Shown: one piece after another, positions 1 through 64,000 of the stretch | How the letters are laid out: the number at the start of each line of letters is the position of its first letter | Numbering within the stretch: the first letter of the stretch is position 1 | From: Trichinella spiralis | Taxonomy: Eukaryota; Nematoda; Enoplea; Trichinellida; Trichinellidae | DNA length: 64,000 nucleotides | Direction: 5' to 3' | Assembly: GCA_000181795.3 (NCBI GenBank) | Contig: CM012953.1 | Coordinates: forward strand, 5,704,110 to 5,768,109 | Translations under genes and position numbers: made by a program | Notes under the pieces: generated by a model | Seen by the model: the letters and a program-made list of their open reading frames with translations, nothing else | The model's database searches: none | Told to the model about the DNA's origin: nothing

Positions 1-3000
1 TTAATATTAAAAAAGGTTATCAAAGCAGATTTATACATTATATTTAATGATAAAATCTTACTCAAACCAAGTTCTGCTAAATCATATCCAGTCACTGAGA
101 AAATAGATATCATATGATAATAAATAGATTTAAAACGCAGCATTTGTATTTTTTTAAAGTTTAAAATTTTTCATGCTAGTATACAATAGTTTTGTAAATA
201 AAAAAAGTTATATATTTTTGACAAAATAAAATATGATGTAGCATTAAAAGAATAAAAGAACTGCTTTTGAAATAAATTTTACATTAAAAGAATTATTTTT
301 TACTTTTAATGTTTAGTATTGCTCGAAACCTTTTCATAAATAAACGAACAAATTATCTGCAGTTGTTTCATTTAAAGATAAAAAAATATATATTTATATA
401 TTACTGGCGTTGTGTATTAAAAAATTATCATTTGTTTTTGAATGAACTATCAATTTTGTTTTAACACAAGTGTTCGATGTTTTCAAGCTTCTTCATTTTT
501 TTCTTATCATCTGCAATTTTTATGCAATTGAAACACTCTAATCTTTCGTTAATCAGTTTTCTTTTTAGAATGGATCTACATCTTTATATATATATATTTA
601 TAGCTGAAATTTTGAAAAGAGCAGTAAAAAGCATTTTCAAATTCAAAGCAGTATATTTAATCTGAAATAAAAAATTATAATTAAGCGCAGTTTACCAATT
701 TGTAGCGCATTGTAATTAGCGCAATTTTAAAAAATCAAATTCAATTAAAATTCCCAAAATGACATGAAATTTACGCAAATATTATTGTTAAAATGTTGTA
801 AATATTTCAATTTTAATTGTACAGAGCAAAATCAGTGCAAATAGCATCGTTCATTGAATTTGCTAAAAAAATTGAACCTGAAAATATGTTACTTATGATT
901 TAATCAATAAAAGAAAAATTATTTTTTAATTAAAAAGAAAATGTCCACTTATCAAGATTTGATAATGAATATTAAACAACATTCACATGCAACATTTTGA
1001 TAAGTGTTAATGAAAAAGGAATTTGTTATTTAAATCAAAACTATGCATGACATGTACTGTAATTGCACAAAAAACAAAGTGTGACGAAACGAGGTGTCTG
1101 TTGTATACAGAATTTACGTTCAAATTCTACAAATATATATTTCATAATTTTAACTTTCTATTAAATTTCATTACTTCTGTATGATCACACAATTCCATAA
1201 TTGAATGTAAATTTTATTTGTACAATGTTGTCAAAAAATATTTCTGTTCAGGTGTATTAGTGAATCACTATGGTATTTCTTTTATTGATTTTCATCTTTT
1301 TTCAAATAAGAGAAAAAAATTGCATTATCACGATAAGCATTTTAATTTCTCATTGCGAATGTTTTTTTTTGCAATAAAATGACTCGCAATATCTTATTAT
1401 TTTACTTTACATTATTAACTGCATTGAAAAAGAATGTCACTCTTTTATCGTATCCTGAGCAGAACTTTTATTGAGCTCAAGTTTTACAAAATGAAAAAAC
1501 TCTTAATCATAATATGCTTTTGCCTCGACGCATAAAAAATATATTATGTGTACAATTTTTTAATAAATAAATTTAATAAAAATAAAAATTGCAACATACA
1601 ATTAAATCAATTGAAAATGAATGGATAATTGATAAATTTTTAGCCGTTGTAATGTGGAAAAATTGCCGAACGTAATTGCAGTGCAATTACTGTTGCAGTT
1701 TGATTTTTACGATGCATTGTTTAAATAAAAATCGCCATTTTGACAGTGATAAACAATTTTTCAAATTGTTCAACAAAGAAACCTGATTTAACTTTAAATA
1801 AAACCAGTTTGTCCCAATGAAATCAGTTTAGTTGAACGAAAACTTAACTGAACTTTTACAAGTGATCTTATTATTTCAAAATTTATTGTACAGTTTAATG
1901 TTAATTGCCGGCCGGTGTTTTTCCTCTTTTATTCAACGTTTCCAAATTGTCCTGTTCCACAAGCAGGAAGTGTGGTAAGTTTTTACAGAAATATGAATTG
2001 TCGATTTTCACACGCACATTTAAAATTATTCCAATTTTTTCATATCATATTTCATAATTCTTCGTTTTCTCAAAATAATCAAAGCAATAAACGAATGTCA
2101 CTTTGATAAGAAAATGCCAATTATTCCTTTTGAAATCAATAATTACAGAGTTTTGTAAAGTTGTTCAATGAGAAAAAACAAGTTAAACCATGCTTGTCCA
2201 TTGCTTTTCAAGCTCACAAAATTAGCCTTTGGAAAATGTCAAAAACGCAACTGCTTTTTTTCTATCCAAATAAATTTTGCCCTTTCAAGTGTACGCATTC
2301 TTTTTAATTATATCTTTCAATTTCACAACATTCTCCAATTTGACGTTTACATATGTATATATTTAAAGTGCTTTTTAAATTCCAAACTATGATGAGATTC
2401 AACTGTTCGTTGAATATTTTTGCCAATTTGAAATTTGTCAGTGAAACAAAATCCTTCTCGACAATTGGTTAAACAAATCATTTTATCCGCTCAAGTCAAC
2501 AAAAATAAATAAGAACATCAATTATTTTTCCTTTAATAAATAATTTATATTGTTTGAGCAAAGTTCATCCATCCCTGCCTATTTCACATGCAACAAAGAG
2601 TGATTTCATTCGGTATTCCGATAATTTCAATACTGGCAATTTACCGTTTCATCCGCAAATGTTTTGCTTGCAATAATAATAATACTTTTTTCCTCTATAT
2701 TTCAAAGTTATAAATTTCAAAAAATATTTTTAAATGAAATTTCATTATTTGTTGCAATTAAAAAAATATCAATTTTCTAGAATTTCTGCAAATTGCATTT
2801 TTTTTTCAAATTTGATGTTCATGTACAAATTGTACAGTAATCCAGTGATTTTCCCCCAGCTGCAGGATGATGAATTTTCGTCGCTTTGAACAGCAGCAGC
2901 AGCGGAGCAGTGTGATTGGAAATGATTGTTGTCGACGCTTGTGCGTCAGCAGAGACGGCCGGTCGACTGAATTGAGCTTGTTGTTGCTGCTGCTGTTGGT

Positions 3001-3508
3001 GTTGGTGTTGTGCTTTAGCGTTTGGTTCGCGTCGTTTGTTGTACAGCTTCCATTGAATAAATTGAACCTTGCTTGCTTGGTTGGTTGCCTTGCAAGACCG
3101 GCTCAAAATTTTCCACCCACGTTCCAAAAAAACATAATAATGAAAACAGGTCATGGTCTATTTGCATTTGTGAAAAATTTTTCTCCTACCACCGGCGGCT
3201 TTTCGAAGCATTTTACACGTTTTACCATCATTTGCGAGCGAGCGATTTATTTTATTCGATTATGCTTATTATTATTATTATTGTAAAGTTGTTTAATTGT
3301 TGTTCTTTTTTTTGTTGTTTCAGAAAACTTTCTCTCACTTCTATTCACTACAACGATCAAAAAAATAGCTCGTGCGTGTGCATCGCTCGGCTAATTCCAT
3401 TCCATTTGGAAAACGTCAAATCTGTTACCTCGGGTAACAGAAAGTGCTTTTCAAAAGTTGCTTTTCTCGTTTTTTGCATTTTTCACTTAACTATCGTCAG
3501 TTGGGAAG
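1..3508. other. Intergenic, no gene recognised
   Basis: Very AT-rich sequence with frequent stops in all frames and no exon chain that could be assembled. The last 650 bases are richer in GC and carry CAG/TTG-type triplet runs around 2890-3020, giving short low-complexity open frames on both strands that resemble no protein; this part is more likely promoter or 5' untranslated sequence of the Clc-like gene that follows. A CAG acceptor-like site lies just upstream of that gene's ATG (about 3498-3500), so a 5' untranslated intron or trans-splice site is possible. Confidence 0.5.
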
Positions 3509-4159
3509 ATGCATTTTACGGGTTTGCAAGTTTTTTCATTTCTTCTACTGCTTGCCGGCACTGGGTTGGTGATCGCGTCGGTCGCCACTGGTTACTGGTC
3601 GTACGAGTCGAGCGGCTTGAAAGCTGGCAATTTGGACGCTTATGAAAAGCGTCGTGGCCTTTGGGAGAAATGCCACCGCTTTTTTGGCATTTCCGGTATT
3701 CTCGGCGATAAAGCCCAGGACGGTTATCGATGCGTCAATCGTTTCAAAGCTTTGCTGGAACAGGTCCAACAAGGTGAACTGACTTGGAAAGATGTGGAAG
3801 TTCAATGTGAGTCGAGTAGAAATGTAAATTTCCAAATCGTAGATTATCTTCTTTTTTTTCAGCATGGGAAATTGCTGTTCTTGCTTTGATGAGTATTTCG
3901 GCTTTGATCAGTGTTATGTCGTTGATATTTTCTCCTTGCTGCTGCAAACGATGTGGTTGTTGTCTAACTTTTTGGGTATTGATTGCCGGTATGAATACGA
4001 ATTTGTGTGATTCATCTGTATTTGTTTATTATTGTAATTTTATTTTCGATTATTTCATTTCAGCACTTTGTACTATTTCCGGAGTTGGTTTGTATGCCTA
4101 CGAAGCGACAGCAGTTCAAGATAAAGCAGTACCTGACCTCAACGAATTGATCAGTGGAA

Positions 4160-4190
<31 letters not shown>

Positions 4191-4366
4191 GATGAATTGT
4201 GAATTCGTATTCTTTTCTTTCATCTGCTGCGAATCTTCTTTTTTCTCAGGTCACTTTTGGATGGTCGTTTTGGTTGGCTGTGGCTGGAGGCTTGTGTCAG
4301 ATTTTTTCAACAGTTGGCTTTGGCGTCTCCCGAGCAAGACACCAGCCTTATTCTCACGTCATTTGA
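3509..4366 (+). CDS. Clc-like four-transmembrane protein (claudin/PMP22 superfamily)
   Basis: Four exons, 3509-3806, 3863-3988, 4064-4161 and 4250-4366, join in phase to 212 residues. The product is a four-pass membrane protein: hydrophobic segments near residues 7-28, 101-121, 131-155 and 178-198, with a long first extracellular loop. That loop holds the claudin-type signature Trp30, Gly-Leu-Trp at 50-52, Cys55 and a second Cys at 75. A CCCKRCGCC cluster follows the second membrane segment. This matches the nematode Clc-like family, thought to act in epithelial or cell-contact membranes. All four introns-exon joints are GT-AG; the third intron carries an (ATT)n run. The family call is confident; a particular paralogue cannot be named. 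Confidence 0.85.
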
Positions 4367-7300
4367 AAAATCTTTCAATAATTACCACAGAATTGTGTGG
4401 AATACAGTTCTTTCTTTTTATTTACACTTATCTCTAAGCAAAATTGTTCATTATATATATATATATATAATCTCTTCAATATTCAGCTTGTTTATTTAAA
4501 AAAAAGTTATGTAAGCTTTTTGTTTCGTAGAGTATTTTTTTCATTTTACACTGTCCCACCACACTGGTCGACTGCGTTAAATCATGTCGAATCAGCATCG
4601 TTCGAAAAGCCGTATTTAATTGATTTATTGAATTCTTTTAATTTTTTACTTTTATTATAAAATTCATTTGTTTCAATATATATATATATTGTTTTTTCAA
4701 ATCAGTTCTAAGCTAAAGAAAGAAGATGAGATCAGTCAGCTATTTAATTAAGTTTTGATCGTTGAGAAGAATATTCTCATTCTCATATATATATTTCAAA
4801 AAATTACACCTATCTTGTTCGCGTTGGTTGATCAGTTCCACTTCTGCTGTGTGTAGACAGAAGACACACGCATATTGTCTGTTTGATTCCGCTGCTGTTG
4901 CAGTTGACAAGAACGGATGAAAATCGTTTCGTGTGACAGTTTTATTTTTTTGTTTTTTGTTTCAATTGAATATTTTGTGCATTAAAGACAAATTTTGTTT
5001 AGTGTGCTTATATTTTTTTGAAAAAAAAATTTTTTTTTTCTCCTATTTGAAACAAACACACTGCAAAAAAGACAAAAGTTGGTTGAAAAGCTAGTAGCAA
5101 AAGCAGCAGCAGCAGTGGTGATGGTGGTGATTAGTGGTTTCCTAGCAGTTTTCAAGCGAATCTTCTTCCTGATTAGCTTCTACTGGCCGGCTATTTCGGT
5201 GTGCATGATTTGAAAGGACGAGGGGAAAAATGAGCAGAATCGACTGAAGAACAACAACAAGCACGAATAAGATGTACAATCAGCGTGGACGATCGGCTTG
5301 ATCGGTTGGTGTTGATCCAATTTTAGTTTAAACAGAAAAAATTATTGGTCGACATTGACTCTCGGCTAAAGAGAGTAGTAGATAATCTTTGGATTGTGGA
5401 CGACGACGACGATGCGCGCATTTGCATTCTTGGTCGACGCACTCGGCTTCAACTTCTAGCAGCAGCTGTGCTTTTTCTAACAACAATCATCCATTTCGTT
5501 GTTGCTGGCTGGCTGGCTGCCTATTGAAGAAAATGGATTGTGAACCGTGTCTCCTCGCCCTGGGGATAGAGCTTTCTCGCAACAATTTTCCATCTCTCCA
5601 CCACATGCATGTATTTGTTTGTTTGTTTGTTTGTTTGTTTGTCTGTGTATGCTTGAATGTTGTTGTTGTTGTTGTGTTAGACTGCTTTTTTTTCTCTTTC
5701 CCTTCGGCATCATCACAACAAGTTTGTATTGATTTTATTATAGAAGAACCAATTTTCTAACCGACGTAAGAGCAATAGAACATGAGATGATTGCTGCTGC
5801 TGCTGCTGGTTTGTATCATTCATTCAAATGCAGCCGACAAAAAACCAACTTATCGTACGGCATTATTTTTTGTAAATTTTAATTCTTCACTCACTGATCA
5901 CACACAGCCTCTTTTGGATGATGAATCAACGATTGATCATCTCTTTCAATATTGACAACCCTGATGAATCATGCATCCGATTGTATATTGTGTATTGTGA
6001 TCAGAATTAAAAGCAGACACAAAAGGGTGGTGGTGGGAAAGAGGAAGAAATTTTCATTTGCACTAGCCGTGGGATGACCTTTGTCCAGACCGTAACGACG
6101 TTGTTTACCAAGTCGGCAGGTTCTCGATTGATCGTTAGCCGTGGCGCCTAGAATGCGGATAATGCTTTAGTTGGGGCAGAGATTGTGTGGAAAAGGTTTC
6201 GATTTGCTGTTGTTCACTGGCAAAAAGGCCAAAGAAAATCGAAACTGCCCCTCCTTGCTCCGGGTCTTCAAACCTTCAGCTGGAAATTGATTTTCCCCCC
6301 CTCGTCTCCCCTCCCCCTCACTTTTACCAATATTGCTTGCTGAACTGTCACTGCGGAAGCGAATCGTCATCACTGAAACAGAAACATTATTCAATGTTGT
6401 TACTGAACCGAACAAAATTAGCTGTTCATTTTGCAATCAAAAAACAACAACAACAGCAAAACTATTAAAATGCAAATACATGCACGTATAATATATATGT
6501 ATATATATATATGCATGCAATTGCACCGAACAATTTTGATCAAAGCATTCAAAATTGACAAGCTATTCATTGGTATTGTTGCTTTTGATTGCTGCGTGAA
6601 AAACACTTTCAACACTCATTGTATAGGAAATGATTAATAATTTTTAGGACATGTTGAAGGTCGTCATATCGTTTGAAACTAGAATTTGAAGAAAGCCTTT
6701 TTCAACTCTACCATATACCTGCATCTATAGATAGATATATTCATATTATAACATGTGATGACGAACGTTGTTAACCCAGTTAGCAATTTTATACAATTTT
6801 TATTTATAACTTGACTTTACGAGTAGAAAAAGAGAAATAGCAAAAGATGCACTTCTCTCTCTCTCTCTTTCCACGTGGATGGATACTTTAAAATTTTTTT
6901 TCATTTCAACATTTCGTTATCTGAAATTTGCAATCAAATCGTGCAAAACTTGCGAACAACACTTGCAAAATGAGGAAAAATTCATTCTTAGCGGTGGGAT
7001 CTCGTGATTTAGATGTTCAGATTTAGAAAAATCGACAATATTTTTCCCACTTCTATCAAATTCACTCAGCTCTGATCAATTCCAATGATGACGATGATTC
7101 ATTCATTCATTTGTTGAAAATAACACGACAAACAGTTTTGAATGCTTTTTTGAAATTATTTTACTTGTTTTGTTGCTCGCTGTCAGACAGCGGTTAGTAT
7201 AATTTTTTTTTAATATAAATTTAATTCATCATCATCATCATTAAAACTAGTTTTGATTTATTTGATTTCACAAAAAAAATTTTTTTTTTTCAATATTCAT

Positions 7301-9693
7301 TGAGTTTAGTTGGTCAACTGAAAATTCTCTTTTTTTTTTCAAAAATTCTACACTTACTGATCCAGAAGATTAATTCGATGATAATTTAAAAAATTGAAAA
7401 GTATAAAATGAGTAAAGCAGCTTGTTTGTTTGTTGAAATTTGTTCCACTGTTTAATGTGCTTTTCTCAGCTTATAATTGTGTGAATTCAAAAAAGAAAAT
7501 TATTCTTCTTCTGGTTGATCAGTGATTTTCAATCCGCTTCCCTCAGGGCTTTGTTACATTAGTTCAATATGACGATCTGCATATAGAATTTGTCCAATTT
7601 CCCACGAGTTGAAGAAATCTAATCAAAATAAATAAATAAATAAATAAACATCCGAATAATATGCAGTTGTTGTTTCAGTTTTTATTCTATCATTATCCGA
7701 GTAATCAGTGGGAAGGTTAGAAGAGCTTAATATGCAAGTTTTAAAGTTGAAAATAGAAAATGTTCAAATTCAATATTCACATCAACGACAAAACTGCCTG
7801 CTAATTGGATTATATTCTCCAGTGTTTTCCAATGAGCAGAGAAACAAAAGCTAAACAACGAGAGAAATGATGAAAGAAAAATAAAATAAAATAGCATATT
7901 TCAATGCTTATTAAAAACATATATATAGTTAATACTTCAGAATATTCTTATTTCATTTCCACGTGCATGTAGTAAAATGGTGATTAAATTAGAGAAAAAA
8001 TTATTCATTACAAGTAAATTTTCTATGGAAAAATTGTATTTCAATTTCAACTACATTCTAACATCTTATAATATTAAAAGTAATTTATTTTTATAAATGT
8101 CCATTATTCAACTTTCACAATCATTTGCATGCAATTGGACCCATTGGATAACAAGATCATGAAATTATATCGATTTATGCACTCGAATTAATAAGTATTA
8201 AAACAAAACAAACACTCTGCTTCATAATTTAATTATGGATTTCATTGTGTGGAAATTTTTGATCAATTGTTTTGTTGATCAATTTTTCATTTTATCATTA
8301 AACTTCAAATGTGGTCGTTTGGCAATTTATTTAAGTGAACAGACCATACTGTTGGGTGTTTTTCTTTTCAGATGATACAGAAAAAAAAGAAACAAAGCAA
8401 TCTATTACATATCAGACGATAATTAAATGAATAAACGCATTTGGTGACTTTGGCTGCTAAGCAACGATTTCAAAAAGATTGCAATATTCATTAAACTAAT
8501 TTGATATAAATCAAATCATTTCTCTAATCACAAATCAGTTTTTTAAATAATGAAAAATTTTAATTTAATACTGTTTTCAAAGTTGTTCATTTCCAAATTA
8601 CAGCATCCAGGTAATGAATATGTCAGCAGTAAAATGAAATGAAATGAAAATTTTCCATTGTTTCCTTTAATCTAATCTAAATATTACAAACAGTTTCATA
8701 ATGAAAAAAGAAAATACGCCTTAAACATTTTTATTTAAATACCACAAGTAAATTTGATGATAATTTATATTGATTCTACTGCAGCTTGCAATGTGAACAT
8801 CACAACTTCGAGATGCTCATCGAAATAATTGTCATTTCAAATAATTCTCAATAAAGTATAAATAAATAAATAAATGACTGTGCAAAATTTATAAATATAA
8901 AAAATTTATAATTTCGAATTTTTGAAAACTTGTACTTTTTTTACTGGTGGATATGATTATTGTTGTTTTATGTTTCAAAGAGCAATAAAGATATAGTGAA
9001 TTCGAGTGGTATGTAGTAAAAAGGGTTTGTTAAGGGAAAATTCGATCGACACTTTCCGATATGCCATTCTGCTCACTTTTGCAAATTATTAGCGACGATA
9101 AATCAAGCAGGCGGCGTTGACAAGCCATTGACTAAACATAAAAATAACACAATCAATATTTCTTTTCATCCTTTTTCCTATAAATAATATGAACTGATTT
9201 TCAAATGTTGCAAATGCATTGAAACACTTTCAGTTATTTAATTAAAATACAGAATAGAATATAACTTGCTTTTTTTTATATTAAAATATTCATATGATTA
9301 CATTGCAGACTCAATTTTTACCAAGTAGTAAAATTACATTATTCATAAACTGCAACACTAGAAGCCATTTGTTTTGAAACCATGCAGGATATTCTTTAAA
9401 AAAATTCAGTCGCAATCTTCAAATTAAAAACATTTCAGCAGCCATACGTCTTCATATTATAAATGAAATCTCAAATTCCAAAAATTTTACTGCTTTCGCT
9501 TCCTACATTTTAAAGCTAACAGTAATAATATATCAGTTCTGCGAGATCTGATTGCAAATTAAATGAAATATTTAGTTCATATCAACCGTACGCATAAAAT
9601 TAGTTAATGAACAAAGCAACATTCGATATAAGTGTTATTTATTCAGCCAATTTACACAACCTTTTTTACAACAGTCTTCGTAATTATCCATTT
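4367..9693. other. Intergenic, low-complexity rich, no gene recognised
   Basis: No exon chain could be built. From about 4800 to 6400 GC rises and there are GTT/GCT/CAG triplet runs, a (TTTG)n tract at 5617-5642, a GCT run near 5791-5808 and a TA-rich tract at 6488-6512. This looks like regulatory or 5' untranslated sequence, not coding. From 6600 to 9690 the sequence is AT-rich with simple tracts such as (AAAT)n near 7626 and 8860. A short GC-richer patch at about 9046-9135 is discussed as a finding. Confidence 0.5.
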
Positions 9694-10229
9694 TTATGAA
9701 TCTGAGATATTTCTCTTTTCAGGAAGTTTCAAACCAACTTTTGCAGCTGCTTCTTCCGTCGTTATACCAGTTTTATGATAATATTTATCTTCCAGCTGCT
9801 GTAAAATCAAGTATCAATTAACGCAATTTTCAAAAAAAGCATCATTTTCTTTCAGATATTCTCCCAAGCAAACCTTTAACATTCTCGTACTTTGCAAATA
9901 AATCAAATATGTATCAGCAAGGCTTTTCAATTGTTTTGCATTTTCACAAACCTCACGCTCAGCACCTTGGTGCTTTCTATATTGTTTCATCAAATACTGA
10001 AATGCTGCAGTTTGTCGAATAGGTTCCTATTAATCAAAATAAAGCTAGTTATTATTTATGAATAAAACTGCCCAGACATCAAACATAAAAGATCTTAAAT
10101 AAATTAAAATTGCATTAGAATTTTAAAATGATGCTTGAAACTTTGTAAATATACAAAATGCTTGAATGATGACTATCATACTTTTAATATTTTTCGCCAT
10201 TCAAACACTATACCGCGAAGAGTTTGCAT
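9694..10229 (-). CDS. FMC1: FMC1-like mitochondrial ATP synthase assembly factor
   Basis: Three exons on the minus strand, 10229-10182, 10026-9874 and 9798-9694, each join in phase 0 and give 101 residues, so each exon is too short to stand out alone. The protein reads through the whole FMC1 (C7orf55) pattern: an LRG start, then an R-x-TAA-x-x-YL-x-K block about residues 20-28, a helical middle ending LIYLQS near 60, and the diagnostic C-terminal EEAAAKVGLKLP near 82-93. FMC1 is a small matrix protein needed for assembly or stability of the F1 sector of ATP synthase. Length fits the animal family (about 110). The start codon is the only ATG in exon 1. Confidence is high because the full domain is recovered end to end. 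Confidence 0.85.
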
Positions 10230-11494
10230 GCAAATCGGTTGTATTCGTATGCATGCAAATATTTCAATTTCCTCTAATCTTACAGTAACTATTTAACAAT
10301 CAAGTACAATAAAATACATTTAAAAATGATTTTAACAATTAAGCATTGCTTGAAACTGTTATAATTTGTTTAATTCACTTTTCACTTCTGTGGGCTGCCC
10401 AACATCTGATAGTCAAGCCTGATAGCTCAACAGATCTTGGAATCAAAAAACTAACATTCCTCTAGGTTGTAAAGAAAATGTTGCTACTGCACTCAAAGTT
10501 GCAGATAATGCTAAATTGATACACTATTCAATTTCATAATAAAAGAAACAATTTTAAAGTCTCAGTGTGCATTATTTATTTCAAAAAATGTTTATTCTGA
10601 TGTTTTCATCGTAACTTTCGATTTTTGGCAATAATAAACTACTGTGCATAAATCTTGATCGGCGTAGCAAGTTCAGCTACTAGTAATTCACTTTAATTCA
10701 TCGAGGAGCATTTTTACATAAACATTGGAAGCAATATTAAACAAAATTGGACTTTTTTTGCTGTATATCTTCGAACTGATTAAATTCCAAAATGAAAAGC
10801 ATTTTGCGCTTATCAGTAAAATAATTCTGATAAATCTAACCAACGAGCAGATGAAAATTTTTAAAACAGCGTTAAAACATAAATAAAGGATAGATTTTTA
10901 AATTCTTTGAAGAGTTAAGCTATTTTTAACTTTTAAGAGTGAAATATTTTTGAAGCTAGTCATTCATTATTGGTTATACGAATGAAATTGAAAATTTAAT
11001 TAATTGGTTAAATGATGCTGTTTCTAATACAGAGTTCCAATTGGAAATATGTTCAGCGCTAATTTGCTTAAGTTAATTATTTCGTTTTTTTTATGTAACA
11101 ATCGCAATAAATTTAATATAGATTTTTTCAATGGAACTTAATAATTCAATAGCAGTGTTCTATAGAACAGTTTAAATTAGATTGATTTAGCTTTCTACTT
11201 TACCCACCAATTGCAGATATTTAAACTTTTGTTTATAATGCTTTTAATCTGATGAAGTGAGTAGAAGATAATTCAAAACTGCATTATAGGAAGGAAAAAA
11301 TTTTCTAATTATTATAAATTTTGCTTGTTCATTCTTTATAAAAATTTTAATGTTAATTATCTTCTTAATAAGCATGCATCTTATTGCTGAAATATAAAAT
11401 CATTCAATCAGCATTTAAAACTGTTGCAATTTATTAAAGAATATCAAATAATACAATTATGTTTTTCAAATTATTAGTTGTCTGAAATCAAATA
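10230..11494. other. Intergenic, nothing recognised
   Basis: AT-rich spacer between the FMC1 start and the hAT element. No exon, RNA gene or repeat was recognised. The first couple of hundred bases should hold the FMC1 promoter; no TATA or Inr assignment is attempted in such AT-rich sequence. Confidence 0.45.
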
Positions 11495-11502
11495 AGATAA
11501 AG
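11495..11502 (+). repeat. Left target-site duplication of hAT element
   Basis: AGATAAAG, identical to 14336-14343 on the other side of the element. Eight bases is the length hAT transposases generate. Confidence 0.92.
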
Positions 11503-14335
11503 CAGTGTTTCTCAACCAGGGGGGCGCGCCCCCCTAGGGGGGCGTAGGAAGGTTCCAGGGGGGGCGTGAGAAGTAAGAATTTTTAGTCCTGCAGAGGTGT
11601 TTGAAATTCAGCTTGGTCTACTTCAGCTAAATTTTAACCGCCTATTTTTTCTGGTCATCTTAGTTTTAGCTTAACCGCGTCAGCTGTGCGCAATTTATAA
11701 TTTCCCTTTGCACTAAAATCGCCTTTCGAAATTCACCTGATGTGACGAGAGACGTGAATAATTTTTGAAAGAGGCATATACACGATATTTATCAAACTGA
11801 TAGAACAAAGCCGTATTTTGTCTAATGGTGGAAACAAGCAATGCGGTAAAAATTTCGCCTGAAGTCGACCATCACACTTTATTTTCTCATTCTTTCCTTC
11901 ATTCGACATCGCGGCAACACCAACTTTTGTCTCGTGTGTGCATATATTTGCTGTTTATTTGTTTCAGTTTTCAAGAGATTTTGTAATATCAGTTGATTTC
12001 AGATTGTCTGAAATCACATCAATTCAGGTTTGGTTTTTTCCGCTCCTTTTATTCTTATCAGTAATTAAATCTCCCACTATGATTATGGTTTTTAGCTTGG
12101 CTACTCATAATCGTGAACACAACGGTTTTATTACATTTCGCACCACGGTTGTTGCTTATAGAGTTTGTTATTATTTCCAATAGGCAAGTTATTTATTAGC
12201 GTACTGCTATGTACCACGAAGACATCCAGTTGGTAAACGAGCTGCGAAAACTAGTTAGATCGGATTATCCATACGACAGGCTGGAAAAGGAGGAAGTTAG
12301 TTAGTTAGCGTCTGTGTATATTCACATCATCAATAAAGTTATATTGGACGTTGGCGTGAAATACAATACGTACAATGGTGTCGAAAAAACGCAAATATGA
12401 TGCAGAGTACATCAAATACGGCTTCGTGGCTATTGAAAAAAACGGCGTTGAAGTGCCACAATGCGTTGTATGCCTTGATACATTCAGCAATGATGCTTTA
12501 CGGCCAACCCGACTGCAGCGGCATTTGCATCACCGCCATCCTGAGTTATCAAAAAAACCTGTGGAATACTTTTGCGCTGAAAGAGATTCCCTTTCTCAAA
12601 TGAGACTTGAGAAAAAAGTCAAGTATAATCAGGAGACTGTCAAGGCTGATAAGAGCATCATATGAAATAGCCATGTTGATTGCCAAGAATAAGAAACCAC
12701 ATACTATTGGAGAAAATCTTGTTAAGCCCTGCATTGTGAATGCAGTAAAGATTCTGCTTGGGGATGACATGGCGAAGCAATTTAAAAGTATTTCTCTTTC
12801 TGATTCAACAGTTAAACGCCGAATCGATGAATTAGCTGATGATATAAAACAGCAAGTTCTTGAAAAGGTAAAGTGTTCTCCTTTTTTTCCTATAAGTTGT
12901 GATGAGCCACAGACCAGGCAAACTGTGCACAGCTCATTGTATACGCACGGTTCATTGCAAATAACACAATTGAAGAAGAACTACTTTTTTCTGAACCACT
13001 GAAAACTACAACGAAACGAGCTGATGTGTTCCAAGCCGTGTCACAATTTTTTGAAGTAAATGGCTTGATGTGGGAAAAACTTGTTGGTGTATGCACTGAC
13101 GGTGCACCCGCAATGCTTGGCTCTCGGTCTGGCTTTGTGAAGATGGTCAAATCAAAAAACCCATCTATTTTTGCAATGCACTGTGTAATTCATCGGCAGG
13201 CTTTGGTCGCTAAAACTTTGCCTGATGATCTCAGAGAAGACCTTAATTTTGCCGCGGAGGTTGTCAACTATGTGAAAAGCAGTGCATTGAACACTCGATT
13301 ATTTGCGTCACTCTGTGAAAGTTTGAATGCTGACCACATGGCACTTCTCTATCATACAGAAGTTCGTTGGTTATCAAAAGGAAACATGCTTGGTCGGATT
13401 TATGAACTGAGAGAAGCAGTGGCAGAGTTTTTGGAGCAACGAGGAAGACGCACAATGTGTCGAGCTTTCAAAAGTGAACATTTTCAGCTTAGCCTGGCAT
13501 ATCTTGCAGATATTTTTGAAGCACTGAATTTACTGGATTTGAAACTGCAAGGAGCAAACGCGAATGTTATGGCTCACTATGACATTGTTCAAAGCTTCAT
13601 TGCAAAAATTTCCTTATGGTTAAAACAAGTTGAAAGAGGAAATTTGACATGGTTTTCAAGACTCAACGAGCTTTTCAGTGATAAATGTATCAGCGAAGAT
13701 TTGAAAAGAAAAATAAAAGGGCACCTTAGAAGCCTACAAGATGAGTTTTTTTACTATTTTCCTGACGTAGAACCTGAAAACCTGATATATAAACTTGTGA
13801 GGAATCCATTTTTAGTTAATGTCGAAGACCTTCCACACGATCTTCAAGAAGAAGCCATTGAACTGCAATTCAACAGCTTAGCTAAAGATAGCTTTGAAAG
13901 TATGCCATTAGAAAACTTCTGAGTGAAGTTACAAGCAGAATATCCTAAATAAGTTCACAAAGCTTACGTATATTGATTCCTTTTTCCTCAACGTACCTTT
14001 GTGAAACGGGATTCTCAGCTCTCATGACGCTTAATACGCAACATCGAAACAGGCTAAACGTTGAGAGCGACCTGCGATGTACCTTATCACCCACTCCACC
14101 AAGAATAGACAACTTAGTCGCAAATAAGCATTGTCAATATTCTCATTAAATTTTTATTGTGAATCATTCAGGAATGTTTTACTGTGGAAACTAGCTTGGC
14201 TTGATGCAACCATGAAGCAAAATGTTGCTTTGCGTACACTGAATACATACCGTACTACTTTTTATTAGAGAGGGGGCATTAACTGCCGAACTTTTATTAA
14301 GGGGGGCGTGCGCTGACACAGGTTGAGAAACACTG
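11503..14335. mobile_element. hAT-family DNA transposon, non-autonomous relic (2,833 bp)
   Basis: Terminal inverted repeats are perfect over 15 bases: CAGTGTTTCTCAACC at 11503-11517 and its reverse complement at 14321-14335. They are flanked by perfect 8-bp direct repeats. This end sequence is typical of the hAT branch that also gave rise to vertebrate ZBED5/FAM200-type genes. Directly inside the left end are G/C palindromes (11519-11534 and 11529-11542), and a G-run also sits inside the right end (14301-14306); such subterminal motifs are often transposase binding sites. The interior carries one transposase gene on the plus strand that is now interrupted. The region 11543-12374 has no further coding signal. 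Intact ends and target duplication suggest either fairly recent insertion or recent mobilisation in trans. Confidence 0.95.
12375..14149 (+). pseudogene. Broken hAT transposase, BED-finger / ZBED5-like
   Basis: The reading starts at 12375 with a BED-type zinc finger: CVVC near residues 30-33 and the paired His of HLHHRHPE near 50. Recognisable hAT/ZBED5 blocks follow: ASYEIAMLIAKNKKPHTIGE, VGVCTDGAPAM, IHRQAL, a TEVRWLSKG block, and a C-terminal dimerisation block STYLCETGFSALMT at about 13995-14040 that ends with a stop at 14147-14149. The gene is not functional as read. The frame changes near 12645-12660, again near 12905-12925, and again after the stop at 13920-13922; extra in-frame stops lie at about 13950 and 13970. 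The conserved Asp-Glu of the catalytic core is still visible near 12901. It belongs to the surrounding element and shares its boundaries. Confidence 0.9.
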
Positions 14336-14343
14336 AGATAAAG
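14321..14343. repeat. Right terminal inverted repeat and target duplication of hAT element
   Basis: 14321-14335 is the exact reverse complement of 11503-11517, and 14336-14343 repeats AGATAAAG found at 11495-11502. Confidence 0.92.
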
Positions 14344-14964
14344 AGTATCTTACAAAACTAAACAAAAGTAACACAGCAAAACAAAAAGTGATGATTTAAC
14401 AGCAGCACTGCTAGTATTTAAAAAAATGCCTCACAATTAATTAATATTAAAAAGTTCGTAAATCCAATGCAACCACAGGTGAATAAAAGTTTGAGAAGCT
14501 TTGAATGTTAAGTTATTTGTTTGAAAGTATCAAATTTTGCGAAAAATTGCAATATGACAATTGAATACTAAAAAATCGTTTTAATTGCGAGCAAATTCTA
14601 ATTATTCACTTCATTACTCAGAAAGTCTGATGTAATGATGATAATAATTTTTGAAAAATTGAAATTTCAAGTAGACATTATTTTAAAATTCTATATACAT
14701 TAATTTCACATTTCAGTTTAATGTATTCAAATACATATTGTTAAAATAATATCAAACAATGTTTTTTGATTAAATTTATTTAAATAAGTAGAATTTATTG
14801 GTGGTTTTACTATTTGAAATAAGTGTATGTATAATAAATAATCTTACTTATTTTTATACTGTAATTTTGAATGAGTTGCTGTCCGAAATAAATAAGAAAA
14901 ATCTTATTGAAAGAAGTATGATATGATTACATAATAAATTTTCCACATAGAAAAAAATTGAACA
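14344..14964. other. Spacer between hAT element and Rad9 gene
   Basis: AT-rich, no gene or repeat recognised. The Rad9 promoter must lie here or overlap the right end of the transposon, which sits about 620 bases upstream of the Rad9 ATG. Confidence 0.45.
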
Positions 14965-16806
14965 ATGAATTGTATTATAGCTTCCGGCAACTTAAAAGGT
15001 TCTCTTTAGATTGTAATGTTATTTTTTAAAATCGTTAACTTTTAGTATTTTCTCGGGCTTTACAAGCGTTGTCTAAGCTGCCAGGAGAAGACCTTTATCT
15101 TGAAGCAAAACCAGAAGGTGTAAGTATTATTTTAGTCTTTTTTCTTTTTGTTCCAAATATTTCCAATACTTTCTTGTTTTTTTCAAGCAGATTAGTTCTA
15201 TATTATGCAGAATTTTTTTGCATTACCAAAAATTATATAAATGGTGTGATTTAGTTATTTTTAAAGACAGTAAACGCATCACGTTCCGGCTATGCCTGTT
15301 TTCAATTTTCACCAAAATTTTTCATCTCTTTCGTTCGGGGTGTAGATACTCCAATTTCGGATTCTTCTCTGAATCGTCGAGTTGCTTTTATTGATCATAC
15401 GTCGGAAAATTATTGCAAAATTTCAATGAAGGTGAAAGGTTATATTTAATTGCTTGAAGTGAAAACGAACAAACTGATGCTTATGTAGTCTGCTGTTCTC
15501 ACGCTGAGAGCATTGACAAACGCTGAAACGTGTGAAATCAAAATTGCTTTTGCGGAATCTGCTTTAAAAATTACACTCCACTTCAAGTATGGTAAGTATA
15601 ATGTGAAATTGTTGTTTTTGTGTATTTTGTTTTTTGCGAACTTGACATTTCAAGGCATTATACGGAAATACAGCTTATCGTTAATTGAATGCGAAGCTAT
15701 GCAGTCACTTTTTGATCGCAATACATGTAAAAACAAAGTGGTGGCTCCGTGTCAAACTCTTCTTGAGGCAGTGCATCGAAGTTTTCAATTAAATCAAGAA
15801 GAGGTGACATTATCGGTCAACGATCAGGAAATGATGTTCCGAAATTTTGTAGAAGATGAACCTGGTTCTTTTAATTTCATTTTTATCATTTATTGTCATA
15901 ATTTATGTGCTTTGTATTTTCTAGACCCGGACAAAGTTCCGAAAACTGAATTACGTTTAAATGTTGCTGAATTTTTGACTTTTGATGTGCATATGAAATC
16001 AGAGCTTACTTTTACTTTGAAAGAATTTAGAGTACTTAATTTTTAGAAATTATCCAAATGCACTGTTTCTGCATAGATTACACTTCATATGTTTAGGCAT
16101 TGCTTCATTTTGTGGAATATTTTCACGTGCCGATAGTGTTTCTGTTCAGCGAACCTGGAAAGTAAGTTTTTTGGTTTTCATTCAACGCCAACTTAAAATT
16201 CAGCACCTTGCAGACCTATAATATTCCGTTTGGAAAATTGTGGCGATTTCAGCGCAGAATACGTTTTGGCTACACTTTCTGTACAGTATAGTTCAATACA
16301 GATTACACAGTGCTCAAAGCAGAATAACTCGACGAGTATTTCTGAAAATGCATCACAAGAAAAATCAGTTTTAAAGAATTCAATAGAGCCAAAGCCACAG
16401 ATGGCATCGATGAAAAGTTCATTAGCTGAAATTTCCATTTCAAACGATTCTCATTTTAGTAAGAAAAACAACTGTATACTTTTAATGTGATATATATGTA
16501 TTGTCTTCTTGTAATAATAGTTACAAGTACTCGTAAATGTGCTTCCCTCGACACTTCTGCATCTATTCTGCAAGCAGCAGACAAGAGAGAATCTGTGATG
16601 GGTAGAACGTTGTTGGAAAATGGTGCTCCTCCAATGAAAAAGGCAAGTGGCAATATATTTAATTCATTTTTTTCTGCTTAAACATTTGAATATTTTAGCC
16701 TAAAGGAAATCTTTTTCTAAACTGGTCTCAAGATTCGATATTATTCGAGGAATGCGAAGAGCAAGATACGGTTTTGGCACCAGATTCAGATTTGGATGAC
16801 AAATAA
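14965..16806 (+). CDS. rad9: Rad9-like checkpoint clamp subunit (9-1-1 complex)
   Basis: Ten exons: 14965-14998, 15046-15119, 15267-15431, 15489-15591, 15655-15864, 15925-16031, 16097-16161, 16214-16458, 16521-16642, 16699-16806. All phases agree and give 410 residues. The PCNA-like Rad9 fold occupies about residues 1-270: the opening MNCIIASGNLKVFSRALQAL, NASRSGY near 38-44, the KYSLSLIECEAMQSLFD block, LKEFRALLHF, and GDFSAEYVLATLS. A Ser-rich tail follows and ends VLAPDSDLDDK, resembling the casein-kinase-2-phosphorylated TopBP1-binding tail of human Rad9 (VLAEDSEGEG). Rad9 forms a ring with Rad1 and Hus1 at damaged DNA and activates ATR. The intron after 16642 begins GC, not GT. The exon 2/3 junction could also be 15117/15271, changing two residues. 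Length is close to human (391). Confidence 0.9.
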
Positions 16807-17271
16807 TACTGACTGTCATTGAAGCAGCATTTAGACTACGTTTTTGACTTACATTTTCTATTTTGGTGAATTGAAAGTTATGAATTATTTTTTCCAAAAT
16901 TGAAACGTGAACATTTTCTTTTCAATCCGATTTAGATATACGAATGTTACAAGTTTATAAATCAATTAAATCATCTTTACATAAATATTCCAAGCAAACT
17001 GACGGCTTAGCTTGGTTTACCATCATCTCTCTTAAATGTTTATTGTTTCAATTGAAATTCATCATTGAAAATCACTAAAAAGTTATGTAAAATTGTTTTC
17101 TAATGTTTATGTAGTTTTGTGTTGTTATGCAAGTCTCTTGCACGCAATCTTCAAAAATTATAACCCTCCAATTCTAAATGATTAATACTCACTGCTTCAA
17201 TACAATCTCTAGTACATTTCAATGTTTTTAGTTCAAAAATAAATTCTCATATTAAACAACAATGGCAAAAA
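16807..17271. other. Convergent 3' ends, no gene
   Basis: Short AT-rich space between the stop codons of Rad9 (plus) and the death-domain/SEFIR gene (minus). It should hold both poly(A) sites. An AATAAA appears on the plus strand near 17236 and AAUAAA-like sequence occurs on the minus strand, but which are used cannot be judged. Confidence 0.5.
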
Positions 17272-19122
17272 TTATTTCCTTGAAGAAAATGTCAAATCCA
17301 TCAATTCTTCGTGCTGTTCTGGCCAACGGTGAATGATAGTATTTTTCAAAATAGACGGTACGTCATTCATTGAATATTTCTGAAACAGTACAGGACGAAA
17401 ACGATAATTTTTACACCCCATACTGCGATATTCCGCTGATATCAACCGAAACAAAAACTTCACTACTTGAGCTGATTGATCATTGTAAGCATCCTCTTCA
17501 ACAATGCGTCGAAATTCTGGCGTACAAATAATCATTATTGCTAATGCCTGAAATATTTCACACTTGAAAAATTTAAATATATTATTATTTAATGACTAGA
17601 TGTATAAGTGCCTTACTTGATTGAACTGTTTCAGCAAGAAGCCATCCAAATCAACAGTAGCATCAAATGACAATTTATCACTTCGAATCACTTCTGAACC
17701 ATAAGCTGCTAAATTTTTGCAAAGCCATGACAAATGCTTAGATAAATAATTCGACTGTCCATAAGTCACAATTAAAATACAGTCAACTTAAAAGTAAAAT
17801 GCAATTAAAAAAAGAAATTACACAAAATATAAACATTAAATAACAATAAATTACCCAAATGAACACCATCTGGATGCATGGAAGAAACGTCCCTGAAAAC
17901 ATTTCTATTACTAGAAAGTCTAAAATGTAATTTTTTGAAACTGCGCCTGCTCTAACTGTAAAATACAGCTGTTAAATTAACAAATAAAGCAGCAGTGATA
18001 CTGATAATATATACATCAACAAATGCAATAGAAATTTCAGTTTTATCAACATGGCTTTAGCAATTAATAAAACATCTATATAAATCTAATTAAATATAAT
18101 ACCTGGTATAAATTCTTATATCGGAATTATGAAGTCAAAAAAGAATAAATTACAACTGCAAATAAATATTAACATATGCAAACCCAAATTTGCTGCTGTT
18201 AACACCCTGTGTAGTAGAAGAAGAAGCGTGACCATATGCAGAATCTGCATTTTGCATATCACTTACACTTGAAGTAATATTTGGCGTTTCTAAAATAATA
18301 AAATACATAATTATCGAAACATACTTATTTTAATAGAATAAAACAATACTTACCTTCAACTCTATTTGAATATGAAGATGGAAACTCAGCATTTATATTA
18401 GGGGAATTTTCTTGCTTAGATTTCAAATCTAAGAAATGATATTTAATTTAATGCTTCATAATTAATATGGATATCCAAAACATAACGTTTTCAGTCTGTC
18501 TTAAATAAGTAATTTACTCTTGGTTATAAAACTTCATTGTCAGTTTTCCAATTGCAAACGATGTATAACCGATAAAAAACATTTAAACTTACTTATGAAC
18601 AACCTTTTGACGTGTGAAAATATATCTAATCGTTGTAAATCATCGCGAATAATACGCATAAAAACATCTAATTTAACATCTCTATGACGTTTCAACAATT
18701 CTCCAGTAGGACTTTGTGGATGTTGTATTCGATCTCTGAGGTACTAAAATTAATCTTCAATAAAAAATGCAATTGTTTGTTTATGATTTTCAAATTTTTA
18801 ATCACTAAAAGTAACTGACAGATTAGCTGCAAAAATTGTAAAATAACAAACAGCAATGCTAAATTTAAAAAAAAAGTGATTAGCCCACTTTAATAGCTTC
18901 GGGTTTCATTCCCAAACTATCGGCAAGCCATTCCCAATTTTTAAAATAAATTCCAAGCTTTGGCACGTCGAGCTGCATAATCAAATATTCTTGAATTTCT
19001 GAAGGCAAATCAGCCAAACAATATTCACCAAAATAAGATGGAATTTCACGATGCACTGAACAAGATGACTGAACATTGTCGCCGACACCTGAATCTTCGT
19101 CAACGACAATTTCTGTTTTCAT
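17272..19122 (-). CDS. Death-domain + SEFIR adaptor, Act1/CIKS-like
   Basis: Seven exons on the minus strand: 19122-18889, 18743-18593, 18428-18354, 18289-18184, 17892-17855, 17786-17617, 17547-17272; phases agree, 349 residues. Residues about 30-120 read as a death domain (LPSEIQEYLIMQLD, then NWEWLADSLGM, then a helix ending DDLQRLD). A Ser/Asn-rich linker follows. Residues about 200-340 match the SEFIR domain of Act1/CIKS (TRAF3IP2): DCILIVTY at its start, IMIICTPEFRR, then YRFRPVLF, DVPSILKNT and HRWPEQHEELMDL, parallel to the human FRFIPVLF...VPTWLQNTHVYSWP. SEFIR adaptors couple IL-17 receptors to downstream signalling; C. elegans uses ACTL-1 this way with PIK-1. A TIR domain (MyD88-like) was considered but the C-terminal half is clearly SEFIR. 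Confidence 0.8.
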
Positions 19123-19704
19123 CAGAGTGAATTAAGCCTAAAGTGTGAACTCGTTCATATGAAAATATATGCTATTAAAAGCAATCACAAATGTAAAAAC
19201 AATTCTGAAAAAAATACAGATTGTCAATAATTTCATTTTCATTAACTCACTTAATTTAATAACAGTCCATCATAATCATTTCTTGAAAAAATAGAAATCT
19301 TATGTGTATACAATTACTTTCTTTAGACCAATAATTTTCTTTTAAAATTCGGAAATCGCTTATTGAGCATAAGAAAAAAAAATGATTAAAAAATAAACCC
19401 AAAAAATGCTTCAATGGAAATTTAAATACAGTTATTAGCATTTTCAGGTACGATACTTATGCCTACTTTTATCTTTGAAATAAAACAAGCAAAGAAACTG
19501 TAAAAATAATACTGAATATAATAATATAAAAGATAATAATGATAAAATGTTTAAAAGTAATTTATTTTAAATAGTAACTACTGTTTTTTAACTGTTTTAC
19601 AGGATCTGCTGCGTTACAGTAAGAAATTTGTTGATAAATATTGTACGTGATTCCTTTACAGTAACCATATTTTTGTTATTTAGATAATCAAAAATAATTT
19701 TTTC
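19123..19704. promoter_or_regulatory. Divergent promoter region, SEFIR adaptor and MPP10
   Basis: The two start codons face away from each other across 582 bases with no other gene, so both promoters must lie here. The sequence is AT-rich and no specific factor site is claimed. Confidence 0.45.
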
Positions 19705-20779
19705 ATGGATGCGGATAAAAATGTTAGTTCTTGGGAGAGCATATTAAAATATATAGAGGTGCCGGATGAATTTATTCAAGTGTAAGTTTAAAACTTTTTT
19801 TGCACTACTGTTACTGAAAATCACTTTAATTTTTGAAGTATTTTTTTGCACATGTTGTTTTGCCTTTTTTATTTTTGTTTTTTGCGTTTTTATTTTTATT
19901 TAAACTTAGGTATTTAGCGTATTAATGGAATATATGCAGCATTTATTAGTGTAGTAGTTTTTTGTTACAATTAATGAATGAAAGCTATAGAATGTATTAT
20001 TAATTTCCGCTGTGATTTTTTTAATGATTAAGAATTTCAAAGAAGTGTTTTTAAATTAAAGTTGGTTCTTAAAAAATTAATAAATTGCCGTCTGTCATTT
20101 ATTACGGATATTAGCGTGTTGTCTTCTTTTATAAATACGTTTCTTCTTTTTTACTTGGTTTAAATGGAATATTAATTTATACTATTGTAATTAAAGACAT
20201 TGTGTTTTACATTGGAATAAATTTGATTTTAGAAGCTCTAGTGGGGAAAGTTTAAGTTTCCTTAAAGATTTCAAAAAATGTTATGATAATTTGCGACAAT
20301 GTTTACCGTCAGCTAGTGTTGGCGAAAAGTCAGCGCTTCCGAATCTTCACGTAGACGGTTTTGATGAGGAGTCCATATGGCAGCAGGTCGATTTGCACAA
20401 TAGAGATCGTTTGCGAATTGTTCGTCAGGCTTTAAAATGTGTCGGTCATGCTGGAACTGTTCAAGGTGATGATGATGATGTCTCTTATTCAGACGACGAT
20501 GAAAAATATGCTTCTGATTTGGAAGTGAAAGGGGATGTGGACATGGGCACCAGTTTAGCAGAATATTTTAATGTTAGAAATGAGGATTATTCTGCCGATG
20601 AAGAACTGGAAAACAATGACGATGAAGAAGATAAAATAGATGAAGAAGATGATGATGAAGTAGATGAAGAGGAAGAAGTGGACGAAGAGGAAGAAATAGA
20701 TGAAGAAGAAGAAGATGATGATGAACAAATAGATGATGAAGAAATGGATGATGAAGAGTTAGATGAGACAGATGTAGAC

Positions 20780-20810
<31 letters not shown>

Positions 20811-22505
20811 AAAAGTATAATGGTACAAAATCAACAAAAGCGGATAAATTTTTTAATCGAGATGAAATGGAAAATTTTTTAAACAAAATGGATGAAAATG
20901 AGCGAAAAGCAGAATCTAGTAACGAAGAGTTGGACGAGTACGAAGAAATGGATGAGGATAAGGTGAATAATTTATTAGTAAATCATTTTTTAATATGGAA
21001 ATTGAATCATATATATTTAGGAAGGTGGAAAGCATTATCATTATTCTGAATTTTTTGATCCAATTCCACCGGATGAAAGTAAACAAGAAAAAAAATCCTC
21101 TTTCCAGAAACGTCAGGAACGGGTATGTATAATTGAGAATGAAGTATTTGGATTAAAAAGGATTTAATATTTTTAATTGAAAAAAAGTAAGAAAGGTACT
21201 AATATTGGGATTGATGCAAAATGGCTTGCATTTCAGATGCGAAAGACAATCAGTGAACTGGAGGAGGAAAATTTGAAAGAAAAATCTTGGCAAATGAGAG
21301 GCGAAATAATAGCCAAAGCAAGGCCGGAAAATTCACTGCTTTCTGAAAATTTGCTCTTTGACCGTGCTACAAAATTGCGTAAATTGAATCAGAATTTTTC
21401 AAATCTACATTTTTATGTTTTTGTTACAAAATTTTATTCTTTTAAGCACCAATAATAACGGCTGAATCGTCCATGACATTGGAGGAAATGATCAAAAGAC
21501 GCATTCGAGATGGAGTAATTGACGTTTGATATGACGTTTTATTCAATATAATTAAGCAAACTAATTTCATTCAGGCTTGGGACGATCCTGTTCGCAAAGT
21601 GAAGCCGATTACTGAACCGGCAGTTTACAAGAATAAGTTGATTTTGGATCAGCAAAAGTCGAAGCAGTCGTTGAGTGAAATTTATGAACAAGAATATCTT
21701 AAGAAGACTCAGGTGATGAATTTATATATTCCAAAGGAAATTTTTAAAATTATCAATTTTGAAAACATTTTCAGAAGTTGGAAGAAGAGCAGAAAAATCC
21801 AGCGCACGAAGAGATTCGCAAGGGTTTGAAAGATTTATTTTTCAAATTGGATGCATTGACTAATTTCTACTACACTCCAAAAACGGTGTGCATTTATTAT
21901 TTAATTATTTATTTTATGGATTTATAAATTGATTTCAAAGTTATTTATTCTTATTATTGTTTTGTTTTTGAAATTATTTCAGCCAGTTCCAGAATTGAAA
22001 GTGGTGGACAACATGCCCAGTGTGGTAATGGAAGAGGTGGCGCCAATTGCTGTTGCCGATTCTACACTTCTGGCACCGGAAGAAGTGAAGGAAAAAGCTG
22101 TGCATTTGCCAATGGCACCGGAAGAGATGACCAGAACGGATAGGAACCGTGCTAGACGGAAATTGAAGCGTATGAAACGTTTGCGTGCTAAGCATCAAGC
22201 CAACAACAATTCCAAGCAGTTGGTTCCGAAGGATAAGATGAAGTTGCTGCAAAAAGTTGGAACTGTTCGAACTGCGAAGGTAATATTAATTTTCTTTTTA
22301 TTTTTGTATTTTGTTAATAGTGAAAATAAAATGTTTTTTTTAATTTTGAATATTATAGACTTTTGATAATGAAAAGCATACGACAAAGTCGACGGCATTT
22401 TTCGAGCGCATGAATAGAGAAGTGAAAAGATTGATTCAAAATGAACTTGGTGAAAATGTGAAATCGAAAAAGAAGCAACTTTTGAAGAAAGTTGCTTTGA
22501 AATGA
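19705..22505 (+). CDS. mpp10: MPP10-like U3 snoRNP protein
   Basis: Nine exons: 19705-19781, 20233-20962, 21021-21122, 21237-21378, 21447-21514, 21575-21712, 21775-21885, 21983-22279, 22359-22505; all phases fit, 603 residues. MPP10 is the U3 small nucleolar RNP scaffold that binds Imp3/Imp4 and is needed for early 18S rRNA processing in the nucleolus. The N-terminal half contains a long Asp/Glu tract (about residues 130-205; GAT/GAA triplets at 20600-20810). The conserved block starts at FFDP near 280, then KRQER, RPENSLL, AWDDPVRK, SLSEIYEQEYLKKTQ, LFFKLDALTNFYYTPK, VPELKVV and MEEVAPIAVADSTLLAPEE, ending in basic helices. The exon 4 start at 21237 is set by the conserved MRKTISELEEE; an open frame extending upstream of it is intronic. 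Confidence 0.93.
20600..20815 (+). repeat. GAA/GAT low-complexity tract coding an acidic run
   Basis: A mixture of GAA, GAG and GAT triplets inside exon 2 of the MPP10 gene. It encodes a nearly unbroken Asp/Glu stretch, usual for MPP10, and creates Ser- or Leu-rich shadow frames on the opposite strand that are not genes. Confidence 0.85.
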
Positions 22506-24026
22506 TAAATCTATATTTCAATTGTTCAATTTTATACTTCCAGTTTGCAGCAGAATTTTGAAACTGTCACCGTAAGCGTAAGCTTTTGATCTCTCTTTTT
22601 TTTTGTTGCACTGAGAACAATTCTCGTTTTCAGACGACGACCACAGACAGTGACAGTAATAAATTTTGAAACTGTTACATGATGCAGTATTTGCTTTTTT
22701 TTGAAAAATGATTATTTACGTGAAATAAATGAAATGTCGATTGCAACTTGAAAAATTGGCATATTCGTTTCAGAAGGGACGTTTCAAAAAACCAACAGGC
22801 TCGTAAAAGGTAATTTGCCATCGCATCAGCTGTAACTGCACTTAACTTGAAGCTGTTGCGGTAATGTTTGACATTACAGTATAGAATTTGTACGTAATTT
22901 TCTTTTTAATATACAGAAATTCTATAATTGTAACATTTCAAAAGTGGGGACAGCTGGAAAAATCACATTTTGCGGCAAAATGAACACTGTGCCATTTTCG
23001 CAATTGGAAAAATTGTACAATTTTCATAAGTATAATTATGAAATGGTAATTTTTTAATTTTTTTAGGATTAAAAAATAATCGTTTTTTTAAACTATTGCA
23101 ACTGTAGCGTGCCTGCGAATTGTTGTTTCAGATTTGCATTATCACAAATGTATATTTCGTGTTTTCCAATGTTGCGTTTGCCATATGCTGTTTCTGCAAT
23201 TATTAAAAATGCTATCCATTTTCATATATGTATGCATTTTGCACGAATGTATTTGTATGTATGTATGTATATTTGTTTGTTTGTTTGTTTGTTTTTGTCT
23301 AAATAAAATAATATCGTTTTGTGCGTATAGTTTGCAGAATGTTGAGTTGGTAGCAAAGTAAGGAGGACCGATTGTGCTGTTCGGTGGTGTTTCGTTAGAT
23401 TCGTTTTCTTTAGTGCTTCTGCACATTTTCCTTGTTCGACTGTTGTGCAGTAAAAGAAGCACTTTTTTACATTGAATGTTCTTTTTTTTTAAATTAAAAA
23501 AAACTTAAAAAAATTTAAATATTATTTCATTAAAAAAATTTCAAAAACAATTATCACAGAAGCAAATAAATTATTGCCGTTGTCAGAATGTCATATGCAT
23601 ATATTTATATTAATATATGTATGTATGTAAGTATATCTGTATGATTGAACTGTGCAAAGTGGCATGTGTTTTCAGGTTGTCGATGAAAAATTGCAGAGTT
23701 TGACATGAAAAGTTGTTATTAAGCCACAACTAGTTTTTGTCCATTTGCATTGCGACATTGGCTAGTAGTAATACAAGTAATTTGAAACTGCAAGTGTTTG
23801 TGTAGGCATTTTTGTATTTGTTCGCATAATTATTTTTTTTTTAAATTTATCTATTTTGCCGGCAATCAAAATTATAATGACAATTCATAAAAATCTGACC
23901 AGCGTTGTTAATGCGTCGACGTTCGTTGAAGAGAGATTTATTGCCGCAGCAGTGTGTGAAATGCATTATTGTTTCAGCCGTCGCATTTACCGTGATGCAT
24001 TTTTGCTAATTACATTTTCATGAAAA
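22506..24026. other. Intergenic, nothing recognised
   Basis: Spacer between MPP10 and the multi-homeodomain gene. It contains (TTTG)n at about 23271-23294 and ATGT-type runs near 23247-23265 and 23616-23628. No coding chain was found. The GC-richer stretch 23900-24000 is probably promoter or 5' untranslated sequence of the next gene. Confidence 0.45.
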
Positions 24027-27000
24027 ATGACAACTGAACGAGCGAAAGCATTCGAAGATATGAAGCGCAGTTTGCGCTCTGCAAAGGTAAATTTACCTCG
24101 CTTATGTGCTTCAAATATTACGCCGAATGTTCATTATTTAGTGATTGTTTGTGTGTTTTGCTGAATATTGCTTTGTTTCAGTTGAAATTGCTTTTGCATA
24201 TTTTTTTTTACTCAGTCAAACAGTGGTCAAATGTTGCTGCACATACTGACGTATTATTGATTCTGAAATCGATCAATATGCTTGCTTTGCACACCAAGCC
24301 AAGCGTGCAAATAATTCAAAAACACACTAGCATTATTAAACACACAAACGGCAGCAGTTTAATTCAAAATTCAATATTTCGAAAAGTCTCAGAAGCAATA
24401 GTAAAAAAAAAGTATTCAGTTTTGTATAATTTTTACTTCTGATCTGAAATCAAAATCTGCAGTGAAGAGCAATTGATTTGAAGTGGAGAATATTTTTTTT
24501 TCCACCTCGTTGCACACAAATAATTGGATTTTTCAACGAGCGACAATGATGACCACCATACATTCAATTTTTCAACAGCACTAGCAATAGCATTTCACTT
24601 TTCAGAGCATTTTAAATTCTTTGATCGAAATACTGAATTCAACAAACATACGTGTGTTTGTAATATTGTAAAATTCAAATTCTCAGTTTATATACACATT
24701 CTGATCAGTTATCGACATTAAATTCGACTACAGACAAAACAAAAACATTTGTTCGAATTCAATATTTTCGCGTTAGCTAGCTATTTTATTTTTTACTCTT
24801 TTCAAATGCAATAAGAATAAAAATATATTCTATTATAGAGACTCACAGCACGTAGCTGGATGACTCGACATACGGGTAGTGATGCAAGCTTTCGGCGTAA
24901 GTAAATAGGACAGACATCATGCATATTTTTTGTTCTTTGCTCTTCTTTTTCTTCCAAAATATCCGTTATCCATTTGTTTCAATATCATTTATTATGCAGC
25001 TATGCATCGATTCAGTCCTATTCAAAGAGAAAAATTGTTGAACTTGTTCGCTGCAAACCGATACCCGTCGACCGAAGTGAAAAGAAACCTTGCCGAAGAA
25101 TTCAACGTCAGCATTCACCGGGTAATTCATCTTTTCTTTTTTTCTTTCAAAAATGTTGTTCAATTCAAAATCTACTATATGCAAAAAAATTGAAATAGTT
25201 GAATAATAAATTTATATATTAGAACTTAAAAAATATTTTCTCATTTAATCCCGTTTCTTTTTTAATTAACTATTACAATTGGTGTTCACGTTAAATTTGT
25301 ACCTACTTTACCTGCGGGAGTCTGTACTGTAGCATTTTTGTGATATCTTGTTGAAAGTTTGTCATTTGGTGCGCGCGTGCGGTTTTTGCCCCCCCCATTC
25401 GGCTGCTGTTTTAAATTTATTTTCGTTTGATCTGTTTCAAAAGTTCACTGCATTACTGTTGAATCACGTTCAGTACTAATAACGCATTTAATCAATTAAT
25501 AAAGCGCAATTTTTCTGTTTGCTTTTTTCGGCTACTCTTTGACGCACTGTTACTTACACGACTTTTGTAGATATCTTGTTGGTTCAACGAAAAACGTCGT
25601 GCTCGAAATAACATGGAATCTTGCGGCAGTAGTGGCGGCGAAGGTAAGTTCTGTGGAAATGGAGAATATTTGTGTGTAATTTGTTCTGTCTGTTTTCGGT
25701 CCAACCGGTGCTGAAGCGGCTCCAGCATCACCGCCGAGTGTGCAAAGTATGTTGACTTAGAAAATCATGTTCCAGTTGAAAATTTTATTTTCGTATATTG
25801 TTTTTATCGTTTTGTTTTTTCTTTGAATTTCAGATTTCAGTCGCCAGTTGCTGAGCAAACGGCAGTATGAACGGTTGTCGACTTTGTTCGAGAAGAAAAA
25901 GTACATCTCCGCTACGGAACAAGCAGAACTGTGCTCAGAATTGGGCTTGACAGAAAGTCAAGTACGTCAATAATTGCGTTTGTTGTTATTGTTATTTTTG
26001 CTTGTTTGTTTTTTTGACGCGAGTTGGTTTAATATGCAAATATTTGCCAAATTAATAGCACTTTTCTTCAAAATTACACGTCGCACTTCGCATGCTGTTG
26101 TTGTTAATTTACTTGCGCCAATGGCATTTTTACCGCTTTCTCTTTCTCTCCAAGTCGTTGTTTATTTGTGGAGAAGCAGTTCAAGACAAACAACCCTTTG
26201 TTTGTTGTTTGACATTTGACGTGGAATTGTTTGTCGTAGCTGTGATAATTTTTACCATTCAATTTATGTTCGATGTTGAAAATATTCTCTACCCAACTGC
26301 AGTTGTTTTGTCGATTTCATTTCACAAATTTCAAATTGCTGATTTTCCATTCCAGATTACAAATTGGTTTGTTCACCGCCGTCACAGGCTTCGTAAAAGT
26401 GCTCTTGGAGTTGGTGCGAAACTTGGTGAACGTAAGCTTGTTGTAGTTTATTTAGCTTGATTTATTCGACGAATTGTTTTTTTGTTGCAGGTGAATTGTT
26501 TTCTAAATTTTCTCCGATACAGTTGACAGAATTTTTGCACTTCTTCAACAAGCCTGTAGCTCCATCCAAAGAAGAACTCACCAAAGTCGCTTCTGAGCTT
26601 GATGTTCCAATCAGAAAGGTGAAATCTTTTAAATAATTAAATAAATAAATAATTAATTAATTAATTAATTGTTCCATTCTTTCAGGTTATCAACTGGTTC
26701 AACAGACGAGCGAATGTGCCGAAAATTGAAGTCGACTTTTATGATATTGGTACTTGTTGAAAATTTAATATTTTTTATCAGCTTTTGGATTTAATTTTGT
26801 TGTTGTCAACTTTTATTAGCTGTTACATTTTTTCAGTTAAAATTATTTTATTACTAATCTGTTCAATTGGTGTGGTATATTTCAGAGCCAGGCTTGGTGT
26901 ATGATCAGTCTCCTGCTCAGTCGAACACCGCAAGTGGAGGAGGGCGTGTTACTGCTCGTTGTCAAGAAAGTAAATTTTGAAATGACAACCAAAAACGATG

Positions 27001-27575
27001 TTATTATTTATTGCTGAATGAATTAATGAAATGATTCAGTTCCGGTTGGCAACGAGATCACTGAAAGACAATTGGAAATGTTGGAAATTATGTTTGAAGA
27101 TACTGATGAAGTAGCTCCAGAAATGGTTACTCTGCTGTCTAAAGCGTCTGGTTTAACCCAGGACGAAGTAAGCTATTTCGTGTTTATTATTATTTGATAT
27201 TTTTAATTATTCTATGAAATGTTAAATATATAAATGTATGTAGATCGTTGGTTGGTTCAGAAAGAAATATACTGAAAAGTTGATGGATTCAAGCGTTCAA
27301 GCTCAAGAACTGAGTAAGTTCTACGTCTTTAACGTATCGACTGATAATACGCATATTATAAAATATTGATAATAAATTTTGCATTTTATTTGCTTAAATT
27401 ATTATGATCTGATTTTGCTTTTGGGCATTGTTGTGAAACAGTCTGTATTTTGGGAAAGTTTAAATATTTTTTGATTACAGAAGCGAAAACCCAATTCGAC
27501 AGTGGAAGCGCTTTGAAACGCGGCACTCGTGTTAAAAAGTTTAGGCACGATCCCATGTTTATCTACTATGGGTGA
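24027..27575 (+). CDS. Multi-homeodomain protein with four tandem homeodomains
   Basis: Thirteen exons, all phases consistent, 371 residues: 24027-24086, 24839-24896, 25000-25121, 25571-25643, 25717-25746, 25834-25961, 26356-26431, 26491-26618, 26686-26749, 26886-26969, 27040-27167, 27244-27313, 27481-27575. Four homeodomain-like units lie at about residues 40-95, 115-172, 183-240 and 275-332. Each ends in a helix with Trp-Phe at the usual 48/49 positions: ISCWFNEKRRAR, ITNWFVHRRHRLRK, VINWFNRRANVPK and IVGWFRKKYTEKL. The position equivalent to Asn51 is Glu, His, Arg and Lys respectively, so standard base reading is doubtful. Each unit is cut by a phase-0 intron just before this helix. Family naming is open: divergent nematode multi-homeodomain proteins (HOCHOB, ceh-100-like) or ZHX-like are comparisons only. 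The 30-nt exon 25717-25746 has a weak acceptor and is the least certain piece. Confidence 0.8.
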
Positions 27576-28342
27576 TTTCTTCCATTTTTTATTCAGCGTT
27601 ATTAGGAAATCTGTTCACAGAATGTGCTTTTTTTGTTTTTGTATGAGAAAACAGTTGGTGCGATGGTTCATCTTCATTTTTGAATGAATAAACAGCATTT
27701 CCGGATGTTCAGGGAATGTTTTCGTAAATATTTACAAAAGGGTGCTTGGTTTTTTTAATTTAGAAAATACGCAATTAATTAAATTAGTTGGGAAATGAAA
27801 TCAACAATGCGACCGAATATTATGCGCAGCTACATCACTAACATTACAAATTTTTATTTTAATTTATTTTGTTTACTTAGAATTTTAATCATTTGTGTGA
27901 ATTGCAAAAATTTCCATTCATGAAAATAATGATAAAGCACTGTTACGCCTGATGTCAGTGACTACTTTGTTCATCAAAGCTAAGATTTCAAGTTAATGAG
28001 CATCAATATTTTAAAATAAGGTATACGTTTCATGCCTTTCAATAGTATCATTTTTAACCTACCGATATCCGACATTTTTTTCTAATAAACTGATAATCAG
28101 GTAGACATTGTACTTTAAGTAATTAAAAACATTTTTACTCATAGTAGTCGAAATGTTTATTTCGATTTGTTTCGTAAAGTTTTCAAATTGAATTTATTGA
28201 AATTTGAATGAATGAATTTTGAAATAATTCCACTGCAAAACAATGCGAAACTTTGGATGGAGAAATGTGTTCAATTGTTCTTTTTCTTGTGGCATTTTAG
28301 CGTTAAAAAATGCTTCATTTTGTTAAAGAATTAAATTTTCAG

Positions 28343-28583
28343 ATGGAATGAATTATGAATGTGAAGACTGCGATTTTTTTGCAGCTTTTGATCCGAATGT
28401 TTTGTGTTTGTTTTCTCATCTCTTCAATGTTTCTGAAGAATGGGTATAGCTTGATTTGATTCATTATACTTGTGAAATTATTATTTTTTTTGTTTTCCAC
28501 TTCAGATGGAAAGTTGGATACAAGATTCAATTGAAATATGCCGAGAAATGCATGACTCTCACATGAAAACGATCATCAGTTGA
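28343..28583 (+). CDS. Alternative 3' exons of the multi-homeodomain gene, degenerate fifth homeodomain
   Basis: Two exons, 28343-28443 and 28506-28583, with good acceptors (TTTTCAG, CACTTCAG) and a GTATAG donor between them. The first is entered in phase 1 and left in phase 0, exactly like every helix 1-2 exon of the upstream homeodomains; the second starts in phase 0 with MESWIQDS at the position of IxxWF, and stops after 25 codons. The helix 2-like part is VLCLFSHLFNVSEEW. Exon 27244-27313 ends in phase 1, so it can splice either to 27481 (stop at 27575) or directly to 28343. This is inference from phase and pattern; no transcript is available. Confidence 0.5.
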
Positions 28584-30278
28584 AAACAGTTCACTTTGGG
28601 CATGTCATTAATAATAATAATAATAATATTTTTATTATTTACTTATTGCATAGGGAAATTGCTTATCACATACATGATGAAAATCGTTGTATCTTGTTGT
28701 AAGAGTGATTTTATCACATTCAGCCCACTTCAGAAAAGTGTATCTGATTCAATAATAATAATAAACAACTTAATGTGAATTTAAATATTATGAACGAACA
28801 CTTGAAATTTGTTGTATGCAGCATTGTCCTTTTCGAATTATTTTTCTAAAAATCATTTTGTTGTTATATTGCACAAAAACAACCGATTCCTGATTTCATA
28901 AGTTTGCTCCAACTTAAGGAAAAAAATTTCATATTGCATTGCTACTGACCTAAAAAAAGCATTGATTCTTTTGCATAGCATTATATGTTAGCAAATTTTC
29001 GAATAAAATGTCATCATTACTTTTGCTGAAAAAAGTTCAAAGATGCGCATACATTTTTATGCAAAGAAAATTCCAAACTGCATGTGCAAATCAGGAGGAA
29101 ATGCGAGCAGACTGTGCAAAAATCAATCACTGAAAGAAAACGAGAAATGAAATTTTTTGCTAATATAAAAGCTCAAGCAATAATTGGACAGGTCCATTTC
29201 ATGCACTATATCAAACTGTTCAAAGTGCTGCATATGTGCAATATTTTCAAGTTTTTAAAAATCATTTTTCCGAATTAAACATTATAATCTTATAATCGAT
29301 TATAATGTTAACTAAACGATTAATTAATTCATTTTAAATATATTTAGCATTTTTTACAATGATTTACAACGAATTCTTAATGAAATTTCTACTAATATTA
29401 ATTAATCCTTGATTGTCTTGATTTCTGTGCACAGCATACTGTCTATCTAATAACACATAGGAGGCATAATAAATGAATAACGCGATGCAATCAATATGGT
29501 GGCGATAAAATTTTTCTGATGTCAAGTGAATTACATTTTGGTGTACAGTATCCAGAAAGAATTTGGCACAATTCCATTGCGCTACGTGCGACATACAAAA
29601 TGGGACGTTTTGTTATCGCAAAAAATTACTTCTGAAGTTTTTCATCTGAAACGGCAGTCTGCATGAATTATGATAACATATATTATCTATAAGATATTAT
29701 AATAGTTATGATATTGGAAACAAAAAAATTTTAATTTCATTTCGTATTTCAACCTTTCCTTGATGGGCCATTTTTTGAAATTCTGTCATTACTGAATTGC
29801 ATGGCTAAATTTTTGTATAAATTAATGGTTTGCAACAATTTTTCTATCGCATTTCAATTATTATAGAAATTTTATTAGCACTAGTAATTTTATTACAAAA
29901 CAACTCAAATAAAGATACTTTTCAAGATGATAAAATTTTCAAATAAAACGTCTTGTGTTACTAGCATGGCTAAGGAAATTTTTACACATTAATTACAACA
30001 ATTAATAAATGGGCTCGCCAATAAAATTCTGAACAGCATACGCAAATGGGAGGCGCGCTTGCAAGTGAGCAAATCATGTAAAAATCACATTAAACTGATC
30101 AAAAAACAGAACCTATAAAAATTCAATAAGTCAACAAGCAGAAACTCAGAAGGAATTGTAAAATATTAAAATTTAAATGCAAAAGAATCTTCTCTCGAAC
30201 AGAAATATGTTAAAGCCATTTATGAAAGTCTGTTATTGTTACTGTTAGTGAAAAACACAGAATTTTCAAATTGCACTT
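28584..30278. other. Intergenic, nothing recognised
   Basis: AT-rich space between the multi-homeodomain gene and the 3' end of BRF1. An (AAT)n tract lies at 28608-28630. Short open frames here have no family resemblance and no splice partners. Confidence 0.45.
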
Positions 30279-32659
30279 TCAACCAATTCTGCGCTTGACA
30301 TCGACCGTAGCGAATTTCGGTTTCAGCTTTATCCGCGAAGGTCTCTTTTGAACATTTTCAGAATCCGACGAATCCACTGCTTCTTCAGCTTCTTCGGCTT
30401 GTTTCACTTTTTCAACTATATCTGATACTGGAGTTGTCGCTTCTTCAACTTTCTGCAATTTCTCTTCAAGTTGATCACTCGCGAAAGCGCAAAGGGCTGT
30501 TTCGGGTGCAGATTGAACAGGAGAAGAAACATCTTCAAAATTATCCTCTTCCATCAACACTTCGTAGTTGATCTTTTTCGACAAACGTTTCTCAAACACC
30601 ATCCGCTTTATAGCTTCACCGGGTGTGGCCGCTGTGCCTTCTTCGCCTCTTTTTCTGAAATTTCTTCGACCCTTACTTCCCTCTTCTTTTTCTTGCTCTT
30701 TCAACAACTTTCGCTTTTCGTACTCTTCCATAAATTCACCGTTCACTCTGATCCACAGTTTGGTCTTCAACGCCGCTTCTTCCGGAGTCAGCAAATATCC
30801 GTCCAGCTCGTCGTCATCCAAATCATCAAGCGTGTTCAGTTCGCTGGCATCGGTTTGCTGTGGCTCCAACGTCGAATCGACCGGTCCCTCATCTTCCATG
30901 CTGGTCATTTCAGAAGATGATGATGGTATTATATCCGACCACGATGGCAGCGACATCGACGACGCTTCAGCCGCTTCCCATTCTGACAACCGACTGGCGG
31001 TAGAAGATTCTTCGGGATAATCGACCGAAGCAACTTCATTCGTCACACTGTCTTTGACGGCAGTCTGCTGTTCGTCGTCTGACGACCAACTCGACGCACC
31101 GTAACGACTACGCACTTTCTGCTTCAACGCTAATTGCACCTTTTTCTCCGTTTCCCGAAGTTCCTCGTCAAACGGCTTCAGCTTTTCTTCCAACAATTTC
31201 TGAAATGAATTTATTGAAAAATCACAAATCAAACTGAAATATAATTCAAAGGAAAAAACAAACACTTCAATATAATAATAAAGCATACTTTCATTTCTTC
31301 TTTTTCCATGTTTTTCGTAAATGACGGTGGATCGCACTGTTCAAGAATTTCAAATTTGCAAAACTCGTCCAACGTAAATGATGCAGAAGGGGTAAGACAA
31401 AATTCATCCAGACGCTTGCGCAACACCCCTGCACCGATGTGAACAACACGAACCACATTTTCGATTGTCCTAAACGCTTTCATTCAAATATCACGTCCAT
31501 TCACCAAGATTTACAAATAATTTTCAACACTATATACCAACTATTTCATTCAACAAACAAAATTAACATACACACACTACATAATAAGCATTTTATCCTT
31601 ATTGAATTTACCCACTGATTTGGAAATTTTCTGCAGCAAATTTGGAAAAATTATATTCAAATTTATCAAGTTTACATACTCTTTTTAATAATCTATAAGA
31701 ACTTTTAATTCAAACGAGAGAACATTCGAACATAATGTTCTAAAAAACAAAAGAATTGTAAAATAACTTTTCAATAACCGAGATATTTTCAAATTTTAAA
31801 ATAAAAATACCGATTAAATCCATAATAACGTGCAGCTATAATAAGTGCTGCTCCGCACAGACCAGCTGGCCGTCGTCCATACGTCATCCAGTCGTTCTTC
31901 ATTCTCTGAATCAAACGCAAAGCGAGATGTATCACCTGTTAATAAGAACATCAGAATTTAAAATGCAATTAATATACTCCAATTAAAAATAATACATTAT
32001 GTTTGTGTAACCTGATTTTCTTTGTCCCCGAACCGTAGTTTCTGCGCAAAGCGGAGCACGTAAATGCAAGGATCCGTTGGTGGCAACTTCAAATGCATTT
32101 CACGAGCAAGGAAGCTAAAAGTGCGACCAAGAGTGAAGACATTCACTTCAGCCACGTCACTGAAATCGATCAACATCTGCGGCACGGCATTAAGACGGCA
32201 TGAAATATATAACAAAGATGGAATGACGTGAGACGATTTTCGCCCTCGAGTCAAACTTCTCCCATGCGCAATTTTGTAAAATCTGAATCCTGCTTCAGTA
32301 ACTGCTTGGGATAACTGCAACTGGCTAGCCACGTTTTCCATATGTTTTCGCACTTTGATGTACGTCAGTTCAGTTGATGACAGACTATTCATATTCTATT
32401 ATTTTTTATTTCAATGAACAAAAACGTGAAATGCACAAAACTGTAGACTTACTTTCATTCCAGTCAAGCTTATCGAACTACCATCCTTATGAATAAACTG
32501 GCCCAATAAAACCGACCGACCACCAGCAGTTTCATAAAATTCCACCTCGGAAACAATTGTATTTTCGCTAATTACGTGACCACAATTTCCACAAACATTG
32601 TTTCCCACTGTGCTGTCTTCCACCAACTCTCTGCCACCACATTCTGGACAAGTACTCAT
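30279..32659 (-). CDS. brf1: BRF1-like subunit of TFIIIB
   Basis: Five exons on the minus strand: 32659-32453, 32395-32012, 31935-31811, 31469-31289, 31199-30279; phases agree, 605 residues. BRF1 recruits RNA polymerase III to tRNA and 5S genes together with TBP and BDP1. The N-terminus has a TFIIB-type zinc ribbon with Cys4, Cys7, Cys23 and Cys26. Two cyclin folds follow, about residues 80-185 and 195-290, the second containing [23 protein letters not shown]. After an acidic Ser-rich linker comes the BRF homology block that binds [32 protein letters not shown], then [20 protein letters not shown]. The fourth exon starts inside an upstream ATG open frame; the splice at 31469 keeps the cyclin fold intact, so that ATG is not a start. 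Human BRF1 is 677 residues. Confidence 0.93.
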
Positions 32660-33819
32660 GGCTACGTTTCGAAAAATCGCAATTCTACAAAAGTAAATTC
32701 GTCACAACGCGTAACAAATATTGTATTGCACTAGTGTATATAAATATACACAATTGCATGCTTCAAACAACAAGCATTAAATTAAAACCTCTTTTAATAT
32801 TTCTGTTCATCAAAATTTCCTATAATACACTTACACGGATAAAAAATAACAATAAAAATATCGATCTTAGTCAAAAAATAAGCTAAACCAGTCACAATAC
32901 GATAACAATGCTGAAGTGCAGACATCACTAAATAAATGCAGAAAAATCATGCAAATAATGCAAAAAAATTTACAGCTGAAGCACACTTAACAATACAGAA
33001 AACAACGTGAAACCCTAAAAAAATTAAACTGCATTGTTAACAAACATTTGCTATAAATATTATTCAAAATTAATATTTAAATAATTCAGATACATGTACG
33101 GTACTAAAAAAAATTTCAACTGTAAAAATTATTCTACTACTTAATACTAAATTCTAACATTTCTACATACATAACACTTTAGAAAATCATAAAAACTGAA
33201 GCAGTTTTATGGCAATTACAATAACACTAACTACAAAACTTAATGATGATAAAGTACAAATGATTTGTATCATCACCATAAACATTTGTTTTAAAAACTT
33301 AAATATTATAAAAATAAGATTACCTTAAACAAGCTATAAAATAAAGTATGCAAAATAAATATATTTTTAAAATTTCGAAATACGCACTTTTTGGTAAGAA
33401 AAAGATTTTTCTTGAGATTAAATATGCCTGAGTATTAAGTATTAAAGATTAAAAACTATAAATCACGTAATATATTTGCATTTATACGTTACTCGCCTGT
33501 TAAAAATATTCTTTATCGCAGCAAGTCATGCATATGTATGTATAGGCGTTTGTGTGGATGCAAAGATACAGGAGTATGTACAAAGCAGTGCTGTGGTCAA
33601 ATCAGCTGGAAAATTTTGAAGTCCTTAATTCAATAATAGTGTTTTAAAATATGAATTTCACATTTAAAAAATAACTGTAATTTTTAAACAATATGGTTGA
33701 TATGCCATATGACGATTCGCTGTGCGTCGTAAGTTTTTATTACATGATTATCTCTATTGTTACAGTATTTACAGAAGGAAATACATTAAGTACTTCTGAA
33801 TTTTTTGTTAGATATAATA
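32660..33819. promoter_or_regulatory. Divergent intergenic region, BRF1 and RPN12
   Basis: About 1.16 kb separates the two start codons and has no other gene. A candidate 5' untranslated exon of RPN12 ends at a GTAAGT donor at 33729 and its intron would end at the TTGTTAG acceptor at 33811, nine bases before the RPN12 ATG. Reading the upstream ATG (33693) through this splice meets a stop at once, so it cannot start the protein. Confidence 0.4.
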
Positions 33820-35296
33820 ATGGCAGTGTGTATTGAGAATTTACGAATACATTACAAAACTTTGGTTGATGAATGGGACAAGAAAAGAGAGCAGAGAGAT
33901 TTGAATAAACTGCGATCAACAGTGGAGCAGCTGAAGGTTATTTAGTATTTTTTTGATTAGAAATGTTCATTCTACATTTTAGACTGCTTTTATTGAAGTC
34001 AGCTTTTTACCTACGTCCAAATCCCATGATTTGAAAGATGAAATATTTGTGATGCAGCGTATGTATTATTTGTATTAAAATATCTTTGTATTGCATCTTT
34101 GTGGTGTTGTTTTTATTTTTTTTTTGCATTGTTAATTGTGAGCTTCATTTAATAAGAAATTTTTAGGACATACTTTGGAAATAAGTGTGCTGCTATCCGT
34201 TTTAGAAGAGAATGCGGACAATTTTGAGCGCAGTATGCTTCAGTTGAAACATTATTATGCGGATAAAACGTAAAAATTAAAAACTTTTCTTGTTTTTGTT
34301 CATAGTTATATGAAAACTTTTAGAAAGGCACACAGTAACATTTCCCGTTCTCCCGTAATGTGTGAAATGCTTGGTTTGAATTTAATGTATTTGCTGTCTT
34401 CAAATAATCTTTCTCAATTTCATGAGGTATTTATTTCGTTTCAATGTTTTTAATAATAACAGTGAATGATATATAATTTATTTATTCTTTATGATAATGA
34501 CTTGTTTATTTTGAATAGTTGAAAAAGAGAAAAGTTTTAAGCTTAACTTGAAATTTACTTAAATAATTTACAAACTTGAAAAGTGAGTTTAGTAATTATT
34601 GAATACCGCGAGGATAATAAATGTAGATTTTTCTGTTGTTATATTTACTGATATTATTTTTTATTAGGAACTTGCTCGCATTGATTTGGAAGTGGCACAA
34701 AATAACATATACATTCATTTTCCGGTAAAACTACAAGAATGTATTATTGTTGGGGCATACAGCAAGGTGCAGTGATTTTTTTAGCTCATCATTATTTAAT
34801 TTAGTTTTCGTTTTAGCTGTTTTTATCAAAGGAAAGTCCTCCTTCTCCGTACTATGCTTATTTCATAGAAACATTGTTGTGCAGTGCTAGGTAATACTGA
34901 AAACTTTGATGCAGAATATGTATTCTAGTTTTTTATTTACAGAAGTTTTTGATTATGAATGTGAAAATTAATTTTTTCAGGGAAGCAATAGCGAAAAGCT
35001 TGGAACGAGCATATCGAACTGTGAGTAAAAAGAGTGCGCAGAAATTGCTGTTGTTTAGTGGTCCTGAAGCTGAGTCTCGTCTCGACTGCTACGCTGTTCA
35101 GGTAAACAGCTTTTAGGCGTATTTAATTGTTTTAACTTCAACATACATTTTTCAGAAAGGCTGGAAGATGAATGAAGCACGAAATGCATTTATATTCGAT
35201 GTGGATGAGTCATACGTAAAGGATCGAACTGTCGACTGTGAGAGTTTAATGGACAAACAGTTTGGTTATGCTAAGCAATTGGACATGATTGTTTAA
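33820..35296 (+). CDS. rpn-12: 26S proteasome regulatory subunit RPN12 (PSMD8)
   Basis: Eight exons: 33820-33936, 33983-34058, 34167-34269, 34324-34426, 34668-34766, 34817-34890, 34981-35101, 35156-35296; phases agree, 277 residues. RPN12 is a PCI-domain subunit of the proteasome lid. The match runs full length: YKTLVDEWDKK, VSFLPTSKS, TLEISVLLSVLEENADNFERSMLQLKHYY, MCEMLGLNLMYLLS, FHEELARIDLEVAQNNIYIHFPVKLQE, a PCI winged-helix region near 170-240 with REAIAKSLERAYRTVS and LLFSGPEAE, and the conserved end AKQLDMIV (human ARQLEMIV), which in yeast anchors RPN12 into the lid. The start is the first ATG after the TTGTTAG acceptor. It is convergent with the next gene, with 156 bases between stops. 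Confidence 0.95.
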
Positions 35297-35452
35297 TACA
35301 TTAATTTAATTCAATTTATACAAAGTTTATTTTCTGGAAATTTATTTTTCTGTCATTTAGTTAGAATATTATTAATTAAAACTTATTTCGGAAAAAATGA
35401 AATCTCTGTTGGATGCAAAAACGCTGTTTATTGAAAAAAAAATAATTACTGG

Positions 35453-37786
35453 CTATTTGAGATAATTTATCAATAAACAAATGAAAAGAGTGAATAGAGA
35501 AATAGTGAATCGAGACCCTGTTAAAGTGCAATAAGGTAAATAGACTCTCGTCTGACGTTGAGCTGCTTCACGTACATGTTGCCATGCATCTTCACCACAC
35601 TGACCTTGTACTGGATACTTTATGCAGGTAATGAAATCTTGAAGGGCCCTTTAAAATTGAAGATACAAATGATTTTGAAATTGAAATTGAAAATTATTAC
35701 AAAAATCACCTGCAAGAATTGATATCTGTTGGATTAAAGTAAAGCGACTCTTGAGGTTGGTTGAGAAATACTTGACTATCTTTGAGCATACGGTTTTCAC
35801 AATCCGCCACTTCGCCTCTGGTAAGCACTCGAATCAAACAATCCCAGTTGTTGAGCATTCCTTGAACAGCAATTTTGTGCACTTTATTCTTTTGAAACAA
35901 ACAAATTGAAAATGATAATGACAAAATTTTACCATAAAATCCATCGAGACATGAAAATGCAAGCGCTTCAGTGGCGACAGCGAATTCACCTTTTATTGGT
36001 TCAGTAAACCAGCACTGGCGTTTGTAAGGGGCAATACACTGTTCAAAGCGACGATAAGCACTAGAGAGAAAGTTTAAAAATTAGTTTCTACTTTTAGAAG
36101 CAATAATTCATTTCATAAATATATGTATATTATTTTATAATAATTTTCAATTATTATTGAAATAGATGATTGAGTAGAATTCAATTCAATGTCAAAATGA
36201 AGAAAATTATTATTTATTACTTGCACATTTGGATGAAGTATTCTTTGGACGTTCGTCTCAAGTGATCCCATATCAAAGCCGTATTTGCCGGAGTATCACC
36301 CAGTGCACCCAGTTGTTTCAGTTCTATGGCGCATTGTCGAATGTACTGCTGATGTTGAGGCAAGCAGGCGCCGTAAAGCATTTCGTATTGGCTGTTGGCA
36401 ATTTGCCAAAGCCCAACTTATAGAAAGAAGCAAAATTATTCATCAGGAAAAAATGTAAATTCATTTTTTGAGCTTTAATAGCAAAATGAAAAGAAAAAGT
36501 GATCCAGTGAAACTGTCGCATATTCCGGAAATATATTCATTCCAGCGTGAAACCTCTTGCTGACTCACTGAACAATGATGATGGCAAAGCAGAAAAATAC
36601 GCCTGCAAACCACACATACACACACGCATACTGCTCCAAAAGGACTATTGTCATCATGTAAACCTGTTTTCAAATTATGCAGAATACCAACCACCTCATT
36701 CTATATGCTTTTCTCGTCATATTATTTTTTTAATTTCCTTCTTTTGCACAATTGAATGCTTCTTAAAATAAAACATTCTCTCTTCCAGCACTTTTACTTT
36801 TCCACTTTAAATACATTTGAAAAATAATATCTTTTTTTTAAAGTTAACTTCAAATCTCCAAAAAATTTACACAATTTGCATTGCAATGCAATACAAACAA
36901 ACAATAATATTTCACCTGCCGCAAAAAGCAACATCGATTATTCACATTACTTTTCAGATTTATAGATTTTGGAAAGCGAATTATTAAATAAAATAATTAT
37001 AAAGTTAAAGCATCCTAAATGCAAACAGAGCAGCAAAATTAAAACATATTTATTCATATAGGTCAACTAAACGAAACGCATTGTTGATTTAACAGATGAT
37101 CGATGACAGTTATGCTTTCACTGATATCTGTGGAAATGATAATTGTTCATTTCAAATTTGTCCAATTTATTATTTATAAACAAACAAAAAAATCAAATTT
37201 TAATAAATGATTACAAGATATTTTTTCAACAGACAAATTGTAGGCAATTTAATTGATCAAATTACCAGAATTGTTGTTTCTAACAAATGAATAAATGGAA
37301 ACAGTTTACGCAAAAAGTACTACTTTTACTTTCAATTTATTCAATAGAACAGACGTGAGAAAGAAAAAAATTTTCAAATCAAGTTATGATTGAATTGACT
37401 TCCAAAAACAGCAACTCTAAAAATTATCACAACAAATTTTTTTTTCTAAAGCTGTATTATTTTGGAATAACACGTTACAGATATAGTAGAGTTAAATTTT
37501 AAATTTAATACATTAAATAATAAATGCATACATGTTTTGTGTAAGCTTCAGTCATATGAATTTGTTTTAGAAAAAGTTATTACATATAAATTGCAAAAGA
37601 GTGATTGGTTGGATAGTTTAATATTCATTCGATGCGAGACTACTTTAAATTCAAAGTTAGCAATCAAAATTTAGTGTGTAATTTTATGCAAAACAGTTTG
37701 CATTTCAAGTGGAAACAAAAGCGGATACGAAAAGAGCCATAAAGGAAAATTATGCATACCGAAAAGTATCAGTCGAAGAAACATCA
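35453..37786 (-). CDS. Cysteine-rich secreted protein, hydrophobic C-terminus (DUF19/T20D4.11-like)
   Basis: Five exons on the minus strand: 37786-37759, 36416-36221, 36060-35933, 35881-35710, 35648-35453; phases agree, 239 residues. The 28-nt first exon lies beyond a 1.34 kb intron and together with exon 2 gives a clear signal peptide, MMFLRLILFVGLWQIANSQ. The mature part has well spaced cysteines, including CLPQHQQYIRQC, MCNAYRRFEQC, YKRQC, FSCLDGFY, NNWDCL, VADC and SCRALQDFITC. The last 20 residues are hydrophobic (FTISLFTLFICLLINYL), as in a GPI signal or a single anchor. This resembles the DUF19/T20D4.11-like nematode family, but the family match is by cysteine pattern only. Function is unknown. 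Confidence 0.7.
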
Positions 37787-40163
37787 TGGGTGTGGCGAGC
37801 AAAGGTGAGTGGTTTACAAAAATGTTGAGAGTTAAAGCTTAGCAACAACAGTGAACTGTTTGCATATACATGTGTTCGCTTGGAATGGTACAGCCGTGGG
37901 ACAGAACACTCTCACCACGACAATCCGTCGCTTGGAGCAGAACAACAGTTTGATGATGATGGTGGTGGTGATTGTTTCGAGCCTCACTCTGTCTCTCTGT
38001 GATGAGGGGAACAAGCTTGTTGTTTTCAACCAGACGGCTGCATTGTTTCGCTGAACCAGACGACTTTCAACATCCCGTGACAATACAACCCCAAAAGCGG
38101 TCCTCTGCCCGGTTCTTGCCCACACTGGAAAACCGGGCATCCCATCCGTTCGACCAATTCGGCCCATTGTTCTGCGGCCATGTTTTACGCCGGTTTAGTT
38201 TACAATCACTAAATAAATACCACTGGAATGACGTTTTTATTCAACAATTAATTCCAACAATACTGTGTTTGTAAAATATTAAAATACGAAACTAACTGCT
38301 AATGGAAAAATAGTAGTAAAACAGTTTTTTCATGATTCATCATTTTTTAATAATCTTACTGTAGTTTTGTTTGTCAAAAAACAAACTTTATTTGAAAATT
38401 TTTACCGTAATCATTTTATTGGTATGGTTTATTTTTTTTATAATTGAACAAATTAATTTTACTAATTTTTCATCTGAATTAATGTAAATATTATAATTTT
38501 AATTGACCAACATTTTAATTCTAAATAAGTTCAATATGAGGACAAATTTATTTCCAGAGATTCAATGATGAAGAAGATAAATTTAAGCATACTGTAAACA
38601 ATAAGAAAGAAATATCGTTCGTGAGAAAAAATTTTTGATGAAAATTTCACTTTAAACAAAAATTACAGAGAATTACAAGGGCAAATTTTATTTTTTTTAT
38701 AAATCATGTTTGTGATACCAAAACTTCATGTCTTCAATACTCGAAGGGTGATAAACAAAAGCGCAAAAAATATGAAACTTTCTTATATATAATTATTAGA
38801 AAATGGAAAGTTTTTGAACAAAAAATTGGTGGGATAAATTTTTTTTATAAATACAAGGTAAAGTAGCAAAGTGGTTGATGTGTTTTGGTATTGATCTTTG
38901 ACGATGAGTTTGTAAATTTTTCGCATTTATGTTGATGTTTATGATATGTATCAAAAAAGAAATTTATTTTCCAGTGTTGAATATAATTGAAAAGTACATT
39001 TTCAGAACAATTTGAAACTATTTATTTATTTATTAAACTGTTTTTTTCCAATCATGTTTTTCTACAACAACCGTATCTACCTTTGTTATCGTTCAATTAT
39101 TGTTAAATTGATGAATTTTTGAATGGATTTTTTTCACCTGAAGATAAAATTTTTCAGCTTCAGATTTATTTTGAAGGTTGTTTCAATTCAATTATTTCGT
39201 TTAACTTTTCGTCTTGGTCAATAGTAGAAAATAAAAAGTTTGTTTCAGTTCAGTGAAAAAATAATAATAAATTTACAAAACTTTAAAAAAATATAATTTG
39301 ATACAAAGCTTTGATAAAATTGATTTCAACTCACAAAGTGATTTATAAAAGAAAATGGCGTTTTGAAAAAAAAGAAATAATTTTATCACGTAACGAAAAG
39401 CGTTTGTTTGTTCGTTCATCAGCGCTGCTTTTCAAACACATTCGAATGCAAATGTAGAAGAGAAATTTTGCATAGATATCGAAATTTTATGTGGCTCAAT
39501 TTATGTGAAATTATTCTTCAACAGTTGTTGAGAAAGTGATAGTGAAAGAAGCGACGAAGCAATTTTTTCTGAAAAAAAATTTAGCACTGTCATTATTTTT
39601 TAAAAAATTTATGAAAATTTGATCAAAGAAAAATAATGAAAGAAAATACAGTATCTGAATGAAACACTTGAAAATACTTATGGATGAAAACAATATTTCT
39701 CGATATGTTGCTCATTTCTAATTTATTCGAATTCAGTTGAAATTATATAACTGTAAATTAATATTTGAATATAATGCCAATGCATAACTTTCGGCTACTA
39801 GAACAGCAAATTAAAATTAGCGTACGTTCGGCTTTATTTTTCTTTTTTTCTCTCTCAAGTAAAGTTAATAACGGTAGTTAGTTGGTATTTTGTTATTTGT
39901 ATATTGTTTTTTTTTAATTTTTAAATATTAGTAGAATAAATAAAACATTTAGATAAAAAAAACAAAAATATTTATTGCTATTGTTCAAAAAGTTGATAAG
40001 TTAATTTTTTCCCATATAAATAAATGAATAGTTTGTGTGTGTGTGTGTGTGAACGAATCATAAATAATAATAATAATAATAATAAGGATGATGATAATTT
40101 TAATTTTCAGTTGGTTATGTTTTTGCGAACAGTATGCTAATTAGAAGATTAAATAATTGTAGT
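37787..40163. other. Intergenic, nothing recognised
   Basis: The first 400 bases are GC-richer (37850-38180) with overlapping short open frames on both strands that show no family resemblance; probably promoter or untranslated sequence of the secreted protein gene. The remainder is AT-rich with a (GT)n run at 40032-40051 and an (AAT)n run at 40060-40085. Confidence 0.45.
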
Positions 40164-40475
40164 TTAGTTTGATATTAATGTTCGATTAGTCGATTGTCCA
40201 TTGCCACCCAGAGCGGTGATAAGCCCCCCCTGTGGCCAGTGAAATTTGCTCAGCAGACGATGTTCGCCCGGTGGCGCCCGGTTGGCCTTTTTCCGCAAAT
40301 CGTCAGAAAAGATTTCCCTACATAGGTGAACAATTTTTCCGGAAAGCCGCCGACCCGCGCGTTCAGCTTTAATAAGAGAAAATCGTATTAGTGAGCCGCA
40401 GGCACAGTTGTACGACTGGCCACATTGCGTCCTGTAGTTTACATATGTCGATTGTTCACAAAGCGATTTTGCCAT
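40164..40475 (-). CDS. Hypothetical 103-residue open frame, divergent from FAR1-type gene
   Basis: A complete ATG-to-stop frame in a GC-richer island, 56 bases from the start of the plus-strand gene that follows. It is rich in Cys near the N-terminus (C6, C18, C24, C26) and basic, and shows no signal peptide or membrane segment. I recognise no family. The base composition is like that of nearby exons, which favours coding, but it may equally be GC-rich promoter or 5' untranslated sequence of the neighbour. Confidence 0.25.
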   Translation of the reverse strand: MAKSLCEQSTYVNYRTQCGQSYNCACGSLIRFSLIKAERAGRRLSGKIVHLCREIFSDDLRKKANRAPPGEHRLLSKFHWPQGGLITALGGNGQSTNRTLISN

Positions 40476-40531
40476 CCCACTGGTACGGTGCTCGTGTAAA
40501 TTTCGTCGGATAATTTTAATTAGTCGGTGTA

Positions 40532-41695
40532 ATGGAATTGCCGGTTCGTTGGATCAATTGGGAAATGAACGAAAAGCCACAACAACAACAACAACCACAG
40601 CTTGAACAGCAACAAAATAATGACGAAGGTGTATTTTTGAATTCAAGTACAGATTCGGTACAGAATACCGAAAGTGATCACGATTATACGGTATCTTCTT
40701 CGCCGGTCCCAAGCGTACCACAGCCCCAAACTGTAGCGATTAATGGACGTAGCCTGCTTTATGTTGGTCAAGAATTTTCGAGTATGGCTGAATTTTTGTC
40801 AGTTTTCGAACGGTGGAAGGGGGAAAATTACCATCCGTTCCGTGTTGCCAGTTCGGAAACGTTGAGAAAACAAGACGGTAGCATCGACGAAACATTCAAA
40901 TACCGTTACGTGGTCTACCACTGCGCCTACTACGGTCAGCCGAGAAAGCGAGGTAAACATTCTTATCACTTCTCTTATTCTCCTTCTCTGTTATTACATT
41001 TCTGCATAATAATACCAGTACCAATGAATTATAATTTGAAAAAAAAAAGATTGACCATATTTATTTATTTAATCAACAATTTTATAGAAAAATTATATTG
41101 TTGAATGTTTTCTTTTTTGAAATTATTTATTTAACATACACATATATTCGATTTAGGCTTGGGTAAACGTAGTATTGAGAATCACTTGCCCCGTGGTTGT
41201 CGTGCCAAACTGCGGCTCAACTACATCTGGACGGCGAACGTGATGCGCGTAACTTCTCTCACCGACGAACACAACGGTCACTGCCTGACTCCTGAAGTTT
41301 ACAAGTGGTTCTGTATGAGAAAAAGTCGTCGGTCTTCATCCAAAATTATCCAAACCAGTGAAAAGGGAGAAATTTGCATAAAAGAGGAACCGACCACCGA
41401 CGAATCCCAGTACGAATTCGAATGTCCAAGCAGCAGTTGCAACGGCAGCGAATTCAGTGCCGAGATCAACAACTGGCCGGATGAGGGTGTCGAAGAGGGA
41501 AAAAGTGAAGAAAATGGCACGTTGGAAAGTACTGTCGAAGACGACCGAACCGACGACCAGCGATTCGAATCCATACATGTCGTTTTGCAGGGTCTTTGTG
41601 ACCATTTGATCAATATGAAAGGCGCCATGTTCGATGCACATTTGGAACAGCTGAATGTGCTCATGCAAAAATGGAAACAAATGGATTCGGATTAA
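40532..41695 (+). CDS. FAR1/ZSWIM3-type zinc-binding DNA-binding protein
   Basis: Two exons, 40532-40952 and 41157-41695, 319 residues. A Gln-rich N-terminus (about residues 15-35) and Ser/Pro linker lead into a domain of the FAR1/WRKY-GCM1 type near residues 82-190, as in ZSWIM3-like and MULE-transposase-derived factors: FSSMAEFLSVFERWK, YRYVVYHCAYYGQPRKRG, HLPRGCRAKLRLNY and VTSLTDEHNGH. The putative metal ligands are Cys in YHC, Cys in GCRAKL and the His pair in EHNGH. Basic residues (RKSRRSSSK) and an acidic region with EEPTTDE follow; the last 40 residues look helical. No MULE transposase catalytic core is present, so it is probably a host gene. The target is unknown. Confidence 0.7.
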
Positions 41696-42212
41696 AATTA
41701 TACAAAACTGGACGAACAACACCAAGTATGGCAGAAAAAAAAGAAAACTTCGCAGAATATTTAAATAAATAAATTTTCTTTTTCTACTACATTCATTATT
41801 TATTATTCCATTGCTTGTTTCATGTTATATCACTGTTTAAAATAATTTCGTTTACTTTTGGTACCTTTCAGAAAAATATACCTGCGTAACTCTTGTGTTT
41901 CACTTTTATTCCGGTCAGAATCAAATTTATCGTTTACGCTGATAGTATTAAAATTCAATTCATTGCATTATTGAAATTATTTCCAAAACTTGTACAACTG
42001 AGATAAATAAATTCATTATTGATTCAATCAAACTCATACTCAGTGATGGATGATGATTTATTTCACTTGATTTTACCAGTAAAATAACATCATATACAAC
42101 AATTTTATTCAATCTTCGTAACTGATAATATTTTTTTCAACACAAATTTGGAATTTTATTATCAGTCAATAATTTCTTACTACATATTATATGATAAGAG
42201 AAATTGTCCCAA
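41696..42212. other. Spacer before tRNA gene
   Basis: AT-rich, with AATAAA at about 41766 that may serve as the poly(A) signal of the FAR1-type gene. Nothing else recognised. Confidence 0.45.
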
Positions 42213-42296
42213 GACGGGATGGCCGAGCGGTCTAAGGCGCTGCGTTAAGGTCGCAGTCCACTCACGTGGGCGTGGGTTCGAATCCCACTTCCGTCA
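42213..42296 (+). tRNA. tRNA-Leu (anticodon AAG)
   Basis: A complete type II tRNA of 84 bases. The acceptor stem GACGGGA pairs with TTCCGTC (42289-42295) with one G-T wobble, followed by discriminator A. The D region holds the A box TGGCCGAGCGG, the anticodon stem CTGCG/CGCAG encloses the loop TTAAGGT with anticodon AAG at 42247-42249, a long variable arm CCAC-TCAC-GTGG follows as expected for leucine, and the T arm holds the B box GGTTCGAATCC. There is no intron. A T-run that can act as a pol III terminator follows at 42300-42305. Confidence 0.97.
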
Positions 42297-42299
42297 CAA

Positions 42300-42305
42300 T
42301 TTTTT
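42300..42305 (+). terminator. RNA polymerase III terminator of tRNA-Leu
   Basis: Run of T starting four bases after the discriminator base. Confidence 0.7.
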
Positions 42306-45007
42306 CCTTCGATAACTTTGTTTATATTTTTGATTTAAAACTACAAAATAATATTTTTAAAAAATGTTTTAATTGATAGAAAAATTTTTTACCTTTCTGA
42401 CCAAAAAATTTATTGATTTTTCATTCAATGATTTATATCACAAAAGTTTCAAATGGAACAAATTTTTTCCGGTGCAGATGTAATAAGAATTTTGAAATAT
42501 ATATATGCAAATTACATTCCAGTACACACATGCAAATTGAAAGCATTACATGTGCGCGAATCGTCTGAAAATCCATTTTCAACCAATGAAAAAAGAATAA
42601 AATTCCTCTGCTAATTACAGAGTTCATGTAATAACAGGTCAAAGTTGAGTTATCGTTTTACTTTTTAGATTTTTTACACTGATAAAGCATTTCGAGCATA
42701 ATTTTCAAAATTCAAAAAACAAAGCCGAATAATAATAGTTTGATACTTTATATTTGCATATTCTTTATTATTATCATAAGTAAAAAATATCGGCAATAGA
42801 AAAGTTGAATAATTTAATTTCATATAATTTCTTTTGATATTTTATCCAATTACCTGCTTTACAAAAATGTCCCAGTTGAATATATTTAATTTTTTTTCTA
42901 ACACAATTTCAATACAGATTATTCAAGCAAATACATTTTACAGCTGTCGAATATACAAAAAACAGTTTGGTAAAAACATTCATCAGTATAAATGCGAGTA
43001 AAATGTATTGCATGAATTTAAATCACAAAAATTCAATCTATATCGTTTATTTCATTTATTTTCGAATAGATTTTTGTAATGTATATATGTGTTTATTTAT
43101 AAGAGTTATTTTCATGATCAGAACTTATTTTCATACAGAAAGTTTGACAGTTTGATGAAGTCGTGTAATTTACTTTAATTTGGAACAGCAAAACAAATTT
43201 ATGATATATGAAAATGAATTATCGGCTGAAATTTTTTTCGTGCGATTTACTTTTTCACCTTTCATCTTCAAACTGAATTATTCTACCATTGGTATCACAA
43301 AAATTCTTATCACAAGCAATATCTTCTTCATGTTTGTATATTTCTTTCTATTTGTAAAATATATCATTGCTTACAACAACAAGTTTTACCTTGATACTTG
43401 AATAAGTATAACAGACAGAGCAGGATACGTTTATATTCGAATGCTACAATTGAAAAGCACAGTTGTTAATTATATTATATTGATAAAAGAAAGCAATTGA
43501 ATAAACAAAAAACATATTTGGTATCATCAACTGATAATTCATTTGTATTAATATTGCTCAGTGTTAAATAATTTATATAATAACAATAACGATTACGGTT
43601 AATTGAATTTATTTGATAAACAAAATGAGTTTTACAATTATTTTATCAAATAAAAAAGAATTAATTTAAATGAACAAAAATAAACTTACTTGATCTTCTT
43701 TGTTGAAAAAGATATTGAAAAAAAGAAAAAACAAATGAAATAGATAAATTTCCATAACAAATAATTTTTTGTAATTTTGACACGCAGGCTTGGTTGTACT
43801 GTATTTATAAAGCTGAGCAAATAAGATTAGCGAAGATCAGCTTTATAAAATCAGTACAATCAAGCCCGTGTATCTTGAAAATGGTGAAATTTCAATAAGA
43901 TGGTCGACGCTTTTATAAAAGTGGAAGAAAAAAAAGTTGACTATCAGTGGTTGTTGTTCATTCGACTGTTCACTGATTCAACAAATGGCAGTGTACATGA
44001 GTGCTTTTGCCTGATTGCAAGAGAAGCATTGAACAAGCAACAAGCCGACCTAGAAGTGACATCACCGATTCATGACACATTTTTAGCTTATAATATTAAG
44101 ACGCGAACAATTTTATCATAATGAAAATAAACAAACTAATTAATATATATATACATATATATGCAAGCTGATTGATATTTTTTGCAAAGCAAAAACGACA
44201 AGTAGCATAATTTTTGTTTTTAAATAAAAATTGATTTTACTTTTTATCAACAATCTCATTAAACTGTATTTAAAAAATAAAAATTTGTTGACGTCAATGT
44301 TTACACCAGATCATGACGCGGTAGGTGGCCAGTTGCTTATTGAATTTCAGCTAAAAAGTGTCATTGCGTCATTTCCAAGACGTTGGAAGACAAGATGATG
44401 CTCAGTTATGCGGAACAGAAAACAAAAAAAACAGCTTCAAAATACTGGTAAAATCATGCTGTGGGCGTTGTTGAATCATCAACGTGTGAAAAAAACCACA
44501 AGAACCTACTCCACGTCTGCATGAGTCATAATTTTATTTGCGACAACAATTTCACTTATCACTTTATTTTTAATTGTTTACAAATAAATAAATTGCTATG
44601 AAAATTTTTATTCATCAAAATATATACATGAAGAAAACAAGTAAACTGCATTATTATAATGTGTTCAAATTATAATCGCAATAAATATAGAAAATATTGA
44701 TTATTTAAAAGCAAAAATAAAATTTCAAACAACATATTCACAGTAGTTGATAGAATTTATTTATTATTCTTATTCTTAATTTTATAAATAATTTATCATT
44801 TTAAACAAACCAAATATATTGTGCAATGGATCAAAAGTGTTTTATAATTTAATTTTTAATGATGCAAATAATATATATGATATATATTCAATATAATGTA
44901 ACAAAAAATAAAATGTTTGAACAAACGGTGCACATTTAAAATGGAAAATTCAACGATTGGAATTTATAAGAAGAGAAAATAATCATTTACAAGTGGAATC
45001 AATCACA
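42306..45007. other. Intergenic, mostly featureless
   Basis: AT-rich. Contains the imperfect inverted repeat at about 43781-43873 listed separately, a 73-codon open frame at 43900-44121 with no recognised family, and a perfect TGACGTCA (CRE/ATF-type) octamer at 44289-44296 in a GC-richer patch (44280-44530). That patch may be a promoter but no gene start is visible next to it. Confidence 0.4.
43781..43873. repeat. Imperfect inverted repeat / hairpin
   Basis: Arms at 43781-43816 and 43837-43873 pair over about 35 bases with few mismatches; the inner part TATAAAGCTGA / TCAGCTTTATA is perfect and the loop is about 20 bases. It could be a precursor-type RNA hairpin or a small foldback element. 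Neighbouring sequence shows no target duplication that I can see. Confidence 0.65.
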
Positions 45008-48000
45008 TTATGGAGTGTTGCTGCGTTCAGTAGAACTGGATGTAAGATGATTGAAAATGTTTCGAAATATACCTCCTACAACAATAAATAAATAAGAAAG
45101 TACATAATATATATATAATCTCAAAACATGTGGAAATTCAAATAAATTGTTTAAATTAAAATAAACTTTGAACTGTACCAACGGCCTTTCCAGTTTGATT
45201 GACAAAATTGCCCGTAGTATTCAAAGCGTGTTGCAATTTTCTAGCTTGATCGCTGCTTTCAATGGTGCTGCAAAGGAAACAACTTTGATGAAATAATAAA
45301 ATGCATATTTCTTCAAATATGATAAGCTCAAATGAGAAAAACAAACTCACTGCGTAAATCGCAGCTTGAAGTCAGCCAAATTCAACTGACCATGGCAAAT
45401 GTGCCTGCAAAACAGAACAGAAAAATGCATACAAGTACAAAATTTTATTAGTGGATCAGAGAAATACCCAGCTGGAAAATTCATCTGCTTGTGAAAACCA
45501 CCACTGTACCACAGGAGAAAGTTATGGGTTGTTTTGTAAGAGTGGACAAAGGCTGCATTGAAATCATCGTAATACGAAGTATCTTATTTAAATAAAAAAA
45601 ATAATCATTTATTATCTACCATCAACAACAAAATACATTGTATAATTTCTCACCATCTGATGCTGCTGTCAATAATAAAGAAATCAAATACTGACTAAAC
45701 TGAAAGCGAATCCACTCGTCACCACCTTCCCATTCTAAAAGAATAAAAACCAATAATTATAATTTTATGTTTTTAAATTTTTTTAATAAAACAAAAATGC
45801 AACAGACTTGTAAACTGTGAGATGGAAGAATCATCTTGAAATGCAGTTTTCAATACACCGTCTATAAAACGCAAATCAGCGGCGGAAAGGACAAGCAGTC
45901 GTCGCAATCGAACGTCCGGAATTTCAATATCAATCCCATTCTCTTCATCTATCTGCAAATAAAATTATATTCAAAAAACAAATCAAAATTAATCAAAAAG
46001 AATAATTTTATACTGTTATCATTGCATCGAACAATTCCTTCTTTTGCTTGAACAGAGTATTGGTAAAGCCGACCACATAGGCTCGTACGTGATCCGACTC
46101 AAGCCAGTCCATGTAAGGCAACGATAAATACGGATGCAAAACGGATCCCTGAAAAAATTTTCAAATAAAATTATTCAACTGAATTTCCCTTTCCACGTAA
46201 ACAAACTTTAGTAAATATAGCCAACGGAAAACCATATGCATCCAGGGGCAATTCTGTAGCGATCGTGTTCTAAACAACAATAAATGCAGATAATTCATAA
46301 TTAATAATTTCTGGAAAATAAATTATCATTAAAATTGTATTTAAATTAATATTAGTGATACATCAGACAAGTGACGATTTTCAGAATCTCGCTTGCATTC
46401 GCTCGTTTGTTCACCACCACCACCACCACCACCACTACCATCATCATCATTATCATCATTACTAGTGTTCAATGGTAGTGAATTGTCATTATCGTCTTTC
46501 GATGAATTCATTTCGTCGCTCTTCAAATTAGAATCTTCAAGCAACGGAGAATAAGAGGCCGAATGAGACATTCCAAAATCAATCATTCCTGAAATTAATA
46601 TTTTTGAAAATTAAATTTCACCAATTTCACCAATACTTGGAAACAAGGATATCAAAGCCAATATGTTGCTGCAAAGAGAACCGACTGGAGAGATGTTGAA
46701 AAATATCTGAAACACACACACACACACAATGTTATGGAACAATTTTGAAATGCTCAATTTTGTAAATGTACTCTTTTTTCCAAAAGAACCAACTTGAAAA
46801 GCATCAACGTCCGATGTCTGTACGTGTGCAACAATTCGCGCACGGAAAGTCCTAGAAAATTTGAAAAAATCGAAAAAAAAATACTTGTTTCTTTTATTAA
46901 TATTTTTCTTGTTCAACCATTTTATCATTTGCATTCGAAAAAATCAAAATCAATTATTAAAAATGTGAATAAAATTTTATAAATAATTTTTTCAAACAAA
47001 AAATCATATAATATATAATAATTAAGATAAAGTTTAAACAAACTTTTCATTATATTTCTTACGCTCAAATTTAAACTTTTCATTATATTTCTTACGTTTA
47101 AATTTAAACTTTTCATAATATTTCTTACGTTTAAATTTAAACAACGTGTCAAAATAACAAAAGTGTTTTAAAGTTGAAGAAACGAAAAATTAACTAAAGT
47201 TGTTTCGGTTATTCCAAACCCAAGTCGACGCAGATCAACAACCATGGAAAATTCAACACCAATGCTGAATGAAGGCGAACGTCTGAAAGAGCGATACGAG
47301 ATACTATGCAAAACAGGGTTTGGGACGTTCGGGTTCGTTTATGAAGGGAAAGATCTTCAAAATGGAATACGTTGCGCAATAAAGGTGGAAAGCCTGAAGG
47401 CTAAGTGTATGGCGCTGAAGTACGAAACTTACGTCCTGAACAAGATGCAAGGCCAGAAACACGTCTTGAAATTATTCGACTATGGTAAACAAAACAATAT
47501 CCGTTATTTGGTGATGCAGTTGGCCGGTAAGAATCTGTCCCAGCTGAGGAAGGAGGCATCAGGCCAGCGTTTCAGTCTCGGCACCTCCTGCCAGCTGACC
47601 ATCCAATGCATCGAGGCATTGAAAGATATCCACGCCGCCGGCTTTCTACACCGGGATGTCAAGCCGGGCAACTTTGCCATCGGCTGTAATGAAGCAGACA
47701 AACGTATGGTCTACATATTCGACTTCGGACTGGCGAAAAGTTACCGCGAAAAGTCCGGCGCGTTGAAGCCGCTAAGAGAACACTGTTCGTTCCGCGGTAC
47801 GGTTCGATACGCCTCTCCAAACGTCCACCAAAACAAAGATCAGGGACGACAAGACGACTTGTGGAGTGTCCTGTACATGCTGATTGAATTTCGCGACGGT
47901 ACCTTACCTTGGAAAAATTTGGACAACAAAGACAACGTTGGAAATATAAAATTAACAATATCACCGCAAACGCTGTTGAAAAGTTTTCCCAAAGAACTGC

Positions 48001-49508
48001 ATCAATTTTACCACCAGCTGAAAGAACTCACCTATGAAAAAGATCCCCAATACGAAGCTTACATCGAAATACTTCGTACAATAATGCGAAACAACAATAT
48101 TCCATTCAACCAACCGTTCGACTGGGAAAGCAAATAGTAAATTATTCCTTACTATTCATAATGATTCAGAATGATTATTGTATCCATTATCATTGTAAGA
48201 AATAATTTATAAATAATAAATGTAATCAATATCTTTTGTTTTCTTCAATAAATAACATTTTACACCGAAAAATGTTTGCAACTGTGTTCACTGCCACAAT
48301 AATGAATTTGAAATAAAGTTGAAAGAAAAAAATTATTATTACCAAAATTTGGTTGCTGTCCGCACAGGGTAGTACTGTCAATGGTGGCGTTGATGTTGTG
48401 ATACATTTCGGCCAGCAGCTCAGTTTGCTTGAAATCCCCTTGCTCGAAGTAAACTTTGCTGATGCTTTCCAATTTCGGCATCAACAGACCATACAACGGC
48501 GACGATGACACTGCACAAATGCTTTTCTGGACCGTACTGCGAGTGATGTCGTTTGATTTTTCTCGTAAATCCTAAGCGTTAAAATAATCAACAAAATAAG
48601 CAACAATTTGAAAGCAGAAATCCAGCAACAGCGACTGCTTACTTTGGCTGCAATTTGTCTGACATAAGAAACCCCATACACGGTAGAATTCGGATTGGAC
48701 AAGTCCGGAAGATGAAAATAAACAAAGTCTAAAAAAATAAATAAACAAACAAACATATTAAAACTTTGGTAAATAAAAAAATAAAAATTAGCTGAAGATA
48801 AAAATTTTGTTCATTTTATTAAATCAACATGCATCACTTGCCAACAATTTTAAAATAAATCAGTACTTAGCCACAGTAAGAACAGCGACAGTATCAACAG
48901 CTACAAAAAAATATTGATTTGAAACTGAAACTCATCCTGAGACTGTCAAACTTTTCTCAACATTTTACTTAAAATTAAACAGCATCATTTGCATTTAAAA
49001 TGTGCAAATAAATTAACATTTTACTTTTATTATTCAAGAATAACCTACAGGATTTCGCATTACCAAATAATATGGTCACTTTAATTCAACTGATGATAAG
49101 CAAAAAACAAATAAAATAACCAACAAGTAAATGCAGTCGACATCACTTCTGGTTGCATTAAGAGAACAAAATGTGCAAGTGCATGAAATTCAATTCACAA
49201 GCGAAGTGCAAAGTGAAATATTTAACAAAGTTCAAGAAACTACACAGTTGCATTTGACAGACCAGCATCGTGATTGTGAGCTCCGTCCGGCAATGCCAAA
49301 GACGGAAGAGTTTTCCACAACGTTGGAAGATCATCGTCCGCAATCTCTGTCTTCCCATTAATTGCAGGATAGACGTGCTCTACCTGCAATCCATTCGTGA
49401 AAATGAACAATTAGATATATATGTATATAATCGGACAGTGTTAACAACCTGACAGCCTTTTTTATGATGAAAGCCCACAATAAAGACATAAAGAACTGAA
49501 TTTTCCAT
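45008..49508 (-). CDS. avl9: AVL9-like DENN-related trafficking protein
   Basis: Fifteen exons on the minus strand join in phase to 542 residues: 49508-49449, 49383-49263, 48728-48643, 48571-48343, 46851-46772, 46706-46631, 46588-46362, 46269-46207, 46148-46014, 45952-45808, 45734-45654, 45582-45468, 45404-45351, 45267-45179, 45075-45008. It matches AVL9, a protein with DENN-like architecture acting in late secretory traffic and polarity. Visible blocks: VGFHHKKGCQVEHVYP, LPSLALPDGAHN, TVYGVSYVRQIAAK, RSTVQKSICAVSSSPLYGLL, FKLVLLEKR then FFNISPV, SLFPSIGMIDFGMS, PLAIFTKGS, SLPYMDW, SAADLRFIDGV, WEGGDEWIRFQF, KTTHNFLLW and QTGKAVG near the C-terminus. A Ser/Asp/Gly-rich insert (GGGGGGG from CCA/CAC repeats at 46411-46434) lies mid-protein. 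Intron 4 (1.49 kb) contains a complete kinase gene on the other strand. Confidence 0.92.
46410..46456 (-). repeat. Trinucleotide runs coding Gly and Asp tracts in AVL9
   Basis: (CAC)n followed by (CAT)n on the plus strand within AVL9 exon 46588-46362, read as consecutive Gly and Asp/Asn codons. Likely length-variable. Confidence 0.8.
47040..47142. repeat. 33-bp tandem repeat, three copies
   Basis: Three adjacent 33-base units beginning AAACTTTTCAT at 47040, 47073 and 47106, differing by one to three bases, plus the first bases of a fourth. It lies in AVL9 intron 4 about 100 bases upstream of the nested kinase ATG, so it may be part of that gene's promoter. On the minus strand it forms an open frame with an 11-residue repeat, taken as fortuitous. 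Confidence 0.9.
47244..48137 (+). CDS. TTBK-like / CK1-superfamily protein kinase, intronless
   Basis: A single uninterrupted frame of 297 residues, starting at the first ATG (CAACCATGG context). Kinase features are all present: glycine loop GFGTFG at 25-30, ATP-binding Lys47 in CAIKVES, catalytic HRDVKPGNFAIG with Asp138, DFG at 160-162, and activation-segment RGTVRYASPNVH. The HRDVKPGNFAIG and DFGLAKSY style places it in the TTBK-like branch of the CK1 group, greatly expanded in nematodes and often testis or sperm expressed. The protein is only a kinase domain with about 20 extra residues at the N-terminus. Codon usage is GC-richer than its surroundings, and it lies wholly inside an intron of AVL9 on the opposite strand; lack of introns suggests origin by retroposition. 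All catalytic residues are intact. Confidence 0.93.
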   Translation: MENSTPMLNEGERLKERYEILCKTGFGTFGFVYEGKDLQNGIRCAIKVESLKAKCMALKYETYVLNKMQGQKHVLKLFDYGKQNNIRYLVMQLAGKNLSQLRKEASGQRFSLGTSCQLTIQCIEALKDIHAAGFLHRDVKPGNFAIGCNEADKRMVYIFDFGLAKSYREKSGALKPLREHCSFRGTVRYASPNVHQNKDQGRQDDLWSVLYMLIEFRDGTLPWKNLDNKDNVGNIKLTISPQTLLKSFPKELHQFYHQLKELTYEKDPQYEAYIEILRTIMRNNNIPFNQPFDWESK

Positions 49509-49988
49509 TGATATGCAATATATGACAAAAATAAATACTAAAGAGTAAGCTTAACCGCCAGCTGTCAAAAGAAGGGCAAAAAGCATTTGCAAAAAAATCA
49601 ACAAAATTAAAGAAAATCAGGTTGTTTACTGTAATTTTTTTGTTAAGTTCTAAAAGTCGGTCAGTGAGAGTTTTGAGCTGTCAAATCAGTAGCTGTTCAG
49701 AATTATTATTATCTAAAAATGAAAATATTCATTAAAATTATTTTTCAAACAAACACTATCTAAAGTTCAACAAATTTAAACTCCTTGCATTTTTTGTTTG
49801 CCTTGCAGTCGAAGTATAACTTAAAATTTGAATTTTTGCAAAATTGAATATACTTTTTAATTATTTATTTAAGCTATCCTTTTTTAGTCATTTATGTCAA
49901 TAGCAAATACAATTAAGCATTTATTCCATTATAAACATCGTAAAATAACAATGGAATAACAAAACAAATTTTTTAAAATATATTAACA
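49509..49988. other. Spacer between AVL9 and tetra-SH2 gene
   Basis: AT-rich, 480 bases, holding the AVL9 promoter and the 3' end of the tetra-SH2 gene. Nothing else recognised. Confidence 0.45.
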
Positions 49989-51668
49989 CTAATCAGAACA
50001 ACGCTTTTTGATGGCTCTTTTCAAAATGACTGCGTCGTCGATGATAACTTTTCCACGTACCAACGATTTTACCCATTCATCCACGGTAGAAACAAATTCA
50101 TCTGGTTCGTTCGCATTATCTTTCTTCATCAATTTGTATACATAAGCATCGCCTTGTAATTTTTCCTTTTCCACAACAATGTCAAATAAACATTCAGCCC
50201 ACATTGCAGTAACGGACAATTCTCCTTTTTCATTTGAACGAAGCAAATAATCGCCATTTTTCCGCAACAATTTCATGGTATCATCGTCAGACATTCGACC
50301 ATAGTAATAGGAGAGTTCACTTGGATTGTTGCATGGTTCGAGAACAATTTCATCATTTATATCTTTTCTAACTACACCTCTCTGGAGTGCTGGCAAAGTG
50401 AAACTATTTTCACCAAATTTCTGAATCTATAATCAAAAGAAAAAATTCAATGCATTGAATTCAATAAAAATATTATGCATACAGTAATTGGAAAGGCAAG
50501 CCTTTTATAAGCATTAATTAGCTCTCCGACGGTTGTCTTGCACAACGGGATGTCAACAGGTGTCAGGTAAAAATATCCGTCTGCAGAGCATTCAACAGTT
50601 GTTTCACAGTAGCTGGTATCGTTGTTTCCATCGTCTGATTGCTCAACTGCTGCGAGCTTTAAGTCCGATTCGTCCATATAAAGCAGAAAATCTCCCGCGT
50701 TGTTCAACAACAGTTTCACAGCATCTCGTTTCAACTGACCGTGATAATACGGTAACTGATAAAGCAACTTTGGAGGCGGGCACTGACCAGGTACAGCGCA
50801 GATAAACTCGATCGGACCGTCGTTACCGCACACTCTCACCGGACGAGTCAATTGCACGTTGTCGATGTCCAAATTGCCAACCACCAACGCCTTGATCCAA
50901 TGATCGAACGACTGAACTGTTTCCACATGCTGTTGTGAACAACCAGCTGGCAAAGCTAATCGTCCATTGTGCAACGCTGGCTTTATCTCTTTCACATTTC
51001 CATCCCATTTCACGTACAACCGACATCCAAACTGATTTGACGCATCTTCGTAAAGTAAATAATCTCCACTGCATATCAAGCGGCTTAATACCTTGTCCAA
51101 TTGGCCTGCTCTGTAGAAATATGAAAGATCACTGATCTTTTTACAGTGTTCCACGCAAATTTCAAACTGAAATCCCACATTTAAAGCAGCTCTTTCCAAA
51201 AATACCGTATCCCCATTTGGCGCCTAAAAGTTGAATAATCACTTCATCACAAATTTCTCACTAAACACTCATCACCTTCAATGGTTGTCTGAAGTTCATA
51301 TAGAAACGAATCAGGTGGTCAATAGTACGAAATGCGTGTTCAATATCCTCCAATAAAAGCCAAAAATAACCATTAGGTTCTTGATTGATGGTGAACAATG
51401 ACAGTCGGTCCTGATTATCGCGTATGATCAGCTTGGGATCTAAGTGGTTGTTGACATCCAAGTAAATGGCGTAAGTGCCCGGCTGATGAAAAGAAAGCAT
51501 CGCCAAACCTGTCATCGACTGTCCTAAATATGCGGCTAATTGGTTCAAAGGTAGTGGAGCTATCCGTCGAAAAGTGAAACACGGAATTTCACCAATTGCG
51601 TCAGCTTCCACTAGGCACAATTCGTGACTCGTGTTCAAATTCTTCTCCAAGCAGAGTTTGTCATCCAT
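49989..51668 (-). CDS. Protein with four tandem SH2-like domains
   Basis: Three exons on the minus strand, 51668-51276, 51223-50483 and 50426-49989, give 523 residues. Four SH2-like units are seen at about residues 40-127, 162-250, 286-372 and 414-500. The strand that carries the phosphotyrosine-binding Arg (FLVR motif) reads PGTYAIYLD, SGDYLLYED, AGDFLLYMD and NGDYLLRSN. Only the last keeps Arg (about residue 441); the first three have Tyr there. Units 3 and 4 also show the classical start LPYYHGQL and LSYYYGRM. Each unit ends with a similar helix (for example DHWIKALVVGNLDIDN and DEWVKSLVRGKVIIDD). No kinase, SH3 or membrane segment is present. It is probably an adaptor or scaffold with one working phosphotyrosine pocket; partners are unknown. 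I know no described protein of this layout. Confidence 0.75.
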
Positions 51669-52371
51669 GGATCATTTCATCAACTATAAATTGTCGCTGT
51701 GAAATGTATGCAAACAAATCCAGAATAAATCAAAGCATTTTAAAGTAACACATTTAAACATTTTAAAGTTCAACATTTATCGCCATTGTTCTGTCTGGCG
51801 ACGTAAGCATTAACTGTTTGAATTTAATATATATTACTTTTTAATAATAAAACAAATTCAATGAATTAAAATGCTGTGCAAGAAGTTTTCCCTTAAATTC
51901 AATGCATATCGAAGACAGCTGGTAAACGTTCAAAGCATGCAATTAAAACAGCTATTTAGAAGTTTACTTTACACCAGACACTAATTCAAGTGACCAATAG
52001 CTTAAAAGTAAACTGATCAGCAGATTCGCCGTGTATCTCACAATCAGTTTGCCATCACCATGGTGAAAAAATGCCACTAAATTATACAAATAAGGATGAT
52101 TATTTCTTACAAATGCTTCTAAGATGTGTAAATTCAGCGGTAAATAAAATACTGCGAAAATCTTCCAAATGTCTATAATTTATATTAACTGGTTCCAAAT
52201 AAGTAAAATGACTTCAGTTATTCCTTCATTCACAACACCGCTACACATTATTCCATTGATTATCCAGAAGATAATCAGCATCAAGTATCCCAAATTTCAA
52301 ATAAATTAACATTTAAATTCCCTCTGATTTATTTGCTGATGCAATTAAACTACAAAAAGAATAACAAATAA
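51669..52371. other. Spacer between tetra-SH2 and PELP1-like genes
   Basis: About 700 bases, AT-rich. A short plus-strand frame at 51872-51922 followed by GTAAAC looks like a possible first exon but has no partner and is not called. Otherwise nothing recognised. Confidence 0.4.
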
Positions 52372-54663
52372 CTACTCCAATCGTTGTTTCTTCCCCAAAT
52401 GCAATGAAGCATCCTCTTCGGCATCTTCGCTAACTGTTTCGGCACTCCGCATCTCACTGCTGCCACTAACATCTTCAGATGGATTATCATTAGAAATGAG
52501 AAATCTCTCTTCCAGCATAGGGTAATACAAATCTTGTTGATCTAATGTCGCTACAGAGAGAACTGTGCTCAGAGGACTTTTTCGCAATTCATCATTGTGC
52601 TGATGTTCAGTTACAATCAAAGTACTGTCCAAGTCGTTCGTGCTTTCAAGCTGATCGTTTGAAAAGCGTAATTCAACCTCATTTTCAACGTGCTGCTGAA
52701 ACGAGATGTCATCAGTTACGACGACATTTTCTACATTGTCAGGCACATGTGATACAGAATCTGAAATCAACTGGTCGACATGCCCAACCAGTGACTGATC
52801 AATATTGACTCTATTTACAAAAGAGGATGGAACCAGATCGACTGGCTCGTTTGGCACCTCCTCTATCTGTTCCACTGTTGTACTTTGAGTTTCAACAAAA
52901 GAAATAACATTCTCCATAAGATCTTCGTTATTAAAAGCTGAACAATCATACTCTCCTTCTACTTCATCAACTTCAGATAATCGTGATTCTTCAGACGTAC
53001 TGTTGCAACCATTTCGCATTAAATAGCTTCCGTTCTGATGTTGCCATTGTTGAGATTGACTATTCTTGGATAATAAGTTATCATTATTGTACCTCGATCG
53101 CCACTGCAGACAACGTTGCTCATCTTGACTCGAGGTGGTATTAGGTACTTCTAAATCCCCTATGCTGATCGACTCCAAACACGGTACCAAAGGTTTAGTA
53201 ATTCGCTCACATATGGTCAGTCCTTCGGCAGAAAGACTTCTAATCTGGTCATTTTCATCATCCACGGTCATTTTAAGCAGACCAATAGCCATATTGGCCA
53301 AAGATGGACATCGCGGATGCGGATGAAGCAGAAACGTGTTTAACAAACGATGTAGCATCAGTCGACTGGGGACTGTCGCGTCAGTAAAACATCCGTTCCG
53401 GCGCATCTCGAACAACGCTCTCCAAATCATCATTTGTGCCATATTGTACTGTTCAGCTGGAATCAGGTTGCCAAACCGTTGAACACTCGTTCGCAGAAAT
53501 CTTGCACAACTATCGAACACCTCGGATGAGCAAACGGTGCTGACCGGAACTACTTGATTGAACAACTGTTCCAAATCAAATAAAGACACACAGATCTGCT
53601 TCAAATGACTAAGCATGTTTGCAAGGCCAGTGCGGTATAAAAATGCAAATCTGTCGTGCAAGCCACTGCCCACACCAACATGACGTGCCAACGCTTCTAA
53701 GCTCAGGTAGACAGCGCTTTTCAGCTCGCACGATTTGATCCCACATACACCAGTGCATTGCTCCTCCATCCATCGGTTAAATATTACGATTGTGCCAGCT
53801 GAATAAGGTGCGTAATGAATATTTGTCACACTGACCATCACTTCGAACAGTCGAAATAACTTCTGAAAAAGATGTCTGTTCTCTCGACTGCAAGTCGTAT
53901 TCTTCGACAGTATACAATTCACGCCATAAAATATGGTTGCCGAGAGCTCTTCCACCGGAATGGCGATTACTGCGGTTGGTGTGTATTGGTCAAGCAGATG
54001 ACATAAACAATCCAAAGCCGAAGCAACTCCTCTCAATTGTTCCGCATTTTCTAATTCATTGAAATCAAGCTCAGGCACAACATTACCAAGTCTCTCATCA
54101 AGATCATTGTCAGTGACACTATCGTGCACAGCATGCTTCAGAGTGTGGTAAACGGAAGCAAGCAATGAACGCATTGCTTCAGTATAATGAACACCCTGCT
54201 TTGTTGAGTTGTTTCGAGGAAATTTCAAAAACAACGTATACACGTCCACTGCACACTGTCTAATGGGGTCGTCATTTGAAATTAATTTTGGAACGGTAAA
54301 TTCAGAAATTTTTTGCGCTAAACGTTGACAACTGTCAGTGTAAAATAACAGAAGCATCTTCAAGCATCGCAGCGCCAAAATATTTAGCCCATCTGGCGTT
54401 GAATTGATGCAGTGCAAAACTAACGGACGTACATATTGCAGCTGCAGTTGATGCTTTACTGGAGGCATTTTAGAACCCCGAATGAACAATTTCATCAGAG
54501 CATAATAGCGCAATCTCGCTTCACAAATCGAATCCCTCAAGTCAATGCACTGTAATTTGCTTAACAATGTCGGCCAGTTTTCCAAAAAGTGTCCATCTGG
54601 AGAACTGACAATTTCACTGTATGCAGACTTCACATTAATTTTCTCTGAATGTGATTCTTCCAT
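52372..54663 (-). CDS. PELP1/Rix1-like ribosome biogenesis protein
   Basis: One uninterrupted frame of 763 residues from the ATG at 54663. A TTTTTCAG acceptor lies directly before this ATG, so the nine upstream codons that are open are probably not translated and the mRNA is likely cis- or trans-spliced there. The N-terminal 450 residues form a helical, HEAT-like array with the pattern of the RIX1/PELP1 family: NWPTLLSKL, YVRPLVLHCINSTPDGLNILALRCLKMLL, DDPIRQCAVDVYTLFLKFP, and GIKSCELKSAVYLSLEALARHVG. The last 200 residues are acidic and Ser/Glu-rich and end in KKQRLE, a short basic nuclear-type signal. PELP1/Rix1 works with WDR18/Ipi3 and TEX10/Ipi1 in nucleolar 60S maturation. The assignment rests on pattern and architecture. 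An intronless frame of this length is unusual in this window. Confidence 0.6.
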   Translation of the reverse strand: MEESHSEKINVKSAYSEIVSSPDGHFLENWPTLLSKLQCIDLRDSICEARLRYYALMKLFIRGSKMPPVKHQLQLQYVRPLVLHCINSTPDGLNILALRCLKMLLLFYTDSCQRLAQKISEFTVPKLISNDDPIRQCAVDVYTLFLKFPRNNSTKQGVHYTEAMRSLLASVYHTLKHAVHDSVTDNDLDERLGNVVPELDFNELENAEQLRGVASALDCLCHLLDQYTPTAVIAIPVEELSATIFYGVNCILSKNTTCSRENRHLFQKLFRLFEVMVSVTNIHYAPYSAGTIVIFNRWMEEQCTGVCGIKSCELKSAVYLSLEALARHVGVGSGLHDRFAFLYRTGLANMLSHLKQICVSLFDLEQLFNQVVPVSTVCSSEVFDSCARFLRTSVQRFGNLIPAEQYNMAQMMIWRALFEMRRNGCFTDATVPSRLMLHRLLNTFLLHPHPRCPSLANMAIGLLKMTVDDENDQIRSLSAEGLTICERITKPLVPCLESISIGDLEVPNTTSSQDEQRCLQWRSRYNNDNLLSKNSQSQQWQHQNGSYLMRNGCNSTSEESRLSEVDEVEGEYDCSAFNNEDLMENVISFVETQSTTVEQIEEVPNEPVDLVPSSFVNRVNIDQSLVGHVDQLISDSVSHVPDNVENVVVTDDISFQQHVENEVELRFSNDQLESTNDLDSTLIVTEHQHNDELRKSPLSTVLSVATLDQQDLYYPMLEERFLISNDNPSEDVSGSSEMRSAETVSEDAEEDASLHLGKKQRLE

Positions 54664-57600
54664 TCTGAAAAATTTCATGCACACGTACAAAAATCAGTTG
54701 AATAATTCGGAAAATCTTTCGTAAAAGTAATTAAAAATAGCTGGTAATTGATAAATTAAAATGAAAGAAATACACTAAAGTGCTAATAATATAACTTGTA
54801 GTACATCATGCATTAATAAAAGTATAATTTGAAACTTTGAGCTTCAAAAAAGGTGATACAAGAAAGATTGTCTAAGATTCATATTATTCAAATTTCAAAA
54901 TAACGGAATACTACATACAGACAAACATTTGACTGAAATTTCTAAAATGAATAATAATTTCGATGCATCCACGATTAAAAAACAATAAAGATTTCATGCA
55001 GCAAACTTTATCAGCACAGTAATTAAAAATTAAGTATTATAGTTCATACTGTAATACAGTCAAAATTTATTCTATTAATTATTAATCAAAATGTTGCTAA
55101 GACTGCATTTAAAATATTATTATCGCAACATATTATGATACACGTTTACGTATGAATATATTTCTCTGGTTTAATGTTACGATCCGCTCTCTCGGGCGGG
55201 CTCGTTCGTCACCCCAACACGGCTGCTATCACGGTCATCGCTAGGGGACGACGCGCTGGTGACGACCGGCGGGTTCGTCTGCGCGATCATATTTTCCGTC
55301 TGGCTGCCGCCGTCCCTGTTGTCCCTTTTCCCCAGTTCGCGCTTTGCCGGTAATATTCTCGCATCCACAAGACAGATGAAGAGTACAATACTGATGAACA
55401 AATACCAACAAGGACCGCCACCGTAAATCTCAAGAATCAACAAACACTATCGCTCTGCTCGATACCAACAACCGTACTGCCGTAATCCTTTCCCGATCTT
55501 CAAGTATCCATCTGTTTACGGTAGCTTCATTGTTCTTCCTTTTCGTAATCTAGACAAATACAGTTGGTTCAGAGTTGTTTCTTTACAGTTGTTTCAAATT
55601 AAATTTTCAATTCAAGCATTAAACTAATGAGCAAAATAATGGACAGATCGTTTTTGTAAAAGCAGAAATATCCGTTGTAGACGAAAAAAAATATAATCTG
55701 CTGTAAAATTAAGTTTATTACATTGAAGGAAGTTGTAAAATCAACGCATGGAATTTTGAAATAAAATGACTTCAGTTTACTAATTATAAGCATTAATTTT
55801 TGCTGATTTATCAGCTTTCTTATGTGTAAAAAGATTACAAACAAGAAGGGCGCATATTTTTAAATTAAAAATACCTTTTCATTAACAGATGAATAACTGT
55901 CATCAAAAGTTTTTCTTAATTGTTATGAATCGTCTGTAAATTGGTCGTGTTCTGTTAACTGGTGATAACTGAATATTTTTTTCTTCAATAAAATCACTGC
56001 TTTCTACTTTACAGTGTATGAAAAATTGATGAATGAACACAAATGAAGAAAATAAAATGCGTCGAACTGCCAAATAATAATGAATAATAAAACATCAAAT
56101 ACAAATTTAAATACATGCGCCATTTCGTGGTGTATCTTAACTAAAAGTGGTGTTTTCTTTATTGGAATTATGCTACATTGAAATAATACATAACGCCGAG
56201 ATTCTTTGATTAGTTGCAAATTAAATTAGACAAAGATGAATAAATAACAATAAGTGCTGCTTTGTCGTGCTAGAGGGAATAGTGATGACATCACTGATAA
56301 TTTTAAACATGCTTATAATAATTTTAAGATTAAATCATTTTAAACAACATGCTCACTATTTTATAATACAAATTTTGATAATCATATCATTAATTTTCAG
56401 TTTCAGATTTTTAGTTTCAGCTTTTTCCCAAGTAGCATTGCTTCGTTATTATTCAATCTGAACGAAATTTTGATTTTACAATTTCGAATAACAGATTGTA
56501 ATTTAATATTATCGATAAAATTACTGTTTTATTTTTCTTTTTAAATGCCCATAATTCTGAGCAACATTTCAAAAAAAAGGTAGTTCACCATGAAATGATG
56601 ATGGAAAAAAGCGCAAAGCTGATGTATTTCCATTAAACAATTTTCACTTCAACAAAATCCAATTCACTGCCATTTGGGGCTTTTTTACTCAAATTAGCAA
56701 AAGTTCCATTCGAAGGGTCAATTTACCCCTCACGTGCAAGTTAGCATGAATTCAGCAATTCTGTCCTGCAATATTGACTTTTTTCCTATGTTTAATTTTA
56801 TTCTTCATTTTAAATCAATTTTCCTATTCATCGTTGTAAATCCATTTTTCACTTCACTTCCCGTGACAAAAATATTAAGATTTTTTTAAAATAAACATCT
56901 CAACTCCTTTTCAAAAACTAATTACAGTTAGCATTCTGCTGGGCCAGGTTTTAGCTGGCAAAAAGTATTCTATTTCTAGTGTGCAATTCTTGTTGTCCAT
57001 TGCTAAAAATCAAAAATCATTTTAATTTCGCTCTCTCATTTTTCTTTGCTTCTCATGAACTTCATTTTCAACAGTTTTAGAGTTTTTTTTTTGATTTTGA
57101 TAAAAGTATTTCTTCCTGCAAGTATAAATGTTTCGATTTTATTAATGAAATAAAATTATTACACTCTTTCCTCTTCTATACTGCGTACGTTGTGTTTTCA
57201 CATTTTATTTTTTCTTTTGCATTACAACTACCACAGCAAACAACAACAGGAATGCAACGACGTCAATGCGATACAATTGATGCACTGCGCTGCTACAGAA
57301 TATGTAAAACTTATGCAAATCACTGACGCGTGCAAATGTCACACATGCGTTTCAGTTTCAATATTCGAAAGATTAAATTACGATGTCTGCCATCAAAATT
57401 ACCATCTCTGATGCAAGTAAACCCCGCAAATTTACATTCTATTTCAAAGCATCATGTGAAATTAAGGCAAATTACTTTTCTCTTATTATCAAAATACATG
57501 GAAATTGAATTATTTACAATTTTAATTAGTTGCCATTATTATCCATTGCTGACTGTTGCTCAACACTATGAATAAAAATTATGAGCAAAATTTGATTCCA

Positions 57601-58411
57601 CTGCCAATATATCAATGTGTAACTTAAGCATTAGGTATGTATGGTGGTTAAAATTAGAACAAATACTTGCTTATTATTTAACTTTCACATCAAAAAAACT
57701 AAAATAACAAGTTATCCGACTCCTCTGATGTAATTTTCTAAAATGAACCTTAACTTAAACAAAAACTTGGATAGAGCATCTAAATTTAAAGTACCAATAA
57801 ATCACAATTTCAAATAGTGGACCCACTATTAAAAGTTTTCCTTTTCTACATTTAAACTAAAATCCCCATGTATATATATTACACTTGCAGACGGCAATGA
57901 CACATTTGGCAACATACAACACGTTCAAATGTACAAAATTTTGAAAAATATGCATCAGTATTTCTTAAATTCAAAAAAAAAACTTTCGCAAACTGCATTA
58001 TATTTTTCATTCATTTTGAAAGATCCAAAACAATTTTTTAACCTCACTGACAATAATACGTTTTATTAATGTGAGTAAAATAATTAAACGAGGAGAAGAC
58101 ATCGCACGCACCATAATACTAAAGTGAAACGTGGGTATAATTTTGTATAATAAAAAGAAAAAGAAATCAAAATGTAAATACTTCACTAAGCATACACGTG
58201 GATGCTTTTTAACCTTCACGCTCGTCAATAAGTAAACTGAAGTAAATATGCATATATTTGTATAATAAATATATATGTATTTCAGTGTGTATGTGTGTGT
58301 GTGTTTGCTTACTTAAAAATCATTAAAAAATTCATCTTCTAAAGTTTCTCCCATACTGCATACTTAAACATCAAAACACAGACAATCTATTATTTCAGCC
58401 GAATATTTTTA
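54664..58411. other. Intergenic, one doubtful small frame
   Basis: AT-rich except for a GC-rich island at 55170-55440. Apart from the doubtful secreted-type frame listed separately, nothing coding was recognised. A (TG)n-rich run lies at about 58284-58304. Confidence 0.45.
55177..55443 (-). CDS. Possible small secreted or single-pass protein, 5' end missing
   Basis: An open frame of about 88 codons with no in-frame ATG near its start (it begins after a TAG and would need an upstream exon or a non-ATG start; GATAG at about 55449-55453 on the minus strand could be an acceptor). It reads a hydrophobic stretch WYLFISIVLFICLVDAR, as in a signal peptide or membrane anchor, then basic KRELGKRDNRD and a Ser/Asp/Pro-rich tail ending ARESGS. 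The base composition is far richer in GC than its surroundings. An imperfect duplication (ATACCAACAA followed by a CCGTAA motif) occurs at 55400-55432 and 55462-55490. No family is recognised. Confidence 0.3.
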   Translation of the reverse strand: MLILEIYGGGPCWYLFISIVLFICLVDARILPAKRELGKRDNRDGGSQTENMIAQTNPPVVTSASSPSDDRDSSRVGVTNEPARESGS

Positions 58412-61400
58412 TCACAAACGCAAACTATTCTTTGCCTCCTCCGCAAAAAAACGCACGTCATCATCGCCATCTTCCAATAATTTCAGTATAGTTGGTTTAA
58501 TTTCACTCTGCACCGCCCTATAAAGTTGAAACTATGAAATAAAAATAAAAATATAATATAATATAATTATTAATTTACGCTGGATCGAAAATTGGCGCAA
58601 TGCTTTTCAGAGTTTTCGCAACGTTGAAACGGACATTCGCAATAGGATCGGTGGCTAACTTCAAAACAGTTGGCAGCAAATGCTTAGCAGTTGCTTCCGA
58701 ACCACAGACTGGAGCTAGTACCTTGAATATAAACAAAATATCATGTAATAAATCAAAGCAACAATTCCACCAATTTACAGTGATGCAATTCAGGCAGGTG
58801 AGTCGTTGCAAATAATTCGACTGAGAAGCAAGAGCCAATACTTTGGGAAAAACAGCTCGCTCAGCCCACTGAACTCCAAACTTGCTGACAAGTTCTTTCA
58901 AATTGTTCGTTGCCGCCTCGCGTATGGCATAGACTAAAATTAAATAAAACGTGTAAAATCATAACGCCAAGTTGCAAACAAACAACCAAATGCAACAAAC
59001 TCTCACCATGATCCGAAAGCCAGTTAATACAATATTCCAATAATTTCTCATCAAAAAACTGCTGAGCCTGAATATAAAAGCATGAATAGATTTTTTTTAA
59101 GAAACAGAAAATCCATTTAAATATTGCAAAATAAGAATACTTACCAACTGTCTCGCCAGCAAAGGCATGTATTCAATGATGGCCAAACGAACACGCCATT
59201 TCACATCTTCCGCAAGATCAACAATCGCTGGTAACAAACTGTTTGCCAATTGATTAACTCCAATCACTTCATTGATCTGCAGAATATGAAACACAACCAA
59301 CATCAACAATCACGTACGGATGCATGTAAAATGCAATACAAATCACCTTATCCAGTGATGAAATGATGTTCAATCTAACCTCTGCAGTTTCATCTTTCAA
59401 CAGCATTAAGTACATTGGAAGAAGATGTTCAACTGTTCTGAAGAGGATAACAATTTTTCAAATAATAAAATTAAATTTTCAAATTATAAGCGACTACTTT
59501 TCTCGTCCAAGCAAGGGCGCCATACCCATGATAACCGATGCCAAAGAAGTTTTAACATGCTGATTTACGTCGTTCACCAAATCTTTCACACAAGGCAAAA
59601 CCTGATTGAAAATTAAATTTTCGCGACTTGCTTCAGGCAGATTTTTACAAAATTCTAAAAAGTAAGCATAACTGAAACAGGTGCAAAAAGCTTTCCTTTT
59701 TTAAATAAATATAAAATATTTGAAATAATTTAAATTACACTTTACCTATCACTCGCGAAGCAGCAGCGGATCGAACTTCAGCTTCAACATCCTTGAGCAG
59801 CGCAATAAATGCGTTCGACAATTCAGTGCACATCGCTTCCGGACCAACAGCTTTCTGTATCTATAAAAGTAAATAAATAAACAAACAAACAAATGTAGTC
59901 ATCGAAATAATATTATTAAATGAAAAATAAAAACCAAAAATCATCTTACATCAGTAAATTTATCGGCTACCATGTATCGAACACGCCACGATTTGTCTTC
60001 AGCAAGTCGAATGATAACTGGTCGAAGAGGGTCACAATTTTCTGGACGTAACAATTCAGCAACCGTGACGCATCCTTCGACCAGCAACAAACGCACAGAA
60101 TCGTGATCATCATTGGCGAGTTCAACAAATGCGGTCATCAAATCTTGCTTGAAATTGTCAAGTTCCACAACTTTAGCAAATTCTCCAAACTTTGAAGCAG
60201 CCGCACGGCGTACCATTGGGGTGTCATCTTTGCAAAGATTACGAAACAGCCTGAAATTTTCAAATTCCACTTTTTACAATTTAATTTTGCAACTGAATAA
60301 TTTAATATTTTTTACAATTTACATGCCTAAATTTACCATTCAAAAACTGATAACCCCTCATGGAGTAATGCACTAAGGTACAGATTTTCGATCAAATCAT
60401 AAATGAACTGAAACACTGGCATGAGTAATGAGCAAAAATCTACATCTGATAATAAAAATTAAATACTGATCATCAATGACATCATCGAATACAACAGTTT
60501 ACTTAATTTATTCTTGTTTCGTTGTCAGCAGCAAAAACTTAACTATAACCGGTTGACTGCATCACAAATAAATGTCACAACTGCCAAGAAATTAATTTTC
60601 AAAATGTCACTTATAAGAAGTAAAAATCAAAAAAAAAATCGCTGCTTCAACAAAATTCACACTTTAATTTAAATAAACAGTCAAGAACTTACATGCGTAA
60701 CTCGGTTTTTACGGCAGGCGAAACTCTTGGATAAACGACACTGAACAACCCGCATGCCGATGTTCGGGCAGTAAACCAATCACCTGGATAAAAAGCATAA
60801 ATTCCCATGTAAAACCATAATTAAAAAGCATACATATTATATATTACATATATATACATATTCACAAACTTCGCTCACCTGCCGCTAAATGACGAACCAC
60901 AGGAACGAACTTTTCTTCTAAATCATGAACCGAATGTTTGTCAGCTAAAGTTCTCAATGATTCGACTGCTTTCTCCCGAACAACGGTCTCTTCGACTGTC
61001 GCTAAGCTTTCCAACGGGCTCTTTAAAAGTAAAAATCATTTCATTCAAATAAAACACCACGTAAATATTCTAGCAAAGACAATCAATACGTCTGTTAAGA
61101 AAAAATAAATGTTCCCAGTGAAAAATAATAAGCTGCAAAATGTAAAATAAAGATGGAAGTAGCATTTAAAAAATTTTTTAAACACCTGAATTTCAATAAT
61201 AAAATGATACTATAAAATTAATTATCAGATTAAAATTCGAAATTAATAAATAAGAAGATTTAATTAATTAAAAACAATTAACTGCATAAAAATTGAAATC
61301 AATTCATAGATGAATTGAAAAATTTACAATTCTACACAGTTCCATTATATCTATATTATCATAATAAAGCTATTACTCATCGCATTATACAATTGAATTC

Positions 61401-62061
61401 AGGAGACCTTCTATTAAAAATAATCAGTAAACAAGTATAGACTGTTCGCTATTTGACAAAATTTAAACCCCTTTGTTTACACAGAGTGGATTTCATTGCA
61501 AAGTAACCTAACGGTTTTGAAAAAATTGGCAAATCAAACTCGATTAAAATAAAATATAACAGATTCAACAATTATCAGTTATCATACCAGCAAACAACTG
61601 ACGTATTCCGGCCCACCGACTAAATGAGTGAAATTTCCTAGCTGTTCACCCAATGCCAAAAGTACCTCATCTTCGTCATAAATAGTATCTAGGAAAAAAA
61701 ATTTTTTTCTAAAAAGAGTATTTAAACTAATAAATGTATAAATACCCGTCAAAAATGGAATTAACTCAGTTCGAGTTCGTTCAGGACCAAGCGCAAGTGC
61801 GATCGTCGATAACTTGCGAATACTATTCAGACGTAGCTATAATAAAACGTCAAAATAAGCAAGTAAATTTGTTCAATTACTAAAATAATTCAATAACCAA
61901 AAAGAATAATTAAATATTAGCAGAATAAATAAAGTAAAAAGATGAACATTTACTTGAACATCCTCATTTCGAAGTTCGTCAATTAAAATTGCTATAGGAT
62001 ACAATGAGTCGCTATCTTTAGAAGCACTCGGTGAAATACCAGTATCCATAGCGGCCGTCAT
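58412..62061 (-). CDS. paa-1: PP2A scaffold subunit A (PAA-1 / PPP2R1A)
   Basis: Fourteen exons on the minus strand join in phase to 597 residues: 62061-61954, 61836-61746, 61688-61588, 61020-60879, 60783-60693, 60250-59950, 59860-59746, 59654-59498, 59437-59347, 59276-59145, 59067-59007, 58933-58779, 58721-58579, 58517-58412. The product is the HEAT-repeat scaffold of protein phosphatase 2A that holds the catalytic C and regulatory B subunits. It follows the human A subunit (589 residues) from end to end: [177 protein letters not shown] and [12 protein letters not shown]. Loops joining the repeat helices are conserved. The start at 62061 fits the family; an in-frame ATG 25 codons upstream would add a hydrophobic stretch and is unlikely. 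Confidence 0.96.
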
Positions 62062-63907
62062 ATCATAAAAAACAATACGAGCCAAAGTCAACAGACAGAC
62101 TACAACTGACAATAAAGCGTAGCTACATTGTGACATTCAAGTACATACAGCATTCTTTTAAAAGAAGTTTAAGTAAGTGAACCAAATAGACATAAAAAGG
62201 CTTAAAATAATGTTATATTTAAAAATATAATTTATTATTAATTAATTATTTGTGGAATATGCATTGCGCATTTAATTTATAAATATATTCAAATTTTATT
62301 TTAAAACAAAATTTTCCGCAATCTTAATTATGAGTAGTATTATTAAACTGAAATTTATTTCAATTTAAGTTATTCATTAATGCAAAAATATTATTTTATA
62401 ATAAACTGTATTGATTATTGATGTTCATAGTTTCACGCATGTATGATGCTTAAAATCCAAAGTAAAAAAACAAATTTTAAAATAAATAAAATATTTTTTA
62501 ATAATACTATTTTTTAAGCAATTTGTCTTAAAATTAAAAGTGAAATGCATTCTTACAAAGAAATATTCTTACTGTACTTTGTTCTATTTCTTTAAATTTT
62601 AATTTCTACATAATTTATGCATTTAATTATAATTTAAAATAATTTTATTTATAGAATGATTTTATTAAATTTATATTATTATTTTACATAAATTGTAATA
62701 TAGTGCGTTATTAAACTAATTGTTATGACAGCATCAACATCAGCCCTAGGCAGTGGCAAAAGGCAAATTGCTGTTATAAAATGATATTTAGTAATGAAGT
62801 AATAACTTCTGGTATAAATGTAATTCTAAACAAAGGTATAAACAGAGGTACTGCGTTTGTTAAAGCAACAGTTCATTGAAATCAAATTTACATATTAAAT
62901 TTCACAGTTAATAATTTTAGACTATGCACTAAATGTTCTGCATGTTTAATTTGCTACACTAACCGTTTTGTATATTTTCAGTAAAACGTTACAAAACAAT
63001 AATAATAATAAACTGTTTTTATTTTACTAAAATAATCATTTAATAAAAGATGATTTCACGAAAAACAGAATTGTAATTTTAATAAATGATGTTAAATGCT
63101 CATTACGTGATAATTAAATGTTTCTGTTAAGACATCTGATAAATTTCATTTGTTTGAGAAAAATCATTTCTGTTTAAAAAACCAGTAAAAAGTGCTAAAT
63201 GTTAGATCAAAATAAGGTTACATAATATAAGAGAATATTTATGCTATCATATAAAAATATTTTAATTTCACTTATTAAACTCTATTTTGCATTTTAAAGA
63301 GAGTTAATATTAGATAACTGTTTTCTATGAATGTAACTTCCGTGAGAAGAGTATCCTGTGTGCACATCCACTGAATGCACTTTCTCTACATCAGTGAGCA
63401 CAGTTAACGTTACATTGTTTTAACAGTTTCGTGTTGGTATAGCATATTTTAGTTGTAGAAAGAAACTTCTGGAATAAATATTTCTTTTATTTTCATGTTC
63501 ATTGTCGTTGTAACTAATAAGTAGAACTGTTTCTCACTGTTTGAATATTGATCAAAGCATTTCTATTATTTCATTAGTTAATGATATGAAATTAAATTTA
63601 ACTAATTAAAAATGAATCACTCAATTAAATTTATTCAAAATAAGCATAATAATCCGAATATTAATGAAAATATGAGCATTCACCTTTTGCATAAACTATT
63701 GGTAAATTTTAAACAAAAACTAATGCACAAGAAAAAAGTTTATATAAAATGAATTTTATTAATCCACTAAAGTGATGAACAACAGTTAAGTAAAATGAAA
63801 TATTTTGTTAATTTTAGATTAATTTTCAACTAAAACTATAGAAATTTACTTACAAATCATTACTTACTGTAGCGAGCAAAATTATTTAATCAGTATTTTG
63901 TTTGGCA
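62062..63907. other. Intergenic, nothing recognised
   Basis: AT-rich space between the PP2A scaffold gene start and the partial gene at the window end; presumably a divergent promoter region. No exon, RNA gene or repeat beyond simple AT tracts was recognised. Confidence 0.45.
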
Positions 63908-64000
63908 ATGGGAAAAGAAAAGAAACATATAAAGGAAGAAACTGTTGGAGTTTCTGAAACAGAAATATCAGTGCCTGCTATTGATTTGATGATACAAACG
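63908..64000 (+). CDS. Partial gene, N-terminus only, Lys-rich
   Basis: An open frame from ATG at 63908 runs off the window after 31 codons, beginning MGKEKKHIKEETVGVSETE. The basic start followed by an acidic stretch is common in nucleolar proteins, but the fragment is too short to assign to a family. Nothing in frame interrupts it. Confidence 0.4.
   Translation, partial: MGKEKKHIKEETVGVSETEISVPAIDLMIQT

What the first reader, a model, noticed from the sequence alone, without database searches (positions are those of the whole stretch)
24027..28583. Multi-homeodomain gene built from repeated exon pairs of fixed phase and size
Seen directly: each of four homeodomains is coded by two exons. 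The first exons are 122, 128, 128 and 128 nt, all entered in phase 1 and left in phase 0. The second exons are 73, 76, 64 and 70 nt, all entered in phase 0 and left in phase 1. The intron always falls just before the IxxWF recognition helix. Inference: the gene grew by tandem duplication of one exon pair, and since each pair is phase-symmetric, any homeodomain could be skipped without breaking the frame, giving proteins with different numbers of homeodomains. I know of divergent multi-homeodomain proteins in nematodes (HOCHOB, ceh-100), but not of this architecture.
Basis: partly seen in the sequence, partly recalled or inferred. Interest (0 to 1): 0.82.

Follow-up and report, generated by a model that had tools for sequence, protein, structure and literature searches.

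The report
Worm gene with repeated homeodomain exon pairs
A Trichinella gene encodes four homeodomains plus a decayed fifth, each on its own pair of exons; a sister gene in the same genome has six built the same way, and none of them carries the asparagine with which homeodomains usually read DNA.

Summary
The genome is Trichinella spiralis by protein match. The four exon pairs, sizes and phases are as stated. Orthologues exist in other Trichinella species and in Trichuris; databases call most of the Trichinella ones 'Double homeobox protein A'.

The shared architecture argues for exon-pair duplication before the two genes parted, but sequence does not show that the units are each other's closest relatives. 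Skipping a homeodomain needs two exons skipped together; 0 of 14 database proteins lacks a pair. What varies is the C-terminal fifth unit. Exon-pair homeodomains are known in mammalian DUX genes, and a nematode protein with 12 homeodomains is known.

Least expected: 0 of 11 units has Asn51, against 58 of 58 readable homeodomains elsewhere in the genome. Best reading: HD1-HD2 form a tandem, non-canonical DNA reader; later units are drifting or serve as scaffold.

The parts
24027..24086 (+). exon 1, start codon, phase 0 out
   Evidence: matches start of P0001
24839..24896 (+). exon 2, phase 0 to 1
25000..25121 (+). HD1 first exon, 122 nt, phase 1 to 0
25571..25643 (+). HD1 second exon, 73 nt, phase 0 to 1; recognition helix WFNEKRR (Glu at position 51)
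25717..25746 (+). optional 30-nt linker exon (AAPASPPSVQN with split codons), phase 1 to 1
   Evidence: present in P0012
25834..25961 (+). HD2 first exon, 128 nt, phase 1 to 0
26356..26431 (+). HD2 second exon, 76 nt, phase 0 to 1; WFVHRRH (His51)
26491..26618 (+). HD3 first exon, 128 nt, phase 1 to 0
26686..26749 (+). HD3 second exon, 64 nt, phase 0 to 1; WFNRRAN (Arg51)
26886..26969 (+). linker exon, 84 nt, phase 1 to 1
27040..27167 (+). HD4 first exon, 128 nt, phase 1 to 0
27244..27313 (+). HD4 second exon, 70 nt, phase 0 to 1; WFRKKYT (Lys51)
27481..27575 (+). coding part of the alternative last exon of the four-homeodomain isoform, stop codon 27573-27575
   Evidence: P0004
28343..28443 (+). 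HD5 first exon (decayed unit), 101 nt, phase 1 to 0
   Evidence: P0012; related unit in Trichuris and in the paralogue
28506..28583 (+). HD5 second exon with stop codon; MESWIQDSI (Asp51)
   Evidence: P0012

Best explanation
The gene encodes a multi-homeodomain protein of the Trichinella/Trichuris lineage. Shown: five units (four over the homeodomain cut-off, the fifth decayed), each on an exon pair of the same phases; a six-unit paralogue of the same plan; no Asn51 in any unit of both genes; HD1 and HD2 conserved between Trichinella and Trichuris, including their unusual recognition helices. Inferred: the ancestor gained its units by duplication of one exon pair, before the two genes parted; the protein is nuclear; HD1 and HD2 act as a tandem DNA reader of the DUX kind in geometry, with Glu51 and His51 in place of Asn51 and therefore an unusual base preference; HD3 to HD5, which lack Arg53 and diverge faster, hold partners or are decaying; alternative 3' exons decide whether HD5 is present.
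Against: No binding, expression or localisation data. HD4 and HD5 are modelled at pLDDT 46-64 only. Positional kinship fails for HD4: z 2.0-3.5 with the fourth units of the paralogue and of T. muris. Sequence does not resolve one origin of the units (31/0, 28% of bootstraps); HD2 scores better with homeodomains of other genes (z 21.7) than with its neighbours (10.9), so capture of a second homeodomain is possible. The splice variants are database predictions, some probably faulty (P0001 carries intron sequence inside HD2; P0011 loses most of HD1's second exon).
Confidence: 0.5

Rival explanations
1. The units no longer bind DNA; the protein is a chain of homeodomain-fold modules used for protein contacts. 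Hench et al. consider loss of DNA binding possible for the first HOCHOB homeodomain (PMC4448998, passages).
For: Asn51 is absent from 11 of 11 units and Arg53 from HD3, HD4 and HD5 of the window gene; HD4 and HD5 are acidic (net charge -7 and -10).
Against: HD1 and HD2 keep Arg53, are basic (net +6 and +5) and are conserved in helix 3 between Trichinella and Trichuris.
Confidence: 0.25
2. The homeodomains come from different single-homeodomain genes fused together, and the shared phases reflect only the common 44/45 intron plus chance or the need for in-frame fusion.
For: HD1, HD2 and HD4 score better with some outside homeodomain than with their neighbours; 44/45 phase 0 is a common site (7 of 22).
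Against: Entry introns in phase 1, at HD residues 1-4 in 9 of 11 units of the two genes (reckoned from exon sizes), and the joint lack of Asn51 are not expected from separate donors. The best tree groups the 16 family units, though weakly.
Confidence: 0.15
3. The gene is a true DUX orthologue, as its database name 'Double homeobox protein A' says.
For: DUX4 is the best PDB sequence match of HD1 and the best fold match of the model.
Against: Five or six units, no Asn51, intron at 44/45, whereas the PRD-like homeodomains of this genome split at 46/47 (class by eye). The DUX double homeobox is placed in the ancestor of eutherian mammals (PMC3004920, passages), and Hench et al. see no evidence of direct orthology of C. 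elegans genes to DUX (PMC4448998).
Confidence: 0.03

Closest known systems
Mammalian intron-containing DUX genes (DUXA, DUXB, DUXC, Duxbl)
   Same: The two homeoboxes are split over four exons at equivalent positions, attributed to duplication of homeoboxes in an ancestor (PMC3004920, passages; one intron within each homeobox of DUXA also in PMC2211742, passages); tandem fold match.
   Different: Two units against five or six; DUX4 shows WFQN, with Asn51, in both units (alignment). The site of the DUX intron was not compared residue by residue.
C. elegans CEH-100 (12 homeodomains), CEH-99 (4), DUXL-1 (3, two by intragenic duplication), CEH-83 (5)
   Same: Divergent multi-homeodomain nematode proteins, with intragenic duplication reported (PMC4448998, passages).
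   Different: Apart from ceh-79 those genes have no obvious orthologues even in other Caenorhabditis (same source), whereas this gene is shared by Trichinella and Trichuris. Their sequences and exon phases were not compared here.
HOCHOB proteins CEH-91, CEH-92, CEH-93
   Same: Nematode tandem divergent homeodomains (PMC4448998).
   Different: No HOCHOB match at E up to 1 in the window protein; 17.0 bits against a cut-off of 26.3 in the paralogue.
Vertebrate ZHX/HOMEZ
   Same: Several divergent homeodomains per protein (PMC2211742, passages); a ZHX1 homeodomain is among the PDB matches of the family profile (3nar).
   Different: No zinc-finger family in the Pfam scans; Homez model absent from the window protein and below its cut-off in relatives (16.3-20.1 against 21). 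That many ZHX homeodomains lack Asn51 is recalled, not checked.

Membership tests
Homeodomain superfamily | Match to the homeodomain profile, W48-F49 in helix 3 | tested here: met
   HD1-HD4 each over the Pfam cut-off and with WF. HD5 does not meet it: no Pfam hit, W48-I49; hhalign links it to the others at 87% over 26 columns
Homeodomain superfamily | Asn51 (usual, not strictly defining; recalled) | tested here: not met
   0 of 11 units in the two genes; 58 of 58 others read, of 69 hits tabulated
DUX | Exactly two homeodomains | tested here: not met
   Five and six units
DUX | Each homeobox split over two exons at an equivalent site | tested here: met
   compared with PMC3004920 (passages)
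HOCHOB | HOCHOB profile (two homeodomains with cysteine loop) | tested here: not met
ZHX/HOMEZ | Zinc fingers, or Homez domain above cut-off | tested here: not met
CEH-99/CEH-100 | Sequence kinship and exon plan | not testable with these tools
   C. elegans genome not held; no CEH protein returned, which limit candidates by length and shared words

The most novel reading that the evidence does not exclude
A lineage-specific transcription-factor family has multiplied a homeodomain by exon-pair duplication and, in all copies seen, abandoned the near-universal Asn51 base contact, with Glu51 (HD1) and His51 (HD2) then held fixed since before Trichinella and Trichuris parted: a tandem homeodomain with its own DNA (or RNA) recognition code.
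Probability: 0.3. Interest if true: 0.65.

Novelty: new variant of a known kind. Interest (0 to 1): 0.45.

Why it matters
It is an unusually readable case of domain multiplication by exon pairs: two paralogues in one genome keep the same intron sites and phases across eleven units while differing in unit number, and in the Trichuris orthologue one unit has lost its WF core. Because the units of both genes lack Asn51 while HD1 and HD2 stay conserved, it also offers a natural test of how a homeodomain may read DNA without that residue. The database name 'Double homeobox protein A' hides this.

Tried and rejected
Considered and rejected: chance phase pattern (the paralogue repeats it); DUX orthology; HOCHOB; ZHX/HOMEZ; prokaryote-type HTH families (in the window protein they stay below their cut-offs; in the paralogue the YdaS and phage-terminase models pass theirs with 35.7 and 27.7 bits, but the homeodomain model is far stronger, 128.9 bits; I take them as shared helix-turn-helix signal). 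A third paralogue was sought in the genome with the window protein and with the C-terminal 260 residues of the paralogue and none was seen; behind the two genes the rows are other homeodomains.

Led nowhere: papers with Trichinella and homeobox (20 of 65 listed; PMC11731790 concerns POU factors, passages), 'double homeobox' with nematode, Asn51 (and inside PMC4901127, no occurrence), ZHX with asparagine, intron position (listing only), Trichinella Hox cluster (listing only). In what I saw of these listings no paper on this gene stood out; only open-licence papers are held, and most listed papers were not opened. The third protein search, with the paralogue, returned only P0015 of T. nativa, but only the 7,990 candidates sharing most words were scored and the query has a long serine stretch, so absence from Trichuris is not shown. 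The profile search was cut at E 1e-6 by my own setting.

Limits of the Asn51 count: one search gave 81 matches. I left out 5 that lie in the two genes and 7 second-exon pieces, which leaves 69. Of these, 10 could not be read and 1 was dropped as a second row of one homeodomain, leaving 58. One of the 10 unread (C3:12154163) is probably the first half of a homeodomain whose second half (C3:12150927) was counted. Hits were collected with a profile that itself favours Asn51, the second exons were picked by eye among regex candidates, and three homeodomains occur twice in the assembly (L003/L004, L019/L020, L021/L022).

Full report
What is there. The window is G000:C1:5704110-5768109 of a 53.1-Mb genome in 14 contigs. 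The spliced protein identifies the species: isoform 1 ends with all of P0004 and isoform 2 with all of P0012, both T. spiralis. It has no Pfam hit, but it matches the C-terminal unit of the T. muris protein (z 9.5-13) and of the paralogue (z 7-8), and hhalign links it to the other units over 26 columns of helices 2 and 3 (probability 87%, pairwise E 4e-6). A 30-nt exon (25717-25746) lies between HD1 and HD2 and is used in P0012.

The paralogue. A homeodomain search of the whole genome showed a second cluster of hits ending at the same profile column. Read out by hand, it is a gene at C1:11622910-11619615, minus strand, 5.9 Mb from the window gene, with six units. First exons are 122, 128, 128, 131, 155 and 128 nt, all phase 1 to 0; second exons of 79, 76, 67, 52 and 82 nt are phase 0 to 1, and the last, 39 nt, holds the stop. 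HD1's entry is predicted only, since no upstream exon was found. T. nativa protein P0015 follows this model from within HD1 onward, with a shorter serine linker; it leaves out the last small exon and runs on into the next gene. So 11 of 11 units in two genes are split at 44/45 in phase 0. For HD1, HD2 and HD3 kinship is by position (z 28, 16-18, 21-24), so these units existed before the genes parted; for HD4 it is not (z 3.5 with the paralogue's HD4, 4-5 with its HD5). Unit number differs, five against six.

Orthologues. A search of 5.8 billion proteins found 12 Trichinella and 2 Trichuris proteins, and with a profile, cut at E 1e-6, one more, P0015. Identity of the window gene to T. muris falls along the protein: 49/55, 44/58, 30/58, 4/57 for HD1 to HD4, and 14/41 for HD5; in Trichuris HD4 has lost the WF pair. 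No protein outside Trichinella and Trichuris was returned, but candidates are limited by length and shared words, so more distant relatives are not excluded.

Duplication of one exon pair? The architecture says yes. Sequence is silent: HD1-HD4 share 7 to 17 residues of 55-58 with each other, and for HD1, HD2 and HD4 the best outside homeodomain scores higher than the best neighbour within the gene; for HD3 the neighbour is slightly ahead. The maximum-likelihood tree of 63 rows puts the 16 family units on one side of a branch with support 31/0, present in 28% of 200 bootstrap trees, with several very long branches. One origin is compatible but unproven. The 44/45 phase-0 intron is not special: 7 of 22 readable split homeodomains elsewhere in the genome have it, in NK- or ANTP-like sequences (class by eye), while 15 split at 46/47.

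Skipping. The four pairs measure 195, 204, 192 and 198 nt, so a pair can go without a frameshift, but the loss of any one exon of a pair breaks the frame. None of the 14 proteins lacks a pair. Two are altered inside a unit (P0001 with intron sequence in HD2, P0011 with most of HD1's second exon missing), probably prediction errors. Of the 12 Trichinella proteins, P0001 and P0004 lack HD5 and 10 include it, two of these (P0008, P0010) only its first exon. So the number of units may vary by choice of last exon; P0004 and P0012 are both T. spiralis and both list a longest contig of 135,995 bases.

Recognition helices. With W48 as anchor, position 51 is E, H, R, K, D in the window gene and E, H, K, S, E, D in the paralogue. 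In other homeodomains of the genome it is N in 58 of 58 read, of 69 tabulated (limits told under Tried and rejected). Asn51 as the near-invariant base contact is recalled knowledge; I found no text on it in PMC4901127. E51 in HD1, H51 in HD2 and R53 in both are the same in window gene, paralogue and T. muris. HD3 and later units lack R53, except the paralogue's HD5. Net charges are +6, +5, +3, -7, -10 from HD1 to HD5.

Comparison with the known. DUX genes have two homeoboxes split over four exons at equivalent positions, and the authors propose that tandem single-homeobox copies were joined (PMC3004920, passages). Nematode multi-homeodomain proteins are known, with 12 units in CEH-100 and an intragenic duplication in DUXL-1 (PMC4448998, passages with abstract; also PMC4901127, passages). 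HOCHOB and Homez models are not met. What seems new, within the limits of paper searches (mostly listings), is the family as such: five and six exon-pair units, the five-unit gene shared by Trichinella and Trichuris, no unit with Asn51.

Mechanism. I think it most likely that HD1 and HD2 bind DNA in tandem with an unusual preference and that the later units are contact surfaces or decaying. The predicted fold and the conservation of HD1 and HD2 are shown; DNA binding, nuclear location and the role of HD5 are inferred.

Noticed in passing
G000:C1:5805165-5820066 (about 72-87 kb downstream of the gene; L001, L002, L062): Three ANTP-type homeodomains that look like labial/Hox1, Hox3 and caudal (class names recalled from their sequences) lie near the multi-homeodomain gene on the same contig; other Hox-like hits are at C1:15.29-15.34 Mb.
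   Followed up: no
window 30279-31337 (-) and 20195-21046 (+): Neighbouring open frames encode a BRF1-type TBP-binding domain (89.1 bits) and an Mpp10-like protein (45.7 bits).
   Followed up: no
window 12906-13922 (+): A 338-aa open frame without Pfam match at E 0.01 reads like a protein derived from a hAT-type transposase (impression from the sequence only).
   Followed up: no
P0013, P0014 (Trichuris) and the T. spiralis paralogue: They pass the cut-off of Pfam DUF7645 (31.8, 34.3 and 29.8 bits against 27), best over homeodomain units, so that 'unknown' family is probably a divergent homeodomain.
   Followed up: no
P0001, P0011, P0015: Database models of these genes seem to hold errors: intron sequence inside HD2, a shortened HD1, and a fusion of the paralogue with the next gene.
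   Followed up: partly
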